From Capitulum mitella (Eukaryota > Arthropoda > Thecostraca > Pollicipedomorpha > Pollicipedidae), in assembly GCA_030062745.1 (NCBI GenBank), contig CP099839.1:6929115-6993114 (forward strand): a stretch of 64,000 bases of DNA, read 5' to 3'. Of this stretch, positions 1 through 64,000 are shown in pieces (within the stretch, counting starts at the first letter, position 1; each line of letters opens with the position of its first letter). The notes under the pieces were generated by a model. It had not been told where the DNA came from. It searched no databases and worked only from the letters and a program-made list of their open reading frames with translations. The position numbers and the translations under genes were made by a program.

Positions 1-189
1 AGCAGAAAAAAATGAGATTGAACTGGCCGGCCGGCCCGGCCCAGTTACGACGCCTTCTGAAGGTTAATAACTTCCAACTTCGGCTACCGAATCACGAAGT
101 TTATGTATCTGCATGGGCAATGCCTTGGTTTCTACTAAGAAAGATAAATTGTACTGTTGTATGATAAATGATAAATGTCCTGTTGTATG

Positions 190-1007
190 GCGAAATGCAG
201 TGGTGGGTACTGATCCGCTAATCTGCTAACCGCTAATTAGCGAAGCTAACTTTTTTGTTCGCGAGCGTTTCCCCAAACTTTGAAAACCGTTAGCGGGCCA
301 GCTATCTTCCGGTAGATTTGGTTTCGCTAGCTTTAAGTCCTCTAGCATTTTTTTCGCCGGTAAAGTCAATAAACTTTAACGGTCAGAAACGTGTGTAAAC
401 CCTAAATTCATACATGTCTGTTCATGTTTGTTGTGAGCGTGTCTGCAACAATCAGTCTGGCACGCTGTTGGCTGACGAAGTGTAAACACAGGATGTGATT
501 GATCGACGCAGCAGCAGACGAGCGGCATTGTGTAATTCTGCAGTTCAGTTCAAGGCCATAGACTGTACCGATACGGACACTTCGAACGGATCCATGACGT
601 CACTGGACCACCAGTCGCCAAGCCAACGGTAAGTGCGTACAAATTGATCATATTCATCGCTCATTACCACCAGGTCCAGACATACCAGAAAAAAACTCCT
701 ATCAACGGAAAGGCCAGTTCATGCATGTTCCAAACATGGTACCTTTAGGACCCAGAAAACTCTAGTCTTTTAAACAAAAGAACGTTATACAAAGCCTTGC
801 GTCTGACAGCGATAGACGGCGTGCAGATAAAACAAAACCGAAGCTAAATTCACATAATAAAAGTTAGTTATTAGTGGTTATTGCGAGCTCCCGCTAAATG
901 TTCAGCGGTTGATCTGTTCAGCGTTATCGAAGTTAGCTTTTAAGTTCACGGATTAGCGATTATCGAAGCTAACTTTCCGATTAGCTGTGCCCAACGCAGG
1001 CGAAATG
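190..1007. mobile_element. Non-autonomous hAT-type transposon with 8-bp target duplications
   Basis: The 8-bp direct repeat GCGAAATG occurs at 190-197 and 1000-1007 and brackets an 802-bp segment (198-999). The segment begins CAGTGGTGGGTAC and, read on the other strand, its right end begins CTGCGTTGGGCAC, so the termini are imperfect inverted repeats (9 of 13). Both subterminal regions carry many GCTAA/TTAGC words (CGAAGCTAAC at about 241 and 964). Eight-bp duplications and CAG-type ends are hallmarks of hAT elements. There is no transposase reading frame, so the element is non-autonomous. It may retain a fossil 5' exon: an ATG at 594 opens 12 codons and runs into a consensus donor (GTAAGT at 629). 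Assignment to hAT rests on the duplication length and ends only. Confidence 0.8.
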
Positions 1008-1140
1008 CGTAAGGGAAAGTAATGATACAGGCAGCAAGGAAGCGAGACCCCTCTCGTCACGTGCCTCACAAGGCGTCTTACTGGGATGTAAAATACGCAG
1101 CCAATACGCTTCTTTTTTCGGAACTTCATGCACTGTTAGT

Positions 1141-1290
1141 ATCTCTATCCTTCTCCCTTTCTCTTTTTTCTCCCTCTCCCTCTCTCTCTCCCATAGCCCT
1201 CCCTCTCCCCCTCTCCCTCTTTCCTCCTCTAACTCTCTCTCTCCTTTCTCTCTAACTCATTTCTCTCTTTCTCCATCTTTCGTTTTCCGC
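1141..1290. repeat. Long pyrimidine tract (CT/CCT-rich)
   Basis: About 150 bases of nearly pure C and T on the plus strand, built from TCTCCC and CTCTCT words. The complement is a GA-rich strand with many GAGAG words, the type of site bound by GAGA factor in insects. An open frame across it (1022-1255) encodes only a Leu/Ser/Pro low-complexity tail and is not a gene. Confidence 0.8.
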
Positions 1291-1904
1291 GTAGTCCACT
1301 GTGTTAATAGCTTGGAGCTCGATAACAGGTTTAAAATTATTTTTGCGCTTTTTGTAATGCAATCATAACATGCGTTTTAGGCATACATGCAATGAAAAAC
1401 GTGTATATATTTGTAATAAAGTTATGCCTTAACAATTAATGTTAACATTAACGCTAAACGTTAACAGTAACCATGTTCGAAAGAATAGCTCTGAAGGATG
1501 TACGTCACCACTTTTTGTACTTTACTCCGCGGCCCTTGAATGGCACTGTCCGTGGACAGCTCCCGCAGGACCATCATTCGAAATGTGCTGGCGTTTGCTG
1601 ACGCAGGCATGCGTTTAAAACGTGCAAAGTTTGGCTTGTGGCTTATAGCCAAGACTCAGCACAGTACTGGAACTGTCTGCAATGTAATGCTATGAAAGGC
1701 TGTTTCGCTATTCTGAAACAGAAAGCCTCATCCAACAGATTTTTCCCTTTATCTCCAGCGCAATGACAGTCAAGCATCAGACGTGATGCAACATGGTCGC
1801 CAGTCCATTACTGGGCTCATCTGTAGGGCTGCATGGAACGTTGGCCAAAAGAGCAGTGCTTGCAGGCTCTGAATCGCTCATGGGCGATTCAGAGTGCGGC
1901 TCTC

Positions 1905-2054
1905 CTCCAGGTCGCCAGCCTCGGCTCCACTGCGTTCCATACCGCTGGACCCGACTCAGTCCTGTTCCAGCTGGCCAGCTCGCACTCGTCTCTGTTCCGG
2001 ATGGCCGACCCCCACTCATGCCGGCTCTCGATCGAGGAACCCGTTCTTGCTCGA
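1905..2054. repeat. 30-bp minisatellite, five diverged units
   Basis: Five consecutive 30-bp units start at 1905, 1935, 1965, 1995 and 2025. The middle units share the start TTCC followed by a GG-C core and a CACTC-type middle (TTCCAGCTGGCCAGCTCGCA, then TTCCGGATGGCCGACCCCCA). Because the period is a multiple of three, several frames stay open and show a 10-residue peptide periodicity. This explains the overlapping open frames on both strands here; none resembles a known protein. Confidence 0.65.
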
Positions 2055-2188
2055 CCACGCGCTCCTGTTATGAACGGCGTCGCCCGATGTCTGGACCGTT
2101 TCGGAAATGCCGAACCTCGACGTTTATGAGTGTATATCGGACAAAACTTCGCCTCAGTCCGGAACCTATGACCTGTCATGACCAAGTA

Positions 2189-2190
2189 GA

Positions 2191-2247
<57 letters not shown>
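2189..2247. repeat. (TA)n microsatellite
   Basis: An almost uninterrupted TA dinucleotide run with one TG interruption near the left end. Open frames through it encode only Ile-Tyr repeats. Confidence 0.97.
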
Positions 2248-2252
<5 letters not shown>

Positions 2253-3499
2253 CGTGAACAAACTCCCCCTTCCAGTTGGTGTTGTAGATCGGTCGGAAAA
2301 ACTGCCTGTAAATTTTGGTCGGGTGAAGAAAATAGTAATGCTTAGACGTATTCCATCATGGACAGTCTTTTCACAAGGAAACTTTGGAGCATGGTGGTTA
2401 AATATGAAACTGAATTTGTTTCCGGACAACTGCGCGTTTTCTGTGTGTTCTTTAGCCTGTGATATTTATAATCAGAGTCAAATTGCACTTCGAACCCAGA
2501 AACCGTTGAAGCAATTCCATCCTGCGTGCCACAAACGGTGGTCCAGCATTTCAAAAAACAAGCGCGCTCCACACAATTTTTGGAATGAAACCGGCTGTGA
2601 AAACGCTCGACGCACATTTCATTTCGAAGTCTATGCACAAAGGACTGGCGGACGCTGCTTGGGCGTCAAATCATGCGAAATTCACACCCATTATCGCCAT
2701 TATGAGGGGGGCGGCGGGGCTTCCAGCAATCAGGACAGCTTCCAGCGTAGGAATCCGTGTGACCGAACCGCTGGATTGCATGTCGAGCAACAGTGCCATT
2801 CGGCAGAGACAGAGCACGGACTCTGCCCTGTCCGTGGCGCGCGTAGTGTGGGTAGTCCTCAACCGGGTTTGGCCGTGGTGTGCGTGGCGAAATTGTCCAT
2901 CCAGGTCGACGTGCGTGCCTCTGTTGTAATTTGCTCAGCGAATTTCCAGGCAAGCCAAAGATCCATGTACTCCATGTACGTGACTGATCGCTGAAGATGC
3001 ATGCAACCATTTCAAACATGTTGGTTTTGGCAGGCATTTCGGATGTGTATCTAGGCCACTACGTGCCTAGGCAAATTACAGCAGAAGCACGTGTTTATGA
3101 GCCGCTGGTACCTTCACACAGGCCGACAGCGGTGAAGCTCTTCCAGCTTACCAAGCCTGGATTTCGAATTTTGCAGCATGCTACCAATCGCATAACAGTG
3201 GTCTGTCTGAAGAACTCTGCCGAATAATTCGCAAGGTACGGCCACACACGACCTCAAGCCCCACATATGTCTCAGAAAGGTCAGCGTGGTCAGCTGATTT
3301 ACGCTGATGACCTGAGCAACAACGCCGTCGTGCATTTTAGTCACCGCACTCAGATTGCGGGCTTGGCGTACAGATACGTAGTTACGCCGGCACCATGGGC
3401 AATGCACATGCATCTGCATCCCCGCAGCGACAATTTATGGGCACACGGCTGTCTCTGAGCCGTGCAAAGCATCATCATGGTGGCCAGCCTGGGCGTATT
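2248..3499. other. No recognised gene; mixed unique sequence left of abd-A exon 1
   Basis: This lies in the presumed first intron of the minus-strand Hox gene. A 246-codon plus-strand frame (2254-2994) starts at the edge of the TA repeat, matches no family I know and is overlapped by equally long frames on the other strand, so I do not call it. I looked on the minus strand for homeodomain helix 3 (WFQNRR) and did not see it; the homeobox exon is probably outside the window. Confidence 0.5.
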
Positions 3500-3677
3500 T
3501 CCACAGATTAGCCCCACTTAGCGCCGAACGGGGTAGGAGCGGCGGGCGGGACGCATGCAAGGTCGGACGGGCCAGACAAGGGGCGGCGGCGGCCGGCCCG
3601 GCGGCGGCGGCCATGATGGCCGGGCCGCCGCGGAGGGGCACAAAGGACGGGCCGGCCGGGGCGGCGGCAGTGCTCAC

Positions 3678-4053
3678 CTGTCAGTGCGGCGATCCACGGG
3701 TAGTGCGACGCGTCCAGCGCCTGGCGGGCGGCCTGGCCCAGCGCCGAGCTGCCCAGCTCGGCGGCGGCCAGCTGCTGCTGGTACATCTGGGCGGCCAGCG
3801 CGGCGGCGGCCGCCGCCATGCCGGACGAGCCGGCGCCCAGGCCGAACGGGTACGTGGTGAGCGCGCCGGTGAACGGAGACTTTTCGGCGGCCGGCGCGGC
3901 AAATGAGGTGGAAAGCGGCGTGGCCATGGCGGCGAGTGTGGCGGTGTGCGGAAGCAGCGCGGCCGCGGCGATTGTGGCGGACGCCGCGGCGGCCGGCGGC
4001 GAGCGGCGCTCGCGCGCGCCCGGCGCCGTCCAGTCCGTACCGCGCCCACTCAT
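3678..4053 (-). CDS. abd-A: Candidate abdominal-A Hox gene, first coding exon (hexapeptide exon), partial gene
   Basis: Hox transcription factor N-terminal exon, read on the minus strand from the ATG at 4053 to a consensus donor (CAG|GTGAGC, last exon base 3678; phase 1). It gives 125 codons. Seen: a start context of GGAAAAATGAG; an in-frame stop 99 nt upstream (4152-4150) that argues against a longer ORF; two Ala-rich blocks; a run MYQQQLAAAE; and a final SHYPWIAALTG directly before the donor. A YPWM-type hexapeptide followed at once by an intron is the classic Hox layout. In arthropod abd-A this junction reads YPWMTLTG before the homeodomain exon, so the LTG ending fits abd-A better than Ubx (YPWMAIAG). 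The position on the abd-A side of mir-iab-4, on the opposite strand to iab-4, supports this. Odd points: I replaces M in the hexapeptide, and the usual MSSKF/MLPKY-type N-terminus is absent. The homeodomain exon is not in the window, so another homeobox gene remains possible. Confidence 0.62.
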
Positions 4054-4330
4054 TTTTCCACCATTATTGTGTAAATACACGCTTAGCACCGGCTCCGTAC
4101 ACGCGGGAAAACGATTTTGACAATTACAAGTTGAGAAAACGACACAATATCACACTTGTAAACAAGCGAGGCCAATCGGCGGCGCGCGGTGTCACCGGCA
4201 GCCAATCAGCGCCCGGCTCGGCCGGGATAAATTATGATAATGCCGCGGCCCGCAGCTGGTCGATACCCGCGCTCAGCTGGCGCCTACAGGCCCGCCACCA
4301 TGCGGCCGGCGGAGGAGTTACGTAAGCCTT
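4054..4330 (-). promoter_or_regulatory. Promoter / 5' UTR region of the minus-strand Hox exon, paired CCAAT boxes
   Basis: Directly upstream of the abd-A candidate ATG. Two CCAAT pentamers on the plus strand (ATTGG on the gene strand) lie at 4172-4176 and 4202-4206, exactly 30 bp apart, a spacing typical of NF-Y pairs. Further upstream is an AT-rich patch, ATAAATTATGATAAT (4228-4242), inside otherwise GC-rich DNA. The transcription start cannot be fixed from sequence alone. Confidence 0.45.
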
Positions 4331-6235
4331 CACCTCACCGTCTTGGGACGCCAAGTCGGATTGCCCTTGTAAAACACTAAATTCCGACCTTGAGCAAATA
4401 TGACCACTTAACCACAATTTTTTTCTTCACCCCATCGAGCCTGTGCGGTTTGTCGGAGGATCCTAGCTAGTGTTCTCTCGTGGCCGCCCAGGTTCAGTGT
4501 CTTTCTCACGGACTCCGATCGGAAACCGCACGAGGCGACGCTTTGGTAGGTTCTTCCTCCAATTAGTTCCTAGCACGGAACGCTGAGGTTGATAATTTAT
4601 GCCGCTTCCTGTTGTGGCACGCCATACGTACGTTTATCCTGTCTGCGGCTTTCGTGGCGTGTATTGTTGACCCGTAAGGGCTATCTTGTTCCCCACGCCC
4701 CAAATGGTTTCCATTTCGACATCATCTACTCGTAAACATGTTTGCTCTGTCATTGCCTCATGCATGGAAGTGTTTTGAAGTAAATGGGTGCAAACGTCAT
4801 AGGTACGTTTCATGCGATGCCCTTAGTGGAATGTATTCGAAAGCATGCTGCTCTAAATCGGCATTATATATTCATACCGAAAGACCGCCACGGAACTGGT
4901 ACACTTGAATTCAGTACAAAATGCCTTTCGCGCGAAAGCGAAAATTGCACTGAATACTGGTAAACTATTCCTTAAATCGCAAGCAAGGAAAACAAATGGG
5001 AAGCCGTAAATGATCTAGTACTACCTGACCGCTGACGATGCTGAAATCACAAGGAAAAGATACTTTAATCCCACGCAACCCATTTGGGGCTCATGCCACC
5101 GTAAGTTATTCTTTTTTTCAGACGCGCGGGTTTTATTCGCATGAAAACGTTCTAAAAAGTGCACATGACCTCAGATCCCAGAAGCTCCTTGCGTCACTGC
5201 AATTTGGTCGGCTTGATTCCGCCTTTAGCAAGCCATCATCACTTGGACGTTGGAGTTCAAAACTGAAAATGGTAACCAAGGTAAACGAAAAGTCCAAGAG
5301 TTGAATATGTAGTCAATAGATCATAAATAGTCATATCCTGGGCACAAGACGCCAGATTTTAGACCAAGACGTCAATGAAATATGCTGTGTTTGCAAAATG
5401 CAAATTATGGGATCACCCGCCAGTAAGTTCTGGATCCGCATCTCAACCCAGGCTGGAAGTGATGCGATACCATCACACCTGGTCTGCTCACCTGGTACGA
5501 ATCAAACATTCACAACTGACCTTCGCTTTGGCTGGATGCCTGATTCATACTCTCGTTAACTGCCGAGCCAGACTGCGTGCAACAACCTCGATTATTTGCA
5601 ACACAAGATATCTGGTAAATGCATCTTTTCGGTGTTGCTTGTACCCTACGACGGGGAATTTCGTGGAGATTTGAACGTTTGTCTAAAAGCACCATTACAT
5701 TCGTCTGTTTATGATCTGAATCAATGTTAATACCTGTGATATGTTGTCACGGGCGCCGCCATGGATTTCTGAGTTCATGCGGTGCACACCGCAGGATTCA
5801 GACCTAACTTATCCCCGAACCCAGATTTCTTCTGGAAATTCGACGACGACGACGTTGTAACACCATTTAAGAGGAAATGATTAAAGAGATGTATTTTGTT
5901 TTACTCACTGAATGGAAAGAGGGATTGCGGGTACGAAATATTCTTTGTTCCACACGTTTCAAAGAATGGCCAGTGCATGCACCCCTTGTCACCCCGCGGC
6001 GGGGTCCGTGGTTATCGTACGCTCATATGTTTAAATTCACTTCTCGCGAGAAAATAGCGTTTGCCGTGTATGACCGTTACAGCGCGTTACCAGGTCTCAT
6101 AAGCGTACAATTCGGGAAAGTGGTAGATCCCCAAAGCAAGCGCAATGCACTGTTTCCATTCACACTTCCTAATAAGACATAACTTGAACTTTGGCATATC
6201 CTAAGCACTCACTATCGTTACGCTTCTGTACACCT
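4331..6235. other. Upstream flank of abd-A candidate, no gene seen
   Basis: Mixed-composition DNA with only short chance frames. I saw no repeat structure, microRNA hairpin or conserved protein motif. Confidence 0.5.
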
Positions 6236-6520
6236 ACTAAACGCACAGGGCACCTTCCACTTTTACCCCGGACGGCGGCGGCGGTGGCGCGCGGTCCGCG
6301 CGGCGGCCATGTTGTGTCGGGGCCGAAAATGCCGACTCGGCCGCCGGCCGCCGCGGCCAGCGGCCGGATCCGCCGCTCCTGCCGGGCCAGACGCCTAATT
6401 TGCGGCCGAATAACGTGCAACCGATTCCATCGGATAGAATATTTATGCTGCCGTCGTCATTAGCGCGCTCAATTTGGGCTCGTTCGCGCCGACCAACCAG
6501 TGTTCGGAATGTAGGCTCCT
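6236..6520. promoter_or_regulatory. GC-rich island with Pho/YY1-type site, candidate PRE or enhancer
   Basis: A CGG/CCG-rich island with sharp borders against AT-rich flanks. It contains GGCCATGTTG at 6305-6314, a Pho/YY1-type GCCAT motif. The same decamer core recurs in islands at 8361 and 48381. Open frames on both strands here are composition artefacts. Function is inferred from the Hox context. Confidence 0.4.
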
Positions 6521-7299
6521 GCAATGTTGATGATGAAAGGCTTTTGCGGATTCATTAGGCACGAGAAAGCCTGAAATGGGATGCATAAATCATGCAATTC
6601 TCGGTAATTGTCCAATTTTCTACCGGCCTGATTGTAAGCAGCATTTTGTTATTTTGAGTTCACAGAAGACAGCGAAGCTAAACGCTCAATCTTTTCAGTG
6701 TTTGCATGATGGCCACCAAGCAGACAAAATCGTGCTAATGGCTGCCAATAGTAATCATGCCTATAAATTATCGTGGATTGAGTTTCATTTTCTGTGCCAT
6801 TATGAGCTGCAATTTCTGTTGTAAATCCACGCTGAATCAGCACCGGTTGCTCTTAAGACGTTAGTAACATCTCGTTAGCCAAATAACAACCGTATAAGGG
6901 ATGAAGACTGTGCTTCTGGTGCATAGGATTCTAAATGGTGCCGTATTCCAAAGTATGCTTTAAGCCCTCTAAAAATGCTCACAATCTAAGGTGTCAGGGA
7001 TGTGAACATTTTGCGCAAACAGCGACCAGTATGGAATTTAAGAGCTCCAACTGACAACAACAGCATCATCCACCGTCCCGCTAGCATCAAACAATGAAAA
7101 CACCATCTTCAGGTCTGTGTAGCGAATCTCAAGGAGTGATGCATGTTTCGACCGTCCCTTTGTCTCCTGCCGTGGCATTATTCGAACTATAGGCTCGGCG
7201 TTCGTCCTACAAGTTGCGAAGTTTCATAATAATCTAGCGCCCGGTCTCAATTAGACGAAACTACTTACCAACTAAAAGCACTCGCGGGCGGAAAGTTGC

Positions 7300-9020
7300 T
7301 CCATACATCAGCGCCCGGCACATTGTGTGGCGAACTGCTCCATTTTGAAAATTGAACTCCCGGGCGGACGCGGCGCGCCGGCGGATTTTCGTCTCTATTT
7401 TCTTGCCGTCCCCAGCCGGTGCTTCGGCCGGCGAGCCGACGCAGTCTCGCCGCCCGGCATCTCGCGGGATTAGGAAATTGTCCGCCGCCGCGGGCGATAT
7501 TGCAGCGTCCGACTGGGGATTGAGCCCGCCGGCGCCGGCAGAATTAGGCAGCGCACCCGGCGCCGCTATATTCCAGTCATGTAAAATCGGAGGCCAGCGG
7601 CGGCGCCATCTTGACGCGGCGGCACGGCGGCCGGTCAGGCATCTGCCGCCGAAATTTTATGCATCTGGCTCGGGTTTAATTAGTGTGTTTTGGCGGGCGG
7701 CTTTGTGCCGTGCCGCGGCCGCCGTAAATCGTTCCCGCTCGACGTGACGTGACGTGACGTGACGGCGCCCAGGAACGAGACGCGGCTCTGATCGGCGCGC
7801 AGCGCGACGAACGACCGCCGCAAAAACGGCGGCCGGAAGTCGCGTCTGGCCGGCCGCGGCCGGCGCCGGTCGCCCGGCACGTCCGACCATCACGCCGCGC
7901 CGTCCGGCGGCGGCGGTCGGGCGTGCGTGCGGCCCGCGCGCCGCCCGAATCCAATCGGCGCGAACGCCGCGCCTGAGCCGCCAGCCGCGCCGGAGACTTT
8001 CATTGTCTCCGGCCGAACGGCCGCACAGTTCAGTGGCTTCGCTTTATCTCGGCGGCCAGGCCGGCGCGGAGCGGGCGGCGGCCACTTTAATCAGGAATTG
8101 TTCAATCAATTTAATGCACGGCTGGATCCGGCGCTTCCGCCGCCAGCGCGGCCGGATATTGAACTTCTGTCGGCCGCCGCCGGGTCGCGCGTGCAGTTCA
8201 GTTCGACCGGCAGCCGCGGACCGGGCCGAATCGCGGCACGGCACGGGCGGCACGGCCGCCGCCGGCACGAGCGGGGGCCGCGCCCGCCGAACGTGTCGGA
8301 CGCCGCCGAGACGAGCAACACGGAGGCGGACGGCCGAACGCGGCCTTGGAGCGGCCGGCGGCCATGTTGGAGCGGCGGCCGGCGCGCGGCCGGCCTTTTT
8401 GCAGCGCTCTATTAGCGGACGCGACCGGCGGCCGGCGCCCGGACACAGACCGGTCATTACCAGCTGGAGATAAGGCCTGACGGACGCGGCGCGGCCGTCG
8501 GCGCCGGCGGCCGGCCGCCGCACATAAGTCGGCGGTGTCGACACACGCCGCCGCTGCAGCCTCTGATAAAATGGCAGCCGCGCCGTTTGAAGATGCTCGG
8601 CCAGATTCTAAATATTAAATGAGCGCGCCGCGTCATAAAGAAGCGAAAGACATGCCCGGGACGGGCCACGGCGCCGAGCGCGGGACAGTTTACTGCGCGA
8701 CGCTCTCTGCTCGGCGGCGGCCATCGCCCGCGCCGCGCCGGCCCCGTCGCCACGCAGCCGGCCCCCGCTGGCCGCGCCGGCCCAGCGGAGACACGGCCAC
8801 GTATCAGCATAATCATCGGCGTATATCAGAACAGCCCTGAAATATGCACATGTCTATATAGAGGTAATGGGCGGCGGACCGTGCCGGCAGTGGTGAGCCG
8901 CCCGGGTGGCGGCCCGCTCCGCCCCACGTGCCCGCCCCGCGCGCAGAGGTCACCGGCGAGTGTTGACCCCTCAGGAATGACCTCCACGGGCCGCGTGCTC
9001 CGCCGCTGATTACCGAATAA
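7300..9020. promoter_or_regulatory. Large GC-rich island with multiple Pho/YY1-type sites, candidate PRE
   Basis: The longest island in the window, about 1.7 kb, very rich in CG and CGGCCG words. AT-rich homeodomain-like words are embedded in it (TTTAATTAGTG near 7675, TCAATCAATTTAATG near 8103). GCCAT cores occur at 7605-7609 (GCCATCTTG), 8361-8365 (GCCATGTTGG) and, inverted, 8571-8575 (AAATGGCAGC). A direct GTGAC repeat (GACGTGACGTGACGTGACGTG) covers 7741-7761. Many overlapping GC-rich frames exist on both strands and none shows a protein motif. Confidence 0.45.
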
Positions 9021-10239
9021 CTGTGATACATACTTTACGAGTGTTTTTGTGGAAACGGAATAATGAAGACATCGACCACACCGGGGGTACGGTATTAGGT
9101 GTTTTCTCCGATTGTGTGCCTGATAAAAAACGGTCAAATCAGGCCTGGCTGGACTCCTCCCATGGTCGAGACAGTAAACAACTTTTTGCCTCCGGTACAT
9201 GTCGAGTAAATCTTGTCTCGGCCCTTGCACGCGGCAGGTTTCGTGTCCGGGCGGCGTATCTCAAAAACAAGGCCAAACGGAACTTTCAAGCCAGATGATT
9301 TATTCGCTGGCAGTTGCAACTGAGTAAATAATTCACGTGAGCAGCTGGGGCCGGCGTCTGTGACTGGCAATCGTTAAAATGAACGATTTTGGCCAGTCTT
9401 CAGGTATCGGGTCGGCCAACAGCACCGTGAGCTAGCGCCACCAACGGCGAGTTCACCAACTTGTGGAGTCCGTCGGCAGGCTGACCGAGGCTAGAAATGC
9501 TGACCGAGCGGCGCTTTGAATGGTCGGAAAATTACCACTCCGTCGTGATTGCTTGCCCTGTTAGCATGCGCTCTGCACGCGGAATCGCGAATGCTTCAAA
9601 TCATGCTGAAATAATGGCCTGCAAATACATGATCCTCACCTGTTTCCATGACGAAGAGGCATATTATACACGGTTGAGTACATGCGCTAATTGAGCTTTT
9701 CTTACCAGGCGTGCTTTAGTTGTGAAAATAAGTTTTCTTAAAGCGCACTTAAGGCTGCTTTCAGTGAACGAAAAATGGTCTGATAACAGGGAAGAAAATC
9801 TGAGGTACCAAACATGTTCATTGAACAGCTGCGCCATATTTCGAGGAATTAAAGCGGAATCCATGCAACAGAACACATCATTACTGATCATGTTGTTTTG
9901 ATGATTCTAGCAGCTGGTAGGTCACATTTAAACTGTTCCGCCCGACTTTATCTTTACCAACAAGACAACAGTCTCAATGTGACTATGATTCTTGAAGAAA
10001 ACGAAGCGCATATTTCTCAATGAAAGATAAGTCTTTCCGGATGCAGATAAGCCATGCTCGTTACTTTAATTTATGTAAAAAGCTAACAGCTTATGCGCGT
10101 TCGGATTTCATGCAGCTGAACACACAAGGTATGCGTGACAATGCTGTATTACATGCAAAGGAAAATGAGAGGCGAGCTCACCTCAAGTCTTCACTAACCC
10201 TTAGCTGTCGACGCATTCGGTCGGCCTGCACTGGTCTGT
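9021..10239. other. Spacer between islands, no gene seen
   Basis: AT-richer DNA with only short frames. No repeat or motif recognised. Confidence 0.5.
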
Positions 10240-11400
10240 ACTAATTGGATTAGCCCCTCGAGCTTTATGTTCCGTTCCCACGGAGATCAGAAGACGCCTT
10301 TCAAGCCTGATGTACGGTCTGCGGTCGCCTGTCGTTTTCCCGGTACTGTTTACCGCATGAGAACTGGGCTGGCTGGCCTGGCGGCTCTCCGGCCGCCGGC
10401 CTGCCCTTCGGTAGGCGGAAAATAAACACATAAAATTCGGGACGCGCCGTTTGTAAACATGAACGCCGGCCTCCTGCGCTATCTTTGCGCGCCGCACATG
10501 TCTGATGTCAGCGCCACGCGGCGCGGCTCCGGGAACTGACCCCAATACGGGGCCGGGTCAGGCGGTGAGCTCACCCCGCGAACCCGGCCTCGCCTGCGTG
10601 CCTAATGAAGCCGCGCGGCGGCGATGGCGGCCGGAACTCCGCCGACTGAATTACGCGCGCTTTTTCGGCGGCAGCCGGCGCGCCAATCGTAAAATTCGAC
10701 TCCCAGGCCAGCCGCACGCACGCCGCGGCGCCGGCGGCGGGCGGCGCGAGCGGAGCGCCGGCTTCCGGCACATGGCCGCCGCGGCCCGGCCGGCCGGCCG
10801 CTAATTGCAGCGGGCCGGTCACGCGCCCGCGGGGAGGCGGCGCCGATTCCAGACGCCGGCCGGCCGCGCGCTCATACCTGAAATAGCTGGAGCGGCGCGT
10901 CGGTGGCGTTTTTGTCGGGCACCCGGCGGCGGGCCCGCAGGACGCCGGCTGAGCGCCTTCCGTCGAACGGCCATCGGAGCCCCCGGCGCCGCCATATTCT
11001 CGTTTCATTATGATAAATCATGTTTGCTCGGACGTCGAAATGAAGCCGTAAATCCCGGTCTCCATGCTAATAAGCGCGACGTGCCAATAATGCGCTGGCA
11101 GCCGCGGCGGCGCCGGCGGCCAGCGCACGCCACGCTCCGTCGACGGCGACGGCTCCCGTCGACGCCAGCCGGCGCTCCGGCCCCGCTTTGTCTCCGAGAC
11201 GCCGGGTGGCATTGATTATCGGTTATGCATTACTGGTGGCGCTGAATATTATATGCGGGCGGCGCGACCGCTGACGGGCTGTGGAGACTGGGCGGCTGTG
11301 GAGCTGCGTCACCGCCGGAACTGACAGCGGTGACCGAAGCGACGGAGAGAAAGAGTGGCGACGCACTGCGGGGAAACCACGTCAGGGTGAATCTGAGAAG
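10240..11400. promoter_or_regulatory. GC-rich island with four Pho/YY1-type cores, candidate PRE
   Basis: A CG-rich island with GCCAT/ATGGC cores at 10624-10628, 10772-10776 and 10991-10995 (GCCGCCATATTC), plus TTTATGAT-type AT-rich words at its right side (near 11005 and 11220). Long overlapping open frames on both strands reflect GC content. Confidence 0.42.
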
Positions 11401-11600
11401 AACTTGGTATGGCCATGCTACGGCGTGCGTTTATGAAACAAAGACATATTTTGGGGTGCGCTGTCCTTAGTGAAGGGTAAAAAGGTTAGTAGCTTGTTTC
11501 TGTCAGTTTCGTGTTTAATATACTTAATTAATTATTCAGCTCAAACGCGGTTTGAAAGCGTTTCCAATGAACACATTAGCAAGGAGCATCCTTTAAGAAT

Positions 11601-11714
11601 TGATTACAATGTATTTATTGTGCTTATGCATGTTACAATGTACTGATTACAATGTAATTATTGTGCTTATGCATGTTACAATGTACTGATTACAATGCAA
11701 TTATTGTGCTTATT
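11601..11714. repeat. 43-bp tandem repeat, 2.6 units, with Sox- and POU-like words
   Basis: Units begin at 11601, 11644 and 11687. The first two are nearly identical over 43 bp and the third is cut after 28 bp. Each unit contains ATTACAATG (Sox-like ACAATG) and ATTGTGCTTATGCATG, an ATTGT Sox-type core next to a TTATGCAT octamer-like POU site. AT-rich and non-coding. Confidence 0.8.
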
Positions 11715-12389
11715 GATTTAGAACGTCCCACAATTTATTCCTTGTTACCATGCAAATAGTGTTTTGAAAGACCGAGTTTGATGGAATAGTGGAAATTGCA
11801 AAATAACGGCTTTCTTTCTGAACGTTCCCTAAACTGTTTTCTCCCAGTTCTTCCCTTCTTGTATTTGTTTCCCATTGATTACTGAGCAATGAAGTTCAGT
11901 GGTTTGCTTGCGCAAGCGCAGTTTAAACCCGTGTCATGCTGCCGTAAAACTGGCTGTAAACCGCGACTGCAATGACCAATTCATAGCACAGTCGTCAAAA
12001 TTGGCATAATCTTCCGGTTAGAACATCAAAATACAATCACCCTACAGAGTGGCACTAAACTCGTGCTCACAGAACCACAAAACATTATGAATATAGCATA
12101 AAAATAATCGTTACGCTCCATTCACAAACGCAGTAAAGTCGTTTATGGCACCTGGTTCGCGCATGCAGCCTTGGGAGAAGTGTAACTTCAAGTAGCCCAA
12201 TAAAAGCCTGATGAGCCATAGGCGGGCTGTTGTACGTTGCAGCCAGCCCTGTCAGAAGCCATTTTATTGCCTGGCGCTAACTCAGATATTGGATGTCATG
12301 CAGGTGCAATATCCGGCCCATTACTACAGACGAAACGACAATCGCAGTGAGGTAGATCAGGTGCACGGGCTGAACCGCTGGCGACCACC
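11715..12389. other. AT-rich spacer, no gene seen
   Basis: No open frame, repeat or RNA structure that I can support. Confidence 0.5.
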
Positions 12390-12900
12390 GCAGATCCGCA
12401 GCTCTCAGCGCAGCCTCCGGCCGTAGGAACCACGCGTCGGCAACTGGCAGACCGAAAGCGTTTTTCCACGTCCGCGCCGCGTCGGCCCTGGAAACGGGTC
12501 CGGCTGCGGCGGGTCCCGCGGCTCATCTGCAGTCATGGCGGCGGCGCCTCCGCCGCCGACGGAGGGCGCCGGGGACGGCCGAGCCGCTCGCGCCGTCTCG
12601 CTGATATTCCCGCCCAGACGGCGGCGGGCCTCATTTTCGGCCCGATGAAATCCTCGGCCCTAATTTCCTGGCGAGAGCTGTCAGTCGGAAATGGGTATTC
12701 TCCGGGCGCGGTATTGATCCGGCCGCAACCCGCTCGCCGAAATAAATAAGGCGGCCGGGCGCGCGCGGCGCCGGCTCAGCTCCGAAGTGGCGACGCCGAC
12801 CGGCGCGGATATTGGCCGGTTTGATTCGGGCCTCCCGGCAGTAAACTGGCGTTTGATTGGGCCCAAGGAAACGCGTGGAGATATACGGGGGCGTTATTTG
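12390..12900. promoter_or_regulatory. GC-rich island, candidate regulatory element
   Basis: A CG-rich island with an extended ATGGCGGCGGC motif (core 12535-12539). AT-rich words (AAATAAATAAGG near 12740) sit inside the GC-rich sequence. No coding motif. Confidence 0.4.
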
Positions 12901-13189
12901 TGCCCGAGTCGCAGTTGACGCCTCCAGCGTTCCACTTTGTAACGAAACAAATTTCTCAGGCAGAGTCTGGAGGGTCGGCACAAAGGGTGTCCGATTGCAC
13001 AGCGTTCATTGGGAACGGCGGGGCCTGATCACCAGTTATTTCAGCTGTTTGTTCACGGTTACCACCCTGAGTCGTGAGGAAATTTTTCATTTACCCAAAG
13101 ATGGTGTTTTTATAGTGACGGTGATTTGTAGCATCGGCATCATAACTGTTCTCGGCGTGCCTGCCGACTTCCCACTTCCTCATCCCTCC

Positions 13190-14400
13190 GAGAAAATAAT
13201 TAGTCCCGCCCAAAATCTGACGGCACGTTTTCCCACCACGCCCTCCGGTATTATTTATCCCTGGCCGTACGGCTATATTACTGGGCGTAATGAGCGCAGC
13301 GCCGGGCTTTTTGCCAGCTGCGCCGCAAACGAGCCGAAAAAGAGCTGTCACGACGCGCGCGAGTCTCAGTCAACAACCCCATCGGCCGGCGCGCAGCGCA
13401 CATGGCTTCCGGCCGGCGGCGGCCGCGCGGACGCCGCTGTCCACTGTCCGCTGTCCGCTGTCCGCCGTCCGCCGGCGGCTCCGGCCGGCCCTGGCGGCGG
13501 ACACGGGCGCGGCCCGGCCGGCGGCGACCGCGCGGCTTCCGCGTTCCTCGCCGGCAGCGCGCATCGTCCGGGTCATCTGTGAGGCGCGGCGGCCGACCGC
13601 CGCGCCCGGCCGCGGACGGGGCGCGCGCCGGCCGCCGCTTTATGGGCTTTAAATTTGCCGGGCGAGCCCCCCGATATCGGCGCATCAAAATTCTCGACAC
13701 GCTGAGAATTAAGGAGTCGAAACGGCGCGGCACGCTGAGTCGGAATAACGCCCGGCGTCCGGAATTTATCCCAGTTGTCCTGCGGAGAGATGATAATATT
13801 TCACCCGGCGCCGCACGACCGCTGGGCACGCTGATCGACGCCGCCGGGCCGTTTTTCTTTACGAAATTAATCTCCGACTTCACTGCGGAGGCCGCGGTCC
13901 GTCTCGGCGTCGGCGACTGGACGTCGGGTCCGCGGTGCACGGCGGGTCCGTCCGGCTGGCGGCCGAGCCCGGACACTGCATTCTCACGCCGAACAGGCGT
14001 TAGCGCCGGTCCTGGACATGAGATGTTACCGAACCGACGATAAAGTCCGATTTTCGTATGCTAAATATCTCCGGACGCTGAATTACGGCATGCTTAATTG
14101 CGCGGTCGGAGGGACGCGGCGATTTTGCGGACGGCAATGGCGGCCTGGCGGAGGGCGGCGGGTTCGCCTGTCTGCCGCCGCTCATAGACTGACCAATATA
14201 GACCGGCCAGCGGGCCGGCCGCCGCATGCAGGCCGTATCGTGGCGAATAGCTCTCATGCATTGCCAGAATGATGACTTTACGCCGTTTCTGCATGCAATC
14301 GCGTACTTTGGAGCGGTCAGATTGATCCGTAATGGCCGGGTAGGGGAAGTGCGCTTCTCTGTCTTGGGGAATAACGGCAGGATATTTCGGCGACGTGTAA
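13190..14400. promoter_or_regulatory. GC-rich island with short CTGTCCG repeats, candidate regulatory element
   Basis: A CG-rich island. A short tandem array of CTGTCCG words lies at about 13436-13470 (CACTGTCCGCTGTCCGCTGT). AATGGCGGC (core 14137-14141) is a Pho/YY1-type site. Both strands have long open frames with no recognisable domain. Confidence 0.42.
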
Positions 14401-14819
14401 GCGGCTAGAGATGCTGGGTGATCGGACTGCTCGTGTTCCCACGACAACGCAGTCAAGTTGGCTGACTGCATTTTTGGTGAATCTGTTTTATGCTCCCTAG
14501 GCTTGTTGCAGTATCTGTGCACTGGACGGATGCGTTAAGCATCCTGGAGAACACCTGGTTAGTGTTTCCAAAATGAATTTATGTCCATTCAAAAGGCAGT
14601 TTCCTACAATTTTGACATTTGACTAATCTTGGATCTAGAAAAGTCTACTGAAAGCCATTGGACCGATATCAATAGAGTTTCGGATGCACGCTTCAACCAA
14701 CACCATTTAAACTCAGGGCAGACCGAATGCACCTCGTCAGAATTCAAGCGTCTGGCATGTGTATTTTCGTTTGAGTCTCAGTGCTCTTATGATATTTCGC
14801 AGGCCCCGCAGCGGTAAAA

Positions 14820-15660
14820 CGTGATTTATCCCGGCGCAAATAGCGCCCGCGCTGTTCGGAAACCAAATAAACCCAGCCGCCTGCGTCATGCGTCTGCACC
14901 GCGCATTTGATACGGTTCTCAAGTGCGATTTCCGCGGACGGACTTACGTCGTGCTCCAGCACACCCTCAGACTCGGGGCTGCTGGGTTCGCGGGAAAAAC
15001 CGCGCCAGCCGTCTGCGAAACGGCGGGAATGTCTTTATAGGCCGCGCTCCGTGTTTGACAGAAAGAAGGGCACAACAGGGCTGCGATGATCTATGCCGCA
15101 GAACAAATGCCGAAGCTTTTTGTCGGCGGTCTTTGTGTTGAGTCAGGACCGCACAAAATGAAATATATAAATATTTGTTATCACCAAGTCCTGGGACCAG
15201 GCCAGCCTAAGGAAAACGCAGGTCAGTTTCAGGTTGAAAAGCTTTTGATGTGCCAATATCTCACCATCACTGTCAACCAACAAATCGGCTTTATGAGGCA
15301 TGCCTGCGATACAAATGACTTCATTAGCTTTCCGGCTCAAAGGCGGACCGAGAGAGCGAGCCAAGGGCAATTCCATCAATTCGAAAACGTCACTGAAAAA
15401 CCATGACGAATGCCTCTCCCCTTTGAAGATGGCAGCGTCGCAGCGGGCGCAGAAAAAGCTCCTGAAAGGCGATATGACAACATACTCTGCTCGACACTCG
15501 GGCCGTTGACGGCTTTGAATCCTGCGCGGCACGGTCTCAACACGGAGCGGAGACTGGCTGACGGCCTCAACAGCAGCGCAGAGCCGGGCGGACCCGGGCA
15601 GGAAGCCAAGCCTTACACAGGCATGGAGCCGAAGCTGCTCGGAATCGGAGGAGATACGGG
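14820..15660. promoter_or_regulatory. Moderately GC-rich segments, possible regulatory DNA
   Basis: Alternating GC-rich and AT-rich stretches, less CG-dense than the islands to the left. A 204-codon minus-strand frame (15143-15757) has no recognisable domain and is mirrored by plus-strand frames, so it is not called. Confidence 0.25.
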
Positions 15661-16142
15661 CACGTAACCTAACTGAACATAGATACAGACCCGAACGGAA
15701 CAAGGGCACGCACGCAGACAGCGGAGCAGGGGTACAGCACGAATCCGAGCCTTGCATGAGTCGAGCTTGAAAATCCGTTGACCCTCATCTAGTGCAGACA
15801 CAAGGCCAGCCAGGATCCTATCGGAGCCGAGCAGGCCACGGAAGTAAAACGGAACTGAAGACGGTTATATGTTCGATTCCAGAACATGTGGGAATCAGAC
15901 AAGTCGTCGGCGTAGAGTTGAGTCAAGAGCAAATACGGACCTGGATAGGCCACATGTAAGGAAACATACAAAGCATGAGTAACATCAGATACAAAGCATG
16001 AGTCGGACAAGACACGGACACGCTCTTGGATTAAGAAAGGACACAAAGCTTAACAAGGCAAAATCCAAGAACGTAAAGAGCACGGAAGCATATCAAAGCG
16101 AGACAGAGATATAGTACTGAGCCCACCAGAAATACAGCGGGG

Positions 16143-16473
16143 TCCAGCAGGGACATGTCGCCGGGACCAGCAGAGACACAGCCGAGCCCAGCAGAGACAC
16201 ACAGCCGGGCTCAGCAGAGACACACAGCCGGGCCCAGCTGGGATACACAGCCGGGCCCAGGAGAGAAACATAGCCGAGAACAGCAGAGACACACAGCCGA
16301 GCTCAGCTGGGATACACAGCTGGACCCAGGAGAGACACAGCCGAGCCCAGGAGAGACACACGGCCGAGAACAGCAGAGACACACAGCCGAGCCCAGCAGA
16401 GACACACAGGCGGGCTCAGCAGAGGCACAAGAACGAGCACAGCAGAGACACACAGCCGAGTCCAGCAGACACC
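16143..16473. repeat. 23-bp minisatellite, about 14 units
   Basis: Tandem units of mostly 23 bp around CCCAGCAGAGACACACAGCC, with two 21-bp variants. Variant units (GCTGGGA, GGAGAG and AACAGCAGAG types) recur in the same order, suggesting higher-order duplication. A period of 23 is not a multiple of three, so the open frames crossing it on both strands are incidental. Confidence 0.92.
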
Positions 16474-18400
16474 GGCTGGGGTCCTGCGCTGAGCTGGTCC
16501 GGCCCTGTCCGACACTGGCCGGAGCCGGCAAGGCCGGGAAAGGGTTAGCCTTCCGATCAAGGTCAGATTATACGTGCCATCGTCTCCCCTGGACGGCTGC
16601 ATTTTACTAGCCCAATAAACCAATAAATCCGTGATTTACTGGATCTGGCAGCAGCGTCCACCACCTGATACCGTGTGATTTATTGTCTATTGAACTGTTT
16701 TAGCGCCTAGAATGGTCATTGGCGCAAGTACAGCTCACCGGGCGTTACTTGCGGTATCAGATGCAAGTTTCGTTGGAAATGCAGTTGACTCATGTTTAAA
16801 AGGTAAGGCGCGACCCAGAACGATCGCTTCGTATGGTGTGAACGCCTTCGTAGCTCACATTGCTCTAAAGTGCGCTGCATCGTTGTTGATATTGCTGCAT
16901 CCGAGTGGTCGTTGTCAGTCCACTCGAATGAAACTCAGGTGAATGTCCCGAAAATAATGTTTCGTGTTGTTAGCAGCCAAGCATGTCAGTGACATGATGC
17001 GAAACCTACACCACCAAGAAAAGTTCATGAAAATGGCATTATCTAAACGGTTAAGTGATACCCCGTTTCCAAACTCTGCGTTACCCTGGACGTGACGCGT
17101 GACTGGTTCGATTAACGATGCTGTCGTCGCATTGCTTAGCATTGCTGCCGCTTTTAGCATGGAAAACTCTGATGTTGTCTACCACATTCCGTATTGTATG
17201 CTTCATTGACCTGACATGGTTCGAACTAGATATTCTAGTACTTCAGGGCAATACATTAAACAGCTGTAGCCTTCTGAAAAAAACACGAAGTAACGATACG
17301 CACTCAAGGCCATATCCAACCCAGATATGCTAGCGCTAAGAATCGGAACTTGGAAATTCCAAGAATTCCCACTTGCATCATCGTGATTGTTGTTTCTTAT
17401 AACCATAAGTTGAGCAGTCTGATGTAAAGGCAAAGCTAGAATCATGAGCAGAGCCGAATGCGACTTGGTTTTGCAAATCACCACGGGGAAATTCAATCTC
17501 TCAATTTGGAAAATGCATCTGCATTACTTTAGAGCTTTCGGCGATGCTTGCAGAGACTTATCCATTTTCCAAGGGTATCCTCAGATGGCACCCTCAAATC
17601 ACAGCCCGTATCGGCATGTGTCGGCAACCGCATCGAGCCAAGACCATTACGTTGTATGGGTTGAGATTTATGTCGAAATCTGAATTTGAATGTACCAAGG
17701 CAATTCAAATGTCCCAGCAGATTAATAATCAAAATGCTACCCAAGAACACTTCACACTCACTTTTGTAGTTCTCACTTTCAGTTATGGGCAAAATTATTC
17801 GTCCGCGAGACCGAAACGTTCCGTTACTGTCGGTGACTAAGACATGCTATATCGCCCGTTTGTAGGACGCTTTTTGACAGGCTGCCAGTCTAGGAATACA
17901 CTACGTTATTTTTCGCAGGGGAAAACGACGCATCGTGAAAGGTCATGGTGGAAACCAATTACCGTTTTTTTTCTAAAACAGTACCGAAAATAGGACGTTG
18001 GGATTCTGATGAGTTAATCGAAACGGCGGCTTCTTGGAAGTTCATTGTGATTTAAAATAGAGCACAGAGAATATATGTTTGTCCTCATGATAACTCGGCA
18101 TATTTCTCGTGTGGTTTGTTGTTATCAGTTTCGTCTCCTGGCTTTATCTCTCAATTAACGTGAACTCAAAAGTCGTTGTCGCTCGTAAGTAAGTTCCCTT
18201 ACGTTTACCCCTTCCATATCAGTCTTTAGCAAGCGATTTCGCCGGCCTACCAGCAAGTGGACGAGAAATCGCCCGATGTTACTTTTTTCAGAAGTGAAAT
18301 GACTTCTGATGAAACATTTTTAGGCAAAGCAATTACCATTTTTGTGAAACTGCGTGACAGTAAAATTTTACCGTTTTTATGAGTTAATCGATATGCAGAC
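16474..18400. other. Spacer, no gene seen
   Basis: Mostly AT-rich with short frames only. Nothing recognised. Confidence 0.5.
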
Positions 18401-18419
18401 CGCCGGACTATTTAATAAT

Positions 18420-18900
18420 ATTTGAAATACCGCAGCGGTTATGAAACCGTCGGGCAAAGCCAGCTGCGCCTGGCGTTCCCCTGGTCTCAGATGCCGCACT
18501 GGAGTCGAGCTCGTCCTGAATGGGGCCATTGAGAGGTGCTGCCACCTGGGTCCAAAGGCCTGAACTAGCCGGCTCTGACGTCGGATGCCCCGGGGCTGGT
18601 CGATTCGAGCCTCCAGTCAGGCCCCCCGGAGCCGGAGCCGGAGCCGGGCAGGAGCCGGAGCCGGAGCCGGAGCCGTGGCGAGCGGACGCAGTCGGTCGGC
18701 GGCGCGCCTCCAGACGGCAGCTGCAGGACAATCAGGACGGTCACATCCGTTCCAGAGACGACGAGGACGCTGCGTCATCGCTGCGGCAGCCGCTTCACGG
18801 AGACAAACACCACGGGCAGAGGGGCGGGGGAGGGGGAGCAGCAAACTGGTGTTCGCCGAAGTCGTTGACTGGACGGAAACTGAGCCGACTTGCACACCAG
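18420..18900. promoter_or_regulatory. GC-rich island with (GGAGCC)n hexamer array
   Basis: GC-rich segment containing about nine GGAGCC hexamers at 18626-18677, interrupted once by GGGCA. The repeat keeps frames open on both strands and encodes only Gly/Ala/Pro/Glu repeats. No domain seen; treated as regulatory or simple-sequence DNA. Confidence 0.4.
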
Positions 18901-20930
18901 CGAGGCGTTGGTCGCAATGTGCAAATCATGGGCGTGTGTCATTCACTGTTAAAGTTTGGGTATAATTTTAAAACGTGTCTGAATGTAAGTCCCCAGAATG
19001 ACAGCATATCACATATCACAGTAACAATTTTACGTTAGTAACCTTCCTTCTATACAGTCTACGCTGATTTAGCCGTCTTAATTTGGTCGCCAAATAAAAA
19101 CCATTTCCATCGCCAAAATACCTTCCATCGAATATAAAGCTTTTACATTCTGGCCACGGGTACCCATTTAACTTACGTGAAAAGACATAAGTCGTACATG
19201 TCGGCAGTTTTTCTTAAACGTTTTGGATGAGTCATGGTATTATCTGATCTGTTCTCATGATACGCAGAAAAATTGTGACTCTTCGAATACGGCTGTGTCC
19301 ATTCATCTTAACACCCGCCAGCATTCATTATTTGGCCACTTTCGACAGTACAGGTGAGGGGCCCGTGCGACCCCGCAACGCCACCCTCACCTCAACCCAG
19401 CAGAGTCCACATCTGACGTGATAGACAAATGAAACGAAAATGAGCCTAGCGCTTGGCCTTTTGGCCACACGACGATAACCAATTTGATCCTTTCAATCTG
19501 CAATGACCTTCCAGGCGGCCTCAGAGGAAGTCATGTTAGTGGATTCTGTTTTCCATTGGGTCCCATGGGGCGTAACCTATTGGGTGCTTTGGGGTTTCAG
19601 AACGACTTTTAATGATGTATATGTAGACTGCAACTATGGTTGCTGTGCAAGTCAGCCCTCTCGATTACTTCGTGACCCCTCTGAGGTCAATAAAAGGCCA
19701 CAAAGTAACTGACCTCAGTTCATGAATCTTTCCTACGACCACCTTGAATAAAATAAAGAGACAAGTGTGGATGTCACTCACACCATTGGTGACACCCACG
19801 CAAAAGACTGAGTAAACATGAACATCGCAAAAATACTTAACACGCCTGCTATGCGATAATGAACATCATTGCATCGTGATACCTGCATTACATGCCTTTG
19901 CGGAAGTGGTCATAGGTCAATCATTGCTCAAAGCATGAACGTCAAATAATGAGGGAATACTTTAAAAAGAGTCCACACCAGGCTCTGCAAAGTTTCAAAG
20001 AAATCACAGAAGTTCTTCAGGGTCAACTTGCGAAGAATCTCAGAGGTGTTGTATCAATCCTCCCCTCTCCACCGTTTTGGCCAGAGTTAGACTTTGTCTT
20101 TGGTAAATTTAGCCCGAACGTTCAGGAGTGGGTCACACTGGGAACAGAATCTGCTAAGCTGAGCTTGTTCTCGGACCTTCACCCCGACACCGGAATGCTC
20201 CCAAATGTGGGCAATTTTGCCCCTGGCGCCGCACCAGATGGCGCCGAAGGATCTTTACCATGCAGCTCTACGACACGGCTGCCCCGTGACTGGCTGACCT
20301 TATCGGTCCAGGGCCAAAAACAAGTGCCCGATCTTGACCTCTATCCCAGTGCTTGTCATGTAATGGACTCGTTGTCGGGCCTATGTTCATTATGCCGTTA
20401 AATGTGTTTTCAAAGTGACCACAAAGTGCTAAAAATGCTATGTTTTTATGTAACATATATCACGTTTGGTGCTTCACATGCAGGAGATTTTGATGTTGAC
20501 TCCAGAAATGCTCAGACTGATTGCATAACATACTCTTTGCAGCATGCAGAGAACGTCTCACATGTTTTTCGTCATTATAAACGATAATTCTCATGACGCA
20601 AAATCGATAATATCAACTGATGTCTCAAAGGCGTTGCCAGATGGCTTGGCCCATAAAACGCGATACGCTTTCGAGGGAACTACTTCTCAACAGGTGGTTA
20701 TAACGGGGTGGTTGGCGCTACAAAACTTATGACAAGCGTATTTCAATTGCAAAGTGCATAACAGACATTAGCAGCCATGCAGACGAGGGACAGACAAGCT
20801 TAATCGCAACGATCGACAACATCTGTACAGACATTGATATTATTAATGCATTGCTAGTCATAATGTAGCGTCATATGTTCAAAAGCACACAGAGAAACAT
20901 GATGTGTTTCAATGGAAAGATCACGATAAT
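18901..20930. other. Spacer around the CTCF-type site, no gene seen
   Basis: AT-rich flanks with no domain. A short inverted repeat (GTGGATGTCAC at 19767 with GTGACACCCAC about 22 bases on) is too small to call an RNA gene. Confidence 0.4.
20231..20245 (+). promoter_or_regulatory. CTCF-type consensus site
   Basis: The 15-mer GCACCAGATGGCGCC fits the CTCF core pattern NCANNAGRNGGCRSY at every position. CTCF marks several domain boundaries in the Drosophila bithorax complex, so a boundary role between the abd-A-proximal islands and the repeat block is a reasonable inference. It lies within a 150-codon plus-strand frame (19949-20401) that I do not recognise. Confidence 0.5.
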
Positions 20931-21695
20931 GATGGATGTGTTATTGTTGGTTGTCTTGGTCAATATCTGAGCTTTGCTCAAGTACTGCGTTGTCTTCGCG
21001 CAGCATGGCAAACTTTTGAACAGTTAATTCATGTGGTGTAAGGGGGTTTCGCGCTAACGTGCACTGAAAGAGCAGCATTTTCGTGCCCCTCAGATCTTGG
21101 AAAGGGAAAGAGTTAGCGGCACAAAATTTTGAAGGCAAGGTAGGGTCATAAAGCGTTACATTGTATGCAATTTTTATGGCCCTATGTGAATATCTGTGAA
21201 TATCTTCAAGGTTAAATGGGACCGAAAAGGTCGACTTTGAACACATTCTCGGCCCTCACATGCAATTCCGCACCGCTATTCGAACGAAACGGGAGAAGGG
21301 AGCGTGTTAGAGCATTAAAACGCAGAATACGGCAAGGTTCATTTATTAGGTGTCTTGAGTGAAGATATCGAGTCGAGGTTATGTCAGGGCATTGACCTAT
21401 GATGTCCCTTTTTTCATTTTTTTTGGCAGATCCGATGTCGAGCAACGTGGAATACTGGCATAGCTTGAGTGTAAATTGGTGCACTAAACGCATCTTTTAA
21501 CCTATTTCCAGTAAAGAAAGCCAATATTTGATCACTTTCAGCGTTCACTGACCTCCGCAATGTCAAAGCAAGTGAAGGGAGGTCGTTGACCTTGGATGAA
21601 GTTTTTGACCCAAAGTAAGTTCTATGTCAGCTGTTTGCACAAAAGTTATTTCGTTATCATGAGCTCAATTACGTGATCTGGTAGTTGTAAAGCGT

Positions 21696-21755
<60 letters not shown>

Positions 21756-23918
21756 TGGTGATGTTGCGCAAACGCCTTTTTATTAGGTTCTCTGCATACA
21801 TATTTCACACATACTGACGTGTTCCAAAGCAAATTTGAGCCGCTGGTTGACCTTGACATTCGATGACCTTGACCTTCACTGACCCTGGCTTTGGTCTCGA
21901 TACATCCATTACTTATCCCGAATGATGACGGGTGGTCATGTCCAAGGGGCAATCTGACGTAGAGCACTAGTTTTCTCGCAAAGTTCTCATTTGTCTGCGA
22001 CAGCCGTTACTTTCGTTATATTTGTTTGATTTCAGACGTTTCTAAAACTTCAAAAGTTTTCAGCCGACTTAGAACTTCTTTCCCGCAATCGACGGGTGAT
22101 TAAACAGTCAGAAATGTCACAAAGCAGCAGTGGCCGGATACGATTCGTTCTCGAGATTTCAAGAAAAACAGGTGGGGAGGGGGCACAATAGCCACCCTTC
22201 CAATGTTTGTGACAAGTCATTATTAGTGCTTAGCAATGGTAAAACAACATATCTGACACAGTCTGAGAAACTTGGGATTTAGACTTAGTGATTCCAGCTA
22301 AATTAGTTATGAAGACAGAGCACATAAAAATGACTTGGGGGCTCGAGTGGATTTAACCCGGTCATATCCAAGGCCGACCACCATTTACCGAAGAGGATCT
22401 CTAGACCCCTCCCAAATATCTCGACATCTGATAACGCTACAGACGGACAAGTGGACCCAGCTAACTTTTTGCGCCTTTGAAGGTTTTCTAGAACTCCCTG
22501 AGGTGTTTTGAACTTTGACAGAAAAGGGACAGAAAGACGTGAAACCGTCAATAGTTGTTTCTACACCAGTTGTACACATTTTCATGACAATTCTTAATCA
22601 GATCACGTCAGGTAAAACTAACCCTGCGCCGAAGATTATCAAAGCAAAATAACAGCGAACGGAGGTCATGTGAATCAATAACTCAATCTCTACAAGCCAG
22701 TTTTTCTCAGTTTTTCGGAAATTTTGCTGGATTAGAATAAACAGCACCCAGGATTCTGTTTTATTTGTAATTCTACCGCATATTATGCCAGACAGGTCAT
22801 TTAAATGTTTCTGAATCGCAAAAGTCTCTTAAATCCATGTACATACCGTCTTATGTGCTTGGTGATCGACAATACAAATATTTGCCGAACTCAATTCCGC
22901 ATGCAGACTGAGAATCTCATTCCGGTTTTTGCTCCCTGTCCCCATAGCTTTTCTTGTAGTTTCACAAAACTTAGACATTTTTTCTAGCTATTCCTTTTAC
23001 AAGTCATAATTCTCGCAAATTTTCGTCATTTCACTTTGTGCGGAACGGAGCCAGGCCAAATTTCTGGGTGACATCCAAGGCCTTTTTTGGCATTGTTGAA
23101 CGTAGAATAAAAGAAGCCGCCAAAAAATCAAGATTAATTTTTTGGGGGTTATATCTGTATAAGTAATCTGAACTTGCAAATTGTCACAGTTGACCTGAGT
23201 TCATTTTGTAAGGTCAAGCCAAGGCTAAAAGTCATAATTTGTTTTTGTATATAGTTCTTTTACGCAAAGTTTCGAAACGAAAAAATGAATAGATATGTCT
23301 TAACAGAGTGCCCCCACTTGTATTTCATATTTATGTCGATGTCAGCTCATGTCACGGAGTTTTGACCTAAAATACCTGGGCGCGTACCCCATATCACAAC
23401 AGTTATGAAAAGGGCACAGAGGAATATAGTCAATTTAAATGACTGGAATCGTCTCCAGACATATTAAATAAAATTAAGGTCATCTAATGTGACCTTGAGG
23501 ACGTTTGAGGTCACTTAAGATCAAATGCCGTGGTGGATCTAAGTAAAATGCGACTATGGCATTCCCCATTGGTACCCCCTGTTGCCACTGCAGTGGGCGA
23601 AAAATTGTTCCACCCCAGGGTGTTTTTTGAACAACTGAAACGGTTTGAATGAACGACGGTTAATCGGCAACCTATATCATGTAACCTCGAGGCAAAGAAA
23701 TTAGGTTCGGTACAGTAAGGAGGTCACAGATGAAGGTCAGGTACGAATTTGTTGTATTTATCAATGATCACCAGCACAAGGTAAGATGCCATCACATTTC
23801 ATTCCCACTGTATAAAAAATGACTTGGACATCTCAAGTTTATCATGCACGTCGACGCTGTCAACACTCATTTCTGTTTCTGTTCAAGTCACATATCAAGG
23901 TCAGATGAGATCAGTATC
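20931..23918. repeat. Repeat-rich block with GGTCA half-sites and decayed copies of the TTAA family
   Basis: Frequent TGACCT/AGGTCA words, for example TGACCTTGACATTCGATGAC near 21848. The stretch from about 22920 to 23620 aligns, in the same order, with 26120-26790 and with the reverse complement of 28860-29520. Shared landmarks are GGAGCCAGGC, GTCGATGTCAGCTC/GTCGATATCAGGTC followed by ATGACCTAAAAT, and a GAC(C/G)CCGCC-type end. This is therefore a diverged copy of the element bounded at 28387-29599. No coding capacity. Confidence 0.55.
21699..21752. repeat. (AT)n microsatellite
   Basis: 27 uninterrupted AT units. Frames across it encode Ile-Tyr repeats only. Confidence 0.98.
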
Positions 23919-25459
23919 TTAACCCTCGCCAGGCCGGCCTATGGATCCACCTTCGCCAGTCGGGGAGGCTGATGAGAACCCCCTCCCCACCACACATACA
24001 AGATCTCGAGAACTGTGAGTCCCACAGAAAAGGTAAAAACACCGGTGGAAAACCCTAGTCAAAACCAAAAGAAAGAATCCAGATCTAGTCCAGTCAGGTG
24101 AATATTGAGATCACCACAGGTCATCTTAGATCAAATCACCTGTTGACATTTCATGTGTGGTAAACTGTAATAATCAAGTCGTTCATGTGTCTCTGAAGAG
24201 ATAAGACGTAATAAGAAGGCCTGACTTACCTATTTTGTCCACTAAAAGAGCACTCGAGGTCAATCAAATGTGGCCATTTCCCATGAGACTGAAAGTGCAG
24301 GATTTTTTTTTTTTTTTGTAAGGGCAGGAGTCGCGCTGTTTCTCATTGCAAGAGACTGTGTTCTGGCTGCATAGTGCTGAAAATGTGTTAAGGATACGCA
24401 TCAAGTTTTTACCTGTCACATCATGGTCAAACAATGTCACCCCAGACCATACCTTTGACGCATATAAGTCAAAAGTTTCTGATAACTGTCGTATTATCTG
24501 CCGAATTTCCATTGGTCAGACACGACATAGCACAAAACCCTACAGCATTGGCTCATGCAATATCCGTCTATGCAGCATCGGTTCATGGCAATATACATCA
24601 CAAAATCCATGCCCCGAGGCATTTTCTTCTTGTAAGACACGCAGACAACGGTAGCGGGCGCGGCCGCAATGTAAAAGCCTAATATTTGACTAGAAGTTGT
24701 TTTAGCTAAGTCAAGGAATTTTATTCTGGCGACCAAAAATTGATGCACTGGGGTCATACAAACGTTATGAATGGAATGCATGGATGTGATTCTCATCACT
24801 TGCAGCCATGCACAGTGTGTTCGCATTGAAAACAAACATAATATTTCAAAAGATCGTATGAGGCCACCCCGGATCAAATGGGACTGGGTCACCCTTGGCA
24901 AATCAGTTCGTACCATATATTAGTGTTTCCGAAGCACATATGGCTGTCAAGAAACCTTCCAAGGCTGTAACCCAAAGTATTATGCTAAATTGCGGGGCTG
25001 GAAATTTCGGACAAAATGTGACCTGATCCCAGTTTACGTTTAATTCCAGGTCATTCCAGGCCACCGAACCGTTCCCAAATGTCAACAACATACGCAGAAA
25101 GGGTCAAAAGTTCAGCTTACCTAGGCTTAGTGTCCTGAAAATTCCACACAAATTCGAGTTAGCAGAATTGTTTTTTTTGTCATGTTTTATCAGCATGCCA
25201 AAGTTCATGGCAACCAATGCATTTCACATTATGCCAGTTCAATTTTTTTCGAACAGTCTCCTTTGGCCTATCCTAGATCAATCAGATGAGGTGCCCTTGA
25301 GTTCAAAACGGGCACAAAGTGTGAAAATGACGCGTGAAAGATATCCTGCCTTTCGTATCTATGCGTCTTTCCGTTTTTTTTTTTTGTTTTTTTTTTGCTA
25401 GTCTCAGACAGCCGGAAGGCGGAGGTTTTCATGCGCCCCTCCCGGCCGGCGAGGGTTCA
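23919..25459. mobile_element. TTAA-family (piggyBac-like) non-autonomous element, about 1.5 kb
   Basis: Starts TTAACCCTCGCCAGGCCGG at 23919. Its right end, read on the other strand, begins TGAACCCTCGCCGGCCGG (25459 leftward), giving inverted termini, with the right TTAA mutated to TTCA. An AGATCTCGAGAACT landmark near the left end (about 24001) is shared with the element at 28387. The TTAA target site followed by CCCT is characteristic of piggyBac-class elements. No transposase frame. Confidence 0.6.
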
Positions 25460-28386
25460 GAAATTACGGGACCGATTTGAACGGTATGAGCGGACCGATT
25501 TCATCAGAAATTACCGGACCGATTTGATCGGTTTGGCAATCCTGCATTATACGATTTCGAATAAATACTGCACAACATTTAAAAATCTTGTTTGAGTTCG
25601 TTTTCCACCTTAAACTGACGCTAGATTCGAAAAATCACAAAAATGAATAGCTGACCTTTGATAAAGTGACATCACGTAGAGAGCACGACATATTGGCTTA
25701 TCATGGCATCAAACGTATTTCAACTCATTTTTTAAAAGAGGGAACACGCAAATTAAAATCGGACAGAAGGAAAAATCTAAAGATGGTAGTCTTTATGACT
25801 TCATTCTGGCATGAACAAATGCGCTCTCGATAACAAATCATGCAAAAATACGCTAACTGCATGTATGCAATAAGGTGCTAAAATTCCGTAGTTGGTATCT
25901 CTAATTTAAAGATATCTAAAAAAATCGCCTGGAGGCAATATTTACTCTCCTTGCCAGCAGTGTGCCAGGGGAAGCAGAAGGACCATGGCTCTCCTTGTGG
26001 CTGAAATTCAATGTTTGTTTGCGCATCAAAATGAAAATAAATGGAAATTTCTGGAACTCAGAAACAGATTAGTGCTTAAGGAGAAATCCCCTCCCGACTT
26101 TCGTCCGTCGTTTCTAGTTTTTTTTTTTGTGAAGCAGCATGACGAAACTTGGTCAGTTTTCCTTTCTATTCTTCCTATGTATTATTTCAAATTCTCATAA
26201 TTTTATTCCCCTTGGGGGAGGAATCAGGCTGCGTTTTGGCGGCACGTCAAGCCATTTTTGGCACCGTTGGAAGCAAAAAAAAATCGTCGCGAAAAAGTTT
26301 TAAGGTTGAAGTTAAGATTACATGAGTGTATAGATATACCACGGGTGAAACAATTTCGATGTTCCCGTAACCTGGGGTCACTTCACGGGGTCAGGTGGGG
26401 GAAGAAAATCGGAATTTGTCTTTTACGTAAATAATTTAACACTAATTTTTAAGACGAAAAACCCGGAATATATATAGCTCAGCATAATGTTCTCTACTCG
26501 TGTTCCACCTTTCATGTCGATATCAGGTCGGGTGAAGGAGCTATGACCTAAAATGCCAACGCTAGCACCTTACATTAAGGTGATCATAAACAGGACTTTT
26601 GGAAAGACTGTCGATTGCAATGACTGGAAACGTTTTCAAAACTGTGAAATGAATCCAAGATGATTTTGAGGTTATCTGAAGTTATCTGAGGTCAAAGGTG
26701 GTAAACTGACTTGATAAGCATGCGACCATGACAGCTCCATTTTCATGCCCCTGACGCCGCCTATGCCAGCATTGTACGAACCATGTGATATGATTTGTAC
26801 ATCTGTAGCACTGAATGACTACTAAAAGCTTTGATTTATTTTGAACTTTTGTCTTAATTCAGTTTTCAAAAACATTCTTCCCTAGGAGGCGTGTGATGGT
26901 TTTGCATCATTCATTCTTACCCATTCTTATGCATGGGTATCGCCCGTCTTTTAGTAACTTCCTGACTTGAGTCAATACCGCCTTAGGCCAAATCATCAGC
27001 AGAGGTCCTTAACATTGTAACATTGTGTCTTTAACACTCTGTAACATTAACATCTTTAGCATTGTTAACAACGTGAGCATTAACATGAGCATTAACAGAG
27101 ATATGAACAGAGGTGAGATTTTTACCCTCTATGCACTTCGGAGGGTCATTAAATATCGTAAAGCGTACCTTACATGGCAAAAGCAGCTTCAGGCGCCACT
27201 CATCGTGAGAAGTTATCCTGGGCATCTCTAAAGCGCCATACAGGTTACCTCCCGCAGGATATAATTAAAACCAACAAGATGACCTCCTCTGAGGTTATTT
27301 TAAAGGTCATTGTGCGACTTAAAACAGTAACAGGCCAAATTTATGTTCGTTTCTCGTTTCATTGGTCTATCACGTCAAGTCTGAAAATTCCTACCAAGGG
27401 GGGGGAGCGGGTCACATAAATCTTTCCTGTCCTGCCAAAGGCGGCCAAATAGCAAATACTAGCGAGGGTTCATGTTCGGTTGCAGTCTCCCATGCAGGCC
27501 CATTCAGCCAATTTTTCCAAGCCCCTCGAACAGAGCTTCACTTAAAGCTTCAAGCATCTTCGAAGCCTAAACAAGGTGTTTTCTTTTCACTTAACAGTCC
27601 GCAGTTCGAGTCTGGCCCCCTTAATACATCACACATTATCGTGCTTGAAAGTTCTTTGAACCTCGTGGAGGAAACATATGACCTTATATGACTTTGACAA
27701 CGTATTTCGCCACAATGTGTAAAATTGACATGCCGATGGCTACTGAAAATTTGATGCCGTTGCGTCATTTCGTTAGGGATCTATATAGTAGGGAAGAAAA
27801 TGTGAGGGTGGGTTATCGTTAGACCTATTAACTATATAGTAGGTCTAATGATTATGCCCAATTCCTTTCATATTCAGCGTTATCGTCTTCGGGGATACGT
27901 TAAGCATGGTGACAGCCCACATATGCCACGTGCTACACGCAGCCTTCATGCACGTTACTTGATTGGCACTTAGTATATTGTCATAATCCAGTTTGATTCC
28001 AGGACAAAAGTTTGTGAGACGGAAGTTCACTGGACCGAATTTTGTCGCACCAGTTTCACAATCCTCAAAGTGCGTGCGACAACATTTTCGTGCTGCAAAA
28101 CATAATGTAAAATGATGGTATGGTATAATTCTTCCAACCAAAAAAAAATGGTTTGGCAAGATTTTCGTACGTCTTCTCGTCAAACCGATTCCGCACCGAT
28201 TAGATTCTCGTCGGGACAACTTTTTGTAATCTGCCCAACGGGAAAATGGTTGCGCGAGTATTTGGCGTGGCGAGAATTCGTCTTACGGGCAAACGGCAAA
28301 GCGTCAATTTAGGATCACAGTGACCTCACTGGACGAGACTTTATTCGCACGGGAATTTTTTCGCCGAGAAAAGCTCGCGCCAGAGC
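25460..28386. repeat. Further decayed TTAA-family sequence
   Basis: About 26120-26790 is homologous to 22920-23620 and, inverted, to 28860-29520. A terminus-like CGAGGGTTCA occurs at 27463-27472, resembling the right end of the 23919 element. The direct repeat CTATATAGTAGG occurs twice near 27780 and 27832. A weak CG-poor frame at 27362-27691 shows no domain. Confidence 0.45.
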
Positions 28387-29599
28387 TTAACCCTATTCCC
28401 GGAGGGCTAGACGGTATGGCCGATTCCCGGCAGGGGGGGCGGATTCGGCCCCCCCTGAGATCTCGAGAACTACACATCCGATTTCATCGCAACAAACGGC
28501 AATCGATTTGCCGTGACGTGAACTACATTTTTATAAAAATAAATTTTCAAAATTTTGAAATTTGTGGATACAGGGGGGCAAAAATGTCAAAATGGGGGGT
28601 ACTTTTTGACTTCTTATAACTCCGTTGTTTATGGACCGATTTCGATGAAACTGGCATGAATCGAGAGATTATGGTAGGGCTTTTACCATGGGTATGCAAA
28701 TTTGAAATTTTGAGAAAATTCATGGGCGTTCACAGGGTTTGAAAAATAGGGGGATTAGTTTTCTAATAACTGAATGAACAAAAGACGCCAAAACACTTTT
28801 TTAGCGTCTGCTAGTCATGTTATGCTAAAGAAGTACAAATCGCATTACAATGTTTGTATAATGTTGGCATAGGCGGTGCCAGGGACATAAAAAAGGGGAA
28901 ACTGTCATGGTCACACGTTCTTCAGATCAACTTGTGACCTTTGACCTTAAATGACCTCCAGTGACCTTAGGGTCACCTGGAATGATGTCGTGTGCATTCA
29001 GTATTATCTGTAAACGTTTTTAATCGATTGAATTCACTCTATTCCAAAAAATTCATTTTTTGGCTTTTGCGACATAGGGCACGCGCACTGACATTTTAGG
29101 TCATAGCTCCGTGACCCGACCTGATATCAAGCTGAAACTTAGTACACAAGTAGAGGGCGCCTTTCTACGTAATATATATTCCGGGTTTGGCATTTGAAGA
29201 AACGGCACCGAAATTATAGCGAAAAAACAAATTTTGACTTTTGACCTTGACCTGACCTTGTAAAGTGACCTCAGATAAACAAAATTACATATGCACATTG
29301 CCCAACTATTTAGCTATACATTAATATAAAGTTTTAAGTTCTATCTTAAAAACTCTGTTTTTGGCAGACATTTTCCTTTTACCCTCAACATGGCCAAAAT
29401 GACCTGAGGTGCCTCCCAAAAACGTTGCCTGGCTCCGCCCCTGAGCAAAATAGAATTTCGAAATTTTGTCGCGGCGCGTAGAAGGAATAGCTAGGAAAAG
29501 TCACCAAGTTTCGTGAAGCTGCGTTAAAAAGCCTGGAATTGGCAAGCAAAAAACCTGAGGGGGGGCGGATTCCGCCCCCCCTGCCGGGAATAGGGTTAA
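28387..29599. mobile_element. TTAA-flanked piggyBac-like non-autonomous element, 1213 bp
   Basis: The left end is TTAACCCTATTCCCGG (28387-28402). The right end is its exact inverse, CCGGGAATAGGGTTAA (29584-29599). Both ends carry a G7/C7 palindrome just inside (28431-28456 and 29559-29581); the left has an extra 28-bp insertion between terminus and palindrome. TTAA at both ends is the piggyBac target duplication and CCCT the typical start. The interior has many GGTCA half-sites (TGACCTTGACCTGACCTTG at 29242) and no transposase. A second pair of inverted ends inside (CATAGGCGGTGCCAGG at 28868, and CAGGGGCGGAGCCAGG read leftward from 29443) suggests an older nested element. Confidence 0.82.
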
Positions 29600-30147
29600 C
29601 CATATGAACTTTTGGGTTACGACCATTGTCATTCCAGAATTTTGCATTACGAGACTGACATTGAATGAGAACTTCGCTTTACGAGAATTATACTACATGA
29701 AAATTCTGAATCGCTGGCTTTACGCCGCACAGGTATTTTTCCTTACGGCATACTTGTCTAAGAACAAATTCCCTATGATGTAACACTGTCGTTGTTCATT
29801 CCTCGTCGTATGGATTTTGTAACACTGAATTCTCGCCTTGCTAAATTCTCGTCATGCAAAATTTATCACATTTGATCATTTTCACTACAGCCACATTTTC
29901 ACCACTCGGTTTTTGGTATAACGTGAAGCCCGTTCAGCGTATTGTTCATATCCTAACTCTCCTCGCAGAAACTTTGGTGCTGGGAAACAGTGTTTTTTCT
30001 ACCAAACAGGCCTGAGCCCTGAGGCCACCTCACAGAAACTTGGATATAAGATATTGGTATGCCCTGAGATATTCTTGGCCCTGAAACGGGACTTGGACGT
30101 CTGGGACGGGGGTGGTACCAAGAGGGTCTTTGAAAGGTTTCTTGATA

Positions 30148-30349
30148 CAGTGGCGAAGCCAGAATGAATTTAACGCAGAAGTGTTGCCAAAATGGCTTTT
30201 GAGAGGGTGGCAAAACTACTTTTGCGATTCCCTCCCACGTTTTAGTGCTTTTCGCAGATGTGCGCCAGCTTTCTTCCATTTTCATGCTCCATGGGCAGGG
30301 CAAATGCCCCCTTTCCTCCCCCTGCTTTAATTCACTGATTACGCCACTG
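30148..30349. mobile_element. Small hAT-like MITE, about 200 bp
   Basis: The left end CAGTGGCGAAGCCAG (30148) and the right end read inverted, CAGTGGCGTAATCAG (30349 leftward), are inverted repeats that extend into TGAATT on both sides. CAGTGGCG is a common hAT terminus. A convincing 8-bp duplication is not visible, so the call rests on the termini. Confidence 0.5.
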
Positions 30350-32523
30350 ATTTAGGACATTTTGGAGGATGGAGACTGAGCACAGGTCTGGTTTTTTTGT
30401 GCTTCTTGGTGGTCATGTGCCCCTCTCTCTTACTGAACTTTCACATGGGTCCGATGGCCGTTTAAGGAAATATCGGTTTTAACATAGGCGACAGAACGGG
30501 GGAGGGCACGGGAGCTCCGTGCCCACGCCCTTACTGGCAAAATTTAACATTAACTGTATCGCGCTGTATGGAAAGACACAGCTCGAAAAGCAGCCGGTGC
30601 CTCCCCCTTGCCGGGATAAGTTCCACCTCTAATGGGTTTCAAAACCCCAAATCCCCCCAATTATTTTACAGTCACTGATAATCGGCCCGACGAAAAGAAT
30701 GTTGAACGAGAGTCTTCCATATTATATTTTTCTTTGCGATGATTATGTTGTACGATAACTGTATTGCGAGCTTAACATCGTAAGAAAACTCTGCTGTGCA
30801 AAAGTTGTACCATACCGTAATTTCGAATTACGTGCTTTATGTAGAATGAGTATTTTGTAATACAAGAATTACGTCGCATTATTACGAGCATGATAATATG
30901 AGCATGACAATATTGTCGCATATTACGATCGTTTTGCGCTGATACTTATGCGGCGAGATTCGGTCCTGCGAGCTTCTGACTCACAAAGTTTTGTCCGGAC
31001 CCCTGACGAAATATGTTTTACTGTGCTTTGGCCCTTCTTTTTTGAATACAGCGTAAAGCAATGCGATTTAATAAGCAATTCTTCCTTGTAATTGTTCATA
31101 ACAAATATCATTGTTAGCGAGTTTTACAACGAAGCACATGCATACAGGAACATTATTTCCTTCCCCTGGATGTAAAACTTTGAAATTTCAGTTCATAAGC
31201 ATGTGAAAACAGAGGCTTATTAAAGTTACACATTTCTGACAAAATATGAACAAGGAACAATGGTTACAATCCATTGGACCAATCGGTGGCGAGTCAGGGA
31301 AACCATAACAGGGATAACTGTCGTTACAATGAAAGCGCCAATTGTGTGCTGCTAAAACCAAACCTCGTTCCTTATTTTCCCGCCTCTTTTCTCTCTGTTC
31401 TCCAAAGCCGGCCCTGCCAATGCATGTAGATCGCTTACATGGGTTTCCATTAAATGTCAATAGGTTGAAGCCAGCAAGCCATTGGTACGAGTGGATCGCA
31501 GACTAAGCCTCCTCAAATTTCTGTCCTTGATTCCGCACTTGATCGTTCTGTATGCCCACTCTATAAAACGCGTCCTTCTCATCAATGTTATGGCTGGAAA
31601 ATGTTTGCATATCAACTCATACCTTGTTTCAGCACGAAGAACCCACTAATAGGAGACGTTGTATTACCCCCTTATGATGTCACCCGCATCCGCCCCTGGT
31701 AGTCTTCAGACACGATGTAGGCGACATGGATGATAAATTATTATAAATTTGTTGCATCAACGCCATGTTTTTGTCAGATCCAGACTCTTTGAGCGCCAGT
31801 ACATGGAGGTGTAAGCATTTGTCTGAAACGACCACAGTAAGTGGCAGTATTGCCAAGCAAAATTGGCTCAAGATCACCTGGGCATTTAAATATAAATAAA
31901 TATACGAATCAAGGGCAAGAGATAATACCAAGCTGCGCATTTTTTTTTTATCCAAAAAATGGCCTTAAAAAAAAAAAATTACACCCCCAAAAAAAAAAAA
32001 ACTTTTCTAAAAAATTCGTTTTCGACCTGACCTATTTGGCAGCACAAATTTAGTTAAAATATTGGTAGACAGGTCCTGTCTTCCATGCTTGTACATGTTA
32101 TAGACAACTGACCAAGACTCATTTTGGCGCGAAAAAAGCTCATTTTTTCTGCCCTCGTGTCAAGCTATGTGGCGAGATCTAAGGTCACGAGGTCAAAAGG
32201 TCAAAATTTCCAAAGTAAAGCAACCCTTGTATCAATACGAGTTTGACTGACAATTCATCCTAATTAGTCAAGTTTAATTATACAACTTTATCATGTCCCT
32301 CTCGTAGTTATCGGGGACACAGGCCGTTGAAGACAACATCTGGCCTGATTTCTCAAAATACCCAAAGTTATAAATCACAAACCTTAGGCTAGATCGAGCT
32401 GAAAATGCACAGATTGCTTCAAAGCATCAGGTAACCCCACAGACAGGTTTATACCGAAATCGGAGATATGAGAGTGATAATTTTCATTCAAGTGGTCGAT
32501 ATCTCGTGGAATGTCCCCACTAC

Positions 32524-32565
<42 letters not shown>

Positions 32566-33860
32566 ATATATTTATATATATATGATATATGATGATATAT
32601 ATATAATATACGTGTATAATATATATACGTACAGATATATATAGAAAGCGATATGCACAAACAGAAGAAAATTTTGGGGTGTGGAGTTGCATTCTTGTTG
32701 TGTTCATCACGATCACAAATCGCGATTGAATGGAGCCCTTTACCCACACCGTGCTAACTGTACAGTACCCGTTAACGGCACTCGGACATTACTGCATTTA
32801 TTAGGTCATATAAATTCAATCTTATTTGTGGTATTCCGTACGTCTGCAGGCTTTGGGCGTTGGCGCTGTTGCTTTTGCCTCGTTTGTTTCTCCCTAAAAC
32901 AAAATACCGCAATGATTGGATTGTCAGATAAAGATGTATGGGGTAAAATTCAGGCAGTATCCAATCAATTGCAGCACGCGCATGATCATTCCAGACCCGT
33001 TTTTCGCCAGTGCCTCTTCCACTTCCGATTCATCTGACTTTCTTGGCCCGCGGAATATCGGCAATAGTATGTGCAAAGGAGAAAAACACACGTGGATGAA
33101 TTACGACCACCATCAACGCAAAATGCGCATCCAGTGTCGTGCGCCTCGTATATTGCCCCTAACACACATGAGCAAACAAAGGAAATAGAAATGTGATTCA
33201 TCCTATGGCGTGATTATAGCCAGCTGAGAATGGCATTGGCATAGACACAGCTGGATGGAGGAACGTCAGGCACGGGAAGTGGAACATCCGTGATATGTTT
33301 CCGGCAAATACCGTCCCAATATGAAGTAAATCTTTTTCTTTAAGTTCCATGAAAGTCCCGCACACTCATTGCTTACGACGATATATATTTCCTATTTCGA
33401 TCGCAATTTCATTCATGGCTTCAGACGGATAAGAACATTTAAGACATCTAAGTTTGTCTGCCTTCAGCACCAGACTGAAACCTCCATTGCCATTCAGTGT
33501 TGCACATTTTCAGAGGACGGCCAACATAATAAAGGCATGCAGTTCGACCGTACACAAGACAACTGCTGTATACCTGCAATATTATTCGGTCTGCAGGCAT
33601 TCAAAGAGCGGTCAATCACGCTCAAAAGCCGACCGCCCTGACTGATGGACTGGCATGGAAGGTTACTGGCCGCTCGCTCCCGCTGCCTCGTCGTTAACCA
33701 CAGAATTAATTGCGTTTATTAAATGCGCTGCGAGCCGGCTAATAACGGTAATGGCACCACGTGCAGTGTTTCGTGGGCGTCGTGACCCTTTAGGTGAGGT
33801 ACAGCACCACGCCGACCAGCTTCGTTCCCATCTCAGTTTGCGCTACTCCCATCTTTAGTA
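30350..33860. other. AT-rich repeat-laden spacer, no gene seen
   Basis: Contains A-rich runs (31940-32010), GGTCA-rich patches (about 32170-32205) and the TA microsatellite described separately. Only short frames. Confidence 0.5.
32525..32644. repeat. Compound (TA)n microsatellite
   Basis: Pure TA repeat to about 32560, then degenerate TA/TG/TGA repeats to about 32644. Frames through it encode Ile-Tyr repeats. Confidence 0.95.
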
Positions 33861-33869
33861 ACCTCGCTC

Positions 33870-34110
33870 GCACCCCTCACGACAGGGTCCGGCCGGCCGG
33901 CCCGGGCCTTTGAGCCCGGCGCGTGACGTCACGTCATTATGCGGCCCGTTGCCATGGCGACACCAATGGCGGCGCGCAGGCACGCATCTCTGTCAAATAA
34001 ATAACGGTGGCCATTACGGCGCCAGTCGGGCGGCCCGGTCGTGTGAAGTAACGCCGAGCAAGGCGCCGGTATCAATAGGCTGGATGTGAACCACAGCGGG
34101 TGCGGCTGAC
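33870..34110. promoter_or_regulatory. GC-rich island with CRE palindrome and Pho/YY1-type sites
   Basis: TGACGTCA at 33924-33931 is a perfect CRE/ATF palindrome, followed by a second CGTCAT. GCCATGGC (33951-33958) and CCAATGGCGGC (33963-33973) follow within 45 bp. The island is about 240 bp with AT-rich flanks. Function is inferred from the dense recognisable motifs and the Hox context. Confidence 0.45.
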
Positions 34111-34499
34111 AGCTCGCGATGATATTGCGCTCATTTGAGATGGCCACTGGTCATCGCGCCGCAGTGAACAACATTCTGCTTGTGCATCCGGGAACTGTTG
34201 GAAATTTCGTTCACAGGCGAACCCGTACTCGCACAGAGTTACCTTTCAATGTTACGGTTGATACGTCGAGTATCTTACTCAATGAGGCGAAATCACCAAA
34301 TCTGAAGCATAGATCTAGGACGACACTGAGCATTAACTGGACCTCATTGCGACGAGAATGCTTATGTATATATAAGAACACACTATATTACTCCACAACT
34401 TAACAACATTCACTTAGCCCTGTTATCGCACAGACATGGGCATGCGATCCCTTGCGACACAAGTCAAAGAACTTTTGTCGCAGATTTAGTCCTAATGTG

Positions 34500-34764
34500 C
34501 TGAAGTGGGCCCCAATGAGAACAGAATCCAAACCACGCCCAGTTGGTTTCTTGGACCTTGACTCCGCCGTCCAAGTGTTCCCATTGTAGAGTGATTTTGC
34601 CTTAGCAACCGAACTAGGCGGCTCTGGAGGATCTTCAGCATGCCGTGCAACTCCGAAACGCAGTCACCCCGTGACGGGTCTCCAATTTGGGACTCGACCC
34701 CCGTGCTTTCCACACACCAGACTCTGCTGGCCGGCTCCCCATCTCCTAGCCACGCCGGCGGCAA
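34500..34764 (-). repeat. Possible tRNA-derived SINE
   Basis: On the minus strand, TGGCTAGGAGATGGGG (34752-34737) resembles a Pol III A box. GGGTCGAGTCCC (34700-34689) is a good B box, 37 bases further on, as in tRNA-derived SINE heads. The tRNA fold itself does not close, so this is not a tRNA gene. I saw no second copy in the window to confirm a repeat. Confidence 0.35.
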
Positions 34765-36300
34765 GTTAGTCGGGCCTGTCTGCGGAAGTATTTGATCATT
34801 TCAGCCTGCATGCCACGAACTGAATCTACAAAGAGTTGTCAAATAAAATCATGACAGCCACGAAATCAACGAAAAAGAATGAAGACGGGAAATTTCAATC
34901 AAGTTTCTTCCTTTTCTGTCGGTTAATGAGAGCGTACCTGCACACTTGCGTAATACACTGTGGGTTTGAAGAACAAAACAATCTGTTATGGCTAGACCAC
35001 AATTCCAAAACTAAAGAATTCATCAGTTGATGCCTAGATCTAGAAGTTCTGCAAAAACGAGTTCTCTGCCAGACGATATTAACCCATTCGGTTCCATGCA
35101 GTATCATATGCTTGATGTTTAATCCCGGGAGAAAAGTGGGGCCAAGATTACACAGGCTATGACTTTACCCGACCTTTACGTGGCATTATCATTCCGAATA
35201 AAGTCTAGTGGATTAGACGACACGAGCGCTTATTTTAGAATAAAAACTGTCATGTGCAAAAATGATATGCATTTCGGCTCTATGTTTTAAAAGCATATCA
35301 TACTGACAGTTGGCCTCACTTCTGAAATCTTCCAGGAAACAAAGCGTTGTGACACAAACTGCAGGCGGCCAGCGCCTCCACCACTACCAACGTAGGCTCA
35401 CAACACAGGTTCTTGACATCACCGGGTTATTGGCCGACATAAGTAAAGCAAAGACCTTGAGCATGTGGAATTGTTGACCTGGGACCAGCTTCAGCTTACA
35501 ATTCACTGCTTCTATCGCCGATGCAAGCTTAGTTTTGTGCAGTTGATTTGTCATAAAAAGATGGGAAACGTGTTTCGGATCTATATAAGATTCGCGGCTT
35601 GGTGGGCCATTGTTATTAAGCCCGGGATTTTCCCCGGGCAAATGTCTGGGATGCGCTTTCTCCAATGCTCCCTGTGTTAAGTATATTCGGGTACATTTAG
35701 AGACTATTATAAAAACTAAAATCAAAAGATATTTAAAAGTTTTTATTACGCGCCCTCTTCCAAGTACATTGACTGTTCCATTAGCGAAACGAAGGCATTT
35801 AAGAGCCGTAATAAAATATTATCTTGTAGATTGGCTTACATTCGTGGTCCGTGTTATATATCACATTCCAAAAGCCACTTTCTGCTATTCATAAAAATAA
35901 ATGTATATTTCCCATACTAAAATTTGTACAATAAATTAATCTAGCACCATAGGATACCATTCGCAAACATTCTATCCAGTGATTACCAACTCATACTTGT
36001 GTTTTGGCTCTTTGAAATATTCGCAAAGTAACGCTGCCTTGTGAATGTCCGGTGCCTGTCAATGCGCTCTTCTAGCAACATGAAAGCTGTCCTCTGGTGA
36101 ACAAAAGAAAAAAAACACAACGAAAACCCCAAAAACAATAAAATTGTTTTCTTCAACTTTAGTTGCTTAGGCTTGACGTAACAATGAATTTGATAAAGCG
36201 GGTAAGGTATCCCATGGATACCGAATAAACAAAGGATATGATTGATAATTCCCAAGAAATTTTCCCTGATTAGCGAAACCGTTTGACATAATATTTGCGT
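34765..36300. other. AT-rich spacer, no gene seen
   Basis: Short frames only; no motif recognised. Confidence 0.5.
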
Positions 36301-36319
36301 CAGGAAGTCAAATTCGGTG

Positions 36320-36910
36320 GTACGCTCGCCGTCTGGAAAAATGAAACCTCGGGACCAGGCGCACCCACGTCCCAGCCGTGCCGTCTGCGTGACTGGCCGG
36401 CGTGTGAGGCCGGCCTGAACCGTGCCTTCTGCGTGACTGGCCGTCGCGATACAGGCCGTCCAGAGCCGCGCCTCCGCCCGGGCGCCGGCGGCCCGGCGGC
36501 GGCTTCTCCGGAGCGGCGGCTCTCCAATAAATCACGCCGTCCGGGCGACGGCTGCGCCGCGGCCCGGCCCGGCCATGATTTAGGGCGACTGCGCTGATTT
36601 AGCGCCGCGCCTGCCGTGCATCTCGTTAGAGGGCCGCCGCCCGCTGCCGCCGGACAATGCAGAGGAGCGAGCCGGGCCGCGGCGACACTGCAGGTCGATA
36701 TTGCCGGCCTCCGCCGCTCGGGAGGCCTTCTCCCGGCCTGGGTGGTCCCCGGCGGGGGGCGGCGTCGGTGGCTGCCAGGTCGGCAGGTCGGCGCCGCTTT
36801 TGTGCACGGTCTGGAGGCCTGCACGGTAAGCGAGGCTCGAGCCCGGCCTGGGCGCGGCGTGGCATCCCAGAGTGGGCTGAGTGTAAAACTGTCCGCGGCG
36901 TCCCGGGATA
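36320..36910. promoter_or_regulatory. GC-rich island, candidate regulatory element
   Basis: CG-rich with GGCCATGATTTAG (core 36572-36576) and CCAATAAATCA near 36524 in the middle of GC-rich sequence. A direct repeat TGCGTGACTGGCCG occurs at about 36387 and 36430. Overlapping frames on both strands have no domain. Confidence 0.4.
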
Positions 36911-38799
36911 TTCATGTGTGTGGCCCTGAGTTTCAACTCATGCGACGTAAATAATCCTGTTGGTTCGGTCCGCATCGCTTTCAAAATCAGACGATGACAA
37001 ATACGACCAAGCGCGGCTGGATGAATTTGGGCAGGTTTGCATTGCCTGGAACCTCCTAAAAACCTGTATTCCGTGCTCTGCGTAGAGTGTGAAATAGTAT
37101 AAACGCCTAAAAATGTCAAAAGAACTGGAGGCATTGCTGTCCATTTTGCGTTTTATGCAATTATTTTCATGTCTAAAGTCAATGCTTCGTAACCATGACA
37201 TTTTTTTCGGGAGCGGTGGATTTTGGAAGCCCCCTGGTGATGGAAGGAATATAAGACAGCCCCCACTTGAAATTCTAACAGACTCGGACCGGTTTATCTC
37301 ATTGAATACTCGATTTGCCAGCATTACATTGTTTAATCGCGGCCAATCATTTACACACGTTTCGCCTGGCACTGTTTCTAGGCTCACGTTCGGCTGACAG
37401 CAATGTTCTGGGCATACTAGCATTACAAGCCAGAAAATCGAATAAGACCTATACAACATCTTTCAGTCATAATTATATTTCGCTCCTTTGAAATCTACAA
37501 GAACTAAGATTTCCATCACAGTTCACATGAGTAATAGAAGTTCTAGACACGCATAACTCTTTACAGCCGTTCAGCACCTCATTTCGAAGGTAGTCTTGGA
37601 TGAAATGATTCACCAATATCTAAGCAAAACAATGTTGTCTCGCAAGCAGTTAGGTTGTAGTTAAACGGTCCTAGACATTGCAGCATTGGTGCATCCCCTC
37701 ATTGGTGCTACTACAACCACCAGTGTGAATGATGAAACGTTATAGAGTCGAAATGGAATCGAAATCGAAATGGAGTCGAAATGGAATTCTCAAATAAAGC
37801 TCGTCTTTTGGAAAGTTCTTTAATATTCGAGAACTTCTGGTATTAGGGACTCGAAGTTCATTGTATTGTCTGTGGGTGCCATTGGGATTACTCTTTTCCA
37901 CAACTTTATTCAAGGTGACATCTGCTTCTTAAAAGCATCTGCTTCGAAACGACCTGGTCCGATCCATCCAAGATAACTTATCATGGCTGGTCTTTTCCTG
38001 CCTTGTTTGTAATATTGTACCGTCTTATCACCTTTATTGTCGTATCATCGCCAAATTCAGCGCTCATTCCTTCATTGAATGCAAATCGTCGTCTGTATCG
38101 TAAGCGCAGAAAACAATAATCGCTTTTTACGTTCTTCAACGGTGTTAACGAATTCATTTTGCGGAAAGCGCGCGTGTAACTGTGAAGACCTGGCTTGTAA
38201 ACGAATAGCTAATGATACCATGTTATCCAAAAGCCATAAACAATTGCAAGCATATGCTATTGGTGCCTGCCGGGCCACATACGCATTGGTTTATAAAAGC
38301 TCCATACAACTTCAGATATACTGCACATAAATTTTGCCATTTTTATGCGACAAAAATCACGCTAACTTGTTGAAAGGCACCAATCTGGGTCGGTACAAAC
38401 CACGGGGTGCTGCCTAGCCCTCTTGCCCCTTCGGCTGTTTTTAGCAGAGGAAACAAATGAATTGTATGAAGTGCATAACGGATGCATGAACATTCTGCAT
38501 TGCAAGATGTTATTTAAAGCCCTAGTTGATAAATTTATTCTTCACGTGATTCGTTTTGTCTACCATCCGCATCACAGAGGATTCCCGTGGGGATTTCCCC
38601 GGTTCCCAACAGACATTTTATCCACCTGTTTACGGGAGTCAGTTTGACCATTGAGTTAGTTCTTCTTTGATATGTTTTTAGCGATTTAACTTACGTTCCT
38701 CAAACTCGCAATACCTTTCCAAAAATGCTGAACGTTTCTAAAGGTCTCTTCTTTACTTCGTTTTTTTTTAGCCTGCCCATATGACCATAACTTCCCGAG
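36911..38799. other. AT-rich spacer, no gene seen
   Basis: Includes a short GAAATGGA(A/G)TC tandem repeat at about 37748-37786. Otherwise only chance frames. Confidence 0.5.
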
Positions 38800-38838
38800 A
38801 CTTTAGATTTAAGACCAGCGGCCATCGCCCCGCCGCGC

Positions 38839-38877
38839 GTCGGCAGACCGGCCGGCTCTGACGGCCTGTCTGCTGAC
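38839..38877. other. GC-rich hairpin, 16-bp stem, 7-nt loop
   Basis: GTCGGCAGACCGGCCG (38839-38854) pairs with CGGCCTGTCTGCTGAC (38862-38877) at 14 of 16 positions around a 7-base loop. It sits in a small GC-rich patch in AT-rich DNA. The stem is too short for a standard pre-miRNA, so no RNA gene is called. Confidence 0.5.
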
Positions 38878-38899
38878 GCCCGGCTGGGCGGTTATTTGC

Positions 38900-40359
38900 G
38901 ATGCGCTTGCCCCCTCCCCCCTTTTACAACACGTGGGTGTGCGAACATATGACTTCTCAAAATGCGTCCACTGAGCAAGAATTCAGGGCTGTGTTCAAAA
39001 CGTTTGACTCTATTCGCAGACATTGGCAGCGTGGAAGCGAACGTGAAATACCAAGCAATACAGGTGCATAATCACAAGCGAGAGCCGCGGCCTGACATGA
39101 CTTAGGATGACGTTCGGATGTCTTTCACTTGGCGTCGTATCACATGTCTGCGAGCAGAATATCTGAACCGTATTTAAATCCCTGAGACACTCAAAGCCAC
39201 CAAACCGGCCAAAAAGTGACGGTCACCAGAGCTTTTTAAGCATGTTTCCATTTGACCTGACCTAACCGAAGACGTAGCACGCAAAGGAGACGAAATAGTT
39301 TGGTTTTAGAAGGACGATTTAGAAAAATTACCTCTGTGTTTCGTAAGATAGAGCAGAAACTTTTGATTTCTGCATATTGCAAATAGTACAATATATTTGT
39401 GATATTTAACGTAAACTTGAAGACCGTAAGTTTAGTAGCATTAGGAGTTTGATTTTTGTGGATTCATTTAATCTATGGCTTGGAGATTTGGTCATGCACC
39501 ACTCTACATGAGATTTAAAACTAGATACCGATGTATTTAGATCAGACCGGAGATGGTCTTTACTGGGGATTGTGGTTAAATATACGTTGCATAATAATCC
39601 GTTATCCCATATTTCCAGGTTTTTGAAAAGTTTCATTCCTTTGAAACAAAGGACGATTACCTTTGGTAACACATTGTGTTCGTATTTCGATAGCGCTGAG
39701 CAACATGTTTGGCAAAATAGCGGCATTAAGATATGCATTAATATAAAATGCTTCATCATTCGTCCTCCACAGAAAGGGAATGTTACACGTCCTAGGCATC
39801 CATAACAATGGGTTGGATTTAAGAACAAAAGAAACACAAGGATACTCGCGGAAAGCTAAAATCCATTGCACTGTGGGCAATGGAATTTGATGAACATGCG
39901 AATATTTTGCAGGACTGAATAACTAAGAATAACACGGCGTGCGGATGAATGTTTTTTGCCCAAAGCATAAATCAAGAATTTCCTGTTTTGAACAAGCATT
40001 ACGTATTCTACGAAACGTCAGAAAACCAAATCAAAGCCGTTGGCTTGGTATTGGGAGTTCCCGTGTTTGCCGTGAACTGTGAAGTACCCTCAGCCAGCTG
40101 GGGCAGAGAGCTTTTGCCAGTTTGGCTTGTTCTCTCCCAAGTTTATATCGGCCTCAGCGTGATTTCTAGATGACTAGCCTTTTTCCCTTTGACACTTCAG
40201 CAATGGATGTGGATTTATGTATGGTCTGCACGCTTCAAGAAATACGATTGAGTGCGAAAAAAGCGTAAAAGTGACACCACACCGAAAATACGAGCTCTGA
40301 TATCGCATAGGACGTGCCATTCCCAGCAATAGTTTATTTAATAGGCGCTAAAGTTAGTC
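38900..40359. other. AT-rich spacer, no gene seen
   Basis: A 143-codon minus-strand frame (39406-39837) has no recognisable domain and normal AT-rich composition; it is not called. Confidence 0.4.
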
Positions 40360-40830
40360 TCTCACGACGCCCGACCACGCCACCCCGCCCCGCTCGCGCC
40401 AAGGCGCCGCCCTGGCCCGAAACTGACACTCCCCACCTGGAACAGCTACCTACGCACACCGGGTTCGACCGCGCGGAAGCGCACGTACCTGACCTGGCCG
40501 GGCGGGTCGAGCAGAGGCCGCAGGGTCGGCGCTTGTGGCGGACGGCGGCGGCGGCCGGCGGCCGGACGGCGGCGGGCGCCATTACTCCGGCCGCCGGCGG
40601 CCGCCGCCGCTCGGCAAAACCGGCCGCCATTTTGGGCGGCTCTTTGTTTCGGGCGGCTCGCCTTCCCATGGCCCGGCGGTCGGCGACCGCGAGCCGGCCG
40701 CGTGAGGCCGCCCGCGGCGCGGGAGCGCTGCTGTGGGCGCACACGCGCGTTAGTAAGGGCTGGAGCCGATCACAGTGCGGGAAATTGCCCGGTGGCTTCA
40801 AATGAGCGGAGAACACTCGGGCGAAGAGGT
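40360..40830. promoter_or_regulatory. GC-rich island with perfect YY1/Pho consensus, candidate PRE
   Basis: GCCGCCATTTTGG at 40623-40635 matches the extended YY1/Pho consensus. Further cores lie at 40578-40582 (GCGCCATTAC) and 40668-40672. CG-rich with AT-rich borders. The long plus- and minus-strand frames lack any domain. Confidence 0.48.
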
Positions 40831-41559
40831 GCAATGCGCGCTTGGTTTGGTTACCTTTACGTTTAGTTTTTTTTATTTTCAGATATGAGGACGTTCAATG
40901 AGCAAAAAGTTGTCATATCATGCCACTTATTTTTAAAATGTTGCAGTCGAAAAAGGTTGTGATATTTCAAACGTTAAAAGCGATGCACTTTTAGAATGCC
41001 TGTTTACGTTTTGGTTGTAATGCCAACAAAACAAAACAACAGCCGCAGTTTTAATTGTTAATATCCGGTTGATGGATAAAGCTACGACACATACGGTCAG
41101 TTTAGCCAGTTCAGAAAAGCAGTATACAGATGCTGAGATGTATGTTTGTGCCAGCTTGATTCATTTTAGCTCAAATACATCAAAATGCTTGAAAGCAATG
41201 TGTGTTTTCAGCAGTAACGGTTCTGTGGCCTGGTGGTTGGTGGGCGGAGAAACGGCCATGTCCATCACAAGTCCGAGCAGTCATGCCTGTTTAGAGCCAA
41301 ACCTACAACGCTTTCATTAATGATCATTGTCCACTATCCAGATGTTTTCTTTGTCGGCGTGTGTGTGGCAAACAGGCTGGGCCAAAACACCAGCGTCCAT
41401 CTGTGAATTAATTAGTGGAGCAGGGAGACTTTAATTCCACCTTCATTCCCATAAACCAAAAGTCCCGCTGCACGCCCGGACATTTATACATTTCCAAAAC
41501 AAGAAAAACAAGAGCATGCATCACTTCCTGCATTAATGCGGCCGAAACAAAAAACCGAC

Positions 41560-42900
41560 TGCATGATTTCAATGCCGGGGACCGGGCGGCGCGCCGCTGA
41601 GAGAGCGTATTACCAAATCAGGCCCGGTTTATGGCTGAGCGTCGCCTCTGCCCGGCCGGCCGGCAGCCGTCAGCGGCCGGGCGCGCCGCCGCCGCCGCCG
41701 TCCGAGTGCAGAGGCGGCAGAGACAGAAACGGGCTCTGGCAGACTCGGAAGACGACACGGACGGACTCCGGAGGCTCAGATGGCCGCGGAATGATGTACG
41801 TGGTTTCAGATTGCCGAGGTGGCGAATGGCTGCCAGATCAAGGCTAGTTTGGTCCCTGGAAAATTGGGTAGCAGGGAAGTGGTGTACTACGGCGGATCTG
41901 ATACCGGCAGAAGTGCCGTCCAGGGTTTCGTATTGCGATGGAAGGGACGTGCGGAGGTTCAGATAGCATCAAGGGGAATGAAGGAGGCTCAGATAGAGCA
42001 CGGCGCTGGGAGAGTCGGTTACAGTATTACCTGGCATCTTGACTGATGCAAGTTTCCAGACCGGCGCGCCATAGAGCAAGTACAGTTCCGAAAATTCAGG
42101 AGTCCACGTTCTGTATAGGCATGACAGGATTTGTCACGCTTTTAGACAATAATGTCATGAAGACCTGACGTCAAGGCAGAGGTATGGCAGCAGGCATGTA
42201 TGTTCGTATCTTCAATTTGCGGCGGAGCCCGCCGTCCGAGGCTCACAAAGCCATGACATTTACTACCCAGAGCTCCGCGAAAGCCTCAGGTTTCCAGCCC
42301 CTGGAGTTCAAGTGATTCCCTTCAGTGCACGAGAGAGCTCCAGGGGAGGCACACCGCGGGCCCAGGAGCTCTGACAGCCTCATGACAGTCTGCAGGAGGC
42401 TGACGTTGGGCGGACCGAACGGCCGGGGGTGCGCTGAAGCCAGGAGCCTGAACAGCCCCTCGACAGGCCCCCCGGGCGGACACGACGCGGACCCGCCGGC
42501 TGGCGGCCTTTCGTGTCCGGGAGCGCGGACAGCAGCCTGCGAGCAGCTCGGCGTCCAAGGCCACCGGAGCCGGCCGCCGACAGGAAATGACATGGCCGTC
42601 ACGCCGGCAATCGGCCGCCGACGCCCGTTGCATGTAGCCCTGTTTACTTCCAAAACTGATGAAGCAATATCGATAAATCAATCCCGGCGACGGCCTAATT
42701 TACGGTTGCGGGAGTAATTTTTACGAGCGTGTTCTTTTCGCCGGCCGTAAATATTCCTGTCCGCGTGTATACGAGCCCGGCTCTTTTGTCTATGAAAGGA
42801 CATCTGTGAGGCTGGCCACGGCCGGGTCGCGGCGACATTCTTTGTCGGGCGTCCGAGCCATTACGTTCCAACGGCTCTAAAAAGGCTTTGCATATGCAAG
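41560..42900. promoter_or_regulatory. Two adjacent GC-rich islands (about 41560-41800 and 42230-42900)
   Basis: The left island has a (GCC)5-type run near 41684 and ATGGCCGCGG at 41779. The right has ACATGGCCGTC (42590-42600) and AT-rich words (GATAAATCAATCC, TAATTTTTACG) near 42670-42725. Between them is a patch with repeated GGAGGCTCAGAT/GGAGGTTCAGAT words at 41770, 41953 and 41985. No protein domain in any frame. Confidence 0.38.
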
Positions 42901-42999
42901 CGTAGAGTGGCTTTCACCATAAACCCTTTGTGTCTGACCGGGGAAAAGATTCATCAGCCACTCCTCGTGGCTTCTACTGATACGTTTTGGTCAAGGTAC

Positions 43000-43230
43000 G
43001 GCGAACGCGCATCGAACGCTTTTGCTCACAAACCGCTACGTTTTTCCAGGGTCCACTGTTACTCCGCCACCCGGAAGGAGATATCCAGCGCTGGAGAGCG
43101 ACAGCAAAGAACCAGCCCGGCGCCGACGGCCCGCCAATCGGATTAGAATGCTCCGCGCGCCCTCCGTGTTTTACTGCGCAAAAAATGGCTGCGAGTGACA
43201 AGACGCCAGCCTGCTGCCGGGTCCCCAATG
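43000..43230. promoter_or_regulatory. Small GC-rich island with AAAAATGGCTGC
   Basis: AAAAATGGCTGCG (from 43181) is the inverse of a GCAGCCATTTTT Pho/YY1-type site. CG-moderate. No coding motif. Confidence 0.35.
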
Positions 43231-44065
43231 ACATTTTATGGCATCTCGTATAGTAATTCGCTTTTTCATCAGGATGGAATTTTTATCAACCCTTTCGGAT
43301 GCTGGTCTTGGATACTGATGAAAAAACGAAGGGCCGTCCCCGGTGTAATACATGGCTTGACATGACTGAAGAATGCCTTTGTCTGCTGTTATTTATAGAT
43401 TCTGTCAGGTTTGAATAAATTGCGAAATTGAGTTGCAGCAGAATACACAATAATGGTCCAGATAACTGCATTGTACATTTTTCAATACTTTCATGTGATA
43501 TACGTCTGCATTGTTCCAACTATGGGCGTGAGACAGCTAAATGAAACGTACTAACCGAGTAGAAAGAAAGGAATCGCTGCAAATATGCTTTCAATTATAT
43601 TCAAAGGAACAAATCAGCGAGACATTTCTTTTTCCCGTCATAATAAGCTTAAAACGATGGAAGACCATGCAAGATTGCTGCATGGATTGAACGCACAGGA
43701 AAACTGAACAGCCCGAGAAGCCCGATAAACGCTGCATTGTTCATTTCCACGACATCAATAAAGCATTGCTTTTAGGCATAGCCACAATAACTACAAATGA
43801 TAATTTTTGACAAACTTTTTGGCTACTTTCTTCCGATTCTTTCGATGCGACCACTTTGTTGTTGTACTCCAACTACCGAATGTGATAAATGGCAAGAAAA
43901 TGACCTTTATCTCCAGCATGTCCATTCGGTTCAGTCAAAATGGGACCAAGATCATGGAAACTATTCGCAGACAGTACCTGGGTTCTGACAACGCGCTATA
44001 GGCTACTATGGCTACTATGGTTCAAGCCATCGCCAGGCGCAAAGATTGTGAGTTAACGGTGACGG

Positions 44066-44121
44066 GAGAGAGAGAGAGAGATTATTGACGGGGCCGTTTT
44101 GACTTACACGCCCCGACAATC
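44066..44121. repeat. (GA)n tract followed by a GACGGGGC hairpin
   Basis: GGGAGAGAGAGAGAGAGA (44066-44083 approx.) is a GAGA-factor type tract. Directly after it, ATTGACGGGGC and GCCCCGACAAT form an 11-bp stem (10 pairs) around a 15-base loop. Confidence 0.6.
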
Positions 44122-47100
44122 ATTCATATTTCTGTCGGATCCCACCGGCGGTATATTTGTGTTTTCACTATTTAAATATCACTAACACTTGAGACATAGA
44201 AGAACAAGTAGACATTATGCACAAAGAACATAGAAAACCAAGGAGCAGATAACTTAGTAACATTGTCGAGGAAATGCAAGATTCAAGAAATGAAAATGAA
44301 GTCAGAGTTCCTACAGCTAGTGTAACACAACGGCTGGTTTCGACAGTGCTAAAGCCGATAACAGACGAAAAAAGCGAGTGCGGTGTGAAGTGGCGTGGTT
44401 CTGTGACAGACCGATCGCAGCCGGGGCATTGGAAATTCAGGGTCAGGTCCCGGGGCGTTACCAGGCCCAGAGTGGGCAGCAACGGCATCCGCTGGCCTAC
44501 CAACGACGCCGTCGGCCAGGCCGCGGGTCGTATTGGTGTACTGTAATCTGCCGAAAACGTTTGTGATGAGTTTGACTTCGTGGCGTTAGCAATTCTCGAG
44601 CTGCTCTCTTCGTCAGGAGTAGCACTTGTGATGACGTAACACTCCGGAAATTGTTGGACTGTTGGACTGTTGGAAATCGTCATCCTCGTCAAGACTGTTA
44701 TTTTTGACGACGACCACGGTCAGAAAATTATTAGCATTGTCCATATACGAATACTGATCGTCCAAAACAATGTAATTTTCAGAAATTTTTCGAGGGGTCC
44801 GCACTTTGCAAAAACCCGATTTTGACAAAAGGCCACCGCCCTCTACTGCACCTATTGACAAAGCTTCCACGAAGTACCGTCTTTTTCAGAGAGTCAAAGA
44901 CGTAACAGTCGGCATCATGGCACCAGCTATTTCCTCGTTTCCAGTGACACCCATCATCTGGGAGTTTGCGAATGAGTCAGCGTCTGGCGGTGTGAGCGAC
45001 AATGAGGCGGTCGATGACAGAAGCATGGGACGGTCTCTCTTTACGACCGGCGACAACCACGGGAGAATGCTGGATCGCCTCGGCTCTTCCTTCCTTCTCG
45101 GTGAGAATCGCTATCCAGTGAAACACTTCCGGCCAGCTGAGACCTGGTGAGCGGCCGGTGGACGAGGCATGTTTACTGCTGGTGTTCTTCATGGAAAAGT
45201 GCTAGTCCTGAGGAACAAGACAGCTGAATGCCCGGGCACGTAGTCGGAAGCAGAACCCACGATGAACAGAGGAAGCAAAGCGTGTCTGGAATGATGTTGC
45301 ATCTCTAACAAGCAAGGGGTATCGGAAGGCAGCGAGTGATCTACAAATGGTTTTACAGGGGAGCTTCAAGCTTGCATGTATTGCTTTAAGTGTTTGTTGT
45401 TCATCAAACTTGTGTTTGCTTTCTCCTTAAGGGGAATAGATTCCGAATCCCACTCATGGTTTTCTGAATCGATTCTGATTCTAACACAACGCGCATTTTC
45501 CAAAACTGAATCGATTCCGCGTCCGAATCAGAATAAAATGAGTCGTTCTGGAATCGATTTAACTAAGGCAACATTCATAAATATCTGATGCTAGCACATA
45601 AAATATACTTCGAAGAGTAATAATGGAATATTTTTATCGGCAGGCACGACATCAGTCTACATGTAAACAGCAATACATTTCTGCAAAATAAAAGTAAAAA
45701 ATGCATAAAATCATAAATACAAACATAAATGTAAAAATGCACCGAAAGTAGATGGCTTTACTTTCATGCCATCAGGAATAAATAGAAATCATGCAAAAAG
45801 ATGAGCGCAATGCCACAGAACACTACATTAGCTTTTATTAAGTTCATTGTCATGTGAAGGAGTCTGGTGTAACTAAATGTCCATCTCTGAAGTTGTAAAG
45901 ATGCCTTGATATCAATTTTGATAAAAATAACGGACCTACTTTCATAGGCTTTGCTTTTTCGCATTTTGGGGGTTTTGCAACCATTCTGCACATTTTACGA
46001 TCTTTTGAACTACAACTTGTTGCTTGCTTTGAGATTTCTCCGTCCAATGACGTAATTTCAAAATATCGCTTCTAACTTCAGTGAGCTTCGGAACTAGCGC
46101 ATCTTGAAGACCAGTTCAAACTTCAGAGCTACTTAAATTTATCAACCTTGATATCTTCAAATAAGTATTGTAGGATATCTCAAAGAATCAAGGTTGTTGT
46201 TTGCTTCTATATATGCTTTTGCAGATAAATCAGCAGACGTTCAAAGAAACCGTCGCCTATTTCTCCTTTTAGGCACTCCGTCCAAGGGGTGCCACGCTAG
46301 ACGCCATGCTTCGAAAAGAAGGGTATAAAATGCAGATAACTGTCCCCTCCTCTCAAACAAGCTCAGTGTGTATGTCCCTGCCCCTTCGTTTTGAAACAGC
46401 TTATCATTTTGATAAATCCGCTCGATCATAAAATCCAGCCATGCAGAGATTATTGCGATGCTTGCGATCGACTCAGGCGAACACTTGACAGGAAAAATTG
46501 AACTTATTTCTTCCTAGCAAAATTTATAGCATCAATTTATTTGTTCCGAAGACAGGCTTTTCCGGCGAAGGAGTCGTAAAACGTATACGACACGCCGGGT
46601 ATCCATTATACCACGGCGCCACATTCTGAGGCGCCACAGCCAGACGGGCTGGAATCGCTTTCAGTATCGACGAAATCTTCTCGAATCTTAACGCTTATGT
46701 CCAGATATGCGTTTTCAGATATCAAACCGAGCATAATGAACGGTGTATGAGCGGAATGTTGTGATTCTGCGGTCGCAGCAGGCAGCATACCTCCATCTGA
46801 ATACTGCTTTCGCCGGTATCGAATGGCGAGCTCCCTGGCGCGTGAACGGGACACTGTTGCCCTCGTCTGCTCTCTCCTGCACGCCTCGCAGCCAGTCAGA
46901 CGCCGCCCGAGTCCATTACGAAGCCATTCGAAACGGATCCTGCGCCATTCACCTCCACTTTTTGTGTTCCGACAATTGTGGCGCACCAGGCCTCCCTCCG
47001 CCATGCCATTTCTCACAGGCGGGCGCGGGCGCAAGAAGAACAGCGTTTTTCTCACCTCCCGGCGTGATTTATCCGATAAAAACGCTTTGGGCATGGGTGG

Positions 47101-47869
47101 GCTGGTGCAAGGCATAAGTCAGACGGCGAGAGGAGAATACATTAGGGTGATGCCGGATAGGCGTTCGTTATCAGTTCAAAAACGCCTATAGAACATCGGT
47201 CCAGGTGCTGCAGAGACCGGACTCCCCCGACTGTGCGCTTACTGGCGGTGGGAGAGAAACCATCTCCATTCAGACCTCCTTGCATTATATCCAGGTGAAA
47301 TATGCTCTCTGGGCATTCAATGATGACATGTATCTATGAAATATATGAATGAAATACAAAAGAGAAATACGAATATGATAAATACAGAAGTAGGGAAACA
47401 GAGATACAACAATAGAATAGAAATATGAAAGCATGAAAATGCATTTTTAGAAGCGTTTGTTGATACTGCATGTCTTAGGAAATGGCGTTTCCAGAACGTT
47501 ATTCTATCGCCACTTGGGTTTTGCTGGGAAAGGTAAACATCATTTGGAAAATATCGCATAGCGTTTTTCATGTTTTTCTCTCAAATCTCAATCTTTACAT
47601 TTCCTCGCTTTCCATCGAAAACGACCACAACGCTATTGCTTTTCAGTCTTCCTATACAAAAGCTAGATCACGCGGCATGACACCCTACAAGCAAAAAGGG
47701 AATGGAATCTTTTCCCAATGCGCTTCCAATCATACTCCTGCCGCACCTTGGGTACGGAAAGCTAAGCCTCTCATTACGCTAATCACATGCACATCGTCCG
47801 TGCAAAAGATCATCCAATGCTCTTCTCACACATGAAGCCAACGAAGCGAGTCGAATTTACGAACAGGCC
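44122..47869. other. Mixed DNA with weak GC-rich patches; unrecognised frames not called
   Basis: Patches at about 44380-44540, 44990-45170 and 46590-47120 have moderate GC and open frames on one or both strands (minus 44168-44692, 174 codons; plus 44806-45150, 114 codons; minus 46606-47115, 169 codons). None shows a domain, and each has a competing frame on the other strand. Any of them could hold an exon that I cannot recognise. Confidence 0.35.
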
Positions 47870-48480
47870 AGCATGCAAAGGCTCGCCTCAGGCACCAGCA
47901 CGAGGATCACGCATCTGGATCCGCTCCGACGCCGAGCGGGCCCGACTCCGGCCCGGCGCGGGCAGGCTCCACCGCCGGCCGGACGCGGTCTGACCTCCCG
48001 CGAGGCCCTTTGACCCACTCGTGGCCGGTCGACGCATCACCCGATCGAAGACCCCGGTTTTTTCTACAATTAAACGGCCGACAATAGAGTAACGAGCAGC
48101 GGCCGCTCTTGTGGGAGGCCCCGGACGGCCGCCGCGGACACGGAGGCCCAATACGGTTTTTGCCGCTGTATGGCGGAGATGAGGCGCTGTAAACGGGTAA
48201 ATCATGTCGCCGAGAGCCGGGGCAGATCGTGGGCCGGCGCCGGACGACACCGTGACCCACAAAGGCCAGACGGAAGTGGCGGTGTCCTGGGCGCGATCCG
48301 TCAAAGCTCGTGTGGCGCACACCGCGCGCGCCGGGCTGTGGTGGGCCGGCCGCCGCCTCCGCTCCGCCGCCGCCGCCGCCGCCATGTTGGACGAGGTGAG
48401 GCCAGCTGTCACCGGCGCAGGCTTTTTCGTCTCATTAGCGAACGTCAACGAAATTTATGCTAATGCAGTCAGATTAACGT
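47870..48480. promoter_or_regulatory. GC-rich island with (GCC)n and GCCGCCATGTTGG
   Basis: A (CCG)7-type run leads into GCCGCCATGTTGGACG (48378 onward, GCCAT core 48381-48385), identical over GCCATGTTGG to the site at 8361. ATG TTG GAC GAG followed by GTGAGG also looks like a tiny coding start plus a splice donor (48383-48396), so this could be a promoter and first exon. The regulatory reading is preferred because the same decamer recurs in other islands where no donor follows. Confidence 0.4.
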
Positions 48481-49404
48481 GTCTCCTAAATAATGCATAA
48501 AGCTAATAGGACGTGCTGGCATTGTGTGGGACCGCGGGCAGCTGGAATGTCGGCGACCCATTGGACCGGACCCGTCACGAAATCGGAGCCCACCCAGATC
48601 TGTTCAGTTCTGACCCACGCTCATGCAGTCATTGTCTGGCGCCAGGAAATGTTTTTGTGTCCCTTGCTGTTCGATTCGGCACTGCATGGGAAACATGATG
48701 AATGTGCTGAGCGCTCATTGCCTCGATAATGCTCAACAGCATGCGCAGACAAATGAAATATGAGACGATCGAATTCAAATGGGCCTGTCCTGGACGCCAT
48801 GCTAATGTTGATTTGCTTTGGAGCTATACATATAGACAAATAAAATGAAAAAGATTTAAGCCGGGAGTAAATCTGGTTTTGCAAACAAACTGAGTGTATT
48901 AACATTAGCTAAGCGTTTCATAAAGAGGATTGTTTATTTTCATAGCCATGCCCATGGCCCGGGACCCTAAAAAAGACCATTTTTTTATTTCAACAAAACC
49001 TTAAAACGGTGGCTTGGAAGGGCCATTTTTGATTTTATCAAAATTTTAAGAACAAACGTTTAAAATTTACTCAGTCACATTCATCATGGTTCGGAATCCT
49101 ACACATGTAATTTTACAGTATGAAGCAATATATGGCCTCCATTTTTGGTCCGTGTAACAAGCTATGGTTTTGCGGCTGGATGCGAAAGCTGTTTTTAAAC
49201 ACGCGCCTTTTTTGGTTTGGGACGAGCAAAAACTTTGTCGTGTGCATGCATCCGTTACGTAACAAAATTCGCAACTTAGATGCATTAGACGTGCCATTAA
49301 GAACGGAAGAAAAACGACATTGTATGACAGTCTACCAATGATAAGAAACTTAAGAAACGAAATCTATATCAAACACACTGAACTGAAGACACATTGAAAT
49401 CCAG
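48481..49404. other. AT-rich DNA before the SCAR exon
   Basis: No polypyrimidine tract precedes the exon at 49405, and no further SCAR homology domain (N-terminal WHD or proline-rich region) was seen. Confidence 0.5.
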
Positions 49405-49590
49405 GCCATTAGAGACGGCATCACGCTCCGTAAAGTGGAGATGATGGAGGAGAGGGGGCGTGTGCCGGCGCGGCCGCTGCATGATGTGGCGTCGATCCTG
49501 GCGCGACACGTCGCCATCGAGGTGTCGTCGGGCTCCGAGTCGGACTCCGACTCCGACTCAGAGTGCTGGGACGAAGAGAGAGGCGCATGA
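49405..49590 (+). CDS. SCAR: C-terminal (WH2-connector-acidic) exon of a SCAR/WAVE protein, orphan
   Basis: Encodes the Arp2/3-activating tail of a SCAR/WAVE (WASF) actin nucleation-promoting factor: 61 residues, then TGA at 49588. Seen: AIRDGITLRKVE (residues 1-12), the back half of a WH2 actin-binding motif; DVASILARHVAIEV (about 27-40), the connector helix, matching the family pattern DVATILSRRIAVEY; then an acidic Ser/Asp/Glu tail with a single Trp (SDSDSDSECWDEE), as in the Arp2/3-binding acidic region. The start is placed at AG|GCC (49404/49405), where homology begins; an in-frame stop lies just upstream (49384-49386). GC at third codon positions is about 80% in AT-rich surroundings, and the frame is intact, which suggests constraint. 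Odd: RH replaces the usual RR in the connector, the acceptor has no pyrimidine tract, and no other exon of the gene was found. It could be a true last exon with a very long intron, or a displaced or retrocopied fragment. Confidence 0.72.
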   Translation, partial: AIRDGITLRKVEMMEERGRVPARPLHDVASILARHVAIEVSSGSESDSDSDSECWDEERGA

Positions 49591-52500
49591 CAAGACTTTT
49601 CGAGAGCAACAAACCAGATAGAGCCGTGCTACGATGTAGCTGTCAAGTGGCTGGAGGCTTTCGCTAACTACTCCAGCTTTCTGTGAAGCAGCCTCCACGG
49701 CTGCGATAAGGCTTGAAACATTCGCTGCCGACGTGAAGGTTCTTTGTAATGACCTTTGCATGTTCACCATTGGTCGAGACTTTGTGGTCCTGGAAGCCTT
49801 CATCTCTCTTTGTTCCAGCAGGAGCAAGCCAAGAGCTGTACAGTTTGCTTCGTCGTGGTCCCGACGGGTGGTAGCACCAATGATTAGTTATTTTATCATA
49901 ATAATGGTTCATCTGTAAACAGTGCAGCCCATTGGTGGTACGAATAGTTGCCACGATGATTACAGAGTTTTTAGGCTCTCAGAGATCTGGATGGGCCGTT
50001 CACTTTAGACTTTTTCTGCCAGACTCATCAGTGTACGGTCTTGCTCGTAATGAAGTCAACTTGGTGTAATTTTGCAAGTTCCAAAGGCCAGATCTTCAGA
50101 GAAGCATGCGTAGCGGAAAAATAATCGTGAAACTGAAACGAAATATCATTAATCACACAGACACAGTCGCTACATTTCTGAAAAAAAATGTTGGCTCGTG
50201 TCTAATGATCTGTTTAGCCCAGATATATCTTTTTAGATAGCACTGGTCCAACCGCAATGCCAGCTGATGCCCTCAAGTACACTGTTCCTGCCAATGAACG
50301 GTAATCTATTCGGAAGTCCGATGAAAGCACTGCTTCGTAGTTTGCAAAATAGGACCATCTTTGCCTTGTCTTGGATTTTGAACTGAACTGAACTGAACTG
50401 AAATGCGTTGAAACAGATAACTCCTGCCTGGCCGTGATTTCAACAAATGATATTAAATCGCGTTTTTATAGCACAAGATTTCAGCTGTTTATTTCAGTTA
50501 TGCCGTATGTGTACAATGCCATTGTTATCGCTTATTTTCCTAAATGGCGACAGAAATAGCTTGATTCTATCGTCCCCTTTGCACAATGCCTTTCGTATGC
50601 TTGCCTCAGACCTTAAAAGCTCGGCTGCGAGTGACGTTAAGGTGTAAACAGTTGGCGGATTCGTCACTAGAAGCGTTGAAAATGGCCACCATTCGTTACA
50701 CGTAAGCTGTACGGGACCACTTTTCATATTCCGATTTTGCGTTGTTATCGCAAGTAAACAGTCTCCTTCTCTGGCGAAGTGCATACCGCTGCAGATGGCG
50801 ATGTGTCAAGTGTGTAATTCAAACCTTTGCAAAATCGACAGCCTGCCATACTGATTACCACCCCATAATGTTCCTGCGGTGTAGTTATTGTTGGTCTTTA
50901 TGCACCTTAATGAGCCATTGCATAGTGCATATCCACCTGCAGTGCGAAAATAACACATGGCGACAGCAGAGTTAAGATAATTGGCTTCGACATTAAACGG
51001 TTTTAACGATACGGGTACGACCAACTTGCACGCTCTTTCCAGTTTGCAGGAGTTATTAAACGGCATTGTGTTACAGTAAAAGCCAAATAAAAAGCGAGAT
51101 CGTTTGAAACCTGTTACCGTTTCCGCAATTCCGGCGTTTGGCGTTTGCATATCACTGCTCATAAGTATAAAAGTATCGCAGTATGATTCTACCTAATGCC
51201 CGCCAAATATTGTATCAAACTCACAAACTACCGTCGTGAATGGATGACCACTTACATAGGAGGATGCATGATTATTATCTATGGGATGTTAAAAAGAAGC
51301 AGGAAAAATGTGAAAGGTTCAGCTGGCGTCAATGATGCAAAGAAAATGCCATCCAAAGAACCAAACTTTGCATAAAAGCATGCATTTTAATAGTGGAATA
51401 TTTTGTTTCTCAGTTTACGTATTGTTTTAAAAACTTGATTGCCACATACTGATGCTCAACGACATTACTTTTTGTCATCTAAAATTAGCATCTTTTTCTG
51501 AAAGCTGTCCTCGACATCGATTGAGTCCTGCTAACAGACTGAGACTACATTCATTCCATGGATAGCTGTCCGAAATAAAAGCGTTTTGCGAGAAGTAAAA
51601 TGTGGTAATGAAGGTCCTTCTCTTTGCTCAAGCATTGTTATAACGATATATAAGGATCCATGGTAAGCTGATGTTTGATACTGCTGTGACTAGGATGGTT
51701 TTGCCCTAAATGATGAGCATGAAACAGTTATCTTTATGTCCCTGGGTTAACAGGGATGATTTCTGAGAACTAGCCGGACATGATTTCGATCCGAGGCTTT
51801 TTAAAACCCGCTTAGACTATCTTCTTCTCTATATTTGTCTCAAGTCCCAGGCCTGCATGTCATTATGTGATGAAAACATGATGTTCCAGGACCACGCTAT
51901 TTCATTTGTCGTACACTGCCTGTCTCATGGTCATTTCACTCCATTGCCATTTACATGTCCGGATACGATGTCCACTTGTAGATAGCTGTCTTGCAGCGAT
52001 TAAAAGATATGACCCCTCTTGTCTTCCAAAGAAGTTGCCACAATGAAGGATGCGCGATGAGCTTGTATGGCAATATATCGCATAAGATTATGGGTATCGC
52101 GTCGTTGGGCTCAAGAGCAGACAGCATCATCCATTCCGAAAAATATAACACATAAACATTTATTCTTTTATTGAGCTTGGCTTCCTTGGTACAGTACACA
52201 GTTTTATGCATAGTCATGCGAAGCAGAGGAAATCCATGGTATATTCGAAGAATTCGAGAAAATTTCGTTTTCATACATGCTGCGGCAAACGAGCTTGAAA
52301 TGCACACCGTGACAATCTTAACCTGAATTGAAGAGGACATATTCAGTCGCATTTAAATTGCAATACAAAGTGGCAAACTATAACACAGACAGTGTCACCA
52401 TTAAATCCAGCTTCCTCGTCTGCTACCGCCGATGCACTTTGCAAAAGACGCTGGTCGCAGATCGAGCTCGAAGAACAACAACATTAAAACATTTAATGGG

Positions 52501-52609
52501 ATCGTAAGACGTTATTCACCTGCCATTACCGCTAATAAACCACATGAAAAATGACTGGCATTTAATAGCGATAATCCACATCCCACATTTGTTACACCTT
52601 TACACCGCT
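49591..52609. other. Downstream of the SCAR exon; no further gene seen
   Basis: If the SCAR exon is real its 3' UTR lies here; AATAAA occurs at 51086 on the plus strand. A short (AACTG)n repeat is at 50381-50401. The remaining frames are short or unrecognised. Confidence 0.4.
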
Positions 52610-52779
52610 GATTAGCCACGGAGTTCAGCCTTCCCGGCGGCCGGCGAACTTTTCCAACAATCGCGGGCCATAATAGCCTCACACACTCACCGAAGGCACG
52701 CGAAGATGGGCGGCGCCGGCAGAGCACCGCTGACCCGCTTTTCCGCCGCGGGCAGCCGGCGATGACGAGGAGCGCCACG

Positions 52780-52846
52780 CCCTGTACATATACCGAATGT
52801 ATCCTGGGCACCAAAATCCGGTATACCTTCAGTATACGTAACAGGG
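52780..52846 (+). ncRNA. mir-iab-4: mir-iab-4 microRNA precursor
   Basis: Hox-cluster microRNA known from arthropods, where it lies between abd-A and Abd-B and targets Hox mRNAs. The 3' arm (52819-52842) matches Drosophila miR-iab-4-3p at all 24 positions (it begins CGGTATACCTTCAG and ends ACGTAAC). The 5' arm (52786-52807) matches miR-iab-4-5p except for G to A at position 3, T to C at position 9 and the final base. The outer stem CCCTGT/ACAGGG (52780-52785 and 52841-52846) closes the hairpin around an AT-rich loop. The position-3 change lies in the 5p seed (positions 2-8) and would alter its targets; the 3p sequence is unchanged. The arm order places iab-4 on the plus strand, opposite to the abd-A exon, as in Drosophila. 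Confidence 0.95.
52780..52846 (-). ncRNA. mir-iab-8: mir-iab-8 (antisense of mir-iab-4) precursor
   Basis: The complement of the iab-4 hairpin also folds. Its 5' arm (52841 down to 52817) is identical to Drosophila miR-iab-8-5p, beginning TTACGTATACTGAAGG. In Drosophila this strand is transcribed in the same direction as the Hox genes and the miRNA represses abd-A and Ubx. The two stem substitutions seen here become G-U wobbles on this strand, so pairing is kept. Whether the strand is transcribed cannot be seen from DNA. Confidence 0.75.
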
Positions 52847-53240
52847 AGAGGCACCGGCGGCGGACGGACGGCGGCCGCGGCCTGCGAGCGGATCTTCCGC
52901 TTCGGAGGCAATTAGTGGCGCGGGCCGTGGCGGTGGCGCGCGGCACGAGCGGAAGTGTGCAGCGTCCGGCGGCGAGGCGGCGCCGGACGACCACAATTAG
53001 CCGGCCGCCGACAGACGCGCCGAGCCGGCCGGCCGGCGCCGACCGAGCGCCAATGGCCGACGACAGTGGAGACCTCCGGCGGACGGCGGCCGAAAGCTCG
53101 GGACATGCCATTAACTCCGCCCACCGACGACCGATACGGCCGATTGAGAGTTTATTGCCCCTGGCCGGCCGATCCCTCGCGGCTCTCGGCGCGCCCCCTC
53201 GTGCTCCCCCGCCGGGCAGGCTTTGTCCGATTCGATCGAA

Positions 53241-55252
53241 ACGCAGATCGGCTACTTCTGGCAGCGTTTACGGCTTGTCGATCCAACCCGGCATCACGCA
53301 CGCCTCAAAAGCGCTCTCCTACTATCCTCATATCGCAGCGTTTAATGCGCCGACACGAAGGAACGAAAGCGAACGAAGCGTAGTATGCGGGGACAAGAAT
53401 TCGAGCTCTCGAGCCAGTGACCCCAACCGCGCTGGGGAGGGGTAGCACTTTGGTAGTGCGGGTAATGAAGCTGTCGTCTGCCGAACAGGGGGACAGAAGG
53501 AGGGGACCGAAGAGGCACCCTCTTAATGATCTGGAGCTGGCCCAAGCCAAGAAATGAAACTGTAAAAACGCATTGCCCCGATGACGTTTACGACCCGGCG
53601 TGGTTCAAGTGAAACAATGGGCTCACTCCGGACAGCAGACGGAATTACTGACTGTCTGCACCCCGCTGAAATCCCCCGGGAACCTGGCGACGATTCCAAA
53701 CTCTGTCAAGCAAAGGGATCTAACATGGCTGACTTTGTACGCCAAAATGGAAACAAAAAATGAATACGAAAGGAAAGAAAACGCGGAGTTGACGCTTACT
53801 TAATTTGAGGCCTCAACGCAACATATGAGTCAATTCATGACAACAATATTGTTGCGAAGCTCGCCGTACGAAATCGACTACATGAGAAAGCATTCATAAA
53901 GGTTCATCGGACATCGCGTCAAATGGGAGTGATATAAAACAGAAGAAAAATATAATCTGATGGGAGTGAGTAACATTAACAAAACTGTATGATACCACCT
54001 CCGAAGTGGTCCTGGTAATGGCCGGTGGTGGGAGACACCTGTCACGCACCAAGTACTGGGAGACCTTCTCCCCCCGCCCTCTTCTCTCACAGGTCCCAAA
54101 GTATATCCCTGGGCGTTCACTATTTCTTCCCGTTTTCTGTGTGTGAGTATGAGGCACATAGCCAGGATTGTCCTGGAAGGGGGGGGGCATGTCAAACAAT
54201 GTCATATACCGCTGACATGTGACGAAATTTACAGGAAAAGTAGCAATTTTACGTACCTGACCTCATATTTAACCCACAGGAATACATATAATGTTTGTTT
54301 TTGCAACATATGTATGATCACTATCCCATATTCGTGCGAAATCGCTATATATCTAGTGTAGACCACTTGGCTCAGGGGGGCCATGGCCCCCATCCTCCTC
54401 ATTGACTACGTCCTTGATGAGTATCTTGTTTGTTTTACCAATGTTTCACTTCAATGACGAGAGATCCTCAGGAATGTAATTATGCTCTCACGTACACGGG
54501 CACGATGGATAAACAAACACATTTGGTAACATACAACATAATGCCAAATTCATGACCTCGTAAGACAGAAAAATGAAGGAAAAAATGGTAAAATACGAAA
54601 CTTGTCTAACACGAAACATGTCCACGTCTGCCAAAAGCCGAATTTCGTGGCAGTGGTGGAACTAAAACATACACAGCGAAGAAAATTCTTTGGAGTCTCT
54701 ATCTGTGCACGAATAAATTACTCACAAATCATCATCATCGTTTTTTTCTGTAAACCTAGCCCTCATTGCTTACTTGTTTTAGATGCATCGAAGAAGTGGA
54801 AAAAAACTTTGTTCAGATACAAAATGTGTTTTCATAACCTATCCAGCCAACGACTACAATCTCTCAGATCGTAATTATAAATAATTATGTCTCATACACA
54901 TACATGACATACATGTGTTTTCATAACCTACCCAGCCAACGACTACAATCTCTCAAATCACAACGGAATGAATTTCAAAGGCAAAATATCACGCACAGCG
55001 TGAACTTTTCTCCCAGCTACTCTAACGTCATTCACGATCCCAGCTCCTTTAACCGCTCGAGCGTAGCTAACCGCAGACCCAAATATGTTTTGTGGTCATG
55101 GCCCGAGCTGACCTTACCGGCTGATGTTAAGTGGAAGAAATTCGGAAACAGTAAAATGTTTTTACTGAAATGGCCACTTCTGCATACTGATGACCACTGA
55201 TGCACTCTGTGTTATGTTAAAAGGCGAAGAAAGAGGTAAGTTGGTCATGTGA
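53241..55252. other. Spacer, no gene seen
   Basis: Two partly duplicated segments (54826-54868 and 54909-54951) share TTTTCATAACCTA(T/C)CCAG followed by CCAACGACTACAATCTCTCA, a direct repeat about 83 bp apart. Frames through it are short. Confidence 0.5.
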
Positions 55253-55493
55253 CCTAACAGCAGACATGTGCCGGGATCCACGATGGAATGCAGGTTATCC
55301 TCGTTTTGCGTCGGACTCTAAGCTGACCAGGCTGAGAGTTGCTTCAGCTGGGCCACCGCCGTGCTCCGGAGGGACACGACCTTTCCGAGACGACACAACG
55401 ACCCGCCCAGGGTTGTTGGGTCAACGAGGGGTTGAATACAACACGGAGGTAACCTGCATTCCATCGGGATCCTGGCACATGTCTGCCTAACAG
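55253..55493. mobile_element. hAT-type MITE, 225 bp, with perfect 8-bp target duplication
   Basis: The direct repeat CCTAACAG sits at 55253-55260 (ACCTAACAG) and 55486-55493. Between them (55261-55485) the left end CAGACATGTGCCGGGATCC and the inverted right end CAGACATGTGCCAGGATCC differ at one base, and the inverted repeat continues through CGATGGAATGCAGGTTA on both sides, roughly 40 bp in all. Eight-bp duplications and CAG ends indicate hAT. Non-coding; high similarity of the ends suggests fairly recent insertion. Confidence 0.85.
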
Positions 55494-57179
55494 CTGCCTC
55501 TTGGTTCTGAAGGAATCATGTGCATTTTCCGAACTTAATGGGGGCCCAAACATCAAGGCCCTCTCCCTAGAATCCCTGCATGTTGGATTCATGAAACCCG
55601 AGAAAAAAATGGATCTGTGATTTTATTTTTCTGTCACCCAAGATCAGGCAACCAGGAGTACCCCTTCGTTTAAGCGTAATTTAAGCGCATGCCTAGTTGT
55701 AGAAACCAAAGGACCCACCACAGTTTCGATAGCGGCCACCGGCAAATTTTCCCTACGATGACTTGTATAAATGTGAGTATCGCCAATGCGGCTGATATCG
55801 CGTGAGCCCGTCATAGGATATTGCTGGATCTGCAAGTGTCCTTAAATACGGCGCAGATGACAGAAATAACACTCGTGTTGCAGTTACACTGCAAGTCTGT
55901 GTTTATCTATTACAGAATTATTGTACTCGTAGGTTTTACGAAACAAGGCACATTCTCCCTTACTTATGATTTCACAGGCAATCTTCTCGCATTCCTTTCG
56001 TATGGGAAAGGTCACTTGGCTTGGGGTGCATCCCTAAACACTTTCTTGGCGCCATTGCTGGTACTGACTAGGGAAACATTCTATGGCCCCATGTCAGTTC
56101 CATGCGTGGGGATTCAACCATCTTTTTACAAGCCAGTTTAAACCGCATCTTCCGGTGAACTCCTATCTTTTGTTTTGCAGTGAAAGAGAGCAGAAGTTCG
56201 ACCTAAAGCTTCTGAATAGGTTCATTTGAGTCTGTATTTATCTGCGAGTTCCGCCTCTTTTCAACTGTTTTTTTTTCACTAGTTGCCAATACATATATCC
56301 CATTTACAAGCGATTACGGTCGCATAGATATTGTGGAAAGCCTTCAGCCAATATGGCTATATCAGGTTTTTCAGTCGGCTCGTGCCTTTCCACTTTTGCT
56401 ACCTTGGCGTTCTCATTCAGCATGGAAAGTCAGTCAGCTGATCAGAGGGAATAATGCTATTAGGTGGCAGGTGGGTCGTTTGGTGGCCATATTTTCTACC
56501 CATAAAACTCTTATGATACAACGTAAAGTCTATAGGTCCGGAGACTTGTTTTTAACCAGGGAGATAAAACGACAAAGCGACGATATACCAAAGGGGTTAT
56601 AAGACTTGTAGGGGTTTTTCGTAAATCCTGACGCGTAAGAGGCCGTGCAACTTGGACTTCATTACGAGTGCGCGATCTCTCATTTTACAAGGCCGCAATA
56701 TGCGATCCAAGAGACCCTCTGGCTACCGCACCACTGTTAGCACGTTCCACTAGTCGCTACTCTAAATGTCATTCTGCTTCTGGCGTCAGAGATATTTTAT
56801 CGTATTTCCTTAAAAATCATCCACTTTCGAATTAAGATTTTGTGGTATTAACACCGAAGCTCTGATTGGGATCGAACACGCAGCAAAAGTTTGAATTGTT
56901 TCGATCGTTAAAGCTTTAATCCGTGGCTCCACGGGGATCATCCGGATTATAAATATCAACACGTATCTCTGAAAAAACCTGAACTTCTGTAAAAATTTCA
57001 ACGATGACATAGCCATCAACAAATTTAGGAGTGCTTCATTTTCGATGAAAGCGATTCAGCGCACAAGTGTCTTGCGATAAGGACTCTTTATTCAACCAAT
57101 TACGCTACAAAGCAGGGTATTTCTCCTACAACATTGATGCAAGCGCGAGACGTCCATTTCCCTTGTATATAATGCTAAA
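55494..57179. other. Spacer, no gene seen
   Basis: Only chance frames (longest plus 55821-56141, unrecognised). Confidence 0.5.
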
Positions 57180-57181
57180 AC

Positions 57182-57276
57182 AATGCAGGCGCGGGACCGT
57201 AGAGAGCTAACCTCCGGTGCGGAGGACGTGCGTCGTCCGGGACGCACGAGTGTGGGCAAATCCCACGCCTGCATGG
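57182..57276. repeat. Foldback element with ATGCAGGCG arms
   Basis: AATGCAGGCGCGGGA (57182-57196) pairs with TCCCACGCCTGCATG (57261-57275) at 14 of 15 positions. The interior is GC-rich and self-complementary around GGACG/CGTCC. A third related ATGCAAGCGCGAGA occurs just upstream at 57137. Possibly a small MITE; no target duplication seen. Confidence 0.5.
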
Positions 57277-58689
57277 TTTTCTGGAATGCATCCAAGCGTT
57301 CTGAGATGGTTAGCTGGAATAATGAGATAGGATTGAAACTTGGCTAGGTAAGACTGAAACCTACGACGACCCGTTCACGGAGAGGTGGTGCCATATGGGG
57401 CGGACGACCCATACATCGCAATATTGTATTGCACCTTTGGCTACTACGTTGAAAAACTAATTTGAACTATCCATGTCTATCTTCGTCTTTGACCGCGATG
57501 TCTACCTTGCTTTAAGTGAAACCGAGGCTACTTAAGCTAAAGATATGAGGTACAATAAAGGAAAAATAAAAATTAGACTACCTCTATATGTATAGAATGT
57601 AGTGACACAACTCTTGAACCTGCGTTTTACCGGATATGGTCGTGCTCAACTTCGTTACTCAATAGAACGAAAAAATATCTTCTATTCAAATATTTATTGT
57701 GCCTTGCACATAAACTAATGGTAAACGCTCATCACTTTGCCGGTAACAAAACATCCCACTAATTTTGACCAAAGACACACTGTGGCCCATATAAATCTTC
57801 TTAGTTACCTTATTTTTTAAAGGCAGTGATGTAAGAAAGCTTCTTATGGTTAGATTCGGTTCTTGGTGTGACAATGCTAGTTTTCGAAAACAGTTATACG
57901 CCCCATGAACACAGAGGCTGGTGTAATCGAAAGTCTGAACGTGATTTTAACAGCTCTGCGCTTCTGTGGCGAGTTTAATTTACACCAACCACCACGCGAT
58001 TCCTGCGCGTCCGAGCTGATCGAAAATGACCTAACGTGACCAGAAACATCAAAAGGACAGCGAAGCGTGAGGCCAAACAACTAAGTTGTGGTGATGCATG
58101 CAGTGCTACCCTTTAAGAATAGAAACAATTAAAAGCGCGGTATAAGTGCAGAATAATTTGCCAATACCATGTAGCGATAATGCTAGAATCAACGCTGGAA
58201 GTGTCCTAATATGGTTTTTTTATGGACCCGACCATGAGTGGCTTAAATGGTGATAGTGATCCGGATGCCAGGTGATAAAGGTCATTGCTACAAAGTACGA
58301 ACAATCAAATGGATGAATGATCATGAGGCTTACTAGTGATGGGGCTGGCTATGAATGGACTATGAATGGCATTCCCGTGTGAAGTATAAGAAAGTTCTAA
58401 GTTAACTGATGGTCTCCTTCTCGCGTCAATACTGAATGACTTTCGCAGTGCAGTAGCAACGGTCTCTCTTATGCTTATGGCAAGAAATATTTCTGAAAGA
58501 TATTAACTTTGGTAGATTTCGTTGGCAGGCAGCATATGTTACCTCGCATGGGTCCACTTACGAAATGTGAAATTTTATTTATCAACAAAATGTTACTGTA
58601 TTTGCTGCGCCATGCCAGCATAGGCTATCACGCATAGGTGTACTTACGGAAAGTGAGCATCTTGGTTATTTATTAACAAACTATAACTG
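57277..58689. other. AT-rich spacer, no gene seen
   Basis: A short diverged duplication around 58540 and 58615 (CTCGCATGGGTCCACTTACG / CACGCATAGGTGTACTTACG, each followed by AAA-GTGA). No gene. Confidence 0.45.
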
Positions 58690-58990
58690 CATCTGCGGCG
58701 CCATGCACTACCAACGGCCTCGTCTCGAGCCGAACGTCTATGGCATTTTGGGGCCGCAGTTTGCGTGCTTGAACGGTGGTGCCCCCACCGGTGACTGGGC
58801 CAACTATCTGCTGGGAGCGGGGCTCTCGGCCTTTCGTTTTACGATGGTCTCTGGCCGGCCGTCGGCTGGCTGGACGATAACGCGACAAAAAAGAGGCCGG
58901 ACCCGCCGCCTGGCCGGCCGCCGCCCCTGGACACGGCTGGACGCGCGTGGTGCCCTGGCTGAGGTCATCGCTCTGGTGAATTAAACCGTG
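58690..58990. promoter_or_regulatory. Small GC-rich island
   Basis: CG-rich with GGCGCCATGC (core 58700-58704). Overlapping frames on both strands without a domain. Confidence 0.35.
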
Positions 58991-60637
58991 TACAGGGTCA
59001 GTATATCGCACGCTGAATTCGAGAGGAGACATATTTATCATTTATGCCTCACGCCATGATTCAGGAGACCATGACTCAGTACACGACTGCGTTTAGCGGC
59101 AGTTGACGTTCCAGTTGATAGTTATTCCGATAAAATATAGACTCCTGACGATGGAAACTGCCAAATCCGTGCGCTTTATAAGGTACCGACAAATACCATG
59201 TCTGGACAGCCAATAAAAATGTGCTTACAGACTACAGAAGGGTACACTACCTCAGAGGCAGGTGGTCTCACAAACCTTAACTTTTAGTACTTACTCTGTC
59301 ATTGCCTAAGTATTAACTGTCCTGATATGTCACTGATGCAAGTGCATAAGCAAGAAAACGAAACTGTTACACTGAAGGAAATTTTGAATAGCGCCACTAA
59401 TTTCTACTTTTTCGATTTGTTATTCCCTAGGATTCTATGGAGTGTCTTTCATATATGAAACTTAATGAGGTTTGGGATATCAGTGCATTTGTAACAAGAG
59501 CAAAGCTCAAGCAATGAACTGTCTTCTATTCATAACTGGGAATATTATGCCCAGAACAGGTGGGTCAGAACTCAGACGTCATTACGTTTAGTTTAAAGTT
59601 ACCAGTGAAACTGCGATGTACAAATTGACGTTTTCCTCTGTTGTAAATAGTTGTTTTTAAAAACCATTCAAAATAGTTTCTGCACTCTGAATGGAGATGC
59701 AGGCAAATCAGCCTTGCTATGAAATAACGAATTCGGCTGGGACTTAATTCCACGGTTAATTAATTAATTGGTCGCTAAGGCTTAGGGCGTACCGACTCCG
59801 TGGTCACACAGCGTCCTGCAAAAAAACATATTATTAGGCCCAGGAGAACCTCGCACTGCAGAGAGGGCAGCTAGTGGTGTTACATGGCATGCATGTAACG
59901 TCACTCGCCTCTCGTAGTTCTCAGGACAACAAACTACGACGAAATGCTGTATTGTGAGACCGCCCATCGTAAGCGCCTTTGGGGAGTATAAATGAATGTA
60001 TGCAAAACAAAACAGCATTTCAGCTCCAGCGGCTGGTCTCGGCTGGCCAGCTATCGACATATTTCAATGCATCCGGTAATCCTGTTTGCAGTGATGTGTC
60101 CAAAAATATCCTTTCGCCCCGGATTGCAAGTCCATGTCTTAGTCGTAGGTTGCGCCTGACTGTGGAACGTTCCAGATCCAGCAGACTTTTCTCATGACTT
60201 TGAGTAGCACTGAAAACTTCTCTGCTGCCAGACAAAGCTTCCATTCTTAGCACGCTCACTGGAAGTGGTACTTTTGTGTCCCCCGCCTGTTCTCCTCGAA
60301 AATATCAAGGACTAATCTGAGCCGGTCGTTGCTACTTTGTGCAGTTTATGACAATTGATTAAGTCGTCGAACGACGCAAAAAAATCGAAAATCGGCTTTC
60401 CGAATTTTTTGAAGTTGAAGTCGAAAATTTTTGAAGTTTGGAGCATATGAAGTCAAACAAACATAATGAAAACAACGGCTGTCGCTGACACATGAGCACT
60501 TTGCGAAATGACCAGCGTTCTGCGTCAGATATTCGTTTGAACACAATTAGCTGACATCATTCGGGCATAAGTGATAGATGCACCAAGACCAAAGCCCAGG
60601 AAGGGTAAAGTCAGTCAAGAGGGATAAAGGTTATCAA
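58991..60637. other. AT-rich spacer, no gene seen
   Basis: Short frames only. Confidence 0.5.
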
Positions 60638-61060
60638 AAGCCAAGGTCAACCAGCTTGTGATCTGACCCAGATTTGCTTTGCACCATGTTGGTTGGTACG
60701 GAATATGCATTCAAAGACCCTTGTAAAAACACGCGTGCGCACATTGCTACTCTTACATATACCAGGGTCAGTGCAGGTCAAGATCATTAAAGATCAAGAT
60801 CAACTATCTTATGATCTTTTTCAGATTTGCTTCGGAGCATGTCGATTTGTATAGAATATGCATTCAAAGACCCCAATAAAAACACGTAAGCCTACATTGA
60901 TACGCTTACATATATCTGGGTCATTGCAGGTCAAGGTCATTGAAGTCCAAATTAACTACTTTGTGACCTGGTCCAGAATTGCTTTGCAACATGCCGATTT
61001 GTACGAAATATGCTTTCAAAGACCGTAATAAAAACACGTTTGGGACATTGCCACGCATAC
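60638..61060. repeat. 152-bp tandem repeat, three units, GGTCA-rich
   Basis: Aligned landmarks are CAGATTTGCTTTGCACCATG (about 60670), CAGATTTGCTTCGGAGCATG (about 60822) and CAGAATTGCTTTGCAACATG (about 60973), each followed by GAATATGCATTCAAAGACC or close variants and by AAAAACACG. Period 151-153 bp. The units contain AGGTCAAGGTCA-type words (60928-60939). The array ends in the TA microsatellite. Confidence 0.85.

Positions 61061-61061
<1 letters not shown>

Positions 61062-61128
<67 letters not shown>
61062..61128. repeat. (TA)n microsatellite
   Basis: Over 30 uninterrupted TA units directly following the 152-bp array. Confidence 0.98.
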
Positions 61129-61131
<3 letters not shown>

Positions 61132-61555
61132 ATGTACGAATTGGGTTGCATGTATAATGAAACTGGGTTCATTATAACAAAATAATTGGGCTTATTATAT
61201 TATATTATATTGTATAACCCAGTTATAATGCAGTTGGGATCACTATAACGAAATAACTTCAGTGCAAGCAGTTGACATAAAACTTACTTTGGGTCAAAAA
61301 CTTCCTCCAAGGCCAACGACTTTGCTTCACTTCTTTTGACCTTGTTTCTTTTGAGAAAGTGTTCAAGGTTGATCTTTTCGACCCCATTTGACCTTAAAGA
61401 TATAAAATTTCATGTTTCTAGCTGTTCCCGTTTTTGAGATCGGAGGAGCCCTTTTGTGCCTCTCCTTTCCAGTGCGCGTTAGCGCGAAATCCTCTTCCAC
61501 TGCGCATAGAGGGCCTACACCAATGACTGTTTGTTTCGTGTAGGCCTTTCCGATA

Positions 61556-63030
61556 TTAACCCTCGCTCAACGGGAGGTTTTTTCGACGCCCCCTCCCCCC
61601 AAAAAAAACTTTGGTGATGACAAAAAACAGTGTGTGCAGAGCGCTGAAATTTTTGGTACCTTTCCTTGCATCCTTTTCGCATGTCTTGTAGGATTTTCAA
61701 TTTCTGATCGTGTCAGGTAATTGAACTGAGTCACGTGAAAGAGGTCAACCTCCTATATTTTGGAAAGTCTTCTACAAACCACACCGTGAGGTCGATTGAT
61801 CTGAGATTTGCAGGTATCGAAGTTGAGGATATTCCTAAGAATTGCGCTACTTCGATTTTTTTTGTCGAGGCCAAGGTCAATGACAAGAGGTCAGCCCAAT
61901 ATCCTCCCTACTTCCGTATTTCTAAGGGTTCTGAACCGTTTTGTTGGCTCGTTGATGAATAAAATGCATTCCTGGGCCAATGAAGTCACTAAACATGACA
62001 AATAATGTTGATTCACATGAAGGGGCTTCAGGTCAGGTCTGATCACATTTTGGGTGAACTAACAAAAACGAGTCTAAAACACAGTTTTGATTATCTCTAA
62101 GGCATGAATAGCACTAAAGTCGATTTAGGTGTCCAAAATTGCACCAAGACGTTTCCAAGATGTGAAATGGCATTAGGTCACCTGAAGCCATGGGAAGTCA
62201 CCGTGGCGATACTAAGTTCACACAAGGATTTCCAACTTTATCTCTCCCGTTTATTTCATGAGTCATTGGCTGAACTAGTAAAAAAAACTGAAACCCAAGT
62301 GTGCTTCAAATAAGGTCATGATCCTACGTCAGGTCAGATCATATGACCGACCTTATATAGCGTCCTACTGATCACGTTTTTTTCAATCCAGGGCTTCGGT
62401 CCAAAGGTACTCCTCACCTTTTGGTTTGCAATGTTGTTGATCCTCGACAGAAGACGACATGAAGCAAAGAAAACGGTTGAACGTTAGGTAAGGTCACAAA
62501 GTTGGGTCAGGTCACCTGGGGTTATGAGCGTTCTAGTCTCTCGGCACTAAAAATGTTCGTACGAATTATTTCCACCGTGCCGGAAGCATACATGGCCAAC
62601 AACTCCCAAACAACGTTCGACAATGAAAGCAAAATGAAAAATGGCATTAGATAAGGTCGCCTGAGGCGATATGTGATGATATACATATCATAAATTATGT
62701 TCCACAGTAATTTACATTCTTTTAGCTTTCCATTGGCATGATCAGAATTACTCTGGCTTAATGAGGGCGGAGCTAAAGGTCGTCACAGAACGCCCTATTT
62801 TTCACATATACGGACCAAGAAGTCGCTTTATTTTTCAAAACTTACCAAAAACTTCGACAGCTTTAGAACGGTCGCATGGTGGGGCAAAAGGTTGCACGAT
62901 TTTTCAGAATTATCAAACAACTTTGAGTTCTTAAAAACGTACTCATGGTGGGCTTCCCATTGCTTCGAAACACCCCCTCCCCCTCCGGCTCCGGCCGCCC
63001 ACGTCAGGACGCCGGTTGTGTGAGGGTTAA
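61556..63030. mobile_element. TTAA-flanked piggyBac-like non-autonomous element, 1475 bp
   Basis: The left end is TTAACCCTCGCTCAACGGG (61556). The right end read inverted is TTAACCCTCACACAACCGG (63030 leftward): 16 of 19 match. TTAA at both ends is the expected target duplication. A C/A-rich stretch near the left end (CCCCCTCCCCCC) is matched by CACCCCCTCCCCCTCC near the right end. The interior has GGTCA half-sites and no transposase frame. Related to the elements at 23919 and 28387. Confidence 0.75.
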
Positions 63031-64000
63031 TACTTCTCTGGAGCGACTTTCTGATTGCTTCTGATCTGGAAGGAGCTTGGTGGGAACTCTGTAGAAGCGC
63101 GTCTGTGGGCATATTTCTGTGATCTCTCCACGGTCCCAAGGGCATGTGCGACGTTGGCTCCAATCTAATGCGAGAAAGCCCCAGGAACGGCGTCTTCAGA
63201 AAGCCGCTTAAAAAGGGCTTCACCGGAGCGACCTCCACCGAGGGTATTTCACACGCGGCTGGAAGACGTTGCGAGCAGAGCCCCGCTGGCTTTTCGTTCG
63301 GATGCCGACCCAGCGTACCATGTTCCGTCGGTGGGAAGTGTGGGAAAAAACGCCTGCAGGCCTTCAGCGCCACGGTCCGACGCCCGCAGCTCCGACCTTG
63401 CGGTCTTACTGAAGTCTAATAATGCCCTTGGTCCAACATATCTGAGCCGGGCCCCAGTGTCTGGAACACACAGTCCCGAGCGATTCGCAGACCAAATCCA
63501 TCGCGTCTTCACCTCTCACCGTGTTAAGCAGGCAGGCTACTAGTGTCCGGCAAGAATAGACTGTGCAGGGCAAGTTAACGATTCGGAGGGGCTCTGTAAC
63601 CATGGATGTCATTCCATGAAACGCATAGGTGCAGAGGCAGGTCCAGCCAACTTTGCTTGAAGAGATCAAACCAGGGGGGCGTGTCATCCCTTCAGCGGCC
63701 TTAGGGAGGAAAATACCAATGACGCCACAGTCTGGGCAATTCTGGCGCAGCTCATGGCGGAGCTTGGTGCAACACATATTTAAACCAGTCCAAGCGAAAA
63801 ACTTACAGGCCCAAAAACCCGAATGTATGCCTGCCAGCACCACCGTACATTCATTTCGTTTCATGGAATAACATAGTAACAATACTGTTTTCATCAGAAA
63901 GCAAATGTAGCAAGAACAAATCCATGCATCTCACAAGCTTATGGCAGACTATAGCGCTTTTACAGCCGATTTTCTACTTTTGAACGTAGACGAAACTAGC
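63031..64000. other. Right edge, no gene recognised
   Basis: Frames of 160-180 codons occur on the minus strand (62828-63373, partly inside the element, and 63406-63894). They show no domain that I recognise. A transposon remnant or an exon cut by the window edge cannot be excluded. Confidence 0.35.

Follow-up and report, generated by a model that had tools for sequence, protein, structure and literature searches.

The window analysed here, i.e., the whole stretch of 64,000 nucleotides of Capitulum mitella DNA (C1:6929115-6993114 of a 477-Mb genome in 16 contigs), lies within a Hox cluster in which nine Hox genes were found on one strand by a scan with the homeobox profile PF00046 (150 of 196 candidates scored). 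The gene names were assigned from homeodomain sequence and are in part tentative; the identities given below for abd-A were computed. A Hox3 homeobox was not listed between pb and Dfd (C1:6258515-6402028), in the same scan of 150 of the 196 candidates. Antp and Ubx each have a second copy on another contig, at C10:28055373 and C10:28093573, respectively, in agreement with the duplicate Antp and Ubx published for Capitulum mitella and Pollicipes (PMC11331182, available text). An earlier note, made from the letters of the window alone, had placed it in the abd-A to Abd-B interval on account of a mir-iab-4/iab-8 hairpin, and had named the lack of any flanking Hox gene as one of the observations that would speak against this placement. 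The interval is borne out, as the window is flanked by the abd-A homeobox exon at a distance of 34.6 kb on the left and by the Abd-B homeobox at 44.5 kb on the right, inside the 100 kb in which the note had proposed to look for Abd-B. The left end of the window falls within abd-A, of which it holds exon 1 and a portion of intron 1. The stretch had also been described as almost devoid of genes with many GC-rich islands; the islands are there (11 between 3151 and 53570, with thresholds set in this analysis) but the coding exon 1 of abd-A at 3678-4053 had gone unmentioned. The abd-A exons and the two strands of the hairpin are located as follows, in positions of the window unless preceded by C1.

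3678-4053, minus strand: abd-A exon 1, with the end ...DASHYPWIAALT and a phase-1 donor g/gtgagc
C1:6894474-6894308, minus strand: abd-A exon 2, left of the window
C1:6892596-6892354, minus strand: abd-A exon 3, left of the window
52780-52846, minus strand: mir-iab-8 hairpin, oriented like the Hox genes (RF00725 65.8 bits; -30.4 kcal/mol over 67 nt)
52817-52841, minus strand: putative miR-iab-8-5p, seed UACGUAU kept, ends predicted by homology
52784-52805, minus strand: putative miR-iab-8-3p, two stem differences from the Rfam consensus, ends predicted by homology
52780-52846, plus strand: mir-iab-4 hairpin, weakened (RF00725 33.7 bits; -25.3 kcal/mol)
52786-52807, plus strand: putative miR-iab-4-5p, seed CGUAUAC changed to CAUAUAC, ends predicted by homology
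52819-52842, plus strand: putative miR-iab-4-3p, identical over 24 nt

The CpG ratio of the whole window is 1.08, i.e., the window overall is not CpG-depleted. The first of the GC-rich islands surrounds abd-A exon 1 and the last surrounds the hairpin. A Pfam scan of 10 of the 128 window frames of at least 100 amino acids gave nothing above the curated cut-off. On the minus strand a tRNA-Gly (acc) of 90 nt was predicted at 57689-57778; it was found with bacterial settings and may be spurious. Tandem arrays were observed at 11601-11713 (43-base unit), 16121-16469 (23/46-base unit), and 60647-61039 (153-base unit).

The three exons of abd-A join in phase with GT-AG borders to give an open frame of 261 amino acids, and the gene looks complete, reading as a full frame. 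Three database proteins, one of them named as from the barnacle Amphibalanus amphitrite, align with 73-97% of exon 1 at 77-88% identity. The homeobox is split by an intron of 1711 bases between Q50 and N51 (C1:6894308 to C1:6892596). When the two parts are joined the homeodomain is complete (74.3 bits, 57/57 positions); the PF00046 genome scan gave only its positions 1-49. It matches each of four proteins, three annotated as abd-A and one Daphnia protein with PF12407, at 55 of 60 positions, compared with 53 of 60 for Ubx and 51 of 60 for Antp of the same genome. The gene thus has an Antp-class homeodomain closest to abd-A and is located between Ubx and Abd-B, as required of an abd-A orthologue. 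The Abdominal-A motif PF12407 is found over 13 of 24 positions, with 15.9 bits against a curated cut-off of 25. The hexapeptide is YPWI, not YPWM, and the three database relatives of exon 1 all have YPWI as well; a YPW motif occurs in 46 of 171 fetched proteins with GCPRRRGRQTY and reads YPWM in every one of them (46/46), the other 125 being without one. Barnacle-named relatives of exons 2 and 3 were absent from the best 120 of 3205 and the best 120 of 2188 matches, respectively, and neither HLLNLTERQ nor REINDKA of these exons occurred in any of 190 fetched database proteins.

The position of the intron may matter for the history of the gene in the literature. The standard reverse primer for homeobox PCR is placed on WFQNRR, and this is the site that the abd-A intron interrupts. 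An intron at Q50/N51 would therefore hide abd-A from homeobox PCR priming on WFQNRR, and in a homeobox scan the gene would seem truncated. No abd-A was recovered when three cirripedes were surveyed by PCR (PMC4862073), and abd-A was reported as absent from four barnacles, the incomplete segment seen in C. mitella being read as non-functional (PMC11331182), both according to the available parts of these papers. The split homeobox may account for the negative PCR surveys as well as for the "incomplete" abd-A in published scans. A split homeobox is not described in the main text of PMC9582164, where no word begins with "intron", nor at 12 of the 16 places where this word occurs in PMC4862073, nor at any such place in the available text of PMC8062507 and PMC10299150. 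The abd-A-like protein of Amphibalanus amphitrite, XP_043214087.1, is encoded between Ubx and Abd-B, as here, and has an Abdominal-A motif cut to about half, again as here (13/24), and no remnants were reported at the place of abd-A in Sacculina (PMC9582164, in the passages available).

The hairpin at 52780-52846 is matched from end to end by the Rfam model RF00725 (71/71 model positions) on both strands, with 65.8 bits (E 3.4e-14) on the minus strand and 33.7 bits (E 5.4e-5) on the plus strand. As both scores fall short of the gathering score of the family (73 bits), a default Rfam scan of the 64-kb window listed nothing. On the plus strand, 52819-52842 reads CGGTATACCTTCAGTATACGTAAC and matches at 24/24 nt the iab-4-3p given for Bombyx and, under the name dpu-miR-iab-4-3p, for crayfish, whereas the 5' arm at 52786-52807 reads ACATATACCGAATGTATCCTGG and departs at positions 3, 9, and 22 from ACGTATACTGAATGTATCCTGA, the published iab-4-5p. 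The hairpin, the identity of its 3' arm and the three differences in its 5' arm were therefore all described correctly in the earlier note. The minus strand reads TTACGTATACTGAAGGTATACCGGA at 52817-52841, and the first 23 nt of this are the published Bombyx miR-iab-4as-5p. By arithmetic, a given 24-nt word is expected by chance about 5e-10 times in 64 kb, both strands included. Folding of both strands had been proposed as a check, and with flanks (107 nt) both do fold, the minus strand at -43.3 kcal/mol (z -3.15; equalled by 1 of 200 shuffles) and the plus strand at -36.1 kcal/mol (z -2.01; 8 of 200). Judged by seed (positions 2-8), the minus strand belongs to the miR-iab-8-5p family (UACGUAU), and the plus strand, with CAUAUAC in place of CGUAUAC, falls outside the miR-iab-4-5p family. 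No convincing second mir-iab-4/iab-8 copy was found in the 477-Mb genome by a model search in which 65 of 27273 first-look candidates were scored. The third match in the genome, with 23 bits and E 4.6 at C2:23309648, appears to be a chance match.

The two strands have not fared equally. Relative to the consensus, two pairs of the stem have changed, each to G-U when the minus strand folds and to A-C when the plus strand does. Restoring both bases to the Rfam consensus improves the plus hairpin from -25.3 to -35.8 kcal/mol (a cost of 10.5), compared with a change from -30.4 to -32.9 kcal/mol for the minus hairpin (a cost of 2.5). One of the two changes also hits the iab-4-5p seed, the ancestral form of which is kept in Parhyale (mapped to Daphnia), crayfish, and Bombyx, according to sequences given in the available text of the sources; the barnacle iab-4-5p string was not found in the papers searched in full text. 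On the other side, iab-4-3p is unchanged, as is the iab-8-5p arm (23/23 nt relative to Bombyx). As both of two stem changes would favor iab-8 by chance in 1 of 4 cases, and one barnacle hairpin was compared, this asymmetry is weak evidence. Nevertheless, the sequence pattern suggests that it may be mainly the iab-8 side of the microRNA that still controls Hox genes, and iab-4-5p is likely to have left its ancestral targets.

Candidate target sites were counted as sense and antisense 8-mers in the first 3000 nt after the stop codon of 11 Hox genes, i.e., in 3' UTRs of assumed extent. The iab-8-5p 8-mer ATACGTAA, the exact complement of iab-8-5p positions 1-8, is found in sense orientation five times in Antp, three times in abd-A, twice in Antp2, and once in Dfd, and not at all in lab, pb, Scr, ftz, Ubx, Ubx2, and Abd-B within these 3000 nt. 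The single copy in Dfd, about 2356 nt after the stop, is possibly there by chance. Relative to second-order Markov simulations the Poisson P is 4e-9 for Antp, 7e-6 for abd-A, and 1.5e-4 for Antp2; after multiplication by 66 (six mature forms, 11 genes) the values for Antp and abd-A stay small and that for Antp2 becomes about 0.01. The background is 0.16 sites per 10 kb and strand, measured with the hairpin included in the window and three neighboring or control stretches. ATACGTAA is the commonest 8-mer downstream of Antp, and it is the only 8-mer present at least twice in each of Antp, abd-A, and Antp2, three genes chosen for this comparison after their sites had been seen. All six iab-8-5p 7-mer sites of Antp are located within 1.3 kb of the stop, upstream of the first AATAAA/ATTAAA (2084). 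The abd-A sites are located 1948-2096 nt after the stop, around AATAAA signals, and the third of these, downstream of an AATAAA, may lie outside the mRNA. The site region is partly kept between the Antp copies: one Antp site falls in an island identical in Antp2 (16/16 nt, E 0.002), which is the second best of seven short islands found in the same order in both genes. No comparable island holding a site was found between Ubx and Ubx2. If the duplication is older than 247 million years, as stated in the available text of PMC11331182, the site shared by Antp and Antp2 would be old. Within 5 kb of its stop Ubx has no iab-8-5p 7-mer; one is found at 5764. The Hox cofactors hth and exd were considered as possible targets and were not located among the 8 of 16 matches read, which we take to be Iroquois (5), PKNOX-like (1), and Six (2).

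As a whole, these observations are probably best explained by iab-8-5p acting as a repressor of Hox genes, with an iab-4-5p that has decayed and probably no longer has those targets. In Drosophila iab-8 is transcribed from the Abd-B side towards abd-A, and the minus strand of the barnacle locus is probably transcribed in the same direction. The miR-iab-8-5p released from the 5' arm of the minus hairpin would bind the clustered ATACGTAA in the putative 3' UTRs of abd-A, Antp, and Antp2, and would lower the level of the three proteins in the most posterior cells; repression of these three genes is the most likely function of iab-8-5p. The plus-strand iab-4-5p, with a changed seed and a weakened hairpin, would probably no longer share the targets of iab-8-5p. 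It is tempting to go further and speculate that the two-way iab-4/iab-8 locus of barnacles is now functionally one-way, iab-4-5p having decayed and iab-8-5p repressing both genome-duplication copies of Antp along with an abd-A that was never lost and was overlooked because of its split homeobox; this fuller proposal is plausible, and we put it forward tentatively.

Repression by iab-8-5p has precedent in Drosophila, where it is produced in abdominal segments 8-9 and reduces Ubx, and where there is support for abd-A as a target and predictions for Antp (PMC3290615, available text). Drosophila iab-4 and iab-8 share target sites (PMC7523956, available text). The barnacle locus has the same geometry, but site sharing is lost on the iab-4-5p side, the iab-4-5p seed is changed, the plus hairpin is weakened, Ubx lacks a 7-mer within 5 kb, and both Antp duplicates carry sites. 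Several observations count against repression of Hox genes by iab-8-5p in the form proposed here. Ubx and Ubx2 are without sites within 3 kb of the stop although Ubx is the best supported target of Drosophila iab-8-5p. Antisense 7-mers are present too, one in Antp and one in Scr, and the third abd-A site may lie outside the mRNA. In Drosophila, ANTP protein changed little when the hairpin was deleted (PMC3290615, in the part available).

It is also possible, if somewhat doubtful, that the locus is an ordinary two-way mir-iab-4/8 with both strands expressed and working, and that iab-4-5p has only gained new targets through its changed seed, which would overlap with the preferred explanation for iab-8-5p and differ from it on iab-4. 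The plus strand retains a hairpin fold of -25.3 kcal/mol and aligns with the Rfam model over its full length, and an unchanged iab-4-3p is in agreement with both strands working. However, sites for the iab-4 products do not cluster: within 5 kb of the stop of nine Hox genes the barnacle iab-4-5p seed has a single site in lab and none in the other eight, and iab-4-3p has a single site, in Antp. The ancestral iab-4-5p 7-mer occurs once in Antp, where it overlaps an iab-8 site, and once in ftz, and is absent from the other seven genes. No mature product other than iab-8-5p has more than one site per gene in this set. It is unlikely that the ATACGTAA clusters are sites for a DNA- or RNA-binding protein and not for a microRNA. 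The 8-mer is near-palindromic, most copies are preceded by an extra A, and a bZIP motif close to TTACGTAA is one example of a candidate. For a site in double-stranded DNA, on the other hand, copies on both strands would be expected, and the 8-mers number 11 sense and 0 antisense in the 3000 nt after the stop of the 11 genes (12 and 2 for the 7-mers, the antisense ones being in Antp and Scr); moreover, ATACGTAA exactly complements positions 1-8 of a microRNA whose locus is in the same cluster. That the hairpin is a relic, persisting by chance or as part of an enhancer next to an abd-A that is non-functional as published for Capitulum mitella, is very unlikely, for although it agrees with the available statements of an absent or incomplete barnacle abd-A, with YPWI in place of YPWM and with the shortened Abdominal-A motif, it does not sit well with an iab-8-5p arm unchanged over 23/23 nt relative to Bombyx, clustered sense-only 8-mers in three genes, an abd-A open over 261 amino acids with matching splice phases, and the conservation of exon 1, which three database proteins share at 77-88% identity.

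The presence of mir-iab-4/8 in barnacles was already known, from four genomes (PMC11331182, available text). The locus, the animal group and the duplicate Antp and Ubx are the same there as here; in the available part of that study presence alone is given, with abd-A absent or incomplete, whereas the present analysis adds a complete abd-A frame, the asymmetry between strands and the target sites. A split but open abd-A, one-sided decay, and clusters of iab-8 sites were not found in the literature covered, a search outside which most subscription papers on cirripede Hox genes fall. The barnacle abdomen is a long-standing example of reduction, for which loss of abd-A is the explanation on offer, and in mites and sea spiders two papers, as far as available, regard the disappearance of iab-4 as going along with that of abd-A. 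The combination of an abd-A that looks intact, a kept iab-8 arm and dense iab-8 sites at abd-A and both Antp copies would instead point to post-transcriptional silencing as one possible route to the reduced abdomen and, if true, the barnacle locus would exemplify a two-way microRNA of which one direction has been lost.
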